Shown here: positions 1-64,000 of the stretch, in pieces
How the letters are laid out: the number at the start of each line of letters is the position of its first letter
Position numbering within the stretch: position 1 is the first letter of the stretch
From: Bolinopsis microptera
Taxonomy: Eukaryota > Ctenophora > Tentaculata > Lobata > Bolinopsidae
Direction: 5' to 3'
Assembly: GCF_026151205.1 (NCBI RefSeq)
Contig: NC_087079.1
Span: 14,446,445-14,510,444, forward strand
DNA length: 64,000 nt
Made by a program: the position numbers and the translations under genes
Notes under the pieces: generated by a model
What the model was told of the DNA's origin: nothing
Seen by the model: only the letters and a program-made list of their open reading frames with translations
Database searches by the model: none

Positions 1-1016
1 GGATCAGTGAAGAACATGTAATAGCATGTTGATCGAAACGACAGCATTCTTATAAAACCAAAAACTCACGCTGAGCAAGCTGCTCCTAGCACATCCCAAC
101 AGGAAATACCAAACATCCCCTGTTAACACTTCCTACAGAAGATGCAAGTTAATAAAGTAATATCAGGTAAACACTTTCATGTCTTTTAGAAGAAAGGATC
201 GTCTTTCTGAAAAGTAAGTTTGAAACTGAAATGTTAGACTTTTAGAAGTAGGAATCTGAAATATTCTGTTAGCGGTAATTTTATTACACATGTCACGTAC
301 AAAATGTACTTTAAATTGTATCTATTAATCCTTATTATCTCTACACCATGTAATAGAAAATTTAGCAAATCAACTGACAAATGTGACCGTGCGCTACAAC
401 ACAAAGAAAAGGAGCGCTAAAGCTGGTACACACGTCTAAATTCGCTAACTAATCTATCTTTCTCCCAAAATTGTTGAAAATTTAGCAAATACAACCAAAG
501 TTCAGTTACCAGACTAAGAGAAAAGAAAAGAAAGGATAGACTGGTTCCTAAAAATGGGATTCACTAACTTTTCATCAAACATTCCCAACTTACTACATTC
601 TCAGTAAAAAATATGAACTAACGACAAAAAATTGTCAAAATATCCTTCCCAAAACTTCTGTTCGAGAAACTTCTCTAGAACATAAAAACACAAAATTAAT
701 ATACGTGTAAAGAGTTACAAATGTTTAAAAGATTGTTAAAAGATTGTTAAATACAAACACCTCGTGCATGTTAAAAGTCTCTGAAAGGTTAAAAATGTAA
801 AAATGACTCGTTACAAAGTTGGTAATTCTAACAATACTAATATATACACACACATTTTAAGTTAAAAGTTTATTACAAATGACGTTAAAAAGTTATTGTT
901 TAACCAAATTGACATTTCAAACAACAAATAATCCGAGCAAAAATATTCAATTTCTTTCTACAGCATAAAGTCCAAAACAGTTATACTCTCTCTGACATAT
1001 TCACAGTATCCTTGAT
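1..1016. other. Non-coding AT-rich stretch, no gene seen
   Basis: No open reading frame or recognisable domain. A short phrase (gaaaatttagcaaat) occurs near 357 and again near 477. The stretch lies where the 3' half (integrase, reverse transcriptase, LTR) of the minus-strand LTR element to its right would be expected, but I see no such coding remains and no copy of the candidate LTR edge at 2806. Confidence 0.5.
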
Positions 1017-1520
1017 CTATGACTTAAGCGAGCTTGCTGAAAACTGCACCTCTCTTCGTGAGACATCCTGAACAATCTTTAACCTCTGCACTTGTACAGA
1101 GTTATCCAACTCAACTGATACGGGTTCACCGTTTGACTCGTCCAGTCGTACATTGTAAAGATTTTTGTTCTTCCCTGTAGGTTTCCCGGCTCTACCCATC
1201 ACCAAGGCATTATTCCAATCATCACTCTCCGAGGATCTGAACCTGATAATGTCATTCTTCTTTACACCCACGCCTGTTCTGGTTTGACACACACTTTCCC
1301 AATCCGACTGATTTACTGACAGATCTGACAGATTCACACTCCCTGAAACTGAACTTACAGTTCCATGGTCATCTGGCTCAATTTCTGTCTCAATTTCTGG
1401 CTCACTTTCTGGCTCACTGTCTTGATCCACATTACCTGAAACTGAGCTCACAACTCCATGGTCCTCTAGCTCACTTGCTAGATCACTGTCTTGATTCACG
1501 TTCCCTGAAACTGAACTCAC
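1017..1520 (-). pseudogene. LTR-retrotransposon polyprotein remnant, linker region
   Basis: A 167-aa reading frame downstream of, and on the same strand as, the gag-protease ORF. Its first half is made of repeated SSVSGNV-type acidic units, a small internal tandem repeat. The second half carries a motif around WNNALVMGRAGKPTGKNKN, which resembles from memory a conserved segment between nuclease/protease and polymerase regions of LTR-element polyproteins in aquatic invertebrates. Integrase and reverse transcriptase are absent, so the element has lost most of pol. It is probably a broken continuation of the upstream ORF. Which LTR lineage (Copia-like or Gypsy-like) is not decidable here. Confidence 0.55.
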
Positions 1521-1546
1521 AGTTCCATGATCCTCTGGCTCTCCTT

Positions 1547-2722
1547 CTAGATCACTTTCTGACTCCCTGTAGATTGCACAATCTCAAGGTCACCTCCACT
1601 GAATGTTTCTAACTCCTCCTCTTGATCACTTTCATCGTCACTTAGTGACCATGGCGATGTAATCTTCTCCTCTAAAACAGGACGGACCTTAATTTCTGTT
1701 GCATGATTAGTTCTTCCAGAATCTGTTTGGCTGATAGAACTTTCACATCGTCCTATGGGTATCATCATGTGTCCTGACTTAGTGATCATTAGATTCTCTT
1801 CTCCTCCGAAAGCATAAACTTTGTCAGTTTCAGTATCGATCTTCATCTTCATCTTTTTCATGGACTCTCTAGACAGTAACAAAGGAATATCATTTTCCAC
1901 AATAAACACGTTTAAAGTTACTTTCTGACCACATATTGTTACTGGGAGTGCTTTTTGTATCCTGGCTGTAACTGCATCTCCATCCCCGAAACAAAAATTC
2001 TTCTCACAAGGAGTCACTTTGACCTCTTCATGTTCAGCTGATGTCAGAGATTCCTCGAAGGCTGTCAGCCATTTCTTCCCACACACTGTGGAACTAGCAC
2101 CTGTATCTAAAAGTGCTCTATTTGTCGATTCTCCCATCAGACACTTGTCTTCGTCTTTTAGTTTAAAGTCAGACTCAAAGAATGTAAGCTTCTTCTCTCC
2201 AAATGTGTTGTACTTACAGTCTCTCATCAAATGGTCTGTTTCCTTACAAATATGACAACGTAAGGGTCCTGATTGTTGGGCTTGTGCTCCTTGTCTGGAT
2301 CTAAATGGAGTTTGTTGATACACGTTTCCTGAACTCTGTCCTTGAAACGCAGGTCTTTGTCCGAAGGGTCTTTGTCCGAAAGGTCTCTTAGATGGATATA
2401 AATCCCTGTGCTGGTGGTATCTTTGTTGATAAAAAACTTTCTGAGGGTCTTCCTCCTGGTTGCTCTGGTCATCACCAAAATGTTCTGAATTGTTGATGTC
2501 GTACTGTTGAAAATAAGTATTTACAGGCTCTTCTTTAATCTTTGGTTTTCCGATGGAATATGTTTCACCGCTTGCGCCGCTTGCGCTTGATGAAGAAGAA
2601 GATGTATTAGTATAATCTTCTCCGTATGCTCTCTTAAGCTGGGATTCCATATTCTCGTAGCTTAACTTAGAGACCGTTGCCCTGATTAACGTCTTTTGAT
2701 GGTCCGAGAGATTAGCAGTCAC
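1547..2722 (-). CDS. LTR-retrotransposon gag-protease protein
   Basis: A 391-aa open frame. Around residues 155-168 there is a CCHC zinc knuckle (C-x2-C-x4-H-x4-C, CHICKETDHLMRDC), the nucleic-acid-binding motif of gag nucleocapsid. Around residues 205-214 there is a retropepsin active-site signature (ALLDTGASSTVCG, with the catalytic DTG), followed about 75 residues later by the flap/second-half region ending in PLLLSRESMKKMKMKI. The N-terminal part is serine- and glutamine-rich, with QRPFGQRPF repeats. The gene is open but followed only by a linker remnant, so the element looks non-autonomous. The order gag-knuckle-protease is what shows it to be an LTR element rather than a host protease. 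Confidence 0.8.
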   Translation of the reverse strand: MTANLSDHQKTLIRATVSKLSYENMESQLKRAYGEDYTNTSSSSSSASGASGETYSIGKPKIKEEPVNTYFQQYDINNSEHFGDDQSNQEEDPQKVFYQQRYHQHRDLYPSKRPFGQRPFGQRPAFQGQSSGNVYQQTPFRSRQGAQAQQSGPLRCHICKETDHLMRDCKYNTFGEKKLTFFESDFKLKDEDKCLMGESTNRALLDTGASSTVCGKKWLTAFEESLTSAEHEEVKVTPCEKNFCFGDGDAVTARIQKALPVTICGQKVTLNVFIVENDIPLLLSRESMKKMKMKIDTETDKVYAFGGEENLMITKSGHMMIPIGRCESSISQTDSGRTNHATEIKVRPVLEEKITSPWSLSDDESDQEEELETFSGGDLEIVQSTGSQKVI

Positions 2723-2784
2723 TTATATCTTATATTTTATATTTTGTATCTCTTACTACGTAACGCGAAATTAAGTTGTATCAC

Positions 2785-2830
2785 ACTCCCGGTTTTGGAC
2801 CCCAATGTTAACCTTGCAGCAACTGTGTCA
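2785..2830 (-). other. Candidate LTR edge and primer-binding site
   Basis: About 65 bp upstream of the gag start, read on the minus strand, a sequence ending ...GGTTAACA (LTR-type CA terminus, at 2806) is followed directly by TTGGGGTCCAAAACC. The position and the CA/TTGG junction are as expected for a 5' LTR edge followed by a tRNA primer-binding site. I did not find a second LTR copy on the other side, so this rests on position and short motifs only. Confidence 0.3.
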
Positions 2831-3489
2831 GCCCAATATACTCTAGAAGTATGATCACACTTATTTTAATGAACAAAAGACCCATAATTAATATAATCAG
2901 ATACTCGTCAACAGCAGCAGTTTCCGTCCGTGTGATGTGTTGTCCTTCTCCTTTCTGTGTCCCCGTCGTTTTGTTTTGTGCAATGTATTGTAGTAGTGTT
3001 TTAATATTTAAATCGAACGTAATTCAATAGTTAATAATAACAAACACAAATACAAATACTATTTCATATTTTAAATAATTGATTAATATCGATTTATACG
3101 AACCAAACATTAATTATTCTTTAATAACCTTTTATATACAATATATGTGTTAAACGATCCAGGGCATATCTAAAATTCGATAATGAACTTCATATATTAT
3201 TATTGCCGCGTGCTGATAAATATTTTGGGAATCAATCCACCCAATCGTGGCGATAACATATTTTTTGTGCTTGGCCGGTTTTAGGTTTGAGTTTGTGCTC
3301 CAAAAGTGGTAAATCGGGTGCTAGTAAAGCTCTTGCAGGCAACTGGCTCCTTTTGCCAACTGCTTTTGGTTTAAGCGCTGACTCACATTTGGAACTGGCA
3401 CTGGTATAATTGTAATATCCTACGAAGTCAGCATGCTATATTATTTTGCAAAACTCGTTTTATAATATCTTGACAATATTTAAAGTTTA

Positions 3490-3612
3490 TGGTTTTAGGT
3501 TTAGGCGCGGCGCACCGCTTATATGTTATAGCTCATTTAGCTTCTGTTTTCAGCGATGTGTTGCTACACACTGTATAGCATGTGGGTCAAGCGCGGTGCC
3601 GCGCCTAAGCAG
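3490..3612. repeat. GC-rich fold-back element
   Basis: Two arms near 3495-3515 and 3588-3608 are inverted copies of each other (TTAGGCGCGGC...CACCGC against GCGGTGCCGCGCCTAA) separated by about 70 bp. They stand out as GC-rich islands in AT-rich DNA. The structure fits a small fold-back transposon. No target-site duplication was identified. Confidence 0.5.
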
Positions 3613-5205
3613 CAAAAGAATTATTTATTTTAAAATTTATTTTTGTATCTCAAAAAATGATGTAAAGTTTTTAATATGACGTAGAATTAAAGCTATTTCC
3701 GTACAGCCTAAGTGCTAAGCATGCTCGTTAGGAAAAACTATGAACAATGAACATAACATGCTAGCTTTCTTTATTTCTTTATTTTTGTAAGTCGCGTCGG
3801 CTGACATCTTGGGTTGTACTGGATGTAACAAGTTTATTATCGGATGTCTACTTATATTTATTATGATATCATTATTCATTGTAATGGCAATAAAATTTAA
3901 ATTTTTTTTTTTTTTTTTTACTTATTTAATTAAGCTTAAACCGTGCCAAGCTGTGAAGGTACTTTGACATCGTCAATAAAATTCACTAGGTGTGTGTGTT
4001 TTATACAACGTATTTTAATATTACCCTTATTAATTTGATTTCTGTAGGCCCGGCTGTAACATGGCCTCAGGCCTGGAATGTTACTTTTCGCTCAGGTCGA
4101 GAAAAGGTTCGGTAAAAAGAACAATAGCAAGTAGATAAGGGGGGGACAGAGGGCCCAAGTTGCGATATAAACCAGACAATATTGAAGATTTAGATTTAAA
4201 TATTGAGCCCTTTGGCTAGAGAATACTTTCTTGAATATTTTCGATAGTTTTTAATATTGGTAATGTTAATGAATTGTAATTGATTGATATGTAATATTTA
4301 GGCCCGTGGCCGGTTTTCAAAAAAGTAGACAATGTTATCAGTCAGAAACAATGCAGTGGTACATCCAAAAATATTTCCAAAATGCAACGTTGCACAACTG
4401 CGGGTCAGTCTATTATATTGTTATTGTTATTATATTAACAATTTTTTTTTTATTATAATAACAATGGACCATGTGGATATATTTGATAATGTCGAATGTT
4501 TGAGCAGAAGGCATGTTATGGCCTGGGTATTAAGGACTGCTTATATTTTTATTTACTTGTTTTCACTTCGGCACATTTAGGCAGTTGCTCTTGTGACCAA
4601 AGTTTTAGATCCTGGGTTCGAATTTTTTAATTTTTTATTAATCTTAAGAGTTAGCTCAAGATTTCTTTGGATCTATGCAAAATTAATATACCCTCGGTTG
4701 ACTCAGCCGAATGATCAAGAAACCGTGGCTGAGGGTTAAATTTGGAGGGGCCCTACCAAAAGATCAAGCATCCTGGTCTCACAGGGTCTGTGTTACCCTT
4801 GGCCTTGTGCCACTCATTGGGACACAGGTAATCAAAATCATACTTAAAGGGATGCTGTGCAGTGGTATATGCAGAGAGGCTCACCAGCGTGAAAAACTTC
4901 AACATCAAGTTGCCTTTTTAGATGAATAACAACCAATTGTGGATAGTCCTTAATTAAATTTGAGAAATATTCTTAAATAAGTATTACGAATGATTGCTTT
5001 TTTTGACGATATTTTGTAGACATGTGTGATGATGTGATGTCATAAATTTTACTTAACTTTACTTTACTTTATTTCACTTTAAATGTAACTCGAATTTGAG
5101 TGTACTGTTAACTATATTAATTGATGATTTATATATATATTCCAAAGTTCATCCAAATCTGCAGTGAATGTGTGAATAATGATGACCTCAAGCTAAGAAG
5201 GAAGA
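3613..5205. other. Intergenic, no gene seen
   Basis: Contains a T-tract near 3900-3918, several short frames of 70-80 codons without domain likeness, and a B-box-like sequence (GGGTTCGAAT) near 4613. Nothing here supports a gene. Confidence 0.5.
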
Positions 5206-5212
5206 TCTGTAT

Positions 5213-5310
5213 TTCTACAGGGCCCACCCACGCCTAGCTGGGAAGTCTAGTCCCTACATTAGACGGCCAATGCTCTATCCATTGGTATGTACGCGGCCTT
5301 ACCCAGGCCT
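5213..5310 (-). repeat. tRNA-derived SINE or tRNA pseudogene
   Basis: On the minus strand the sequence contains AATGGATAGAGCATTGG, a good match to a tRNA D-arm/A-box. It is followed about 20 nt later by GGGACTAGACTTCCC, which folds as a T-arm with a 4-bp stem and 7-nt loop; the loop has drifted from the usual TTCGANN. Next comes a small hairpin (CTGTAGAAATACAG) typical of a SINE body. The degenerate B-box and extra body sequence argue for a SINE rather than a functional tRNA gene. Confidence 0.55.
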
Positions 5311-6002
5311 GTAATAAATGGGGAGTCCCTCTTAGGACGACCAGTGCTAGACACTGTTTACTACTGACTAGATGGAAACCTACTTTACTCTTTGGATTGG
5401 TAGAACCTGTCTGGTTACATGAACATTGGAGCTAGTTTTATATTAACTCATGTATGATATTATTGTCGACTTAGACTGCTTGGATGTATCACATCTCAAC
5501 CATTGTTGGGTGTGTTACTTTGTTTTTGGGCTTCACTTTTAAGCTTTATTGATTTTATCTATAAAATTGCATCTCCATTGATATTTATGTAACTCGAAAA
5601 ACTTTTTCTACTAAAAACGTTTTCGATCGGGAATCGTCTTTAAATTACTTTGGGGAATATTTTGACTTGATATAACGACGTCGTCGTAATGACACAAGTG
5701 ACTGATCAACCACTTTATTTGATAGTGTTTTTAAAAATAAAGTATTTATATTTTTAACTTGGGGTGTAAATATTTTAAGGGTTTTTATTTTTTAAATTTC
5801 AGATCTTTCATTCTATTTGTTACTAAAATGCTCATTGTAGCCTATAATATTTAGATTTTCATCATCATCAATATTCTGTATTAAACCTGTCATTGTTTAA
5901 GTTCTGAAAATGGAGATGGCACAACCAATGATGTTCCTATTACTGTTACAATAACTGCACTTGGATCTTAGCATCAACAAACCCTAATTTAAGCTTGATA
6001 GT

Positions 6003-9000
6003 ATGATCCCAACCTTGTGTACATTGGCTGAGAACACCCTTATCAGAGACCTTTTATTTTCATCAAATGTCAGCCCTCTCCTCTACCACTGCATCCCATC
6101 AACAGATCATCTTAACTTTGAAACTCAATTCATATACGATGACAAAGTTTTCAATGTTGATGAAACCATCTGCATACCTTATTCTATATCTCAAAAGGTA
6201 AGTCTATATTTTGGTCTAGTTACATTATAGAACATTATCATAATATGACTAATTGTGCAAATGTATTATATTATACAGGTGCAAAATTTGTGGCACTTCA
6301 ATATTGTAGTTTTTGAATTAGACTTTATTATCAGTTGTTTTTTTTCAAAAATATACTGGGTTTCAGTGATTAAATAACATTTTCATTCATCAGTATTTTG
6401 TTGCAGGTCATAAGCATTCTCTGCCAGTTTTGTCCCAAATGGTCTCCAGAATGGGCTTTTCTCCTTCTTGTTAACAGTGAAATTACTGAGCTATCCCTCT
6501 GCAATCTTACAGACATCCCATTAGTGCAGCTATCTTCTCTATTGTACAAGATTTTTGCAAGGTCCTTTTTGTCTTGATTATTTGTGAACAACCGAAAGAT
6601 TATTTATCCCAATTGTACATCATGACAAACAATTTAACTTGGCATTAAAAAGACCTAAACGAACAATAATAACCTGAACAGTTGTTGATTACATTATTGA
6701 TTGTCAGCTATTTTGTTCTCAGTATGGAAAATGGTTTGATAGCGTATTTTAAAAACCTACATTAATTATGTTTTTAATAATTATCATAGTACTAATTTCA
6801 ATTCAGGTGCCAGAAAATAACAAAATTGAACTTTGAAATGGTTGAGATGACACCTGGATTCTTCTTCCAGTGCATACTTCCTCGAGCTGAACAATACACA
6901 TCTGTGTCCCTATCTGCTTGCAAGACTGTTAAAAATGACAATGTCACGGTAATTAAGCCTGCAGTTTGTATTTCAATAAGCGCATTTATTGCTCCAAGTT
7001 CAACTTTTATAATAGTACATCACTCATTCTATCTAATATTGTGATAGTTAATTATCGTAAATGACACCACCTTCAGATGTTGTTGAAAAACTGTCCTAAT
7101 CTTGTGGATCTCAACCTGTCTTTGTGTACGATATCTGATGAGGCATTCTCTAACGTTCACCTTCCAAGAATTCAGTGTTGTGATTGTGGTAACAGAAGAC
7201 CCAAACTTCTCAAATTGTCAGGTCGTTATTTCAATCGTTTAAGTAACAACTATTTGAATTTAACATTGACCATGTCAGTCTTATTAGCAGATATATCATG
7301 TTAAATGAATGCTTGCTTGAAATCTTAAAACTGTTTAGTTCTGTCTTGACTATGAATATATTAGATTATTGTTACGTAACATAATCTTGCTCTAATCAGT
7401 TTTAAATATTGCTGGATGCGTTAAGTTAACTACAAAAACAATCAGACGAGTGGTTGAACTTTGTGGACCTTCATTACGTTGCCTCTATTTAAATCAGTGC
7501 ACTAATATCTACACGACTGCACTTTGGTACTTGTGTGGATTATTTAAAGGTAGGCTTATAACAATTATTCTTCAAAATTGTGTGCTTTTAAAATATCTAA
7601 AATAGTGTGTTTACTAAAGATGTTTATCTTTTATTTTTAATCAGCTGTTTAAGTAAGGATGTACATTTCAGGAAAAGAAGAATTCTTTCGAAATAATTTT
7701 GTGTTGGAAACGCCATTATCTTGTTGCTGTGATAGAGATATGCATGGAAAGAGCATTGGTTCTTGTAAGGAATCCAGTTCTGGAACGGATCATGATAAGG
7801 AAATTACAGACGAAAGCCTAGAAGCTTCTGTTGAAGTAATTTTAAGAGACACTACGTTACTAGATTCAGTTGCAAAACTATCAGTGGAGGAATCAACGGT
7901 GTCTGATGAATTGCCCTTGTCTTTGACTGTTGAAGTTCTTGATAACTTACCAGAGGGTCCTTGTTCATCATCAGACAACCAAATTCCAGACTCAATCATA
8001 ATTCAAGTTTCTGAGGACTGTGCGACTACAAATCCAGAAAATACCAATTCTGTTGAGTACACAGAAGAACAACACACCAGAGAGCAGCAATCTGAAAACA
8101 TTGAGGAAATATTTCGTAGTACTCTTAAGATGGTCGAAGAGCAATGCGAGTTTTTAGAAGCGTTTCTGCGTCACACCACCGACGAGGGTGTTGTCACTGA
8201 ACAGCCTTCATCTTCAAATAATGGGTCAGAGTTTGTGGTTGAAACCTTAGATGGTTTGGCCAGTTCTTCCCAGCATTCATATCAAGAGTACACAGATAGC
8301 TTATTCATGCATTTGGACTCTATCAATAAAGATGCAGAGGCTTCAAGAGCAAGCCTCATTAAGATAATTGAGCAAAGTTATGATGATGTGGATGTTACTC
8401 GACATGTTTCGTATCAAGTTGCTGCTAAATCAGTTATTGTCTCTGCGAGACAGATACTTTTGATTCTTGATCAGATTGTAAGTTTGGGACGTGCTCAGGA
8501 TCAAGTTCTGAATAGTAACTTATGCCTGAAGGATACCCATGAATCAGTTGGAGAATTGTTGGTTATGATCCCCCATTTCAGAGACAGGTTAGTTCACTAT
8601 GTGTACATTATAAGTCAAGTTCAACGAGAAATTAAACGGAATGAACTTCTAAGACTGAGACTGCTTCATTCTCTGGAACTGGAAGCGATCCAAAGGGAGG
8701 AACTAACAAAGATAAGAAATCTAAACGAGCAGTTGTCTTCATTACAGGAGCAACACGAGGCCGTCTTCGGACGAATGAATCGTATTATTACTGGTCTCCG
8801 TCAGGAAGACGAGGGTGTTCATCAGGACCCAATTAATCATCACATTGAAAATATCAATGGGAATGTAATTGAAGACCCTCAAAATGATTCGTCTGGAGAT
8901 GAAATAACGGATGATGAAGTGTACGATGAAAACAGCCCGGAACTGGTGAGTCTACTGAAATCAGAAGCTAAACTCTTGCTCCAGCACGCTAAGTACTCTC

Positions 9001-12000
9001 ACTGTCCTAGTTGCTGTCCTAACGCTTATAACCCTCAACTCGAACTGCTGGACATCACTGATATCAACTATCAGTCGGAAGAGCTGGCCATACTGACCTT
9101 GAAGGGGTTTCTCACTGTCAACAAGGGACTTAAATCACTCAACTTGTCCTGGAGTTGTATTGATAACTCAATGGTGAGTTGATCTGCGAGCATGGCAGTG
9201 CACTGCAAAAGCATTGAATCTAACTTTGCAATATTTTGTATTAACTGTTCAAATACTGATGATACGTAGAAACGTATTCTAATGTTGTAGAAGTTTCTAT
9301 ATGTTATATATAACAACAAATTGTTATAATATATATAACAATTTGTTGTTCAATGTGATGACTGATGTATTCACCTCAACCCGTCCCCAGATGGAGTTTG
9401 TAGCAGCATCGTGTCCCGAACTAACGTGTCTGAATGTCCAGCAGTGTACTCAACTCTCTACTCCATTTCTCGAACACTTCAGTAACCACCAACTCATGTC
9501 AGTTGCTCCTAATTCTTGGCGTTATTGCAGTTTATGTGCTGAGTCTACATTGTACAATAATGCGTAAACCGTGATTATTTTCACTGTATAGTTGACAAGC
9601 AGAAATTGTTCTAAATAACAATTAAAAGAACGAAACTTTTTAAGCTTGTGCTATCGAACACTGCCAATGTATGATTTTTATGTTTATTCAAATACACTGC
9701 ATCTAGGTAATGTAGCTACGCACGGTTAAGGCACGGTTAAGGCACGGTTAAGGCACAAACTGCCCATAAGCAACCATTATGGTCACTTAAGGCACGGTTG
9801 GGGAAATATAACCTATAAACATACAAGTGGTTAACTAAAGCACATGATCTGAATGTGACGATCTGTAAATTTTACAGTGCGATTCCCGCTATGAATAAAT
9901 ATTCTAAAGCAACAGCCCTGCTTCGTGTGACCGTCCTATATTTGTAATCCTTATTTCGATTAACGATCTCTTCAGGTAACCAGGCGGGAACCAGGCTCTT
10001 CAAATTAAGTTAACATCTCCTAAGCAAGAATCCCGATATTCATGCTAAATAATAATGTACTCACTAGACTCACTACTCACTATTTTCTTCGAGTTCACAT
10101 CTTCGAGTTCACATCTGCACACCTGTTTTGGCCTGAAAAGGGTTGTCATGCGTTCAAAGTTATCTTTTAAAGCACTCCTTACACTGTTCGACTCTCTCAT
10201 CAAGCCCATTTTATTATATGGTGCTCCAATATGGACACCCACTAGTACGATCAACAAATCTCTCTGCAAAACGATTAACTCGACAGAAGCAACCGCTACT
10301 AACTTACTTAAAAAAATCAGCGCCTCTCTGCAAGAAAGAGTGCATATTTCATTCCTAAAATGGGCACTGGGAGTCCATCGTAAAGCATCAAATGTAGGTG
10401 TATGGGGAGAAACAGGGAGAATTCCTCTGATTTATCAATCAATTCGCTTAACATTAAATTACTTTAAAAGGCTAAATACAAAATCAAAGTCGAATTCGTT
10501 TGTTACTGCAGCCGTAAAAGAACAAAAATCACTAAACTTACCTTGGTATCGATACATAAAACCACTCCTTGAACTAGATGAAATTTACAAACTAGATCAC
10601 GTAACCGCGCACCGAATTCTCAATACAAATGCAGCCAACAAAGCCAAGCCCAACCCTGTAAGTGATCACAAATTTTTAAAAGACTCCCTCAAAAATCAGT
10701 CAAATTTCAGTCAATGTATCAAACCACTATGCAGCAAAAAGTATAGAATTCCTAACATCATCGAAGCTCTAACCAATCAATTCAAAAAATGTTGGGAATA
10801 TCAGAAATCTACTTCTTCTAAACTCTCATTCTATCACTCAATCAAACACACCTTTAAACGAGAGCCCTACTTACACTTATGCAAAGGCTTCTCTCGTCGT
10901 TATAGCACCACAAAACTTAGAATCAGCGCCCATGATCTCCATATTGAAAAAGGCAGATACTCCAACACACCCCGTGAGCAAAGACTATGTGCGTGGTGCC
11001 AATCAAGTATGGGCGTTGAGACAATCGAAGACGAGTCACATGTTCTTTACATATGTGACTTGTATTCAAAACAGAGGTCGAAATTAGTCAAAAATCTCTC
11101 TCAAATGCCACTCATTGACATAAGCACTGAAATCACCGACTCAAGCAATATCAATGAAACAAATCTCAAAGTCCATCTTATGGAAATTTTGTCTCCTAAC
11201 TCAACTGTAATTCCTCAAAATCACCAGAGCCTCCATATTCACTGCCACCGTTCACTTAATATTCAACCAAACACCCCACAGTATATTCAATTTCAAGAAA
11301 GGCGCTCCTATGCTGTCAATTGTGTGTGCACTTATTTCCTTCGCTGCTCCGAAGAGCGAAATAGCTTCACCGAAGATATGCGTCAACGGAATTCAAATGC
11401 ACGAAACTTAAACAATTTTACTATCAATTTGGTGAGAACCTCGCGAATTAGTCGTAATTAAGATTTAAGGATAACCCAGGCCCTGACTTCAAGGAAAGAT
11501 GAATGTTTTCATTAATCTCTGTACAATTATGACGGTCCATGATAATGGATCTATAATTTAATTTTAATCCTGTGTAATCCTGTGTAATCCCTGTTTATTT
11601 GAGCGAGGTGATCTGCACAACCTACTTCGCAGTCATGTACCAGTAGCTCAGATCACATCACCCAACCTTGCTGGCTTGGTGCGTGCTGACACCACGGCCA
11701 CCCGCACACCGATCAATACATGCGAACTTTTTATCTCGTTGATCAGCTGACATGGATCATATCCCGAAATAAACAAGCTCTGTCACTCTATTACAGTTGT
11801 ATATAAACGCAGCTTTATTCAACACAATCATCCCATCTTTTCATTCAACATACTCTTAAAAATACTACTACTTTACTCATCATGGTAACTCGAAGAGGAA
11901 CTCGATACTCTGCTGCCCCCACACCTAAATGCCTTCACTGTGGCGCTAGTGGCCACATTGCCACCATATGCCCTAGGACTACCTACACTTCTGCCCCTCC

Positions 12001-15000
12001 TTCCCTGACCTGTAACCACTGTATCCGAACTTGCAGAAGTGGATGGAGCGACGAGCCAGAGGGTCATCAGATGATCGTTATAATCGATCCCTGTCAGACA
12101 CACGCTACTCCTGTAGTCAGACCGACAAGATCAAATCCTGCACCTACAACTTCTCGTACCACCGCTGTTCGTCCTAGCAGCGTCCTAGCACTACAGTACT
12201 GCCTCGATGTTGAACTTCTACGACCTCACCAATTCTGTGAAGATTGTCAGACCTACATGGAGCTGAAGTCCTGTTCCCCTGCCATGTTTCGAGATGGATT
12301 CTATTGGTCCTGTGCTGGAGCTGTGCACACCCTCTCCATCAGAGCTGCAAGTATTATCTCTAATCGGAGTATCTCCTTATCCTCTTTTCTACATCTATTG
12401 TGGTTATTCTGCAACGGTACAAGTGTGGCAGACGCTGCTAGGATCCTGTCGATGAATGAGAAAACTGTGCGATCCCTCTACTAGTCCCTCCGCAACGACG
12501 CTTCAGTAAGACGGTGTTACAACCAAGATATACCTCGACTTATAAGCATTATATTTGGCTGAAATGTGGATTTATACGATAATATTTAATGTGGTTATGT
12601 AAATTGTAATCATCGATAACCACTATTATGCAATTTACTATCAGTTCGATATAATTTACTTCGTTTTTGAATCTCAATAATTGTGCATTAATTTATATCG
12701 TTACCAATTTCAAATACTGACACAGCCTAACCCGCAACGCAGTGATTTCAATTGTAGGTGGTAACTGCAGTTTCAGTTAAATAGATAAATTTGAGAAAAA
12801 ATTAATTAATGATTCAACTTTTTTATTGAGATCGTCCCTCCAAGCAGACATCTCATTTTAAGGATCGTAACTTGATACAGAGATCCATTTGAGAGACTGT
12901 AACCTGAAGTGAAAATCTCACAAGTCAGAAATTATATCTCGGGGTTACCCTGTTTTAAATTTAGCTGTACTCTAACCGTGCTTTAACCGTGTCTTAGTTA
13001 ACCACTTGTATGTTTATAGGTTATATTTCCCCAACCGTGTGTTAACTGTGGCTTAAGCGACCATAATGGTTGCTTATGGGTAGTTTGTGCCTTAATTGAC
13101 TGTGCCTTTACCGTGCCTTAACCGACAACCGTGCGTAGCTACATTACCGAATTGCCCAAATACATTTATAAGTACTCAATAACAATACACGACTTAATCC
13201 GATATAAGTACGATAATGGATATTTTCAGCTCGCTGGACACCCTGGGTGTGTCTTGGTTACATGACTCTGACATACTCTCTCTTCTGAATCCAGCTGGGT
13301 TCAAGTTCAACCTCTCCTACCTTAACCTTGCTGAGTCCAACATTACTGATATCAGCCTCTTTCACCTTGCTAGATCAACTCAGGTAACCCACTAACCCGG
13401 TATAGTATGATCCATTGCAATTGGTTCGTTCCATAAGTACGACGTACTGCGTACGTACTTCTGGTTATTGGTCATTTACGATTTGTCTACTCGAAAATGG
13501 AAGTTGAAATTAATTACGAGGAGTGATAGTTTGTGATTTCATATTAATCAGTCAGTAAATTCCGAGGAATCACCTAGTTAACCCTAGAGTTGATAAATAT
13601 TTGTAATTCAATCTCTCATCTCCATCATCTGCCTCTTTCAATATTGAGAAGATTTGAAAATTTGTAATATTCGCAGAACAGCCAGTAATTAATCAGAATC
13701 AGAACTCAAAACTACTCAAAACCAATTTTGTGACGAATAGATAAGGAGCATCACCTACTATATATACCCCTTAAGCTACATAAAACCGGACCAATCCAAT
13801 CTTAATGCCAAATTAAATTTTGTCGCGAAACTCTGACCCTCACATTTCTGAACTTTAACCTTGAGTCTGGAAGCGCTAATTGCATATTTCAGTTGAAGAG
13901 TCTCAATCTAAGTTGGTGTGATGAGGTGACCGATGTGGGATTGTCCCGAGTGATAACCAGTAATTCCTCTTCGTTGCAGACACTCATGAGTAAGTTTTAG
14001 TCATTTATTAGTTAAACTAGTTTAATTGTTTTTTGTATCACGCTTGTCAGTTGTCTTGTCCCATAATCATGTTGTTATGTTAGATTTTGTTTGATTGTTG
14101 CCGAATTTTTAAGATTGAAAGTTTGAACTTTGAAACTTAAGCGTTATTAATTTTTGCAGTAAGACAGTGTGGAATTGGTGTTGGCACCTTGAAGGCTATC
14201 GCAAAATGTTCTAACCTGGTCCAACTTGACATTTCAACTAACGTGGAGATATCAGGTAGTAAATATAGGTGATAAATTAGATATATATCCAAGCATTTTG
14301 TTATTTTATCACTGATGTCGTGAAATACAGTACATTGAATATAATACAGTACATCGATTTAATTCGAATATACAGTACATTGAATAATGAATATACATTG
14401 AATATACCATTATTATATGTATGAAATCTACCATTTAGTCTCACTTTTATTATCCTACTTTTTTTGAACATCCCAACATATAAATGTAAACCCTCTCCTT
14501 TTCAGATGAGGTATGGACTCCACTAGCAGTAGGATTACCTCGCCTCCAAGAACTGGATGCCAGCTGGGTCTTTGGAATGAGAGACACTAAGCTAGCCCTG
14601 CTCTTTCATCACTGTCACGAGTTAAGGAAGCTCACTATTGACGGCCACAAGCAGATTACTACAGACCTGTTTAGGAAGATGGTTGTTACAATGGAGGTAT
14701 GATAATATAATTATCGATGAATGTGATTTGTGGGAAGACTAGCATGATATTCATCTTTATTGATAAGACTTTTTAAGCCTATAATGTATGACAAGTTAAG
14801 GTTTGTGCTAATGTATAATAACCACTATTACTTCTCCTACAGAATGGGAGAAGAGTACGAAGTGCTCAGTACGCTCCTCGCTTACAGTGAGTTGTATCAC
14901 AGTAGATCAATTTAAAATACATCTGCATACCAAAATACTTTCTTCAAGATATCAGCTTCCTAAAATAGTACAACTTGATGAAATGCCATATATTAAGTAT

Positions 15001-15205
15001 ATTAACATATTACTACAAGTTAACTAATATTATTAAAAATAACACATCACGTGGCTAACAAACCCGTGGCAGGTACATAAGTCTGCAGTATTGTAATGAT
15101 ATAGAGGATGAAGAGTTGTGGGAGATTGTACAACTGTGTCAGGGCAGTTTGACTGTCAAGAACTACTATGGTGATGATATCGAGTACAGTTTGCCTGATG
15201 ACTGA
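6003..15205 (+). CDS. Leucine-rich-repeat protein (AMN1/FBXL-type repeats), 13 exons
   Basis: Exons at 6003-6197, 6407-6561, 6807-6948, 7077-7221, 7400-7549, 7672-9173, 9391-9497, 13230-13383, 13893-13989, 14160-14255, 14506-14696, 14843-14886 and 15073-15205 all have GT-AG ends, and their phases close exactly, giving 1036 aa. LRRs of the cysteine-containing type (LVDLNLSLC-TISDEAF, LKSLNLSWCDEVTDVGL) lie on both sides of one large exon (7672-9173). That exon encodes an acidic, serine-rich stretch and then a helical, probably coiled-coil segment (about residues 480-630), an unusual insertion in an LRR solenoid. The repeats resemble F-box/LRR and AMN1 proteins, which suggests substrate recognition for a ubiquitin ligase, but I see no clear F-box. 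The start at 6003 is the first Met in the frame; a further 5' exon is possible. Confidence 0.8.
9312..9350. repeat. Perfect AT-rich palindrome in an intron
   Basis: AACAACAAATTGTTATA and its inverted copy TATAACAATTTGTTGTT are separated by about 5 nt of ATATA. The palindrome lies in the LRR gene intron 9174-9390. It would form a 17-bp hairpin. Confidence 0.7.
10055..11461 (+). pseudogene. 5'-truncated LINE, reverse-transcriptase C-terminal part
   Basis: A 468-aa frame. The start resembles the end of a LINE reverse transcriptase (LFDSLIKPILLYGAPIW), followed by the FLKWALGVHRKASN...GETGRIPL block seen after the polymerase in CR1/jockey-like and related elements. The catalytic polymerase motifs and endonuclease are missing, as expected of 5' truncation. 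About 110 bp after the stop there is a short tandem tail (taatcctgtg repeated near 11568-11592), a usual LINE 3' end. It lies inside the Merlin element and the first Met is arbitrary. Confidence 0.7.
11882..12484 (+). pseudogene. Merlin/IS1595-type transposase, N-terminal fragment with CCHC knuckle
   Basis: A 200-aa frame. Residues about 19-30 form a CCHC zinc knuckle (CLHCGASGHIATIC). The C-terminal part (C-x2-C..., DGFYWSCAGAVHTLSIRAAS, then a helix-turn-helix-like segment ending TVRSLY) matches the N-terminal zinc-ribbon and linker of ISXO2-like transposases, which precede the DDE catalytic core. The core itself is missing after the stop, so no catalytic activity is expected. A zinc knuckle in front of this domain is not something I recall for the family. 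Confidence 0.6.
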
Positions 15206-15258
15206 TCATCTGATCCCGAAGATATTTGAATTTGCGATTCCTCCTTCACGTGAATACT

Positions 15259-15710
15259 CATCATTTTTGGTGTCGTGGAATTTCATGAATTTTTGAATTC
15301 CTTTAGATTTTAACAACATTTTGGCTACATTCATAACATTATGTATGTACAGACACTTCTTTTTTAGATATCGTTTAATTTGTAGAATAGTGCATATTTT
15401 CAATTGATTTTGATTGGATAATTTGAATGTAGTTTGGTTTATTATGAAGGTTTGTGATACTTGTTATGTACATAAAATTATTTATATATTTTCAACATTC
15501 ATAAAGGCGTAATTTTGTGAAATAAAATAAAAACAATATAGTCTGCAATATTTAATAAAAATGCTTTCTAGTGTTCTCTTGATTTATCAATTGTTCAGTT
15601 ATTCTTGAGAAAGTTTTATTCTGATGGTTTAATACTATAATATATTAAATTACATATACATGACATCAAATTATAAGTAACTTCTACCCACAGTTAGCTT
15701 GATGCAATGA
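15259..15710 (+). repeat. Truncated third copy of zinc-finger gene 3' end and flank
   Basis: From 15259 the sequence closely follows the last codons, 3' UTR and downstream flank of the zinc-finger gene ending at 19734 (shared phrases: tttggtgtcg, catgaattt, ggctacattcataacattatgt, aaggcgtaattttgtgaa, taagtaacttc, cacagttagcttg). It begins about 50 bp after the LRR gene stop codon. Its AATAAA near 15520 therefore probably serves as the poly(A) signal of the LRR gene. Confidence 0.8.
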
Positions 15711-15785
15711 GACCTAAACCTTGATGAGAGGCTAACCTCTCCCTCTTCCACCGACCTCTCCCTCTTCCACCGACCTGACTCACAC

Positions 15786-18009
15786 ATGCTTTATTTTGTG
15801 TTTCAAGCTGCTCTGTTATTGTTGTTTCCCATTATTCATTGCTCTGGAAATGAACTAGACTTGGCCAGTTTCTCCACCGTACTTCCAGAACTTCCAACAA
15901 TTCCAGGGAATGTATCGGGGTATTCAACTGAGGTTAAAAACACTTCAGAAACTTTGGTAACCAAGTCTAGCAATTCAGAAAACGGAGCGAAAATCTTCAA
16001 CACTCACAAACCAGCGACAATCTTCAACACTCACAAACCAGTCACAAAGACCCGCAGAGTAACGGAATATCCGAGAAATGATGAAGATAGGATTGATCGT
16101 ACTATTTATGTTAACAACATTGATGAGGCCTTTATTATTCTGAAGCGAGAAATTGAGGTTTATGTTGGAAAAAATGAACTAAATTACTCCTTGATAGTTC
16201 TCGAAGAAAGGTTTGAATTCAGGCACCTGATATCCATTTCTGAGCTTAACAAAATGTCCAACCTGCACCACGGCACGATTGGACTGAAGTTTAATCAGAA
16301 GTTGTTGTTGCACAACAAGTTTCTCCATCAATTTGAACTTTGGTGGGTACTTAGATCTTGCTCGCATCTTCCTTCAATTTACATCAACAAATGTAGAGTA
16401 CTTCCTATCGAATCAGACGATATTCTCATCAACATAGCAACAGCAGAGGCGCCCAGAACATTACTTCTCCGAATAAACAACACCACAAAATTCACAAAAA
16501 TAACAGGAATCTCTCCAAATGATGTGGGTTGTTATTGCAAGGAACACAGCTCGGTTGTAGAGTGCAGCCACTGTCTCGGATCTGCCTCACTAGAATACCT
16601 GCTCTTAACCATCAAGTCTTCCTCCACCCTCCAACTCTTCTCAACCTCCTCCACTCCTCCCATCTCAATAAAATTCAAACTTTTAGACATATCTAGAATA
16701 ATATCCATCAACTGTCTCTCCTCCTCCAAAGATTACATCAGTATCGATCTGAACCACGAGAAAACATCGCTTCTTCTTGAGTTCACACCGCGTGGTATCT
16801 CCAACAAAACTGACATCACCCTCCTAAGTTGTTCCACTCCAGACGGGAGGAGTACTAAGAAACTGTGTCAACTCACTGAGAGGAACCTGTCTCTACCTAT
16901 CCGACCCATGACCAAACTTCTCCCACACGAAAATATCATCATGAATATAAAAACTCCTCGGAGTGCTAGCTACGTTGTAACGTATTATTGGTCGGTTTCT
17001 GATAACCGACCTGAAAAAGTCACCCAGGTTATAGAGACGTCAGATAGACGGTACATGGGAAGTGCTTGTTTCAACAGCAGTTTAGTGGGGTGTGAAAGGA
17101 AGCACGTGATCGGGAACACGTGGGAGGGAGCACGTGGGAGGGATCACGTGATCGAGGACACGTGGGAGGGAGCACGTGGGCGAGATCATGTGGTCGGGAA
17201 CACATCTTATAATCGAGATCTTGATAAGAGAGGTTGGTTTTAGTTGTTTGCTTGATACTTTGATAATTTGTTATTTTTTTCAGTTTTGTGAAAATGTCAA
17301 ATCATGTTTAGACTACTTATACTTTGGATATGAAATAATGTAACAAATACAGGGTGATTAAAAATAATATTGGGATTTTGAGAATTGATTAGAAAAATTA
17401 TGAAGAAGCAAATTGTATGTCGTTGCCCATGTAGCCATTTCACTTTTTTATCAGCGTGGATTATGGCTGACTTAAAAACTAATCCTAAAATCTTTACATA
17501 TTGCAGGTGTAGAGGTAGAGCAAATGGTAGTGGTATGTAACTCCACCGACACCCCTATAGTCCTGTGTACCCCTCGTTTGATAGACGGTCCCTCACACAT
17601 TGGTCACGTGCCGGAACCACGTGCCCAGAACTCTCCGCTCCTACTGGCTCTAATGTATTGTGCTGTGGCGATTCTTTTTGTTTTGCTGGGATGTTTCGGT
17701 TACAAAATGAGGAGACTTCATCTGGTATGTTAATGTAGAGATTTGATGGTAGCTGCATTTATTTATCTTGTGTTATTTCAAATTTAGGTCTGGCTGAGTA
17801 CATATTTCAAATTGAGTCGAAAAATCGTATAATGGAAACTTTAAGAAATGCATATCATTTCACACCAAATACTGAAATGCTAAAACTGGTAACTATCCCA
17901 GGATCGACAGTGTGAGTACCACACTTACGCGCAGCCGGATTGTGTGCAACTACCAAGTCTGGACTACACTGGCATTGAAATACGTCACACAGACCACACA
18001 TATCACTAG
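15786..18009 (+). CDS. Single-pass type I membrane protein, 590 aa, unknown family
   Basis: Exons 15786-17232, 17507-17724 and 17902-18009 are in phase. The first 20 or so residues form a signal peptide (MLYFVFQAALLLLFPIIHC). The long extracellular part is rich in serine, threonine and N-glycosylation sequons, with one cysteine-rich patch (CYCKEHSSVVECSHC). A hydrophobic segment near residues 525-547 (LLALMYCAVAILFVLLGCFGY) is followed by basic residues (KMRR), giving a stop-transfer and a short cytoplasmic tail that contains several tyrosines. The end of exon 1 encodes an imperfect tandem repeat (TWEGARGRDHV), described separately. I do not recognise the family; a cell-surface receptor or adhesion protein is plausible from topology alone. 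Confidence 0.7.
17100..17205 (+). repeat. Coding minisatellite rich in CACGTG
   Basis: Within the first exon of the membrane protein, units of about 42 bp containing cacgtgggagggagcacgtg repeat roughly two and a half times. Each unit carries several CACGTG palindromes and encodes a copy of TWEGARGRDHV. Confidence 0.75.
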
Positions 18010-18948
18010 TTGTGTTACTGTTGAAAGTTTAATGGATTAATAACAATATTAATAACCAGGAGAATCCTTTAACGGATTAACGAGTCTTAACTTTAATTTT
18101 CAATTATAATATTTCACTTTCAGCCATAATGTTTTAGTCTTAAATTTTCAACCATAATTTTCAGCTATCATTTTTCAGCCGTAATTAATTTGATTTATTA
18201 CAAATTTATGATATTTTCATATACTGTAATTATTATTTTCAAATCATAATTTTTTAGTTATAATTATTAATCATAATTTAATAATTTAAACACTTTTATA
18301 TTATTTCGTGATTTTTATAACTTTGATAACTTTGATATTTGTTTTTATTTAATTGCTATAGCTAACAGTTAATTTATGATTAATTATTGAATATTTTATT
18401 TTATTGTTAATTTATACGTTTTATACGTTATTCTTGTTGCAACCAGAATCTGAAAATTAAACCTGACTTTAAAACTCAAGTTAACCTGTGCCACACATAA
18501 ATTATACGAAGAGAGCACCCTGAATTAGTCCCCTTAAAATATAACATTTAGATTATAGTTACTGCACATTATTTCGGGTCGTCTGCAGATTTGTTAATTA
18601 TTGAATGAACAGATTATATTGTTGTAAACTTGATCAGTTGATTTATTAATTCCTTCATTCCGTTGTGTTAATTTTTCCAATACTTCAGTTTGTCAAGTCA
18701 CGACTTATTTTTCCACGAGAATAGCAAACAGATTAATAGAAACTATTTCAACAAAGTAATAAGTTGTTGCCGATTCTTACACAGCGTCATCAATTTCTAA
18801 TTCACAGCGTCGTGAGCTTCTAATTCACCTGCTTACAAATGCACAGGAAGATGATTTAAACAATTGGTGTATTTTCAGGATGGAGCATTTTTGACTAAAT
18901 CTGAAACCTGAATTTGCAACTACCAGGTGACTATTAGAATAATCCATT
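18010..18948. other. Intergenic, very AT-rich, no gene seen
   Basis: Between the membrane protein and the first zinc-finger gene. The region 18100-18440 is simple AT-rich sequence with drifted repeats of the type ttcagccataattttc. The promoter of the zinc-finger gene must lie at the right end but no clear element stands out. Confidence 0.5.
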
Positions 18949-19734
18949 ATGACCTCTACTGTGAAGCTAGAATCTATCAAATACGAGGATTGTGCACACA
19001 TCTCAACTTGCACCTGCCATTTCAAAAATAAAAAAGAACCTCTAGTTGGTGACTTATGTGTTAATGACGCGTCCAATGGGGCTGAAATCAAGCAGGAAGA
19101 AAATGTAGATCATATAAAAGAGGAGCAGGAAATTGTCTATATTAGTATAGATTCTGACTCACCACCATTTAACTCACCATCATCAGACACTCAAGTAAAG
19201 AATCAGAATCCATTAGTTCGTTTTCCCATCATATCTGAACATTCACACAACTCTGTAGATGTCCAAATGGAAGTTGAAGTTTCAACGTCTAAACAGATAA
19301 CCAATAAAAAACCGCTTGGTCAGAAATGGGATAATCTCACCTGCACCATTTGTTCGCGTAACTTCACTAATCTTGGTCTTAGAAAGCACTACAAATTTGA
19401 ACATGGAGTCATTTTCGGTGTCGAGGAATTTCATGAATTTTTGAATTCCTCAGACACTGAACTAAAGAATCGGAATCCATTAGTTCGTTTTCCCATTATA
19501 TCTGAACATTCACACCACTTGCACTCTGTAGATGTCCAAATGGGAGTTGAAGTTTCAACGTCTAAACAGATAACCAATAAAAAACCGCTTGGTCAGAAAT
19601 GGGATAATCTCACCTGCACCATTTGTTCGCGTAACTTCACTAATCTTGGTCTTAGAAAGCACTACAAATTTGAACATGGAGTCATTTTCGGTGTCGAGGA
19701 ATTTCATGAATGTTTGAATTCCTTTAGATCTTAA
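18949..19734 (+). CDS. C2H2-like zinc-finger protein with SUMO-type N-terminal module, copy 1
   Basis: A 261-aa single-exon frame. Residues 1-70 contain four lysines in psi-K-x-E contexts (VKLE, IKYE, IKQE, IKEE), the SUMO-acceptor consensus. A hydrophobic strand beside acidic residues follows (IVYISIDSDS), the usual look of a SUMO-interacting motif. Then a finger-like unit (LTCTICSRNFTNLGLRKHYKFEH) occurs twice, because an 89-codon segment (267 bp) is tandemly duplicated at 19198 and 19465. A poly(A) signal AATAAA lies near 19954. It is a paralogue of the gene at 20149 and shorter by the loss of the middle and C-terminal fingers. Nuclear action is inferred from the fingers only. Confidence 0.75.
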   Translation: MTSTVKLESIKYEDCAHISTCTCHFKNKKEPLVGDLCVNDASNGAEIKQEENVDHIKEEQEIVYISIDSDSPPFNSPSSDTQVKNQNPLVRFPIISEHSHNSVDVQMEVEVSTSKQITNKKPLGQKWDNLTCTICSRNFTNLGLRKHYKFEHGVIFGVEEFHEFLNSSDTELKNRNPLVRFPIISEHSHHLHSVDVQMGVEVSTSKQITNKKPLGQKWDNLTCTICSRNFTNLGLRKHYKFEHGVIFGVEEFHECLNSFRS

Positions 19735-20148
19735 GAATATTTTGGCTACATTCATAACATTATGTATGTACAGACACTTCTTTTTTAGATATGGTTTAGT
19801 TTGTAAGTAGAATAGTGCATGTTTTCAATTGATTTTGATTGGATAATTTGAATGTAGTTTGGTTTATTATGAAGGTTTGTGATACTTGTTATGTACATAA
19901 AATTATATAATATATATTTTCAATATTCATAAAGGCGTAATTTTGTGAACTTAATAAAAACAATATAGTCTGCAATATTTTATAAATATGCTTTAGTGTT
20001 TTCTTGATTAATAAATTGTTCAGTTATTCTTTCAGAGTACGTTTTATATTGATGGTTTATAATATATTTTATAACGTATGCATGACATAAAATTATAAGT
20101 AACTTCATATTCTTCCCACAGTTAGCTTGACTATTAGAATAATCCATA

Positions 20149-22068
20149 ATGACTTCTACTGTGAAGTTAGAACCTATCAAATACGAGGATTGTACCCACA
20201 ACTCAACTAGCACCTGCCATTTCAAAAATAAAAAAGAACCTCTAGTTGGTGACTTATGTATTTATGACGCGTCCAATGGGGCTAAAATCAAGCAGGAAGA
20301 AAATGTAGATCATATAAAAGAGGAGCAGGAAATTGTCTATATAAGTATAGATTCTGACTCACCACCATCTGACTCACCACCATGTAACTCACCATCATCT
20401 GACACTCAAGTAAAGAATCAGAATCCATCAGTTCGTTTTCCCATCATATCTGAACATTCACACAACTCTGTAGATGTCCAAATGGAAGTTGAAGTTTCAA
20501 CGTCTAAACAGATAAACAATATTGTTGACTATGACGATGATTTGTTACTCTTGATATTGACCCCTGAACAAATCCACGCTCCACTCATTTCACCCTTCAT
20601 AGAAAATAGCAATGGTTCTAACCACCTACGATCGCCACAACCCTTACAAAAACATGACGTTGTATGCTCAAATACTAGTAATATATTAGATGGTAAGAAT
20701 AGGAAAATAAGACGTCCTAACAGGAGGGGACCTTGTCCTAAAATACTACCATCTCCTTTATATGACACTGATAGAGAAAACTGTCCACCATTTGATGACC
20801 CTTCCGTTTTCAAGCACCATAATCAAAATCAGGTGGTATGTACCGGAGCTCAGGATGAAAATCCAACTAGCAGTTCTAATAACACATCCTCTGATGTAAC
20901 CGATGGTCTAGCTTTGAACAACAGAACTTACAGCTACTTACCTATCTCAAAGGAAACAATGGATTTGTACCGAGAATCTATTGGTCGTTCTAGATCTGAA
21001 AGCGGTGAACAATTTTGTTCGAATGATAGTCAGACGGTTGATGAGGGATGTTCTGTTAAAGATAATGATGACGAAATCTGTAAAAAAGTGGCTAATATTC
21101 TGCAGAAGAAACGTAAAATAGCACCAAATCTGAACTCAAAAGAGGTTCGTGATGAAACGAGCAGTCTGACTACAGCACCGAAACTTAAAATAGTACAAAA
21201 TCTGAACTCCAAAGAGGCTAATGATGAAACAAGCAGTCCGACTATATCACCGAAACCTTTTCCATGTTCTAAATGCAGTCGTCGTTGCGTATCACAGAAG
21301 GAGTTAGACCAGCATACGGTGCTACACCGCATCTCAAATGTTAGGAAAACTCTTCCTCCTTCCAAGAAAAAAACAAGCAATCTGACTACAGCACCGAAAC
21401 CTTTTCCATGTTCTAAATGCAGTCGTCGTTGCGTATCACAGAAGGAGTTAGACCAGCATACGGTGCTGCACCGCATCTCAAATGTTAGGAAAACTCTTCC
21501 TCCTTCCAAGAAAAAAACAAGCAATCTGACTACAGCACCGGAACGCAAAATAGAACCAGAACTAAACTCAGACGATGAACGTGATGAAACAAGCAGTCCG
21601 ACTACAGCACTAAAACTGAACTACGAAAAAGAATATTGTGGTAAAAAACCGCTTGGTCTGAAATGGGAAAATCTCACCTGCACCATTTGTTCACGTAACT
21701 TCACTAATCTTGGTCTTAGAACGCACTACAAATTTGAACATGGAGTCCAGTTTCCTTTTCCATGTTCTAAATGCAGTCTTCGTTGTGTATCACAGAAGGA
21801 GTTGGACCAGCATACCACACTGCGCCACACTTCAAATGCTAGGAAAACTCTACCTTCTTCCAAGACCAAAGTCCAATCTGCTTCCAAGAACAAAGTCCAA
21901 TCCTCTTCCAAGAACAAAGTCCAATTAATGTCAAAACAAGTAAAAGCAAGAATTGCTATAAGGAATGTGAAAACTCCATCTGTAAAATGTATTGAATGTG
22001 GAGCAAGGCATACTTCAATTGTTGATCTGGACAAGCATATGGAGGACCAACATCCACTGATACCATAA
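20149..22068 (+). CDS. C2H2 zinc-finger protein with SUMO-type N-terminal module, copy 2
   Basis: A 639-aa single-exon frame, nearly identical to the upstream paralogue over the first 120 codons, including the psi-K-x-E cluster and the IVYISIDSDS motif. C2H2-type fingers follow: FPCSKCSRRCVSQKELDQH twice (a 144-bp tandem duplication at 21250 and 21394), LTCTICSRNFTNLGLRTHYKFEH, a third FPCSKC finger, and a last VKCIECGARHTSIVDLDKHMEDQH. The tail before the last finger repeats SSKNKVQ-type units. An AATAAA lies near 22174. The family is unnamed to me; it is probably a DNA-binding or chromatin protein, and SUMO dependence is an inference from short motifs. Confidence 0.8.
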   Translation: MTSTVKLEPIKYEDCTHNSTSTCHFKNKKEPLVGDLCIYDASNGAKIKQEENVDHIKEEQEIVYISIDSDSPPSDSPPCNSPSSDTQVKNQNPSVRFPIISEHSHNSVDVQMEVEVSTSKQINNIVDYDDDLLLLILTPEQIHAPLISPFIENSNGSNHLRSPQPLQKHDVVCSNTSNILDGKNRKIRRPNRRGPCPKILPSPLYDTDRENCPPFDDPSVFKHHNQNQVVCTGAQDENPTSSSNNTSSDVTDGLALNNRTYSYLPISKETMDLYRESIGRSRSESGEQFCSNDSQTVDEGCSVKDNDDEICKKVANILQKKRKIAPNLNSKEVRDETSSLTTAPKLKIVQNLNSKEANDETSSPTISPKPFPCSKCSRRCVSQKELDQHTVLHRISNVRKTLPPSKKKTSNLTTAPKPFPCSKCSRRCVSQKELDQHTVLHRISNVRKTLPPSKKKTSNLTTAPERKIEPELNSDDERDETSSPTTALKLNYEKEYCGKKPLGLKWENLTCTICSRNFTNLGLRTHYKFEHGVQFPFPCSKCSLRCVSQKELDQHTTLRHTSNARKTLPSSKTKVQSASKNKVQSSSKNKVQLMSKQVKARIAIRNVKTPSVKCIECGARHTSIVDLDKHMEDQHPLIP

Positions 22069-22270
22069 TTCTTTTTATGTAATATTGTTTTTCATCATGA
22101 TAATTGATAACCAGTAACCACAGTATATCTTTTTCTTCTTCAATATTTTAATGAACATTAAGTCGTAAATAGTAATAAAATTTTGATAATTCATGGTCAC
22201 CGTGCTAGATTTATCAACATTATAATAATATCGAGATTTGACCGACACTAATAATTCATTGTCTGGCAGA

Positions 22271-23129
22271 ATGTCAAAGTTGTTTGCATGGTTGGCAGTT
22301 GTATCTGCAGCAACTGCACTGTGGATTTCTGCTGTTTACGGACCTTATGACCCCACGTTCAAGCGCCAGTTCATCTATCCAGTAAGTGACTTTACCTGTA
22401 GTTTTTTAATGTTTTAAGATCGGTTAAAATTGTGTTAATTTACCGTCAAATGAGTACAATAAGTGCCGTGGTTTAAGGTTAAGTCGATGTGGGTCAATGC
22501 TAAGTTGGACCCTAATTTTAATAACTTAACCATTTCAGTTTCCGTTCGTGGCAGTAATGCTGGTTGCAGTGAGTATCTTTAAATTTGGTTACCAGCCATT
22601 TTGGCTGATGTTTCTATGACAAAGCCGGGCACAGCGCGCAATTCTCGTCTTTGTAGGGCGCGATGCAAACCTCCTAATTACTTGAGTTTTTGCTGGCACG
22701 TACTGACGCAAAGTGCAATTTACTGGCTCGAAATAACAAAATTTGATAAACAGTAACATTCAAGTAATAACTGAATCGCTTCATTGAGACCAACGGATCG
22801 AATTTATTACAAGTAAGACTGCGACAAATGTCACCACTCTTACTTTTCAGTTTGTGTCTCTGGTGACGATACTTGTTCGTGTTTCTAGACTCATCACCAG
22901 GATCGACGCTTCAGAGGAACTTCAGAAGGTAGCCGGATATTCTGTCGATTTGGAATCTGCATTTCCGTTATACTCTCTTGTCTTCGGTATTTTAAATATG
23001 TGACACTGTTAACTGGATGCCCTTTTCCTTTATATTTTTGACATCGCATTGTATCAGCATTTTTTTCAGGATATCCAGGAAGCAAAAGAGGAATTACAGA
23101 AACTTGGTATTGGCGTGAAAGCAGAGTAA
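22271..23129 (+). CDS. DPM3: Dolichol-phosphate mannosyltransferase subunit 3
   Basis: Exons 22271-22381, 22539-22568, 22851-22928 and 23070-23129 are in phase and give 92 aa, the usual length of DPM3. There are two hydrophobic segments (residues about 5-24 and 37-60), then the conserved cytosolic C-terminal helix (RIDASEELQKDIQEAKEELQ). DPM3 anchors and stabilises the catalytic DPM1 subunit in the ER membrane for dolichol-phosphate-mannose synthesis, which feeds N-glycosylation, GPI anchors and O-mannosylation. The last exon encodes the helix, so truncation there would be expected to break DPM1 binding. The calpain-15 gene begins about 640 bp downstream on the same strand. Confidence 0.9.
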
Positions 23130-23764
23130 TTTCTTCATATCAGAAAATGTTATTATTGTTATGCGTCGATTTCTAAGATTAAGTTTTAAAGTTTGTTTTA
23201 ACCCTAAATTTACTTTTATTTGTTTGACTTGAATTATTTTGCTTTAATGATTTTCGTTTTCATTTTGAGGGTCCATCACTGAGATTTACCATAATTGCCG
23301 TCATAGTAGTCATGTTAAATTTGAATTGATCGGTTCTATCAACAATTTCGTCCATTTAAATTAGTCTATTATATCAATGAAAACACAATAAATGGTAAAC
23401 AAGCGAAATTTCACAAAGACGCTACCATATAATCAACGTAATTTAAACAACAATTCGTTCTAAAATTTTCTAAAATAACGACAATCTCCACTTTATCTAG
23501 CATGGTGTGGACTACAGAATCATAACGCCAACTAAGAGGTCTCTGTCATGTTTACCCTGCAAACCTTGCTCTCTCAACTGTTGTAGAACTGGTCGGGGTG
23601 AGTGGATTTATAATATTTACTTTTGAGCAGCCTGTAAATAGTCGAATAAAAGTTTTATTTGACTATCACTATTTTAAGAAGGAGATGGTGCTCTTCACGC
23701 TCTATTAATAACATCACAAGTCAATAATCCATAATTTACATCAGGTACTGCTCAGATAGAACCG
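23130..23764. other. DPM3-CAPN15 intergenic region and probable CAPN15 non-coding exon
   Basis: A GT donor (gtcgggGTGAGT) at about 23597 follows a non-AT-rich stretch, and an AG acceptor lies at about 23745 before the first CAPN15 Met. This suggests a short untranslated first exon ending near 23596. No TATA box is evident. Confidence 0.35.
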
Positions 23765-26700
23765 ATGAACAAGGTCCTGGTGTGGAGGTGTACCCACTGT
23801 ACCTACGATAATGAGCCTGCAGTTAAGGTAAATACAGGTTGTTGTTTGTGGGGCGGGGATGGGATTAAGTTTGTTAATACCGGGCGGGTCCGATAAATTT
23901 CTAGAAGTCATTAACACAGATGAGAAATGTGGGAACGTAGCCCCTTCCAACATGGTAAAGCTCATTTTTAGCCTACTCTTCAGGCTGTAGAAAAACCTTA
24001 TTTAAACTCGGGGTATTCAGTAAAGCGTGATCGTTCTTAATGTTTGGCAACAAGGAACTTTTTGATACAATAATCAACGAAAAAAGCCTCGTTTTTATTT
24101 CTTCCTATCTTTGGTATCCTAAAATCAGGTAACCAATGTCTCCACACCCTCACAGTGTAATCCTCCCATAAAGGGGACGGCAGGGACAGCTCAATTCCAT
24201 TTTTAAGAGTGACCGATTGGACTTTGTACAAGCGCATATCTTCCGCTGAGAAGAACTCGTGATAGTGTTTTCCCGTATTACGGTAGTCTGATGATTCTGT
24301 GGAGAGTTTCCAGGATGTTATGCTGATATGGCCTCTATTACGAGCAGCTGAACATGACAACATTCTTTTCAGTCGGTTTAAACCTAGAATACGTAACATA
24401 AGAGGTAAATTAACCAGTACTCCAAGGAGGGGATGTAGTGCGGGTCCGGCGTTTGTATTCTCAATCAGCCGGAGTACCGAAATGTTTCTTGTAATCAGGA
24501 AGCCACACTCTCCGACACGGTTACATTCCGGTAGAACCGTCCGCGAGGAAGAGAATGATGATCTCATAGGAAATCTTTTCAACGGTGAAATATGCGAAAC
24601 AGGAACCTGAAGAAAATTAAAGTATGATGAGAGGATATCGTTTTCTCGTATTATCTCTAAAATCTTGATAACGTAGTCTTTATTCCGTCCGTCAGACTGT
24701 TCCAATACTGATATAATCATGTTGATGTATTGCACTGATACCAACTTCTTTTCTTTATCTTGTGTTGAATCCCTCAGCTGTTTAAAGAATGTATCAACTT
24801 CTGTAGTCCGACTTTGTTCATCATCGGGGCTGATAACAATCAACAACAAGTCAACTACCATCATCATATCAAATTTATTGGGACAATGTTCGTTTACGAA
24901 ATCAATTAGCTGGTACAAGTAGTTTGGGTATTGCATGACGTAATCTCCTGAATAAGAAATAATCACATCCTGATCAGGGCTGGCTTCGTTGTTTGAAGAT
25001 CCTGCCGATTTCTTGAGAACTAATCTCAGGTCTTCTTTCGTTATTTCTGGTAAATTTGCTATTTTTTCGAAAATTTGACCGTATGGTCGTTGTTGTTTTT
25101 GAAGCCCGTGTTTCTGATCAAAGTTAATGTTCTCAAACAAGTAACGCAAATTTTTTGTCATTGCTCTTTGGGTTTCGAGATCTCGGTCTATGATATCAAT
25201 GAAAATTTTATTGTTAGCTCCAGCTAGCTTCAGAAGGTAATCTAGCTGGACAGTGTTCAAATCACTGATGTTTTCTACGTACCGTAGTATAAAACAACTG
25301 TTATCCACCACAGCGAGCTTATTAACCAACAAGTTAATGGGTCTCTTTATGTCCCATTTTCTGGCGATGAAACAACTTTCTTCGAACAAAAACAACTGCA
25401 AGGAATATTCTGGAGACGGATTAATTTCTTCAATCTTGATGTAAAGCCAATTTCGGCAGTAGTCAACAAGCCAGCCAACTTTGAACACAACAGCAAGCTT
25501 GTGTAATTCTCTGAACATAGCATCCTCGATGTTGTCAAGTGATTCATCACCCAGAGCTGTCAAGAAGAGCAGAACAGCTTCCGGCTGAAAATCCTCTATT
25601 TCCAGCTCCGATAGACCCAGATTATTAATGAGCTGACTGAAGACACTGCTTTGTGATGTGAGAGTGTTTACACAGACAGTTCGGGGATCTTGATTTCGTA
25701 TCTTGATCAACACTGAATTTTCAGAGCTGCTTTCACTCATTTTGTTGAGGCATGACCCATTTCATTTAGTTATTGAAATGGTCATTCTCCATATTTAGAC
25801 ATGCGGATACGACGTGATGCCTGAATCAATTGTGTTATACATTTATATATTAAATTAAGTTCAGGTTTTATGTGATAAGCGAATAACCTATCATGATTTT
25901 CTATCGAAAAAATTGTTCTAGATGTAAACCAGTTAATACTGGATTCCTAAATTAAAAACCGCATACCTTATCGGACGTTATTTGACCGGACATTGCGTGA
26001 ACGGACATAATTTTAACGGACATTAAAATCAACGCTTGAAGGCATTCATTTAATCTTACTATATATATATATATGTGTTTATCCGTACCATTTTACTGAC
26101 GCAACGGCATCAACTTTAACGCGACTTTCCGCAAAAACCGTGAAAGATGTACAACTGAAACTTTTTTGACTGTGTCAAATGCTTTAATGGCCTCCAAATC
26201 AGCATGAAATTTTAGAGCCCAAAATTTGGACCCCAAGTGATGTCAAAAACGGTAAATAGGTAATAATTATTTTAGTCTCTTGAGTCTTGACACCATTTAG
26301 GGTTATACGGGTTCCTGCTAGTAATGATAAATGGAGAGCGATTAAATGAAATGCAAAATAACGGTACTGGTCGGAGAAAATTTGATGAAACTTTTGTTTT
26401 GAGAGTAAATGCAGCAAGTCTAAGAATTATACATGCCAAAATATTATCAAGATGCATAAGCTAAATATTGTGGGGTAATTTTAAAATGATGCGAAGGAAT
26501 TTAGTATGATATGTGTGTATATAGATGTATATGATCATTATGTCATAATTATTATGCTGATTAGCTCGGAGTCTATGATGAAACGGAAATTTAATTGCTG
26601 CAAGCATTTGAGGAGTCGTCGATTAAGACGGTAGATATAGTGAAATTTTAATTTGTGAACGGTTTTTAGCGGTATAACAAAATACAGGTTTTAGTTAACA

Positions 26701-29700
26701 TTAGAGAACTGTGGAAACAATAAAGTAGAGGAACATATGTGCATAATATTCGAAGCTCTTCGATAATTCATCTGCCTCAAATCACGGTCTTTATTTGAAC
26801 GGACGTTAAATGAACGATAAGGCCTCCAGCGTCCAATTAATTTCCGGTCAAATGAGGTACATACTTGAAATAGGAGAAAGTAATAAGGTAAAGTAAACAT
26901 CGAAATTCGAAATGGAGCAAAGAATTGTTCCCGACTAGATATACCCCGAGAGAAGACGAGGTCAAATAATATCGAGTTACACAATACACGATCTAGCTCT
27001 GTTAAATGCCAACAATCGCCTCTGTGCAGCTGTGTTTCCTTCACTTTCATTACTCCTCATAATAAATAAAATGACGTCATCAAGCCAATATCCACAACAA
27101 ACATTGGATTTTGAATCAGCGGATATTTTAAACGAAGTAAAACATGAGAAATGGTTAATGACTTCGTAACGTAAGGTATAAACATATGGTCTTTGAATTT
27201 GTGTATACATAATGTATTCTGTCACCACCTCGAAATTTACAATTTACATTCCTAGCATGACACGAGTCATTAAAAAAAGTTGTTAGAGTTATTATATAAC
27301 AATATGACTAATCATGTAAGTCCAGAATCGCAAGATTATGACTGATTTAATTCACTTACAATGCCACCATATTTTCGATCAAAACCAATACGTATGCCCA
27401 ATTTTGACTTTTACAAACATTAAAAGATTAAACAGTTACAAATACTAATAAATGCCACAATAAAACACAAATTCTTGTAACTTTGTAATTTTTGTTTCGA
27501 TCAGAGTCATTGGTACACTTCTTACACGCTTTGTCGACTGACGTCTTCTTATCTTGACCCAATTTGTCGTCTTCTTTCTGCACGTTATTTGATGCCACCA
27601 AAATACTTCCCACTGGTGGAAGTTATACTTACCGCTAATGTGTGATGTTGATGAGATCATGACAGCCCAAACAAGCCTAGCTACTGCAGCTTAACTAACC
27701 ACCAACTCTATGCTTTCTCGTGCTGTAAAACTCTCTGAAATTGATTTGGCGACTTTGTGCAATATCAGGGTACATTGCACTGGCAGTATATTTTAGGACT
27801 TGTTTTGATCATCAACAACATTGATTTTCTTTAATTATAACCATGGTGTTACCAGGGTTACCATGGTGTTACCAGAGTTACCAGGGTTACCAGAGTTACC
27901 AGGGTTACCAGAGTTACAATTGCATGGTGATGATAGATCTTTACAATCCTAATTTCAGGTATGTGCGGCATGTTCGCGGACTCGTGAGGCAGGTTGCACC
28001 AGGGTTACCAGAGTTACCAGGGTTACCAGAGTTACAATTGCTAATTTCAGGTATGTGCGGCATGTTCGCGGACTCGTGAGGCAGGTTGCACTGGTTCGGG
28101 GACAGCAGATGCACTGAAAAAACAGCAGAAACGTATTAGGTACCGCAACGCGGAACCAACCTCTGGCTGTGCCACCAGAAGAATGGACTTCAAGAGGTTT
28201 TCTAAATTTTTCTGCATGATCTTGGTTTAAAGTTTAGCTCTCTAAATAAGTATGCTTATTTGTCAGTGTATTTGCACTAGCGGTTATCCTGCCAACCAAC
28301 CTCTCCCAGGTCAGACTCAGAGACATCCCTCTCTTCAGCAGGGAGCAGCAGTCTAGGTAGTCAGACCTCCCTGTCCTGCTCTTCCTCCTGGATCTGTGCC
28401 AAGTGTTTCATTGAGAACCCTCTCCAACACAGGGTACTACTTTCTCTTGTCATGGCCTTTTTTGATACTAAACTAACTTGCTTACTATTTAAGGTCATGT
28501 TTCGTTTTTGAATTCAATGCAGTTAGAATGTGTTAAATTTAGTGGCTATCAAGATTTCCAGTCTTTCAGTTAATTCTCCAGCCCCTTTTAGTTCTGGATT
28601 AAATATACATTACCCGATACCCTTGAACAGGCGTGTATTTCTTGTAGTACGGAGCGTAAACACATCTCCCATTTCCCCCACAACCTTCTCAACAACAGAG
28701 ACTTTAAACACTTACACAAGGTTCGTCGTTTCATTATTACTAAATATGCTAGTTAAAGATCAAATTTGCAAAATTAACTTGTATTTACCGATGAATTCAA
28801 ATTATGTTCAATAATTATGAATTATGAAATCATAATTATGTTGTTGAAATCTAGGAAGATGTGTAAATTTGTTGGGAGTGGTGAGTTGAATAACCGCTTA
28901 GTTGTACCTCTATTTACTTGTGATCCACCAGGAGGAGTACATAGGTAAGAAGAGTTGTCAACTGAAACCTCTACCACCCCTCTTAACTAACTCTCCCTCT
29001 ATCTGGGTTTGTGGGGACTGCGCGCAACAGAACAGTGTCGTCCTAGCTCACTGTATCGGCTGTTCTGCTCCCCCTGCTTCTAAAACTCCTACCCAGGTCA
29101 GTCAGTCAGTCAGTCGACAGTCAGTCAGTCAGTTAGTCAGTTAGTCGGTCGGTCTAAAGACTACGGGTGGAGGATAAATTTAAAACTTCCGACAGCATTT
29201 TTACTTGTTCTCATTGTGCAGATTCCGGGAAGCATTCTCTTTACGCTCTCATCATATTGTAGAATGAGATATCGTTCATTTAAAATTGGGTAATTAATAA
29301 TTATAGGCCTGTCAAGGATTGCAACCCAATTAAGGGATTTTGACTTCCAGTACCTCAATTTGGTCTCATACAATCATCAATTAACTGACGTATTGGTATC
29401 TCCATCCAATCTGTCAAATTTGTGTTCAGAAATTTTCATATTTGAAAATGGGACGATTTCTGCTGTGAGCTTCCTCCGACCGAAATCAAACCTCCAGCAC
29501 CTCAGTCGTGCCATATGGCATCTATAGTTGACTGACTAATTGGTTGCGGGGGAAAAATTCAGTCAAAACTGTGAAATCTCGGTCCTGGAAATTTCATCTT
29601 CAAAAAGTGAAAATAGGACAGAGAATGGGACAATATGATTCTTCAATTTTCCTCCGGATTTTGACTTCCAGTACCTCAATTTGGTTTCATAACATCATCA

Positions 29701-32700
29701 ATTAACTGATTAATTGGTCTCTGGGCAAAATCTCCATCCAATCTGTCAAATTTGTTTTTTTTTTAAATTTCATATTTGAAAATGGGACAGAAATTGGAAA
29801 ATATGAATTTTCGTTTTATTAAGCTTTCTGCTGTGAGTTTCCTCCGACCAAAATCAAACGTCCAGCACCTCAATCGTGTCATATGCCATCTATAGTTGAC
29901 TTACTAATTGGTTGCGGCCTGCGGGTGAAAAAATCAGTCAAAACTGTAACATTTCGGTCCTGGAAATTTCATCTTCAAACACTGAAAATGGGACAGAGAT
30001 TGGGAGAATATGATTTTGCAATTTTATTTGGGATTTTGACTCCAAATACCTCAATTTGGTTTCGTTCAATCATCAATTAACTGACTAATTGGTTTCTGGG
30101 CAAAGATTTCATTCAATCTGTCAAATTTGTGTTCAGAAAATTTCATATTTTAAAATGGGACCGACTTTTGAAAATACAACTTTTCGTTTTGTTAAGTTTT
30201 CTGCTGTGGGCTTCCTCCGACCGAAATCAAACTTCCAGCACTGCAATCGTGTCATATAGTATTCTCAAAAAACATATTAAAAATATATTGTATAAAATAA
30301 GAGAGAAATTAACAAAAGAGGCGCCAGTACCAAGATAAACCCTTTCCGTAATTCAGAGAATTTTCAAGGCCGACACTGTCGCACTACAGTGCGTTACCTG
30401 GACTGTAGTGCGACACGAACTAAAGTGCGACAAAACACTTTACACATTCAATAAAAATTTGACTTTCCGTTTTTAAGTTTTAATGACAAGAGTGTAGTCG
30501 TGTATGGGGTTTAATATAAAATCAAAGATTACAATCACAATATTCAATTCAAAATCATTGTTCCAACACACTTCACATAATCCATTCTGTCATAATCATC
30601 GTAGCTATCAATCACAGCGTTCAAGCGACGGTCGTAATCGGTCCACTTCTTCAGTCGGCGAGGAGGTGGTTGTCTGAGCATCTTCTGGTTGCCGTTGATC
30701 TTCCATTGGGTTAGATCCTGCTCCTTCTTCAGGACGTCGATAAATCTCCAGATAGTAGGGTTGGTGCAGCCCATCAAGGACAGGGACAAAAGGAAATCGC
30801 GGCATGTACGGAATCGCGATTTTCCCCATTATTTGCGACACATTTTATGTATAGTTTAATATACCGCGAAATGTAATTCGCGGTATCGCGTTTTTTGGCC
30901 AAAATCGCCGCGAAATCCTTTTGTCCCTGATCAAGGATCGAAAACCGTTGTGCCAACCCTCAGCAATGTTGGAACTTCTGGGAAGTCCGGCCATGAAAGC
31001 ATCCCGTTGATTCCAGATCCAGTGGGTGTAGAGGGGGGAGGAGATTTGTGTTCCGACCCAGGTACGTTCGTAGTAGTCAGCAAAGGAATCCATCTCCGAG
31101 GCTGTTCGATGCTTTGGTAGAATCATCGTGACCTTATTTATATGGCCCAAGCATATGAACTTGTTATCCCAATCGGAGATATATCTTCATACGATGCGTG
31201 TAATAGGAATGAGGATCATATGCTGCTTACGAGTTACCCAGTGGATCACACACTGCATACGTGGCTGACCCGAAGGAATTATGATCAGTAGATCACTTCG
31301 AAACACGTGATGTGAACCGACGAATCGTATTCGCAAGATCACTTCGAAATAAGTGACGTGAACCGACCCGACGAATCACTTAATGGTCCATAAGAAGGAT
31401 AGGATGTGACCTGAACTTGGAAATAAGTCAGGATATTTTGTCGCACTAGAGTACGCTACCTGGATCGTAGTGCGACACGTACTGTACTGCGACAGAGTGT
31501 GTTTTTGTCGGACTTCGCACTAGAGTACGTGTCGCACTAGAGTACGTGTCGCACTACAGTACGATTACCATTCAGGTCATGGGTAAATCTATAGTTGACT
31601 GACTAATTGGTTGCGGGTGAAAAATTCAGTAAAAACTGTGAAATCTCGGTCCTGGAAATTTCATCTTCAAAAAGTGAAAATGGGACAAGAAAATGGGACA
31701 GTATGATTTTTCCATTTTGTCGGGAATTTTGACTTCCAGTACCTCAATTTTGACTTCCAGTACCTCAATTTGGTTTCATATCATCATCAATTAACTGACT
31801 AATTGGTCTCTGGGCAAAATCTCCATATTATTAATCAACTATTATATACAGCAAACACAAGATAATAGGAAATAAATCATAAAATCGAGTGGCCGAGTAG
31901 TCTCGACTCACCCATAGCTTCTCCATAAACGTCTATCATGAGCTTTGTACACTAAATCGTTGAAATTACTTAAACTAAATCTTTTATTTACAATCACAAT
32001 AATATTCTTCGTCATAATGTCTTTTAATAATAAATCAAATAAATTTGAACGAGGTCTGCCCCTCCTTCCTTTATAGTCAAAACATCCTAAACATGCAAAT
32101 CTAAAAGATAAGAAAGCGGGAGTGTCATCACCGCTTCTGAGAACGTGCCCAAGCATCTTCCATCGTGCTTTCTTGATCCTTTCAGTAAGGGGACTGACAT
32201 TACATCTCTTATATAAGTTCTCGTTACTGATAACCGTAGGCCAATAGGTGTTGATTATCTGTCTCTGAAGATGCTTCCTTTGAAGAACATCGACAGATGC
32301 CATTACGGTTTCAGGAGCAGCCCAGCTGCTACAGTTATACAACAACACTGAAGTGACAAGAGCTTCGTACAACTTCAGCTTTCTACTCTCACTGATCTGA
32401 ACAGAGCTATTCAACCAGACTTTCTTGTAGGTGTAGAAGGCAACATTGGCTTTGTTGCGTCTGTTGACAATATCTCTTTCTGAACAGAGCTTTGATCCTA
32501 ATAGCACTGACTCTCGCCACTCTTCATTTCCTCTGATTTTATTGCCATGGGCATCTAAAGCATCTGTCTCTGCCAAATACACTCTTGTAAACACCGTCTT
32601 TGATTCGTTAACAAAGAGACTCCAGTCCTTTAGTATGTCACTGGCAATCTCCAGTATCTTCACCAGACTCTGACCATCTTCACTCAGAAGCTCAGCATCG

Positions 32701-35700
32701 TCAGCATAGGCAGACTCTAACGGGAGGCCTCTATCAGAGACTGGGGGGTTCGGTCTAGGAATTGTGACACTGATCACGGCTCTGATGTGATTCAGGGCAC
32801 CGGCAAGGGTCAATGTAAACACTTTACCTGCCAGACTGTCTCCCTGGTAAGCTCCAATATTAATCACGAATTCACCAGACTCAGCTCTGTTGACTGTCAC
32901 TTTGAGCTTTGTATTTGAGAGGAGGTACTGAACCAGGCGAATGTCGTCTCTAGAGCATCCTGCATCAATGAGGGGGTTGATGATGGTCTGTCTGCGGATG
33001 GTATTAAACGCAGCGGTCATGTCAATGTTGATTTTACTATACTCAAACTGGCGCCTGGTAACCACTGATGTCAACATTCTCTGAGACCAAACCAGGTCAG
33101 CACAACTGCGACCCTGCTTGTATGCCGCCTGCCAAGGTCCAGTGTACATATCAACGTGGTAATTGATTCTGTTTAGGGCTACGAGGGATAGGACTTTTCT
33201 AGTTCCATTTAGCAATGTGAGGGGCCGGATAGACTTTACCGGACCTCGGGGTTTTCCTGGCTTCTGAAGGGGTGTCAGGATACCTTCTCCAATAGCTGGG
33301 ATGTATGTGTTGGTCTCAAAGGAGAGATTGTAGATCCTAGCCAACTCACAGTGGAGGGGATATCCAGCAGCTTTCATTAGCTCATTAGGTATACCGTCAG
33401 GGCCACACGCTCTACCGGATTTCAGCTTCATAACAGCACGGCCGACTTCTTCAGGTGTTATGGGACAGAGGAGGCTTCCAGGAGGGTCTATGAATGCTGG
33501 GAGTTGGGGTTCATCTTTGTCATTGAACTCATTATTAAAGTATTCTTTAATAGCTTCTGCTTTTAATGAGTCAGAACCTAAGGTGTTGCCGTCTGCATCG
33601 TGGACAGTCACTCCATCTTTCTTCATCCTGCACTGGGCCAAAGTTCTATTCGCTTCAAACATGCTTCTGCAGCTGTCGGTGTTGTTGATGACATCTACTA
33701 GGGCGTTGGCAGTGGCCTCGTTGATAGATTTCAACCTCTTTTTGATGGTACGTTTGAGATGGTTGATTCTTTTTCTGAGGTCACTCCTGTCACTTATCCC
33801 TGTGAGGCTACATTCTTGCTGAAGGGACTTTCTCTCTGCTGAAAGTTTAACGACAGTTGGATCGTCGCTGTACTGATGAGGTTTCCCCGGGGGCACTTTA
33901 CCAACCACCTGGACGGCACATTTACTCAATATACCAAAAATATCAGAATTTTCAGAAATAGCATTATTAGTTAAAACTCTACAATCAATATTACTTTTAA
34001 AAGAATCAAAAAATTTAGACTTAATATCAGAATCATTAAGGCGATTGACATCAAACCTTATTTTGTCAGACCTGGGCCGCTTATGTACAATGTATTCACA
34101 ACCAAGTTTAAAACGTGCAACCACAGGTTTATGGTCAGATTTCACTAAATCACCGCAAAAAGAGCGGGAGTCTGTTAAACAGACTTTAAAGTTAGTACGA
34201 CATAAAATATGATCAATTTGTTTAAAATAGTTCACAGTGTCTTTTGAACCCTTGGGTCTGCCCTTGGGAACACATCTAGCCTTCCAGGTGGTAATATACT
34301 TCGCTCTGTGTTGGAACGCAGTATTGCACGCAAACAGACCATTATCAACAATAAAGTCCAGTAGAAACTCACCGTTCCTGTTTCTCAGACCATTAACGAA
34401 CTGACCAATATGATTATTAAAGCCAGCATCATACTCTTTCCTACTGCATCTCCCAAGTCGGGCGTTAAAATCTCCAGCAACAAACAAATCGTATCGAGCT
34501 GGGATATTGATAGCAGTTTTCAGATCATTGAAATATGATTGTAACAATGGGGAGTTACCTGTGACCTTACTGATGTCATCATCGACAATCTTCTTGGTTG
34601 GTCCGTACACGTTAACGATCCTGATCATACGATGAGATCCGTTGGGTTCTGTGAGTCTTATATCAATGAAAGCCACTCTGTTACTAAGTGATCTCCATGC
34701 AACAATAGAAGGTACAAGGACTGGGCAGATTAGAAAACCGAGACCATAATGATACCAATTGTCTGATTGGGCTAGTGTTACAAGTTTGTGACCGTTAATA
34801 ATTGTTTCCTCGAAGTCTCGGCATTTTGTCTCTTGGAGACACACTACATCAAAATGATAACGTTTAGCGTCACTTACTAAATGTTCTCTCCTAAGAATGT
34901 TACCTTTAATACCATTGAGGTTCCAACTTGAAATGTTCAGAGTCGAAGACATCGGCATAAGGAGAAGTAAGGTGAGCAAAGGTAGACTTCTAGCGAGCAC
35001 GTCTGTTACAACTGCCATTCTGCTAGTGGGGGGCGTCACTCCATTCCATCCTGACATCTCCATATAATCTGTCAAATTTGTGTTAAGAAATTTTCATATT
35101 TGAAAATGGGACAGAAATTAGAAAATATGAATTTTCGTTTTGTTAAGCTTTCTGCTGTGAGCTTCCTCCGACCGATATCAAACTTCCAGCACCTCAATTG
35201 TGTCATATGGCATCTTTAGTTGACTGACTAATTGGTTGCGGGTGAAAAATTCAGTCAAAATCGTGAAATTTCGGTCCTGGAAATTTCATCTTCGAAAACT
35301 GAAAATAGGACATAGATTGGGAGAATATGATTTTTTCCCCGATTTTGACCATACCATAATTTCTTAACATTGTGTTATTGTCTTAACATAAATTTTTTAA
35401 TGGTAAAACGTTACTGTCTATAACACTACTCGGTACAGTACATTATCAGACATGACGTTATAAAACTTTATCACCTGTAACCTGAGAAAATTTCTAGATG
35501 AGTTCCGTAATTTTCTGACGTTTTGTTTTATGCTCCGGTGCGATAAGCACGCTTTGTTGTTGACTAGCTTTTTGTTCACAGTGCATTTTTTATTCTGTAA
35601 TTTTGATTTGCTTTGGTTTTGACCAGTTTTTTGTTTTGTTTCGTTTCGTATTAAATATCGCTGATTGCAGACTTTATTAGCGTATCGCAGTGTATATATT

Positions 35701-38700
35701 ATGTTCTGTCGAAATTAAAATCCTGACAAAACCTCTCTCATTTAAGCAATGAACCTACACACCATTTTAAAGCTGTCATTCCTCCTGCCAATCGTCTACT
35801 CCGCAAACGTTTTAGTGATAGGTGGAGTACGAGGATCTCATCTCTTTGTCCCAATCGAGGTAGCGAACAAAATGGTCGGATTCGGACATAATGTAACGGT
35901 GGTAACCCCATTTAAAGAGCAGAGAGTTACTTTACAGGAGGGGACATTCCAACTGATCACAATTGAGGATTACGATGGAGATGATAGACAAGGGGAAAAG
36001 TTGATGGAAACTTGGCTAAGTTGGTTTGCTCCCGTCCTGCATCATCCATCTGTTGACATGTTTGCCAACATGCACGACAACACTGAGCTAATGAAATATT
36101 TTGTCGACCACTGGAACTCGTATCTCTTGGCGTACTTTAATGGAACAGAATTTGCGCAACTGCTCGAAAAGAGCAAGTTTGATTTGATAGTGATGGAAGA
36201 CTCGATGTCACTTATACCAATGGTACCCCTTATTGACCTCGACATCCCTATTACCTTACAAGACATTTTTGTGGCGGACCAATTTGCGACGACCGAAATT
36301 TTGGCGGTCCGAAAATATGGCGAAATTGAACAAAAACCGTCACATTTCGGACGTCACAGAAAATAAGGGTATTTTTCATCATTTTGTTTTCTGACACAAA
36401 GGAAATTCAAACTTTTCTAAAAATCGGTAAAATCATGTTGAAACCAAAATGAAACTTATAAATCGATTTCTTCATCTTCCTCTAAGGGGTCCGGCTCGAC
36501 TCTTTCAGTTTCACTTATTGAGTTTGGTATTAAATTGTTTATCTTGACTTAGTCTCTTATAAGACGTTTATGTTAGCACATAAATGTAATTTATTGTAAA
36601 TTTAAAACGTATTACTTGACATTAAATTCATCATGGAATATTGTGTTTATTTGTCCCACCATCATATCACTAACTTTTCAAGAACAAAATGAATCGATGA
36701 AGCCACAATTATTGGGATAAGCTAAAAATAATGCGACGGATTCTATTACGACGACCGAAATTTTGGCGGTCCGAAAATATGGCGAAATTTCGGGAAAACC
36801 GTCGCATTTCGTACGTTATAAAAATGTCTTGTAAGGTATCGGATTGTATTGTGGAATCGATATGAAAGTATCTCGAGACAGGCTTGGGTTACCTAGTCTG
36901 ATGAACAGCGAGCCGAGCAATTTCAACGATCTCGCGGATGATGATTCTGCACAGACTTTTTTCGAGCGATGGCAGACTTTGAAAAGAATAATGCGGTATT
37001 TACGCAATGTTCTGCCGTTTGTTGACGGCGCTGTCGGGAAAGAAGCGGCTAGAACTAATCGTCCGTAACTGACTTCTTCATGTCAGTTTACGATGTTGCA
37101 TTCGTGTTGGATCATCCGGTGTTCTCGTTCCCCTTCCTTTCCCCACCCAACGTTTTCTATCTCGGACCATTCCATCTAAAAGACCGCTCTCTCAATCCTC
37201 TCTCAGACACATTCCAAGAATTCCTGTCCAGCTGTCCCCACAAACACACCGTGTTCCTCTCCTTTGGTTCATACCTACATAACATTACTCTGTTCTCCGG
37301 TACACCCACCATCCTGGAAACTCTAAGCAAGATGGACGTGTGCGTCATCCTGAAAAGCGAAGTTGATGTTGTCTCCAAGTACCACCTCTCCACTGAAAAG
37401 TTTCTACAGCGAGCCTGGCTACCACAGAAAGACCTGCTGGGAACTGGTAAAGTGGACTTCTTTATCTCCCACTGCGGTAATAACGGTAGATTGGAAAGTA
37501 TCTACAACAATGTCCCTCTGTTGTGTGTCCCGCTGTTCGCGGAGCAGTATTATAATGCCAGAATGGTTAAAAGAAACAGCTTCGGAGTTCTTTTAACTTG
37601 GGAGAATCTAAACGAAAACACATTTAGAGAAGGCATTGTGGAGATGATAAGGGGGAAACCTGTTTATGCGGCCAACATGAAACAAGCCGTGGAGATAGCA
37701 CGTGATGATCCTGGCGCTGGAACTGATACTCTCAAGTTTTATTCTGATTTGCTTATTAGAAACGGAAAAGCCGATTTTCTTGTTAATCGTATCATTTCGA
37801 AACAGTCTTCGAATGACATATACAATATTGATATCTTCCTTGTGGTATTATCAGCTTTTGTATGTATAATTGTCGCAATTTGTGCTTGTGTTTACAAACT
37901 GTGTAAATGTTTACGCAAGAAGATGTTTAAAACCAAAACTGATTGAACCAAAATTCTTTTGTGTTGTTTTTTTTTTTGAAGTATTGTTTTACAGCTGTTG
38001 TTAATAACTAATTAGTTACGTTAAATTTGCTGGTCAAAAAGTTGATAGATAAAAAAGTTGTATGTACTTATTACGATTTGTTTATTCATCGATGAAACTG
38101 TTAAGTACGTAATACGTATTATGTAATATGACTTTTAACGAAAGTATGAAGACCTTGATTTCCTTGTCGCTCAAACGTGATATAGTCTACTAAAAACATG
38201 TGCATTATTTAGTACATAATTTTGTACATAATTTAGTACATAATTTAGTACATAGTCTAGTACATTATTTAGTACATTATTTAATACATTATTTAATACA
38301 TTATTTAGTACATTATTTAGTACATTATTTAGTACATTATTTAGGACATTATTTAGGACATTATTTAGGACATTATTTAGTACATTAATCATATGCTCCC
38401 CCTCAGAGAGAAGCAGGTACCAGGTCATATTCACGGAAGAATAAAAACAGATTACCAAACCAACCCTCACCCCAACCCTCACCCTTATCTCAGAATTCTT
38501 ATCAGGTATTATAAAATAATCCGCCACCTCAAGTTAAATTGATAAAGTTTTTATATGACAGAGTAAATTGACGGATACATTCTTTTTAATGTTAGTACAT
38601 ACTGTGCTAATTATTGTAGTTGCAACTGACTAGAAAGGCTTTAGCAAACAAAGCATTAACATTCTATTTTAGATCTACTCTTACATATTCTGTAATTCAG

Positions 38701-41700
38701 GCAACAAATTCCAAACCAAAACCGGAAAAGGCCGAAAAGAAACCCGAACTAAACGGCTGCGAGAAGAAGAACATGGTATCTGAAGTTTACAACCATAACA
38801 ATGTTCCTAATGAAGATGCCACCTCAGATTCGTACCAAGAGATAATCAAGTATTTTAGGTACGGTTATGAGTCATTGACTGGTCACGTGTTTGTGTCACA
38901 GGATGATGATCCACAACATATACATATAGATTTATAATCTATGCCGATGGTCAATAATCATGGTTTTGACTGCATTTTGTTCGTTGAAATTTTACGTAAA
39001 GCTGGAAAATAACATGGAAATAATAACTCCCTCAGAAAATTGAGAACCAACTTCGTTGACGACAGTTTTAGACCGTGTAACAAGTCAGTATTCGGAGAGG
39101 AGGTCACAACATCACGTGACCTGAGTGACCCTAGTAACGGTAGTCATGGTAACGCGGTCACGTGGTTGAGACCCCACGAGATTGATGCGGGTTACCCTGG
39201 GATCAAATGGACCGTTTTTAGAACGCCCCTTCCTACTGATATTGTGCAGGGTATGTTTAGAAATATATACCATTACTGTTTATTGTTTTCCATGAAATTG
39301 GTGTCAAATAAAACGGAACTGGTACCCAGCAGTTTTTTGTAAAAATGAGGTAAAATAGAAATAAAGTAAAAATAGAAATGAAAATAATCTAAAATAATGA
39401 TTTAATAACAATTTAATAATAATTTAATGATGCTGCCCCGGTAGGCTCGCTGGGGGACTGTTGGCTGTTGAGCTCACTCTCTGTTCTAGCAGACAGACCT
39501 AGCCTGATTGAACAAATATTTCTCAACAAATCTGTGTCTCTTGAAGGTACGACTGTTCTTGCAATCGCCAAGGATCTGTAATCTGTATTATGCATATCTT
39601 TATTTGGAATGATAATTTCTTATAACTTGTGAATTATATGACTTATGTGTTGTCGTTCAGAACAGGCAAAAAATAACCACTGGTAAGGTCCTCTCTAGCG
39701 TTCCATAGCTACATTTCATATAGATTGTTATCAAAATTAGAATCTGTAGGATTCACTCAATACTTGAAACATGTTCCTTTGTATCTGAATACAGACATCT
39801 GAATATCTCAGGGGTGTATGAAGTCCGCCTCTGTAAAGATGGACAGTGGACGAATGTGATAGTTGACGATTACTTCCCCTGCCTTCCCAGTAAGAAGCTC
39901 ATGTTCGCACAGAGTGACCGGAAGCAGCTGTAAGCATGATTTCAATGCTTTATTGTGCATATCCACATCCACAAAGTTATAAATTTCCTCGCAGATCAGT
40001 GTTTCCCCTAGTGAGCTGCTTTTCCAGGTAATCCTCTCGAATAAACTCTCAAATTGTTACAGGTGGGTTCCGATAATAGAGAAGGCAGTTGCAAAGCTAT
40101 TCGGTGGGTACCACAACCTGAAAGCTGGTCATTGCAGTGAGGGACTACAGTTACTGACCGGAGCCCCAATTGAGTGTCTCAAGATGTCCGACTATGAGGA
40201 AGATCTTGAACTTTTCTGGGGTAAGTCTAGCTTTTATTGGATCTTGAGTCATTATTACTTAGTACAGGACTCATAGATGCAAATAACAATTCCAAAAATC
40301 GAATTCCGAAGTTAAACTGCATAAAACTATATCAACATCGACTTTAACAATGTATCAAACATGGATTAATAATGTGGTAATAAGGTATTGCATACGATCC
40401 TTATTTTGTACCGTACTAATTAGAAAATTGCATCAGAATATAGAGTATTAAATTTGCTAAAACCACGGTCAAGAGCGCATTATATGAACTAACAAACATA
40501 GTTTTATTAGCGAGCACTCGCAGCAGGATCAGAACTTTGACAAAATTTAATATCGCTTTTAAAATTCAACATACCGGTGGACCCAAATTGGACTGCTGGG
40601 TGGCGCAGGGCCACATACTACTATACATTAAAGCAAAATGCAAACACTACGAAATCAATTTTTAGGAGTTATTAAAATCAAGCAATTATGTATTAATTGA
40701 CCAGTTCTTAGAATATACATGCGGAAGTCACTTATGGTTTTCGTCCCGTCCTAAACCCCCATTTTCCTTCCAACAGGTATGTTGCTGAGTTACAAAGAGG
40801 CCGGTTACCCAATGGGAGTTTGTTGTATGGGGGAGGAGGAACAGGCTGCTAGCCTAGGTTTTTAATTATATTGAACATTTATTTTACTTGACAGTTTCTC
40901 CGCTGATTGAAGACCTCCATACTTTTTCCTCGTTTTATTTTTTAACATGATTCAGTCTTATTAATATTTTGTCGCTGATTGGTCTTAAATCAATCTGTTG
41001 TTAGTTTAATGAGATGAAAATATTCTCATTTCCTTCTGTCAAGGTTTGACAACTCGTCACGCGTATTCCCTGCTAAATCTCCACGGGATAGAACACCTGA
41101 GATTGGTGCAGCTGAGGAACCCTTGGGCTAAGGATACCTGGACTGGCCCGTACAACAACAAGTGCACTAATTGGACTCAGGAACTCCGGACAGAACTTAT
41201 GGTTAGTATTAATTATTGTTATTATTTTCAAATTTAGGTCCATACTTGTCAGCTTATCAATTTTTAGTCTCTTCTTGTAAATTTAGAGTCATCTCCGAAC
41301 ATCACACATGATTAATTACCTTAATTACCAATCCAATCTTGTTCAGGTATTTGAAGATTCAAGTGAAGCAGTGTTCTGGATGGAGCTGACAGATTTTGTC
41401 CGGTACTTCACGACACTTGACGTGTGTCACCTCCACCAGGGCTGGCAGGAGTGGAGGAGTACCGGGACTCTTTCTATCACCTCTCCGGTCGTGACCTACA
41501 TCTCCGTCTGCGAGACATCCTGTCTTGATATATCTCTGATCCAGACCTCCCGGCGGGGCTCCAGCTTAACGAGTCTAGTAGACCTGAGTGTGGTAGTGTT
41601 GAGATGTGGCGAGGACAACACGCCCCAGTCTGTGGTGGAGTACTCCGGGAGAAGTCTCCTCAGTAACGTCACCTGCTCCACCCTCGTCTCACCTGGCACC

Positions 41701-42198
41701 TACATGGTCCTCCCCCTCTCCTTTCTCTCCCCAGAGTTGGACACTAAGTACACGCTGGTGTGCCTGGCTGATAAGAACTGGTGTGTGTGGCAGGGGCCGG
41801 GGTCCGCTGACTTGGTGGCTGATGTGCTCTACAAAGTGACCCTCTCAAAGGGTGAGCACCGGGACGCTCTCCAGGGATGTTCAGTCTACCAGCTGAACAA
41901 GAAGGTAGCAGGTTTGGTGATGGCGGTTGAGAACCGCAACCCACACCGCTACTTCCATATCTCGTGTGACAATCACAACACGAGCAACGTGGTCAGCACA
42001 CGTGGTCAGATCACCACGTCCGACTGGATACCTCCTCTCTCCCGCATGATCATCATGATCCTCACCCAGCTGGACGAAACGTGCGGGTTCAAGATACAAA
42101 GCTCCTACAAGTTTAGTTTACTTCAGGAGGGACCGGTGGATGAGGCAGAACATGCGCCTCCGCTTGAAGGCACACTGCACAAAGTTTACCCGCTATGA
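23765..42198 (+). CDS. CAPN15: Calpain-15 (small optic lobes type cysteine protease)
   Basis: Coding exons 23765-23827, 28051-28196, 28310-28433, 28932-29096, 38701-38858, 39036-39250, 39445-39546, 39812-39929, 40063-40220, 40777-40857, 41044-41201 and 41347-42198 close in phase to 779 aa. The N-terminus has RanBP2-type zinc fingers: C-x2-C-x10-C-x2-C from WRCTHC (split by intron 1) and from WVCGDC, and a half finger at WICAKC. The protease core follows (FVDDSF; SLGDCW with the catalytic Cys at about 296; RHAYSLL with His about 449; LRNPW with Asn about 469). The long last exon carries the SOL-type C-terminal domain (VENRNPHRYFHI, VVSTRGQ). It lacks EF hands, as expected. It is shorter than vertebrate CAPN15 because there are fewer fingers. 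The role in known animals is neural and eye development. Introns 1 and 4 host other genes and transposons. Confidence 0.9.
24037..25740 (-). CDS. BTB/POZ-domain protein, single exon, nested in CAPN15 intron 1
   Basis: A 567-aa intronless frame on the strand opposite CAPN15. Residues about 8-105 look like a BTB/POZ fold (VLIKIRNQDPRTVCVNTLTS, then SSVFSQLINN, then FRELHKLAVVFKVGWLVDYC), followed by a helical BACK-like segment (about 110-230). The rest has no Kelch repeats or other domain that I recognise. BTB proteins dimerise and often act as adaptors for cullin-3 ubiquitin ligases. Lack of introns in an intron-rich genome and location inside another gene's intron suggest origin by retrocopy, although the frame is fully open and so probably functional. 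Confidence 0.65.
   Translation of the reverse strand: MSESSSENSVLIKIRNQDPRTVCVNTLTSQSSVFSQLINNLGLSELEIEDFQPEAVLLFLTALGDESLDNIEDAMFRELHKLAVVFKVGWLVDYCRNWLYIKIEEINPSPEYSLQLFLFEESCFIARKWDIKRPINLLVNKLAVVDNSCFILRYVENISDLNTVQLDYLLKLAGANNKIFIDIIDRDLETQRAMTKNLRYLFENINFDQKHGLQKQQRPYGQIFEKIANLPEITKEDLRLVLKKSAGSSNNEASPDQDVIISYSGDYVMQYPNYLYQLIDFVNEHCPNKFDMMMVVDLLLIVISPDDEQSRTTEVDTFFKQLRDSTQDKEKKLVSVQYINMIISVLEQSDGRNKDYVIKILEIIRENDILSSYFNFLQVPVSHISPLKRFPMRSSFSSSRTVLPECNRVGECGFLITRNISVLRLIENTNAGPALHPLLGVLVNLPLMLRILGLNRLKRMLSCSAARNRGHISITSWKLSTESSDYRNTGKHYHEFFSAEDMRLYKVQSVTLKNGIELSLPSPLWEDYTVRVWRHWLPDFRIPKIGRNKNEAFFVDYCIKKFLVAKH
25966..26822. mobile_element. MITE of the TACCTTA family, in CAPN15 intron 1
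   Basis: The left end TACCTTATCGGACGTT and the right end (AACGTTAAATGAACGATAAGG-like) are imperfect inverted repeats, with further GAACGGACGTT phrases near both ends. The element is about 857 bp and has no coding capacity. A TA is present at the left border but not at the right, so it is older or more decayed than its relatives at 36254 and 62250. Confidence 0.5.
26823..27842. other. Intron sequence, no gene seen
   Basis: Remainder of CAPN15 intron 1 between the MITE and the minisatellite. Short minus-strand frames here have no domain likeness. Confidence 0.5.
27843..28045 (+). repeat. Minisatellite with duplicated splice acceptor of CAPN15 exon 2
   Basis: An 18-bp unit (ccagggttaccagagtta) repeats in two blocks. 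Between and after the blocks, a 50-bp segment holding the polypyrimidine tract, AG acceptor and first 39 bases of CAPN15 exon 2 occurs twice, at 27951-27999 and 28043-28091. Only the second acceptor gives an open frame. Confidence 0.85.
29097..29153 (+). repeat. GTCA microsatellite starting at a splice donor
   Basis: Directly at the end of CAPN15 exon 4 (after cccag) the intron begins GTCAGTCAGTCAGTC and continues as a GTCA/GTTA/GTCG array. The donor GT is part of the first repeat unit. Confidence 0.85.
29395..30285. repeat. 366-bp satellite, diverged copies in CAPN15 intron 4
   Basis: Two and a half units of the same repeat that forms the array at 44795-49372 (phrases: aatctgtcaaatttgtgttcag, tttcctccgaccgaaatcaaac, ttggttgcggg, atcaattaactgac). 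These copies differ more from one another than those of the distal array. Confidence 0.9.
30544..31150 (-). pseudogene. MULE transposase, C-terminal fragment, interrupted by a MITE
   Basis: The upstream part contains YYERTWVGTQ followed by WNQRDAFMAGLPRSSNIAEGWHNGF. The downstream part contains PTIWRFIDVLKKEQDLTQ. In order these are the conserved end of the MULE-type transposase region common in invertebrate genomes. The catalytic N-terminal half is missing. The two parts are separated by the 149-bp insertion at 30781-30929. Leaving that insertion and one target copy out, the frame runs on, so the break is due only to the insertion. Confidence 0.75.
30781..30929. mobile_element. 149-bp hAT-type MITE with 8-bp target duplication
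   Basis: Begins CAGGGACAAAAGGA and ends with its inverted copy (TCCTTTTGTCCCTG), with inner GCGG/CCGC-containing arms extending the inverted repeat. Flanked by an exact 8-bp duplication, ATCAAGGA, at 30773-30780 and 30930-30937. The CAGGG terminus with 8-bp target duplication is the hAT signature. It lies inside the MULE transposase. Confidence 0.92.
31588..31828. repeat. 366-bp satellite, segment between MULE and RTE-like LINE
   Basis: A partial satellite unit resumes after the MULE and ends exactly at the target duplication of the LINE. It includes a small internal tandem duplication of ttttgacttccagtacctcaa near 31727-31768. Confidence 0.85.
31829..35055 (-). mobile_element. Intact RTE-like LINE, 3.2 kb, in CAPN15 intron 4
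   Basis: Flanked by a 10-bp direct repeat, ATCTCCATAT, at 31819-31828 and 35056-35065, both copies being part of the satellite. The left (3') end is AT-rich (revcomp ends in a taataat-like tail) without a long poly(A). It contains a single long open frame. The exact target duplication and the uninterrupted frame show a recent insertion. Confidence 0.9.
31908..35018 (-). CDS. LINE endonuclease-reverse transcriptase polyprotein
   Basis: About 1036 aa from the Met at 35018; the frame is also open upstream to 35075 but that part is partly flanking satellite. The N-terminal APE-type endonuclease has ISSWNLNGI, LQETKC, VAGDFNARLG and SDHKPV. The central reverse transcriptase has GPDGIPNELMKAAG, an AYKQGRSC segment, a QGDSLAGKVFTL block and the catalytic YADD. 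The C-terminal end has RWKMLGHVLR and GRRGRPRSNLF. No separate ORF1 or RNase H is seen, consistent with an RTE-like clade. No stop or frameshift occurs, so the protein may be active. Confidence 0.88.
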   Translation of the reverse strand: MAVVTDVLARSLPLLTLLLLMPMSSTLNISSWNLNGIKGNILRREHLVSDAKRYHFDVVCLQETKCRDFEETIINGHKLVTLAQSDNWYHYGLGFLICPVLVPSIVAWRSLSNRVAFIDIRLTEPNGSHRMIRIVNVYGPTKKIVDDDISKVTGNSPLLQSYFNDLKTAINIPARYDLFVAGDFNARLGRCSRKEYDAGFNNHIGQFVNGLRNRNGEFLLDFIVDNGLFACNTAFQHRAKYITTWKARCVPKGRPKGSKDTVNYFKQIDHILCRTNFKVCLTDSRSFCGDLVKSDHKPVVARFKLGCEYIVHKRPRSDKIRFDVNRLNDSDIKSKFFDSFKSNIDCRVLTNNAISENSDIFGILSKCAVQVVGKVPPGKPHQYSDDPTVVKLSAERKSLQQECSLTGISDRSDLRKRINHLKRTIKKRLKSINEATANALVDVINNTDSCRSMFEANRTLAQCRMKKDGVTVHDADGNTLGSDSLKAEAIKEYFNNEFNDKDEPQLPAFIDPPGSLLCPITPEEVGRAVMKLKSGRACGPDGIPNELMKAAGYPLHCELARIYNLSFETNTYIPAIGEGILTPLQKPGKPRGPVKSIRPLTLLNGTRKVLSLVALNRINYHVDMYTGPWQAAYKQGRSCADLVWSQRMLTSVVTRRQFEYSKINIDMTAAFNTIRRQTIINPLIDAGCSRDDIRLVQYLLSNTKLKVTVNRAESGEFVINIGAYQGDSLAGKVFTLTLAGALNHIRAVISVTIPRPNPPVSDRGLPLESAYADDAELLSEDGQSLVKILEIASDILKDWSLFVNESKTVFTRVYLAETDALDAHGNKIRGNEEWRESVLLGSKLCSERDIVNRRNKANVAFYTYKKVWLNSSVQISESRKLKLYEALVTSVLLYNCSSWAAPETVMASVDVLQRKHLQRQIINTYWPTVISNENLYKRCNVSPLTERIKKARWKMLGHVLRSGDDTPAFLSFRFACLGCFDYKGRRGRPRSNLFDLLLKDIMTKNIIVIVNKRFSLSNFNDLVYKAHDRRLWRSYG
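35066..35345. repeat. 366-bp satellite, segment right of the LINE
   Basis: The satellite resumes at the LINE target duplication and continues for about three quarters of a unit before unique sequence begins near 35346. Confidence 0.85.
35688..35700 (+). promoter_or_regulatory. Possible TATA box of the glycosyltransferase
   Basis: gtatatatta lies about 55 bp upstream of the start codon at 35749, a reasonable spacing for a short 5' leader. Confidence 0.35.
35749..37946 (+). pseudogene. UDP-glycosyltransferase (UGT), disrupted, nested in CAPN15 intron 4
   Basis: A single-exon family-1 UGT. Signal peptide (MNLHTILKLSFLLPIVYSANVLVIGG) and N-terminal acceptor domain run to 36253. The middle segment (RLGLPSLMNSEPSNF) resumes at 36839. 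The donor-binding C-terminal half from 37080 has the UGT signature (WLPQKDLL...FFISHCGNNGRLES...VPLLCVPLFAEQYYNARM), a transmembrane helix and a lysine-rich tail. Known UGTs work in the ER lumen, adding sugars from UDP-sugar to small lipophilic molecules. Two breaks exist: a 583-bp MITE with TA duplication (36254-36836) that introduces a stop, and a one-base frame change between about 37030 and 37080. Even if the MITE were removed the frameshift would remain. It is on the same strand as CAPN15. Confidence 0.82.
36254..36836. mobile_element. 583-bp MITE of the TACCTTA family, in the UGT
   Basis: Terminal inverted repeats CCTTACAAGACATTTTT / AAAAATGTCTTGTAAGG, bordered by TA at 36252-36253 and 36837-36838, the Tc1/mariner-type target. 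Just inside each end is a 70-bp subrepeat in the same orientation (gacgaccgaaattttggcgg, tccgaaaatatggcgaaat, accgtcgcatttc). No coding capacity. Confidence 0.9.
38190..38392. repeat. 12-bp minisatellite (TTATTTAGTACA)n
   Basis: About 16 units of a 12-bp sequence with few changes (acataatttagt, acattatttagt, acattatttagg). The unit length is a multiple of three, so long repetitive frames exist on both strands. It lies in CAPN15 intron 4, about 300 bp before exon 5. Confidence 0.9.
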
Positions 42199-42226
42199 TG
42201 AAGGTATTGAATCTATGGAATAGTAC

Positions 42227-42829
42227 TTCTACTTGTACTTGAAAAGGTCTCCTCCTAGTCGTTGGAGTGGCCTGCACCACATAGTAACTCCTTTCTCCGG
42301 TGTATTAGACCTCTCCAGTGAACCCTGTCTGTAGCTTGTTGTTCTGCATCTTCTATCGTGATGTTATCGACACCTGTGAAGATTGCTGCATCCTCCCGGA
42401 CACATGACAACCAGTTTTTCCTAGGTCTACCTCTCGACCTTTTACCATGCTTTGGGATCCAGTGCAGAAGATAGTTTGGTATTCTTTCTTCTGGCATCCT
42501 CACCACATGGCCAAACCATCGGAGTCTAGCTGCTCGTACGAAAGTATCAGCAGGGGCGATGTTAGCCCGCTTAAGTACATCAGCATTAGATACATGATAA
42601 AACCATTTTATTTTCAGGATTCTCCTCAGACATCTATGATGGAACACCTCAAATCTTTTCATCTGCGTCTGTGTGGTATTCCATACCTCACTTCCATAAA
42701 GCAGTATAGTGAGAACAGCCGCTTTGTAAATCCTGATTTTAGTTGGAGTCTTGATGTTGCGACTGTACCATATACTGCTGAGCTGATAGAATGCCCCAGA
42801 GGCCTTTTGAATTCGAGCTGACAGTTCTT
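42227..42829 (-). mobile_element. 5'-truncated LINE, just after the CAPN15 stop codon
   Basis: Flanked by an 11-bp direct repeat, TGGAATAGTAC, at 42216-42226 and 42830-42840. It carries a minus-strand frame ending at 42255 that matches the end of a LINE polyprotein: SARIQKASGAFYQLSSIW, ILLYGSEVWNTT, RLRWFGHVVRM, then SRGRPRKNWL. The insertion point is 18 bp past the CAPN15 stop, so it lies in the 3' UTR or immediately downstream. A fragment of the same family is at 59860-60230. Confidence 0.88.
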
Positions 42830-42840
42830 TGGAATAGTAC

Positions 42841-43579
42841 ATAGCGATAATACTTATTATATTAGTGGTAGTCAGAACAATACAAATTAACGATCTTTAG
42901 ATTGAGTCCTTAAGAAAATTTCTCTCATACTAAATATTGTTTCAACTTTCTACCATTGATATTTTCTATTTATAGTCACTTTCCAGTTCCACGGCAAAGT
43001 GGTCACCAATCGGTTAGAATCTGACAACCACTTGTTGCATCGTTAAATTGAATTAGATGGAAATGGAATGAGCTGTCGATTGTAAGACTTTTATTTAAAA
43101 TTTAATTGAACTGTGAATTGTAGTCTTAAATTCTTGTGAAATTTAAATAGTTATAGTTGTATAAACCAGTTTAATATGTTAATTGTATGTACATCATTTA
43201 TCTAGGATATTTGTATACAGTTTCTTCTCATAATTTTTTATGTCGAGCGGAACTTGAATTTAAATTAGGTCGGATGTACTGAGTGTTTTGTATATAATTA
43301 TATTATATATTATAGACGAACCAGTTGATATTCTTTCTATGCAGAAATTATGAATAATTTACCATAAATTTATTATAATGTTGAGTTAGCTATTTATCGA
43401 ATGTCATTATATTTTCATCATTGATGGACGGTCATGTATTACTATTATAATTGTTTTATTTTGTTTGTCAAAACTGACTGAACAACATGAGTGTTTTCAG
43501 TGAGCAGGATCAGCCAGAGTTACTTTTAAATAATTAAAAATAGCGCGTTCCATCCAGATGAATTATCTGGTACAGGGTG
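42841..43579. other. CAPN15 3' flank, no gene seen
   Basis: AT-rich. The part 43340-43560 is related to 55087-55275, indicating that it belonged to the CAPN15 3' end before duplication. Confidence 0.5.
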
Positions 43580-43587
43580 ACTGAAAC

Positions 43588-43687
43588 TTGTCATACGTTG
43601 TATGACCCGCCGCGCACGAAGTGCGCGGCTCCCCCTGTATCGTCAGGACGATAGTGTATCGACCGTAAGGGTCGCAACGTAATACAA
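43588..43687. mobile_element. 100-bp hairpin MITE, copy A
   Basis: Begins TTGTCATACGTTG and ends CAACGTAATACAA (imperfect inverted repeat). Flanked by the 8-bp duplication ACTGAAAC at 43580-43587 and 43688-43695. Inside are several hairpins in series: GCCGCGCAC-GAA-GTGCGCGGC, TATCGTC-AG-GACGATA and CGACC-GTAAG-GGTCG. Confidence 0.9.
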
Positions 43688-43839
43688 ACTGAAACCTGTT
43701 CACTAGGCCTAGCCTCTAGCTATTATTATTAAATCTTTTTTGAAAGTATCATATTCGAAAATGGGACAAAAAAAGGGAAAAAAGAATTTCCGGTTTGTAA
43801 ATCTTTCTGAAGTATGTTTCCTCCGCGAGCGTGCTAAAT

Positions 43840-43975
43840 CACTTTAATTGACGATGTCAATTCATGGCAGCTCGGCGCGGCACAGTAGCGCATCTCGCCG
43901 ATCTCGCTGTGAGAAGCCCCATTGAGTGCGCGGCGCGGCACAGTAACGCATCGCGCTACAATAAATCACTAGCTA
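43840..43975. repeat. GC-rich direct repeat
   Basis: The phrase cggcgcggcacagta-cgcat occurs twice (about 43874 and 43934) with a run of CGCG-rich sequence between, in an otherwise AT-rich area. Confidence 0.5.
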
Positions 43976-44031
43976 CACTCGAATTTCCAGATTGGGATCG
44001 ACTGACATTGTATTGATAAGTCTGGAGGTGA

Positions 44032-44793
44032 GATTCACAAGTTTTAATCCGACAATTCAGTGCTACTTCAGCTTAACGGGTGATACTCGTAAAATATCTC
44101 TTTCATATATTGGACCGTCGACGAGTCCAACTCCAACTCGGCGCGCGTCCTGGTACGTAGGTTGTAAACCTACAATACTTCAGCTAGTGAGTACATGAGT
44201 TATGTTCAACTTCAATTTAAGGATAAGACTGGATCTGGACAAGTTATTTTAGTCCCTCTCAAATAATTTTCAACGGCATTTTGACAAGCTGAACATATTG
44301 CACCCTTTGAACATCCTCGATATGATTAACTTGAATTTCAAAAATGGCGAGCTGAAAGTCAGATTCACAAGTTTTAATTAAACAATTCAGTGCTACTTCA
44401 GCTTGACGGATGTTACTCGTCTAAATTTCTTCGAAGTAGCGCAGCGCGCGCCGCTTTCTTCTCGAAATGGCCTTAACGGGTGCAATACTCGTAAAATATC
44501 TGTTCCATATTGCATATATTCAATATTGGACCGTCGACGAGTCCAACTCGGCGCGCGTCCTGGTAGGTTGTAAACCTACAAGAAACGGCCCGATGACAAG
44601 TGCTACGAAGTAGCGCGTGCCGGGCCAGATCATTAACAATGGTCAATACTTCAGCTAGTGCAGAGTTATGTTCAATTTAATTTTAAGGATAAGACTGGAT
44701 CTGGACAAGTCATTTTAGGGCCTATCAAATAATTTCCAACGGTATTTTGACGAGCTGAACATCCTGCATCCTTTGAAGATCCTCGATTTTATC
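44032..44793. repeat. Tandem duplication, two copies of about 300 and 430 bp
   Basis: Copy 1 (44032-44325) and copy 2 (44362-44793) share gattcacaagttttaat, ggaccgtcgacgagtccaa, taggttgtaaacctaca, aaggataagactggatctgg and the end tcctcgat. Copy 2 is longer because of two hairpin-rich insertions (near 44425-44480 and 44581-44640). Confidence 0.85.
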
Positions 44794-44794
44794 T

Positions 44795-47700
44795 AATCTG
44801 TCAAATTTGTGTTCAGAAAATTTCATATTGGAAAATGGGACAGACTTTTAAAAATACAACTTTTCGATTTGTTAAGCTTTCTGCTGTGGGCTTCCTCCGA
44901 CCGAAATCAAACTTCCAGCACCTCAATCGTGTCATATGCCATCTAATTCTATATTTGACTTACTAATTGGTTGCGGGTGAAAAAATCAGTCAAAACTCAA
45001 AACTGTAAAATTTCGGTCCTGGAAATTTCATCTTCAAAAACTGAAAATGGGACAGAGATTGGTAAAATATGATTTTGCATTTTTTTTCGGGATTTTGACT
45101 CCAAATACCTCAATTTGGTTTCATACCATCATCAATTAACTGACTAATTGGTTTCTGGGTAAAGATTTCATCCAATCTGTCAAATTTGTGTTCAGAAAAT
45201 TTCATATTTGAAAATGGGACAGACTTTTAAAAGTACAACTTTTTGATTTGTTAAGCTTTCTGCTGTGGGCTTCCTCCGACCGAAATCAAACTTTGAGCAC
45301 CTCAATCGTGTCATATGTTGTATCACGTGGTGCCCCCCACGGTCGCTTAACTATAGTGTAGCGTCTTCGACGCTACAGGGGGAGCCGCGCACTTCGTGCG
45401 CGGCGGGTCATACAACGTATGACAAGTCATATGCCATTTATAGTTGACTTACTAATTGGTTGCGGGTGAAAAAATCAGTCAAAACTGTAAAATTTCGGTC
45501 CTGGAAATTTTATCTTCAAAAACTGAAAATGGGACAGAGATTGGGAGAATATGATTTTGCAATTTTTTTCGGGATTTCGACTCCAAATACCTCAATTTGG
45601 TTTCATACCATCATCAATTAACTGACTAATTGGTTTCTGGGTAAAGATTTCAGCCAATCTGTCAAATTTGTGTTCAGAAAATTTCATATTTGAAAATGGG
45701 ACAGACTTTTAAAAATACAACTTTTTGATTTGTTAAGCTTTCTGCTGTGGGCTTCCTCCGACCGAAATCAAACTTCCAGCACCTCAATCGTGTCATATGC
45801 CATTTATAGTTGGCTTACTAATTGGTTGCGGGTGAAAAAATCAGTCAAAACTGTAAAATTTCGGTCCTGGAAATTTCATCTTCAAAAACTGAAAATGGGA
45901 CAGAGATTGGGAGAATATGATTTTGCAATTTTTTTAGGGATTTTGACTCCAAATACCTCAATTTGGTTTCATACCATCATCAATTAACTGACTAATTGGT
46001 GTCTGGGCAAAGATTTCATCCAATCTGTCAAATTTGTGTTCAGAAAATGTATATTTGAAAATGGGACAGACTTTTAAAAATACAACTTTTTGATTTGTTA
46101 AGCTTTCTGCTGTGGGCTTCCTCCGACCGAAATCAAACTTCCAGCACCTCAATCGTGTCATATGCCATCTATAGTTGACTTACCTACTAATTGGTTGCGG
46201 GTGAAAAAATCAGTCAAAACTGTAAAATTTCGGTCCTGGAAATTTCATCTTCAAAAACTGAAAATGGGACAGAGATTGGGAGAATATGATTTTGCATTTT
46301 TATTTCGAGATTTCGACTCCAAATACCTCAATTTGGTTTCATACCATCATCAATTAACTGACTAATTGGTTTCTGGGTAAAGATTTCATCCAATCTGTCA
46401 AATTTGTGTTCAGAAAATTTCATATTTGAAAATGGGACAGACTTTTAAAAATACAACTTTTTGATTTGTTAAGCTTTCTGCTGTGGGCTTCCTCCGACCA
46501 AAATCAAACTTCCAGCACCTCAATCGTGTCATATGCCATTTATAGTTGACTTACTAATTGGTTGCGGGTGAAAAAATCAGTCAAAACTGTAAAATTTCGG
46601 TCCTGGAAATTTTATCTTCAAAAACTGAAAATGGGACAGAGATTGGGAGAATATGATTTTGCAATTTTTTTCGGGATTTCGACTCCAAATACCTCAATTT
46701 GGTTTCATACCATCATCAATTAACTGACTAATTGGTTTCTGGGTAAAGATTTCATCCAATCTGTCAAATTTGTGTTCAGAAAATTTCATATTTGAAAATG
46801 GGACAGACTTTTGAAAATACAACTTTTTGATTTGTTAAGCTTTCTGCTGTGGGCTTCCTCCGACCGAAATCAAACTTCCAGCACCTCAATCGTGTCATAT
46901 TATAGTTGACTAACTAATTGGTTGCGGGCGAAAAAATCAGTCAAAACTGTAAAATTTCGGTCCTGGAAATTTTATCTTCAAAAACTGAAAATGGGACAGA
47001 GATTGGGAGAATATGATTTTGCAATTTTTTTCGGGATTTCGACTCCAAATACCTCAATTTGGTTTCATACCATCATCAATTAACTGACTAATTGGTTTCT
47101 GGGTAAAGATTTCATCCAATCTGTCAAATTTGTGTTCAGAAAATTTCATATTTGAAAATGGGACAGACTTTTAAAAATACAACTTTTTGATTTGTTAAGC
47201 TTTCTGCTGTGGGCTTCCTCCGACCGAAATCAAACTTCCAGCACCTCAATCGTGTCATATGCCATCTATAGTTGACTTACCTACTAATTGGTTGCGGGTG
47301 AAAAAATCAGTCAAAACTGTAAAATTTCGGTCCTGGAAATTTCATCTTCAAAAACTGAAAATGGGACAGAGATTGGGAGAATATGATTTTGCATTTTTAT
47401 TTCGAGATTTCGACTCCAAATACCTCAATTTGGTTTCATACCATCATCAATTAACTGACTAATTGGTTTCTGGGTAAAGATTTCATCCAATCTGTCAAAT
47501 TTGTGTTCAGAAAATTTCATATTTGAAAATGGGACAGACTTTTAAAAATACAACTTTTTGATTTGTTAAGCTTTCTGCTGTGGGCTTCCTCCGACCAAAA
47601 TCAAACTTCCAGCACCTCAATCGTGTCATATGCCGTTTATAGTTGACTTACTAATTGGTTTCGGGTGAAATAATCAGTCAAAACTGTAAAATTTCGGTCC

Positions 47701-49372
47701 TGGAAATTTTATCTTCAAAAACTGAAAATGGGACAGAGATTGGGAGAATATGATTTTGCAATTTTTTTAGGGATTTTGACTCCAAATACCTCAATTTGGT
47801 TTCATACCATCATCAATTAACTGACTAATTGGTTTCTGGGCAAAGATTTCATCCAATCTGTCAAATTTGTGTTCAGAAAATTTCATATTTGAAAATGGGA
47901 CAGACTTTTAAAAATACAACTTTTTGATTTGTTAAGCTTTCTGCCGTGGGCTTCCTCCTACCGAAATCAAACTTCCAGCACCTCAATCGTGTCATATGCC
48001 ATCTATAGTTGACTTACTTATTGGTTGCGGGTGAAAAAATCAGTCAAAACTGTAAAATTTCGGTCCTGGAAATTTCATCTTCAAAAACTGAAAATGGGAC
48101 AGAGATTGGGAGAATATGATTTTGCATTTTTATTTCGAGATTTCGACTCCAAATACCTCAATTTGGTTTCATACCATCATCAATTAACTGACTAATTGGT
48201 TTCTGGGTAAAGATTTCATCCAATCTGTCAAATTTGTGTTCAGAAAATTTCATATTTGAAAATGGGACAGACTTTTAAAAATACAACTTTTTGATTTGTT
48301 AAGCTTTCTGCCTGGGCTTCCTCCGACCAAAATCAAACTTCCAGCACCTCAATCGTGTCATATGCCATTTATAGTTGGCTTACTAATTGGTTGCGGGTGA
48401 AAAAATCAGTCAAAACTGTAAAATTTCGGTCCTGGAAATTTTATCTTCAAAAACTGAAAATGGGACAGAGATTGGGAGAATATGATTTTGCAATTTTTTT
48501 AGGGATTTTGACTCCAAATACCTCAATTTGGTTTCATACCATCATCAATTAACTGACTAATTGGTGTCTGGGCAAAGATTTCATCCAATCTGTCAAATTT
48601 GTGTTCAGAAAATTTCATATTTGAAAATGGGACAGACTTTTAAAAATACAACTTTTTGATTTGTTAAGCTTTCTGCTGTGGGCTTCCTCCGACCGAAATC
48701 AAACTTCCAGCACCTCAATCGTGTCATATGCCATCTATAGTTGACTTACCTACTAATTGGTTGCGGGTGAAAAAATCAGTCAAAACTGTAAAATTTCGGT
48801 CCTGGAAATTTCATCTTCAAAAACTGAAAATGGGACAGAGATTGGGAGAATATGATTTTGCATTTTTATTTCGAGATTTCGACTCCAAATACCTCAATTT
48901 GGTTTCATACCATCATCAATTAACTGACTAATTGGTTTCTGGGTAAAGATTTCATCCAATCTGTCAAATTTGTGTTCAGAAAATTTCATATTTGAAAATG
49001 GGACAGACTTTTAAAAATACAACTTTTTGATTTGTTAAGCTTTCTGCTGTGGGCTTCCTCCGACCGAAATCAAACTTCCAGCACCTCAATCGTGTCATAT
49101 GCCATCTATAGTTGACTTACTTATTGGTTGCGGGTGAAAAAATCAGTCAAAACTGTAAAATTTCGGTCCTGGAAATTTCATCTTCAAAAACTGAAAATGG
49201 GACAGAGATTGGGAGAATATGATTTTGCATTTTTTTTTCGGGATTTTGACTCCAAATACCTCAATTTGGTTTCATACCATCATCAATTAACTGACTAATT
49301 GGTTTCTGGGCAAAGATTTCATCCAATCTGTCAAATTTGTGTTCAGAAAATGTCATATTTGAAAATGGGACA
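44795..49372. repeat. Satellite array, about 366-bp unit, 12.5 copies
   Basis: Monomers begin (at the phrase tatagttgact) near 45436, 45805, 46171, 46544, 46904, 47268, 47640, 48005, 48370, 48737 and 49105, a spacing of 360-374 bp. Neighbouring copies differ at diagnostic sites (gccatctatag / gccatttatag; cttacctactaatt / cttactaatt; catttttatttcgag / caatttttttaggg) and these variants recur at three- to four-unit spacing, a higher-order pattern. The frames of 60-67 codons inside it repeat with the monomers and are not genes. Confidence 0.95.
45318..45425. mobile_element. 108-bp hairpin MITE, copy B, inside the satellite
   Basis: The same family as 43588-43687 in opposite orientation. It begins TTGTATCACGTGG and ends CAACGTATGACAA, with an exact 8-bp duplication GTCATATG at 45310-45317 and 45426-45433. 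Internal hairpins: GTAGCGTC-TTC-GACGCTAC and GCCGCGCAC-TTC-GTGCGCGGC. It lies at the edge of a satellite monomer that its neighbours carry uninterrupted. Confidence 0.92.
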
Positions 49373-49603
49373 GGCTTTTGCGGCTTGCGTGTGGGCAGTT
49401 ACTTTGGCCTTGGCCACCCTGTACATATAAAATTAAATAAGACAATAATGATTTTTTTTAAATGTAGCTAATACATCATCCATATTATTGATTCAATTCT
49501 AATTTATACCTATGGCAAAATTATTGCTTCAATTCCCATTTAAATTTTAGACGACGAATAATACATTGTCAGTCAATAAGTACATTATCAGACCTACCAT
49601 ACA

Positions 49604-49610
49604 TTTTATT
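49604..49610 (-). terminator. Probable poly(A) signal of the LDLa GPCR
   Basis: AATAAA on the minus strand about 30 bp past the GPCR stop codon. Confidence 0.5.
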
Positions 49611-49635
49611 TTCCCTTTGATGTATGCCGAAATGT

Positions 49636-52600
49636 TTAGTTCGACTGAGTTTGTGACAGATTTGGGGCTGTGTGAGAGTTGACGTATCTGACCACCCTTC
49701 TTCCTTTTCTCAGAACCATGTCACTGTACAGAAGTGGGTTTATAACCGAGTTGAAGGGAAGGATAACAACAGAGAAAACTGGATACCAAGACGAAGCATC
49801 AATAACCTCCCAGAAATGCAGTCCACACACCACGATGAAGGGTATCCAGCACAGGAAATCAGTGGCAATGATAATGCTGACCTTGGTTTGAAGCTTTAGA
49901 TCACGTCTTCTAGCTGATGATTTTTTTGAAATAACCTTACTGGAGTGTCTGACAACAAAGCATTGAATGACAGTGTAACAGCTGGTGATGAAGAGAAAGC
50001 ACACGAAGTTTAGAGAAAGAACAGCAAGGGAGTAAGCATACTGTGGATCTGTTTTGGTAACCAGATATTTAAAGATGCAGACACTGTCACTCCCATAGAA
50101 TTCAACTTTTGATCCAGAAATTCCATCATTGTCCTGTGAGAACATCTCTCTAACCATCCGCCTCACTGTTTCCCAGCTAATGGGTTGTTCACGATATCTT
50201 CCGTTGTAGCTTTGTAAGATACGGTGATGAGACTCTTTGTCTACTATCCCTGTAAATAAGGTCACTCCTTCGTAATGTAGCCCGTTTACAAAGAAATCCT
50301 CTAATGGAGGAAAAAGAGGAAACACTGAGATAGCTATTGAGACGAACAGCAGGATCGTAACTATCGCTGACACCTTCATCTTTCCTTTCGTGTTGTTTGG
50401 ATCTTTGGGGACCAAAGTTTTGACATTGGTCAGCCTAGAAATACCTAAAGCTGCCATGGAAAAGAGAGATAGTTGGGATCCAATGGTGCTGAGAGTTCCG
50501 AGGACGGTGCAGTAGGGACTGGTCAGCCACCTGTACTTCTCTTTGCAGTAACTTGCCAAGTAGAATGCGTCCACTGCCGCAATGCTCAGAAGATAAACTC
50601 CCACCAAGAAATCTCCAACAGCTACTAAAAGTATCAGTGATTTATCAATCCTGTTCTTAAGGGACTGAGAATTCCTGATCTCTTTAAGAGAAGTGATGAA
50701 GACAGTAAGATTCAAAATGGTTGCAAGCAACCCACTTAGCCACGCAAAGACTTTGAGGAAAGAACTCTGAAGCAAATTCCGAGATGAACGGGAACACATT
50801 TCTCCACATTCGTCGGAGAAATCTCGGCAATCGATCTTACCATCACACACAGACGTTTTAAGCACATATTCACCGGTCTCCGCACATTTAAAGTTATTCA
50901 CGCAACCTCTTTCATCACTGCTATCTCCACAATCATCGACTAGGTTACACACTTTATCATAAGTTACACAGTGGCTATTATCACACGAGAAATACTTGTT
51001 GAAATATCTCCCCCGATCTCTAGCAACAATTGTAAGACTGTATTCCTCAGTCAGACTGTACACTTTATTTTTGTCGGGTATGTCCACACAGCTGTTTTGT
51101 TTGACCCGACCAAGAGGGCATAAAGCTTGTTCACATTTACCAGAGCAGCTGAGGTACACATAGATCTCCCCGTATGTGTTTCCACAGTCATAGTTTCCAG
51201 ATGGGACTTTGATTTGATAGTTTGTCGTGCCAAGTATATTTTTGTCTGGAGCTGTGAAGGCTTCTAGAGAACATTTACCCATTAAATGCTGAAGCTCACC
51301 CATTCCTCGGAGACAGTATGAAATGCGCTTGACATGAAGCTTATCCTCTAGCACAAAATCCCATGTATTTAGTCGACTTTTGGCTTTCTGGCAGACCTTA
51401 TTTTCTATTCCGCACGAGGGGGTTTTGTCACAGAGATCATCAAATGTGACAAATCTACCTAGTTTGTCGTCTTTGTTACACAAAAATACTTCGCTACATA
51501 CCGATCCTTTTTCTACATACCTAATACTTTGTCCACTACCACATCTCTGCCACGATTCTGCATCTTCATCGATCTCATCTTTACAATCAACTTTTCCGTC
51601 CATAACCCATGACATTGGGAATTCCATCATACTTGAGGACCGTTCCATATTTACCCTTCTTACGCACTTTTGTACCGAAAGGGTCGAGCAAAATGTCTTA
51701 GTCTCATCAGTTCCCCTAGGACAATCAGGATACCCATCACAGAGCTGGTTTTTGTGCAGAACACAGCCACCCTCCACCTCCACGCACTGGTTCTGGTACC
51801 CGTCGTCACACAGTTCGTACTCTCTACAAATAGCAAACACTGAAAGGGTTGTTGTAAACCCCCTCACTTCACAACTCATAGCTACCCGGTCAGTATCAGT
51901 GCAGTTGATCTGGTCCTTGCCGTCTTGACAGGTGTAAGCGTACGGTCCCAGTCTGGGCACTGCGCAGATCTGGTGGGGGTAGAGCGATCTGACCATGTCC
52001 GGGAAACTGTTGTAGTAGTCCGGTCCATGTAGATCTCCGGGTGTGCATGTCCGGAGAGTATCCTCTTCACGGCAATTCTCTTCGTCTAGTCCGTTGTAAC
52101 AGTCCCTCTTATTATCACACATGTACATGGCGTGGACGTGTTGCCCGTACGTGGAATCGCAGATGACACCGTAAGTCCTGTTCCCACATTCTGCTTCGTC
52201 ATTGCACCTGTGACAGTCGCACTTTAGATCACATACTTGATCAGCACGAATGTTGCTCATAGCCTCACCCATACAGCGATATGATTCCTGGGGATCCGGA
52301 CAACCTAGCTCATCTACATCGGTGTTTGAACATGTCTGTTCTCGTTGCAATCAGCATATCTTTTGTTTGCAAGACCGGATATGATCTTGTTACCAAACGT
52401 GATTGTGATATTGTCACCAAGAAACGCGTAGTTTTGTCCTTGATACTGGCAAGTGTAGGTCCTACAAAACTTCTCATCTAAATCTCTCCCAAAGTTACTC
52501 TCACATTCGGACCTGATGTGTCCACAAACCTCGTAAAACCTGGGGTCGTTAGGACAGAGCCGGTTGTATTTGAGAGTGCAGTTGGTTGACCACTTGGTGA

Positions 52601-53000
52601 AGAGTGGGTCGTCAGTGTACAGCTCCACCGAGTAGAGGGTTTCGGAGCGGGGACATTTGAACTGTTCCCCGCACTTTTCCTTCAGGTACTTTTTCTGATC
52701 CCCCACTTCAACCAGGACACATTCGTTAGTGTCCGAGGCTCCTGAAGATATGCTGCATAAGGATATATTTTGTTTCAAAATGGCTTAGCCTTGCCTATTG
52801 ATATAGTAGTGGTCTCTACCAAAAGTTAATTCTCTGCTTATAGTTGGGGAGCAGATATTCAAAGCAAGATGTCTTTCGTTTAAAGCTTTTATTGAGTTCG
52901 AATTATTATTTTCTAAAAGAATATATCTACCTGAACTGTCGAATAAAATATTGCTGCCACAAAGAATCATTATCACCCAGTAACGGAAACTCTGCATCAT
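49636..53000 (-). CDS. GPCR with LDL-receptor class A repeats
   Basis: Exon 1 (53000-52931) encodes a signal peptide (MMQSFRYWVIMILCGSNILF) and joins in phase to 52741. The large extracellular part is cysteine-rich with LDLa modules ending in SDE-type calcium-binding motifs (CDNKRDCYNGLDEENC, CNLVDDCGDSSDERGC, CDGKIDCRDFSDEC and others). A rhodopsin-class seven-helix domain follows: LSGLLATILNLTVFITSL, the LILLVAVGDFLVGVYLL second helix, and NSVINPLLY as the NPxxY motif of helix 7. There are few leucine-rich repeats, so it differs from relaxin-type receptors and is nearer to snail GRL101-like or cnidarian LDLa GPCRs. Between 52316 and 52352 the frame changes: either a true frameshift or a 48-nt intron (see findings). 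The 5' end is inferred. Confidence 0.75.
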
Positions 53001-53317
53001 AGCGTTACAATAGAGTAGAGATTCTACAACATGAGAGAAAATTGTCGTGAGCTGGACATATACATGATATAGTATGGTAATAATCCTTTGATATAGCAAA
53101 ATATTTCTTTAAATGCCTTTTAAGCACTTGGTTAGAAATCAAATAACAGATCTTTAGCACGGCAAACAAAATAAAAATAATAAAATATGGATGCGAACTG
53201 CGAAGATGGAGCAGATTTATGCCATAAAACTGAAATGAGTCTTAAAATAAACAAATTAGAGCACCTGTTTCTCATAAAGGGGGCTTTTGCAAAAATTATA
53301 CACCACCTGTTGTGCAG

Positions 53318-53436
53318 ACCGATACAAGATCGATTTAAAATATTTACGTTATGTTCAAAGGTTGGAATCGCAGTTGGTGAATGGTGATGTCCGACTGAAG
53401 ACGTACAAAAATGGGTCAACTTGGCTATCTGTCAAA
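53318..53436 (+). other. Candidate exon of an unrecognised gene
   Basis: An AG acceptor (tgtgcag) and GT donor (gtaagt) bound an open, lysine- and arginine-rich stretch (YLRYVQRLESQLVNG). I find no matching exons on either side, so this may be a relic of a lost or more distant gene. Confidence 0.3.
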
Positions 53437-53984
53437 GTAAGTCTAGTCACTAATGACATTAGTGAACAGAACATTAGTAATAACTTCAACACTACTGTCA
53501 TGTTGCGTAAAAAAGTCTGAGATAATTTAATGGTGTAGTTATATTTCATTGAAACGCAGATTAGAAATTTTTTCTTATAAGTGATTTCTATAATTGTGGA
53601 GACAGCGGACGATTATCTGCAACGCTGACGATCTAATTACAGACCACTAAACCGTTTAGTAACTTGAAAAACGTTTCAATGTACCTGCCGTCGTGAACTT
53701 AATATATCTCAGGCTATATGAAACATCTGATAATTAGCCTAAGTGCTATGGAGACGCAGTGATTAGCCAATTAAGATCAATGATCTTATGATGTAAATCC
53801 TATGGCGGAAGCTTATTCACTGTAATTACTCCCAAAAACATCATGATTCATAGCGACATCACATCTAGCTTATTCGAGCTTTTTATTTAGAATCAAAACA
53901 AGTTTTTCATATTATGGAGCCAGCGTGTGGACCAGCTACACCTGGTTAAAGCACTTTCTTCCCATTACACAATAATAAGATACA

Positions 53985-54552
53985 ACAATTTACAACAATT
54001 ACAAGAAGGCCTGGAGTGATAAACTGCCTCTAAACAAACGTCTAATACTGTACAATGCTTTAGTTGTATCGGTTCTTATGTACAACTCATCCTGCGTCTA
54101 AGAACAGTCGTCAACAGTCTAAGAACACGCAATTATTCTTTATGCTGGGCCGTCCCCAAAATATTCCTTAAAAACTAGACGTTGTTCACCGCAGACACCT
54201 TAGCTTCGCACCATTTTGAATATAAAGTACCCAGGAGTCTTCTCCAGCAAAAACTTGTATAAACGCTGCAATGCTGAACCATTGTCATGTGTCAGAAAAA
54301 GTGGCCCGTAGTCGGTGGAGAATGTTAAGACATGTTTTGCGGGGTCCTGTTGACGGACCAGCGTTTTATTTCCTCATTTTTGCCATCAATACACTGAACT
54401 TACCAGGAAGAAGAGGAAGACCCCAAAGCAATCTTTTCTTGCTGATTGTGCATGATTTATGTAAAAGAAATCTTTATATGAATAATATTTTTGATCTGTA
54501 TTATCTCCGTAATTTAGCTTATGACAAGAGATATTGGCAGAAATTACAATGA
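53985..54552 (+). pseudogene. LINE 3'-end remnant
   Basis: Translated in shifting frames it shows AWSDKLPLNKRLILYNALVVSVLMYN, then ARSRWRMLRHVLRG and PGRRGRPQSNLF: the end of the same LINE type as the intact element at 31829-35055, at lower similarity. Stops and frameshifts are present. An AAT repeat follows near 54640. Confidence 0.75.
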
Positions 54553-54861
54553 AGTTTTTGATATTTAGTTATTTGTTTTAGGGAAAGATTAGACTTGGGC
54601 GTTGTTTTAACTATGCCTTGTTTAGAACTTTGATTTAATAATAATAATAATAACAATTTACAATAAATTATGCCTATGTTATTATCATAACATTATAATC
54701 AACAATAACAATATGTTATTGTTCAAAAAACAGACTTAATATAAACGACGAAGACGTCCTAAAGTGCAGCATATGTGTTTACATTCGATGATTGTTGAAC
54801 ATTAAATTTAAGATATAGATCCTTCTAATATGACCTAATATCACAATATCAAGGTCATGGT

Positions 54862-55275
54862 GGTTTGGTGATGGCGGTTGAGAACCGCAACCCACACCGC
54901 TACTTCCATATCTCGTGTGACAATCACAACACGAGCAACGTGGTCAGCACACGTGGTCAGATCACCACGTCCGACTGGATACCTCCTCTCTCCCGCACGA
55001 CGATTATTATTACCACCCAGGTGATAGTCTTTCTACAAAAGAAAATCGTGGAGAAGGAGATCTGGAGCAAATCGTAAATTATTTTAAGTGCATGCAGAAA
55101 TTATCAATAATTTGTCAGGAATTTTGTAAAGTGTGCAATCGGTAATCGATATTTATATTTTATTGAAACTCATTATTTCGTCATCGAGAGAATACAGACG
55201 GTCATTTTGTTTTATTTTGTTCGCCTATGATCTCACTGATCACAATAGTGAGCAGGATAATTTAGAATAAATATT
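54862..55275 (+). pseudogene. Partial duplicate of the CAPN15 last exon and 3' flank
   Basis: 54862-54999 is nearly identical to 41911-42048 in the last CAPN15 exon (encoding VENRNPHRYFHI...VVSTRGQ...PPLSR). After a few diverged codons it continues into unrelated sequence. Then 55087-55275 resembles the CAPN15 downstream region 43340-43560. The copy lacks the LINE, hairpin MITE and satellite that follow the original. It has no start, so it is a dead fragment. Confidence 0.85.
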
Positions 55276-55870
55276 GAGCATGCATAATTAGCACCATTTA
55301 CCAATATCATTTTAATCATTAATTTATAATAACACTAACCCTCTACTCTGAACCCAAGGGCCAAGCCTAATCTATAACTGAAGCATAAGCTAAAACACTA
55401 AACATAAGGACAAATTAAACCAACTTCCTAATGTGGTCAGGTCACGTGATCAGAACAGTTTTCGCCAAGGGTGAGGGCAGTATTTTAACCCTATGTCAAA
55501 CTTACTCACCTACATAAAGTGAGTAAGTAAGTTTGTCAATCCGCTTATATAATAACGATACGTTTTAAACTAGTTGCAAATTCTGTATCTGCATTTGTAT
55601 ACTGCATCTGTGCGCTGCACACTTCTCGATTTGTTGTCATGCAGTGATCGTAGTCATGGAAACAAGCTAGATTTGCGCGCATATAATAGTAAAGATTTGT
55701 CAGCGCGCCCCACAAAAACGCAGTTTTTCTATAGGACCGGCAGTGGCGATAGTTTCCATCCTGAGATTTTCCCTATATAATAAGTAGTGTTCCAGAACAA
55801 GCAGTTTGGATTTTGGAGAACACCATCTTTAGATTCTACAGCAATTCTAAATAGTAAATCGTGTACAGCC

Positions 55871-56116
55871 ATGATGAACAACTTTCCCTTCGATAAATTT
55901 GATGCCTTGATGCAAGAATCTATTCAGGTAGTTAGGGTATTATGAACATTTGCTGGGAACTAATTTTCTAGGAGCATTTCAGTGCAGGAATCACCACAAA
56001 GAGTTGTAAAATTAGATCTGATGGGTACAACTAGCTAGACCATGTTTTTTTTTCAGGCGCCCAAGAACACAGTAGAAGAAAACGAGTGGCAAAATTGTAA
56101 TATCATATTGACTTAA
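55871..56116 (+). CDS. Possible two-exon micropeptide gene
   Basis: Exon 55871-55927 (MMNNFPFDKFDALMQESIQ) with a gtagtt donor, and exon 56057-56116 after a good tttttttttcag acceptor, join in phase to 39 codons. A TATA-like tatataat lies about 100 bp upstream (near 55772) and a donor-like taagGTACGT directly follows the stop. It may equally be the 5' end of a gene whose rest was disrupted by the LINE that begins just downstream. No family recognised. Confidence 0.25.
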
Positions 56117-56159
56117 GGTACGTTTTCACACTTTGAATACGTTTACATTTGCGTAGCTC

Positions 56160-58145
56160 TCTTATCTAATTGATCGCTTGTGCTCTGTTTTTCGACATCA
56201 AAATCGAGGAGCCTAAAAACAATCGTATATTTTCAAATAAGCCTACCCTGCCATCTGTCCGGATTGTAATATCAAATACTCGACTCAGTTTGATTCTGGT
56301 CCAAAACCTGCCGTATGTTGCTTTCTTTGTTTGCAAGGCTGCCATGATTGTGATTCTTTTGAGGGTTTTGAACCACGTGTGTCTTCAGCTACTTCTGTTT
56401 GGCTTTGCAAAGCATGTTATGAAACCGACCTATCAAATCAGTCAAAGGCGAAATTCAAGGCCCCTAGTAAAATGGCCTCTAAACAGCAATCTGGTGCAAA
56501 CACTCCATCTTCCCAGAACCAGAAAAAAATGTTCCCCTTGATCAAAATGAGTTTCAGGAAAAGCTTTCACTTGTCAAATCACAGGAAATTGAACAGCATT
56601 CAGCAAACGACGATAAATCGCAGCTGCCCAATTTACGGCTTGATGAGATCTGCAGCTTGCTTAAGCTTGGAAAATGTCCACATGGTGTCAGTGGTAATTC
56701 GCCAAGTAATGATCAATCAGCATGTAAAATGTTTCACGCTGCTCTAAGTTCATTAAAAATAGTACCCACAGAAAGTTTGGCTGTAGGCGTAGTGATAAAT
56801 GCAAATTTTTTCATCCCCCACACTGTCCAACATCCTTGTCTGATAAGTCTTGCTACGAGGATTGCTTATTAGTTCAAACTGTTGGTACTAAACGGCACAA
56901 ACCCAAGGAGCGTGATTCCTACAGAAGAGACATCTCTGGTAACAAAACTTCTGAATGATCAGAGAAATAGAGGGAATAACAACTCTAAAAGGACACGCTC
57001 TTCTTCTCAGTCTCATACTAAGTCAACAGCATGAGAACAAGGATTTTTTAGAGATTCGATCCCTTCTGACGAAGTTCCACAGCACTTTTCAGAAAGAGAT
57101 CGAAAACATAAAATCCAGTATTGTGACTCAGAAGAACAGAATTGCGTTGTTCTTCCCCATGAGTGCTAACCAGCATATCATCAGGCAGTTCGTCCCTCAC
57201 GGTCCTCCAAGCTTCCAAGCCAGAACATCATGTTCCAACTGTCCCCCAGTTCCAACTGCAGAGTGCAGAGTCGTGTTCCTCCTCCCCCAGCGAACTGGTC
57301 GAAAGTTCTAGCATCTGGCTGCTAAACAATAAACAGTCAATCTTTTAACCCTAGCGCCCATAGCACCTCCAGATGGAAAGCCTCTTCAAGGTAAGAGGAA
57401 TTAAGAAAGGAACAAGCTAAGAACCACACCGTCCCATTAATCGCCTTAATAGAGACATGGCTTAAGTCCTACATTGAGGATGCTCAACTTGAAATTCCGG
57501 GTTATTCTCTGTTCAGAAGTGATAGAGAAGCTAGGGTTGGAGGTGGCGTGTTACTTTATACACATGATGAACTCCCCATAACTAACGTCCAGACATAATA
57601 TGATGATAGATACTGTCAGGCTTTGATGTGTACCAGCGAATCTGAAAAGTCAACCATTTGTGTTCTATATCGTCCGCCCGAGTGTCCAGTTCCCAGTTTT
57701 AAATCATGTTTGGACTTCATTGACCAGTACATTGCAAGTGGCGATGGCGAATACCGGTTATCACTTCTTGGAGATTTTAATATTCCCCTCATTGGCTGGT
57801 CCACTAATTCTATCTTACCCGGTGGTTCCTCATGTTCAACTTACAGTGCAGCTATTTTACTTGACTTCATGTCTGAGAATCTCTGTACTCAACACGTGCT
57901 GGAACCCACTAGACTCAGAAATGTGTTAGATATGTACATTTCAAACTCAAAGGATCTAGTTTCTCACGTCTCTATTTCGGACACTCCACAGACGTGTGGA
58001 AATATTTTTGTCTTACAATGCTTGTTCTCCTACCCATTCAGATCCTCCTGATTTCATTGATTCTTCTTTTAGAAGCTTAGACTTTAATAAAGCAGTTTTT
58101 TCATCGATCAATGACATGCTCTCATCTGTTGACTGGGCTCAATAG
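56160..58145 (+). pseudogene. CR1-like LINE remnant: ORF1 zinc-finger and endonuclease
   Basis: The first part (about 56250-57350, in several frames) contains a PHD-like cysteine pattern (CFLCLQGCHDCDSFEGF...WLCKACYE), typical of ORF1 of some CR1/L2-type LINEs, and then a coiled, lysine-rich region. From about 57420 an APE endonuclease follows (ETWLKSYIEDAQL, GGVLLYTHDEL, LLGDFNIPLIGW). The reverse transcriptase is absent: the element stops at about 58145. Loss of the 3' half is unusual for LINEs, which normally lose the 5' end. Many frameshifts and stops. Confidence 0.7.
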
Positions 58146-58173
58146 ATGAGAAGTAAGGCAAGACTTTACTTCG

Positions 58174-58599
58174 CTATGGGGTGGTCAGAAGATGTGATGG
58201 CCCCGTCAAGTCTTGACGAAACTCAACATAGGTCACAAAGGTAGGTAGGAGAAACAGAACGGTACACTGCAGTACACACATTAAATTTGTATTGTATTTA
58301 TCGCATTGACGGAGAAACTCAACGTAAAGCTCATGTGAAAATTGAAAGGTGTGTTCGTTATAATGAGGAAAACTGTTGATAAAGGTATATTGCCCGGTTG
58401 GGATCAGCGAGAAGAACTCTCCTTGGGCAACTTTGTCCACGTCGATACCCAATCTGAACAATCGGTATTTGACTTTTTTTAAAGCCTTTTCACTAAAATG
58501 TGGCAGTAAATTTTCCAGTGCGTCTTTTTCTAATTTTATAAAGGAAATATGATAGTTGAAAATGATTTGGTCGCCAGACTGCTCAATCAAATAAAACAT
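58174..58599 (-). CDS. Unrecognised ORF, 141 aa, duplicated locally
   Basis: An open minus-strand frame starting MFYLIEQSGDQIIFNYHISF, rich in aromatic residues (SFPHYNEHTFQFSHELY), without a domain I know. A possible splice donor or the end of similarity lies near 58270. A decayed copy with deletions lies at 59455-59770, so the sequence was duplicated together with its upstream flank. Coding status is uncertain. Confidence 0.35.
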   Translation of the reverse strand: MFYLIEQSGDQIIFNYHISFIKLEKDALENLLPHFSEKALKKVKYRLFRLGIDVDKVAQGEFFSLIPTGQYTFINSFPHYNEHTFQFSHELYVEFLRQCDKYNTNLMCVLQCTVLFLLPTFVTYVEFRQDLTGPSHLLTTP

Positions 58600-59027
58600 A
58601 CCTTAGAATTAGTTAATATAATTAGTTAGCACTTAATATTATAATGAAACATATTTCCACAAACCATAAGGGCAGGCTTGTTTTTCATATCCGAGCACTC
58701 CTAGAACTAGAACGTTGGGATGTAGCTCCCCAGTCGCCAAAAAGTCAGCCGGTACTAATAATGTCATCAGGAAAATACAATCATCTAATATATTGTTAAC
58801 AAATCACAGATGAAGACGGCGACTTAGTTATTCTGTTTAAATGACCTATGATATGCAAACTATTTCTATCACATTGTGAAAATTGATGTTATCGAGTTAA
58901 AAAATTAGTGTGGTATTTGCAGTAGGGGTAAGTTACGAATCCGTTATGCATTGTCCTCGTATTTGGCACATGAAATTTTTAATGTATCTGTCACATAAAA
59001 TACGATTCTAGAGAAATAACAAATCTA

Positions 59028-59130
59028 ATATCCCGATATCCCGATATCCCGATATCCCGATATCCCGATATCCCAATATCCCGATATCCCGATATCACGA
59101 TATCCCAATATCCCAATATCCCAAGATCTA
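59028..59130. repeat. 8-bp minisatellite (CCCGATAT)n
   Basis: About twelve units of atatcccg/atatccca in tandem with point changes (one atatcacg). The unit contains the GATATC palindrome. Confidence 0.9.
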
Positions 59131-59454
59131 CCTCTACAAGTCTTTAGGGTGGTGCCTGGGACTGTGGGGAACACATTCCTGCACAGAAATACTTGTAGTA
59201 AATTAGTTGCCAGGTGGTTTAATACTTATGCTAATAACTATGCTAACCCTAACTATGTGTGGATTCTGGACTAATGACTTTCAAAAGAATAGTCTTATCA
59301 TTTGGGTAAAAACCTCCTTCTTAGTCGACAAAACATTCTGGCATGTTTGTGAATTCCTTCCAAAAGATCTGCCTCATTTCGAACTTCACATGCTAGTCTG
59401 AGTTTGGTTAATTCTGCGGAGCTTACTCATGATCATGAAAATGTTCTTTTTCAG

Positions 59455-59770
59455 GCTTGTATTTGTCGCATTGACGGAGAAACACGACGTACAGCTCATG
59501 TGAAAATTGAAAGGTGTGTTGGTTATATTGAGAAAAACCGTTGATAAAGGTCTCTTGCCTGGTTGGAATCAGCGAGAAGAACTCTCCTTGGGCAACTTTG
59601 TCCCAATCTGAACAATTGGTATTTGACTTTAAAGCTTTTTCACTTTAAAACTGTCACGTCTTTCTCTAATTATATCAATCAAATAAAACATTCATTAGAA
59701 TTAGTCAATATAAATAGTTAGCACTTAATATTATAATGAAACATATTTCCATGAATTATAAGGGCAGCCT
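59455..59770 (-). pseudogene. Decayed duplicate of the ORF at 58174-58599
   Basis: Shares gtcgcattgacggagaaac, agctcatgtgaaaattgaaa, tcagcgagaagaactctccttgggcaa and the flank ttagcacttaatattataatgaaacat with 58295-58680. Several deletions (for example cacgtcgatacc missing after the tttgtcc) break the frame. Confidence 0.8.
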
Positions 59771-59859
59771 TGCCAGACGCCCTACAACAATACATTTGGT
59801 TGTATTGTGGTTTTGTCCCATGTCTAACGGCCCTATAAACAATAAACATGCTACACGGA

Positions 59860-60230
59860 AAGGTCTCCTCATAATCGTTGGAGTGGCCTGCATTACATAC
59901 ATAGCCATGGTTTTAATACTTTCAACACTACTGTATAACAAATAATTTGAGGGGGTTCTCTAAAGACATAATATTTTATTCGAAGAATTCAAGAGCCTAA
60001 ACTGTGTATGATTCGCCTCTCCAAACAAATCTTAAGTTACATACATCTTGTACGACATAACAAGTTTATTCATTCCACTTGGTTCAATGCTAACTGACGT
60101 ACTGCATCTCAGTTGATGTTGTCAACACCTGTAAAGTTGCAGCATCCTCGAGTACATAGGCCATCCAACCGTTTCGGGGTCTCCCTCTAGAGTCTAGTGG
60201 CCCTATAGAGTTGGCCCTACTAGAGTTGTT
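59860..60230 (-). pseudogene. LINE 3'-end fragments, same family as 42227-42829
   Basis: 59862-59895 (aaggtctcctcataatcgttggagtggcctgca) matches the 3' end at 42244-42280. 60095-60190 encodes an approximate copy (minus strand, NGWMAYVLEDAATL) of the NWLSCVREDAAIF segment. The pieces are displaced from one another by about 200 bp of other sequence. Confidence 0.6.
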
Positions 60231-61643
60231 TAAATTGATAGGAAAGTGAACTATATGTATTTGCAGGGTATAATTTAAAAAAAGGTTCCATTTACGTTTT
60301 AGCCGACAAAATTTAAGATTCAAAAAGGTAGGTCTAATATTATGGCCCAAAATTAAAATGTTTTAGACATAGCGTTTTGTGATAGGACGAAAATTTTTAT
60401 GCATATGAATGTGGATTTGTTATAATTTAATTTTTGGCCTAACTTAATATTAACTTAGTCGATGTAAGCCACGATGAACAGGCATAATGATGGCACAATT
60501 ATGGCACAATGATGGAACAATGATGTACGGTTAACGTCTTCTATACAGTTTGAACAGTTTTCGATTAAAAGGACATCATAACACAACTTGTTTTAGACTC
60601 TGCTCATATTCAAGACCATCCGCATTTTTTGAAGTATTATCTGCGTAGTTTTATCGAATCCAACAGCCTGAAAAGTTAATATAAGGCAAAGTTATATATT
60701 AACTGGTGACTTTTTATACCTGTAAAACGAGGATCCCTGCATGCCATTGTTTAGAAATTTTAATAAAAACTTCCTGTTAGTCAGTCTTTTGTTTGAACAA
60801 ATCTCGTTCACACCTCACCTTGTAACCTCACATACCAGACTTGCATCATGAGTCTAAAGTACGGATTGGAACATGTTATTCACGTGTTCCGAACAATGGA
60901 ACAATATTGCCCGCGTTTAAGCGTGGGGCTGTTTTACTTAAAATTACACCTTTGTAACGTGAACATTGCTGAAGTATTTGTGTATTCTGGTGAACGAGGC
61001 GGCATAAATATGCATGCCATAATAATGATATGCTAATTCCAACGCCATACAGTTTGCTTTCGTATACCATTTTGGTTAATTATACTATACCAGATACCTG
61101 TGATCGTACGATTTATAGTCTTTAAACAGATATCATTTCTCAGAATTAATTTAGCTTTTGGGACCTTACTCCAAAGATAACATCAGAAAACTTGGGGTTT
61201 TGCTACGCAGGTATTATATCTTTTCTCAATAATAATTATACTGTTTAGTATGCACTGTTCAATGGCGACACTGTCAAAATTGAAGCTTGAAATTAAATTA
61301 TCGATTTAGTTCAATAAAATGACTCCCATTCTTAGACTGTTTAGACTACTTCTACAACATCCGCCCGCGTTTTAGCCGACCAAATTTAAGCCGATTATAG
61401 GGTGTGTCGACAGCTCCATTCTTTCTAACCCACTACCACGTGCCCCAAATAGTTAACTTCAAACCTACCCTTAGTACTGACCCTAGCCATTACTTAAATA
61501 TTATTACTCAATCAATCAGGGATCAAAAGAGTTTCATTAAAAATAATTATCAGTCGAGAACTCTTCGTTACAATGTGTGTAATCCAACTTCTATTGTCCA
61601 GACTAAACATGTAACAAATTCCTCTCATTACAAGTTATTATAA
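60231..61643. other. Intergenic, no gene seen
   Basis: Two short frames (62 codons at 60848, 79 codons at 61404) have no domain likeness. A small repeat of gatggcacaat occurs near 60488-60520. Confidence 0.4.
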
Positions 61644-61709
61644 ATGGAGAAACCTGTTAGAAAAGATCGGAGAAAATCGGTTGTTGAAACGATCACTCAC
61701 AACATTCAG
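61644..61709 (+). other. Candidate first coding exon
   Basis: A short frame beginning MEKPVRKDRRKSVVETITHNIQ and ending at a GT (caGGTATAT), with ttattataaa just before the Met. No continuing exon was found before the end of the window. Confidence 0.2.
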
Positions 61710-62249
61710 GTATATTATGCAATTCAATCTGTTAACTAAAAACATGTTTAACGAACTAGTGTATGTCTGTGTGTTGTAGGCTGATTTTTTAATTCTGTAA
61801 AATTGTTGTACATAAATCTTAAGTTCTGTTAGCTAGTACATATTTCCAAGAGGCTTCCCGATTACCCCCATGTTTATGCTTATTTCACGGTTATTTCCAC
61901 ACTTATGAGGGTAGATGCCATATTTAATCCTTAGTTCAGTGATCCACAACCCTTGGAATAACGTCAATAACAACTTGCATAATAGTCATAATTATATAAT
62001 ATATAATGATAATAATATAATAATTATTAATTAATCATTTTTAATTAACCCCCACACCACAAAATCTCCATACCTTGACTCTTGAGCCCTTAACTTATGA
62101 ACCACCGACACGTCTTGATCTTCAGCACCAGTCACCATGTTTAATTCATTAATTATGACACGTGCAACTAATATCTAATTAGGGTCTAATTATACCAGAC
62201 CCTGTATTATACTACTCATAAAGATGATAACACCGATAAAGTCAGACTA

Positions 62250-63038
62250 CCTTTACTCGGGATTATTACGACGGGTTTATTAACGACCGGTTAAAATATG
62301 GTTCGGGAAAAATATGGCGAAATTGCTCAAAACCCACCACATTTTCCCGGTCGCCATTTTACCGGTGTCCAACCTTTCAATTTTAGATTCAAAAATTTTG
62401 TCTCAGACGTAAATTTCCTTATTAGAGATAAGCAAGTTTAGAAATTTTCGCATTGCTAAAACTTGTGAAACAAGTAGAATTATCAATAATTGTTGAAAGT
62501 AGACAGTGGTTAATCAAACTAGATGGAAAATAATTTTTAACATTTGAAGCGTAACAACCAGATCGATATTAAGATAAAGGGAGAGCTGTTTAGTCTTCCA
62601 ATAAGTTGTAATCATCTTCGTTATCTTCATCTGGATCATCCCTTTCATCAGTTTTAATTAATTCAAGTTTTAATTTAACTGTTACTTTTACTTTGAGTCC
62701 TATTTCATTATGTAGAGATAGTCAATACCTAAGAAATTAAAAATTGGCCTATTTAAATCAAATTTGACAATAAGGATATATGACAAGAATTGGGCAAAAA
62801 GGTGAATTTTTTGCAATTTTAGCCAAATGAAGTCGAAAAACCTACAACAAGTGTCCCAATAGTCTTTTTTAGTGAATATAAGACAACGATTAAAATATGA
62901 GAACCCATACCCCTTGGGAACCCTAAAAGCTGAGTAGGCGGGTTTATTAACGACCGGTGAAAATGTGGTTCGGGAAAAATATGGCGAAATTACCCTAAAC
63001 CCACCACTTTATCCCGGTCATAATAATCCCGAGTAAGG
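62250..63038. mobile_element. 789-bp MITE of the TACCTTA family
   Basis: Terminal inverted repeats CCTTTACTCGGGATTATTACGAC and (inverted) CCTTACTCGGGATTATTATGAC, bordered by TA at 62248-62249 and 63039-63040. As in the MITE within the UGT, a subrepeat occurs at both ends in the same orientation (gggtttattaacgaccggt, tggttcgggaaaaatatggcgaaatt). No coding capacity. Confidence 0.88.
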
Positions 63039-63040
63039 TA

Positions 63041-64000
63041 TGCAACACTACAAGAAAATACGCCGCAAATTATGCGACTATGCAACAACTGTTTATAAAT
63101 TATGGTTCTTCTGGAATTGATACGATAACATTGATAATTTTTCGCGATGAAACGCGAATTTAATGCTTTAAACCAGCATGACTCGGAAAACTTCTACAAG
63201 AAAACCAAGCCGACCATTACAAGAGTATGCCACCCAATATTTTAAAAGTTATCCAAACGTTACCAGAGACCAATGACCAACTGGCAACTATTATAATATA
63301 TTACATGGGAGAGACAGCTTCATTAGCATGACGGCATCATCATTAGCATGATGGTACCCAAACTCTTATACCCGTCATTATATACCTCGTTCCAACCACA
63401 TTTACTACATTACTTGTCTCGTCAAGCTTGCTGGTATAGATCTGTTTCTAGATATCGCTCGCGATAATAGGACTAGAATGTATTACTATATTATGAAGGA
63501 GTAGGTTACATTTGGCACGTTTCTTATTTTTTCATTAAATTTTGATACTTTTATTCAAATATCTCCGTCACTTTTTTATAAAGTTTCATAACCCTTTGAT
63601 AGAGAGTAAAAAAACTTGATAAATTTTTTTAAAGCGAAACATTTGCATTTGTCCAATTCTGCCACAAAATTTCCGTGATGCGAAAAATGTCGCGAAAAAA
63701 GAACGCGAAAAATTCTTTGTACAATACATTTTTTCAACAACAAAGTTTGAATATTAAAGCTCCAACACAGCATTCTGTTTAGTATTATGAAAATTTAATC
63801 GTACGATTTAGTCCCACCGTTCTATTTAGAATAACACGAAACATTTATTTTATTCAATTGTAATTGTAAGTGAATGTCAAATTTGTTAAAACTAGATAAT
63901 TTTCGTGTAAAACTTTATCGTTAGCATAACAGTTGTAACGGCACGGTGTCATGGTATGCCGATAAGCTGTTAATAAGTAAAGAGAAAACTATTTTCTTTA
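63041..64000. other. Intergenic, no gene seen
   Basis: AT-rich. A small direct repeat (ttagcatgacggca / ttagcatgatggta) near 63322-63352. No frame longer than 65 codons. Confidence 0.5.

Follow-up and report, generated by a model that had tools for sequence, protein, structure and literature searches.

Relation to described elements and processes

In foldback elements and palindrome-rich mini-elements, internal hairpins dominate the sequence. The same is true for the two short units described here, which we term copy 1 and copy 2, although these carry short terminal repeats (pairing at 11/13 positions in copy 1) and their hairpins are separate short palindromes. Transposons of the hAT superfamily have CA/TA-type first bases at their ends. 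The 8-bp target duplications of both copies fit this superfamily, but their ends start with TTGT and do not show the hAT motif. TTGT ends also do not match the end motifs of P and Merlin, and no superfamily is assigned here. A small element that can be compared in more respects is Mar, a hAT MITE of Drosophila, whose ends read CAG(G/A)GGTAGGC and whose duplication has the form nnnTAnnn (PMC3517528). Mar resembles the present copies in that it is short and non-coding, carries inverted terminal repeats, is flanked by 8-bp duplications and needs a transposase from outside (PMC3517528). It differs in that the ends here are TTGT and that neither ACTGAAAC nor GTCATATG, the duplicated target sites of the two copies, has TA at positions 4-5.

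With regard to the origin of hairpins, it was proposed that template switching creates perfect stems in one event and furthermore maintains or repairs them (PMC8794818). The present hairpins are similar in that perfect stems and paired arm changes are expected from one such event, whereas the process was described for RNA genes and is applied to the present element by analogy (PMC8794818).

Two insertions with TTGT...ACAA ends

Copy 1 is located at 43588-43687 (+ strand, 100 bp) and copy 2 at 45318-45425 (- strand, 108 bp) of the window, i.e., the whole 64-kb stretch of DNA that was analysed. Both have TTGT...ACAA ends; their orientations are opposite and the distance between them is 1.6 kb. 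Copy 1 is flanked by ACTGAAAC at 43580-43587 and at 43688-43695 and copy 2 by GTCATATG at 45310-45317 and at 45426-45433, the 8-bp duplications being exact in 2/2 copies and differing between them. This confirms the positions, orientation, ends and duplications reported in the sequence-only reading of this DNA. The terminal inverted repeats are weaker in copy 2, in which 10 of the 11 terminal pairs of copy 1 are retained, one of these as G:T; over 15 end bases the inverted ends agree at 11/15 positions in copy 1 and at 10/15 in copy 2. Neither copy is overlapped by an open reading frame of at least 120 aa, and a length of 100-108 bp is too short to encode a transposase.

The whole window was scanned for units of 50-600 bp that have TTGT...ACAA ends and an exact 8-bp duplication, and copies 1 and 2 were the only ones returned, compared to a mean of 0.03 and a maximum of 1 such unit in 30 first-order Markov shuffles. 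When one mismatch was tolerated, a third candidate of 580 bp with poor inverted ends appeared. In a more general MITE scan (60-400 bp, exact 8-bp duplication, at least 10/12 end bases inverted) copy 1 and an element at 30781-30929 passed while copy 2 failed, with none found in 10 shuffles. The element at 30781-30929 is a 149-bp hAT-like MITE whose inverted ends, CAGGGACAAAAG, match perfectly over 12 bp and whose 8-bp duplication, ATCAAGGA, is exact; it begins with CAG, and its hAT label rests on the end motif. BLAST searches of the window with both copies as queries and E up to 10 gave short matches only and no third copy. The term family, as used in the earlier reading, is appropriate in so far as two copies have common ends, but it is based on n=2 with no third copy found in the window.

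The insertion history of copy 2 can be read from its surroundings. The satellite that adjoins copy 2 (45426-49379) comprises 10.8 copies of a repeat of about 366 bp, and copy 2 interrupts one of its monomers. When the flanks of copy 2 were fused so that the duplication was present only once, the resulting sequence matched 14 other places in the window across the junction, i.e., sites without the element. In 12 of these 14 empty sites GTCATATG is exact; of the other two, one shows a one-base change and one a 6-base deletion starting inside the 8-mer. Further flank matches, including the two flanks of copy 2 itself, do not cross the junction. For copy 1, no empty site was found within the window. 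A period-375 stretch at 29457-30257 is related to the 366-bp satellite, and further satellite-related stretches are present at 35150 and 44879.

Because of their ends, their duplications, their size and their lack of coding capacity, both units are very probably members of a family of non-autonomous cut-and-paste DNA transposons (MITEs), the inner hairpins being a sequence property of this family. The interpretation given earlier thereby holds in one part and not in the other: the MITE reading is well supported by ends, duplications and empty sites, but an importance of the fold, which had been suggested from kept pairing with changed sequence, is not established.

Concerning the wider surroundings, the GC content of the window is 37.9%, compared to 37.5% in the springtail Folsomia candida (PMC5490193), to which no other feature links it. 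A diverged direct duplication (44020-44330 versus 44340-44780) lies between the copies, and one of its two units has two extra, partly GC-rich stretches, of ~70 bp near 44400-44470 and of ~65 bp near 44578-44643. Pfam was run on 10 predicted open reading frames of the 24 of at least 120 aa that were listed, and assigned families to 4/10 and none to 6/10; the families comprise UDP-glycosyltransferase, LDL-receptor class A with a 7TM receptor, C2H2 finger, and a non-LTR type endonuclease with reverse transcriptase. These assignments suggest that the DNA comes from an animal. At 31908-35075 (- strand) the endonuclease and the reverse transcriptase are found in one long open frame, which is probably a non-LTR retrotransposon, and a receptor-like frame at 49636-52350 (- strand) combines LDL-receptor class A and rhodopsin-type 7TM domains.

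Internal hairpins and predicted folds

Copy 1 contains one GC-rich hairpin and three further potential hairpins, all given on the + strand. The GC-rich hairpin H2 (43609-43629) has a stem of 9 bp with a GAA loop and is identical in both copies; in copy 2 it lies at 45384-45404 (- strand), where the element strand again has GAA as the 3-nt loop. The perfect GC hairpin that had been described as common to both copies was thus found again as a stem of 9 bp closed by a 3-nt loop. The potential hairpin H1 (43590-43606, 7 bp, GTT loop) likewise has the same sequence in both copies. H3 can form 7 bp with an AG loop in copy 1 (43638-43653); in copy 2 (45357-45377, - strand) its stem has 9 bp and its loop of 3 nt reads GAA on the element strand. 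Finally, H4 of copy 1 (43660-43674) comprises 5 bp. A scan of the whole 64 kb for perfect stems of at least 7 bp with loops of 2-4 nt yielded 33 hairpins, of which three reach a GC content of at least 50% in the stem, and 3/3 of these are inside copies 1 and 2; H3 of copy 1 falls below this GC limit. In 10 shuffled windows the mean was 17.2 hairpins, and the GC-rich ones reached a mean of 1.1 and a maximum of 3. The number of GC-rich hairpins is by itself not significant, and it is their location that is exceptional.

Both copies are predicted to fold more stably than shuffled sequences, with z from -3.93 to -5.57 for RNA and from -4.95 to -5.47 for DNA, each calculated for both copies and both strands. 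In seven of the eight foldings 0/200 shuffles were equally stable, and in the eighth 1/200. Good folding scores of this kind arise from terminal repeats and palindromes by themselves. The best fold of copy 1 is an end-to-end stem with inner arms, containing H2 in 4/4 foldings and H1 and H3 in 0/4, whereas the best fold of copy 2 consists of separate hairpins with H1, H2 and H3 all present in 4/4 foldings. As the best folds differ between the copies, there is no common fold of the whole element. Moreover, none of the four minimum-energy folds calculated for copy 1 contains H3, and the allegedly conserved stem is therefore not predicted in one of the two copies.

Divergence between the copies and pairing of the stems

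The first 52 nt are identical between the copies and every difference is found in the 3' part. Counted by column, the first 50 columns are identical at 50/50 and the rest at 39/50, with gaps in a further 8 columns (p about 0.0005 by Fisher test, an optimistic value as the boundary was picked after the alignment was seen). H1 and H2 are invariant between the copies and for this reason uninformative on covariation. How the remaining stems are judged depends on the alignment. The sequence alignment has 11 mismatches, 8 gap columns and no two-sided pair change, H3 differing by one change in the left arm and by an indel of 7 nt on its right side. The structure-guided alignment has 14 mismatches, 8 gap columns and one double change in H3, from T:A to G:C. 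Over the six stems counted, the double changes amount to at most 1 (structure-guided) or 0 (sequence alignment), with n=2 copies. In both alignments pairs of other stems are broken in copy 2, namely 2/5 in H4, 1/5 in the inner GACCC/GGGTC stem and 1/11 in the terminal stem, where the one-sided change to G:T is retained as a pair; H4 and the inner stem have 3' bases in common, so their breaks are not independent. The second stem, which had been presented as changing in sequence while keeping its pairing, is able to pair in either copy, over 7 bp in copy 1 and over 9 bp in copy 2, but its change from T:A to G:C concerns a single pair and exists in the structure-guided alignment only. As evidence for compensatory stem changes this is weak, coming from two copies and depending on the alignment.

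The retention of H3 was compared with a simulation in which the 3' 50 nt of copy 1 received 14 random substitutions (200,000 runs, uniform model without indels). At least one double change in H3 occurred in 16% of the runs, all 7/7 pairs were retained in 0.8%, and retention together with at least one double change was seen in 0.4%. Pairing in H3 is retained better than this uniform random model predicts, for a stem that was selected for study because of its pairing. A templated change of one arm would have the same effect on retention. Furthermore, in the 7-nt insert CTACACT of copy 2 5/7 nt complement the opposite arm, which fits templated synthesis, the insert being too short for proof.

Database and literature searches

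No Rfam family was found in the window at gathering score, and at E up to 10 the region 43570-45440 gave four hits, none of which overlaps copy 1 or copy 2. The idea of a ribozyme or another known structured RNA, raised earlier as one possibility, is accordingly left without support, as neither copy has an Rfam match. Exact searches of viral contigs with an 18-base core, a 19-base end, a 24-base hairpin or a satellite piece gave no match, whereas a degenerate pattern of the ends was present in 13 viral contigs, with stretches of 19-32 bases only at E up to 1 and a best E of 0.028. Phages and plasmids gave no match at E 1e-5 with copy 1 as the sole query. The 18-base core piece is exact in 14 prokaryote contigs, some of them from related strains, and BLAST of both copies against prokaryote contigs showed 18-21 bases in common at the pattern and short weak matches elsewhere. 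By our own arithmetic, a given sequence of 18 bases should occur by chance about 7 times when both strands of 257 billion bases are counted. Copies in prokaryotes were rejected on these grounds. In the literature, no title about transposons was among the matches listed for the end sequence TTGTCATACG, and no title describing a TTGT...ACAA family was among those listed for hairpin MITEs or MITEs with 8-bp duplications.

Proposed mechanism and rival explanations

For mobilisation, the TTGT...ACAA ends would be recognised by a DDE-type transposase that another part of the genome supplies in trans. This enzyme would join the ends to a target whose strands are cut 8 bp apart, and filling of the gaps at this staggered cut would give rise to the 8-bp duplications, which are directly seen at both copies. 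No transposase or autonomous partner was found. With less certainty, the arms of H3 may have changed together by hairpin-templated or template-switch synthesis, to which short palindromes would be prone. Since template switching can yield matching arm changes, such changes need not mean selection on an RNA.

Selection on a folded RNA of the element, e.g., a small structured RNA or ribozyme in which the stem change is compensatory, would explain that both copies fold better than shuffles (z -3.9 to -5.6) and that H3 can pair fully in both copies with different arms, a degree of retention that is rare in the simulations. The folding scores are, however, provided by terminal inverted repeats and palindromes alone, a double change in H3 arises in 16% of the same simulations and concerns a stem chosen because it pairs, and there is at most one such change, visible in a single alignment. 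Together with the broken pairs in H4, the inner stem and the terminal stem, the different best RNA folds of the copies, that of copy 1 without H1 and H3, and the lack of an Rfam match at gathering score, this makes selection on an RNA highly improbable. For the same reasons, i.e., at most one double change, other varying stems partly broken and best folds that differ, the earlier proposal that the folded form matters is not established. Hairpins of the d(GCGAAGC) type are unusually stable as DNA. The hairpins might accordingly act as DNA, extruded or single-stranded C-GAA-G triloops aiding recognition by the transposase or in a replication step, and such loops are present on the element strand in H2 of both copies and in H3 of copy 2, in line with the DNA folding scores (z -4.95 to -5.47). 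We consider also this quite unlikely, as the loops vary (copy 1 has GTT in H1 and AG in H3), the best DNA folds of copy 1 lack both of these hairpins, and the exact 8-bp duplications indicate ordinary double-stranded cut-and-paste. An equally small chance is given to a so far undescribed mini-transposon family, in which triloop hairpins would be kept as a mobilisation signal in single-stranded DNA (or in a transcript), the arms co-evolving while loops and joints drift.

Within the preferred MITE reading, the identity over 52 nt followed by divergence suggests that the copies may be mosaics of related subfamilies or may have been partially homogenised by gene conversion. Gene conversion between nearby inverted copies as the specific cause, in place of a mosaic source or constraint, would agree with the identical first 52 nt next to a diverged 3' part and with the arrangement of the copies, 1.6 kb apart and in opposite orientation. 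It is nevertheless a tentative explanation and somewhat unlikely to be the correct one, as the same pattern is expected from a source element that was itself a mosaic or from a 5' half constrained by function, and two copies cannot discriminate between these.

Implications

As a summary, the insertion pair is cleanly documented, and for copy 2 the satellite array supplies sites without the element. The hairpins call for caution: that both arms of a short palindrome have changed in a matching way is by itself no evidence of selection on an RNA, because such changes can depend on the alignment and because template switching can produce them. If many copies exist, this family could make it easier to tell hairpin-templated mutation apart from selection on hairpins.
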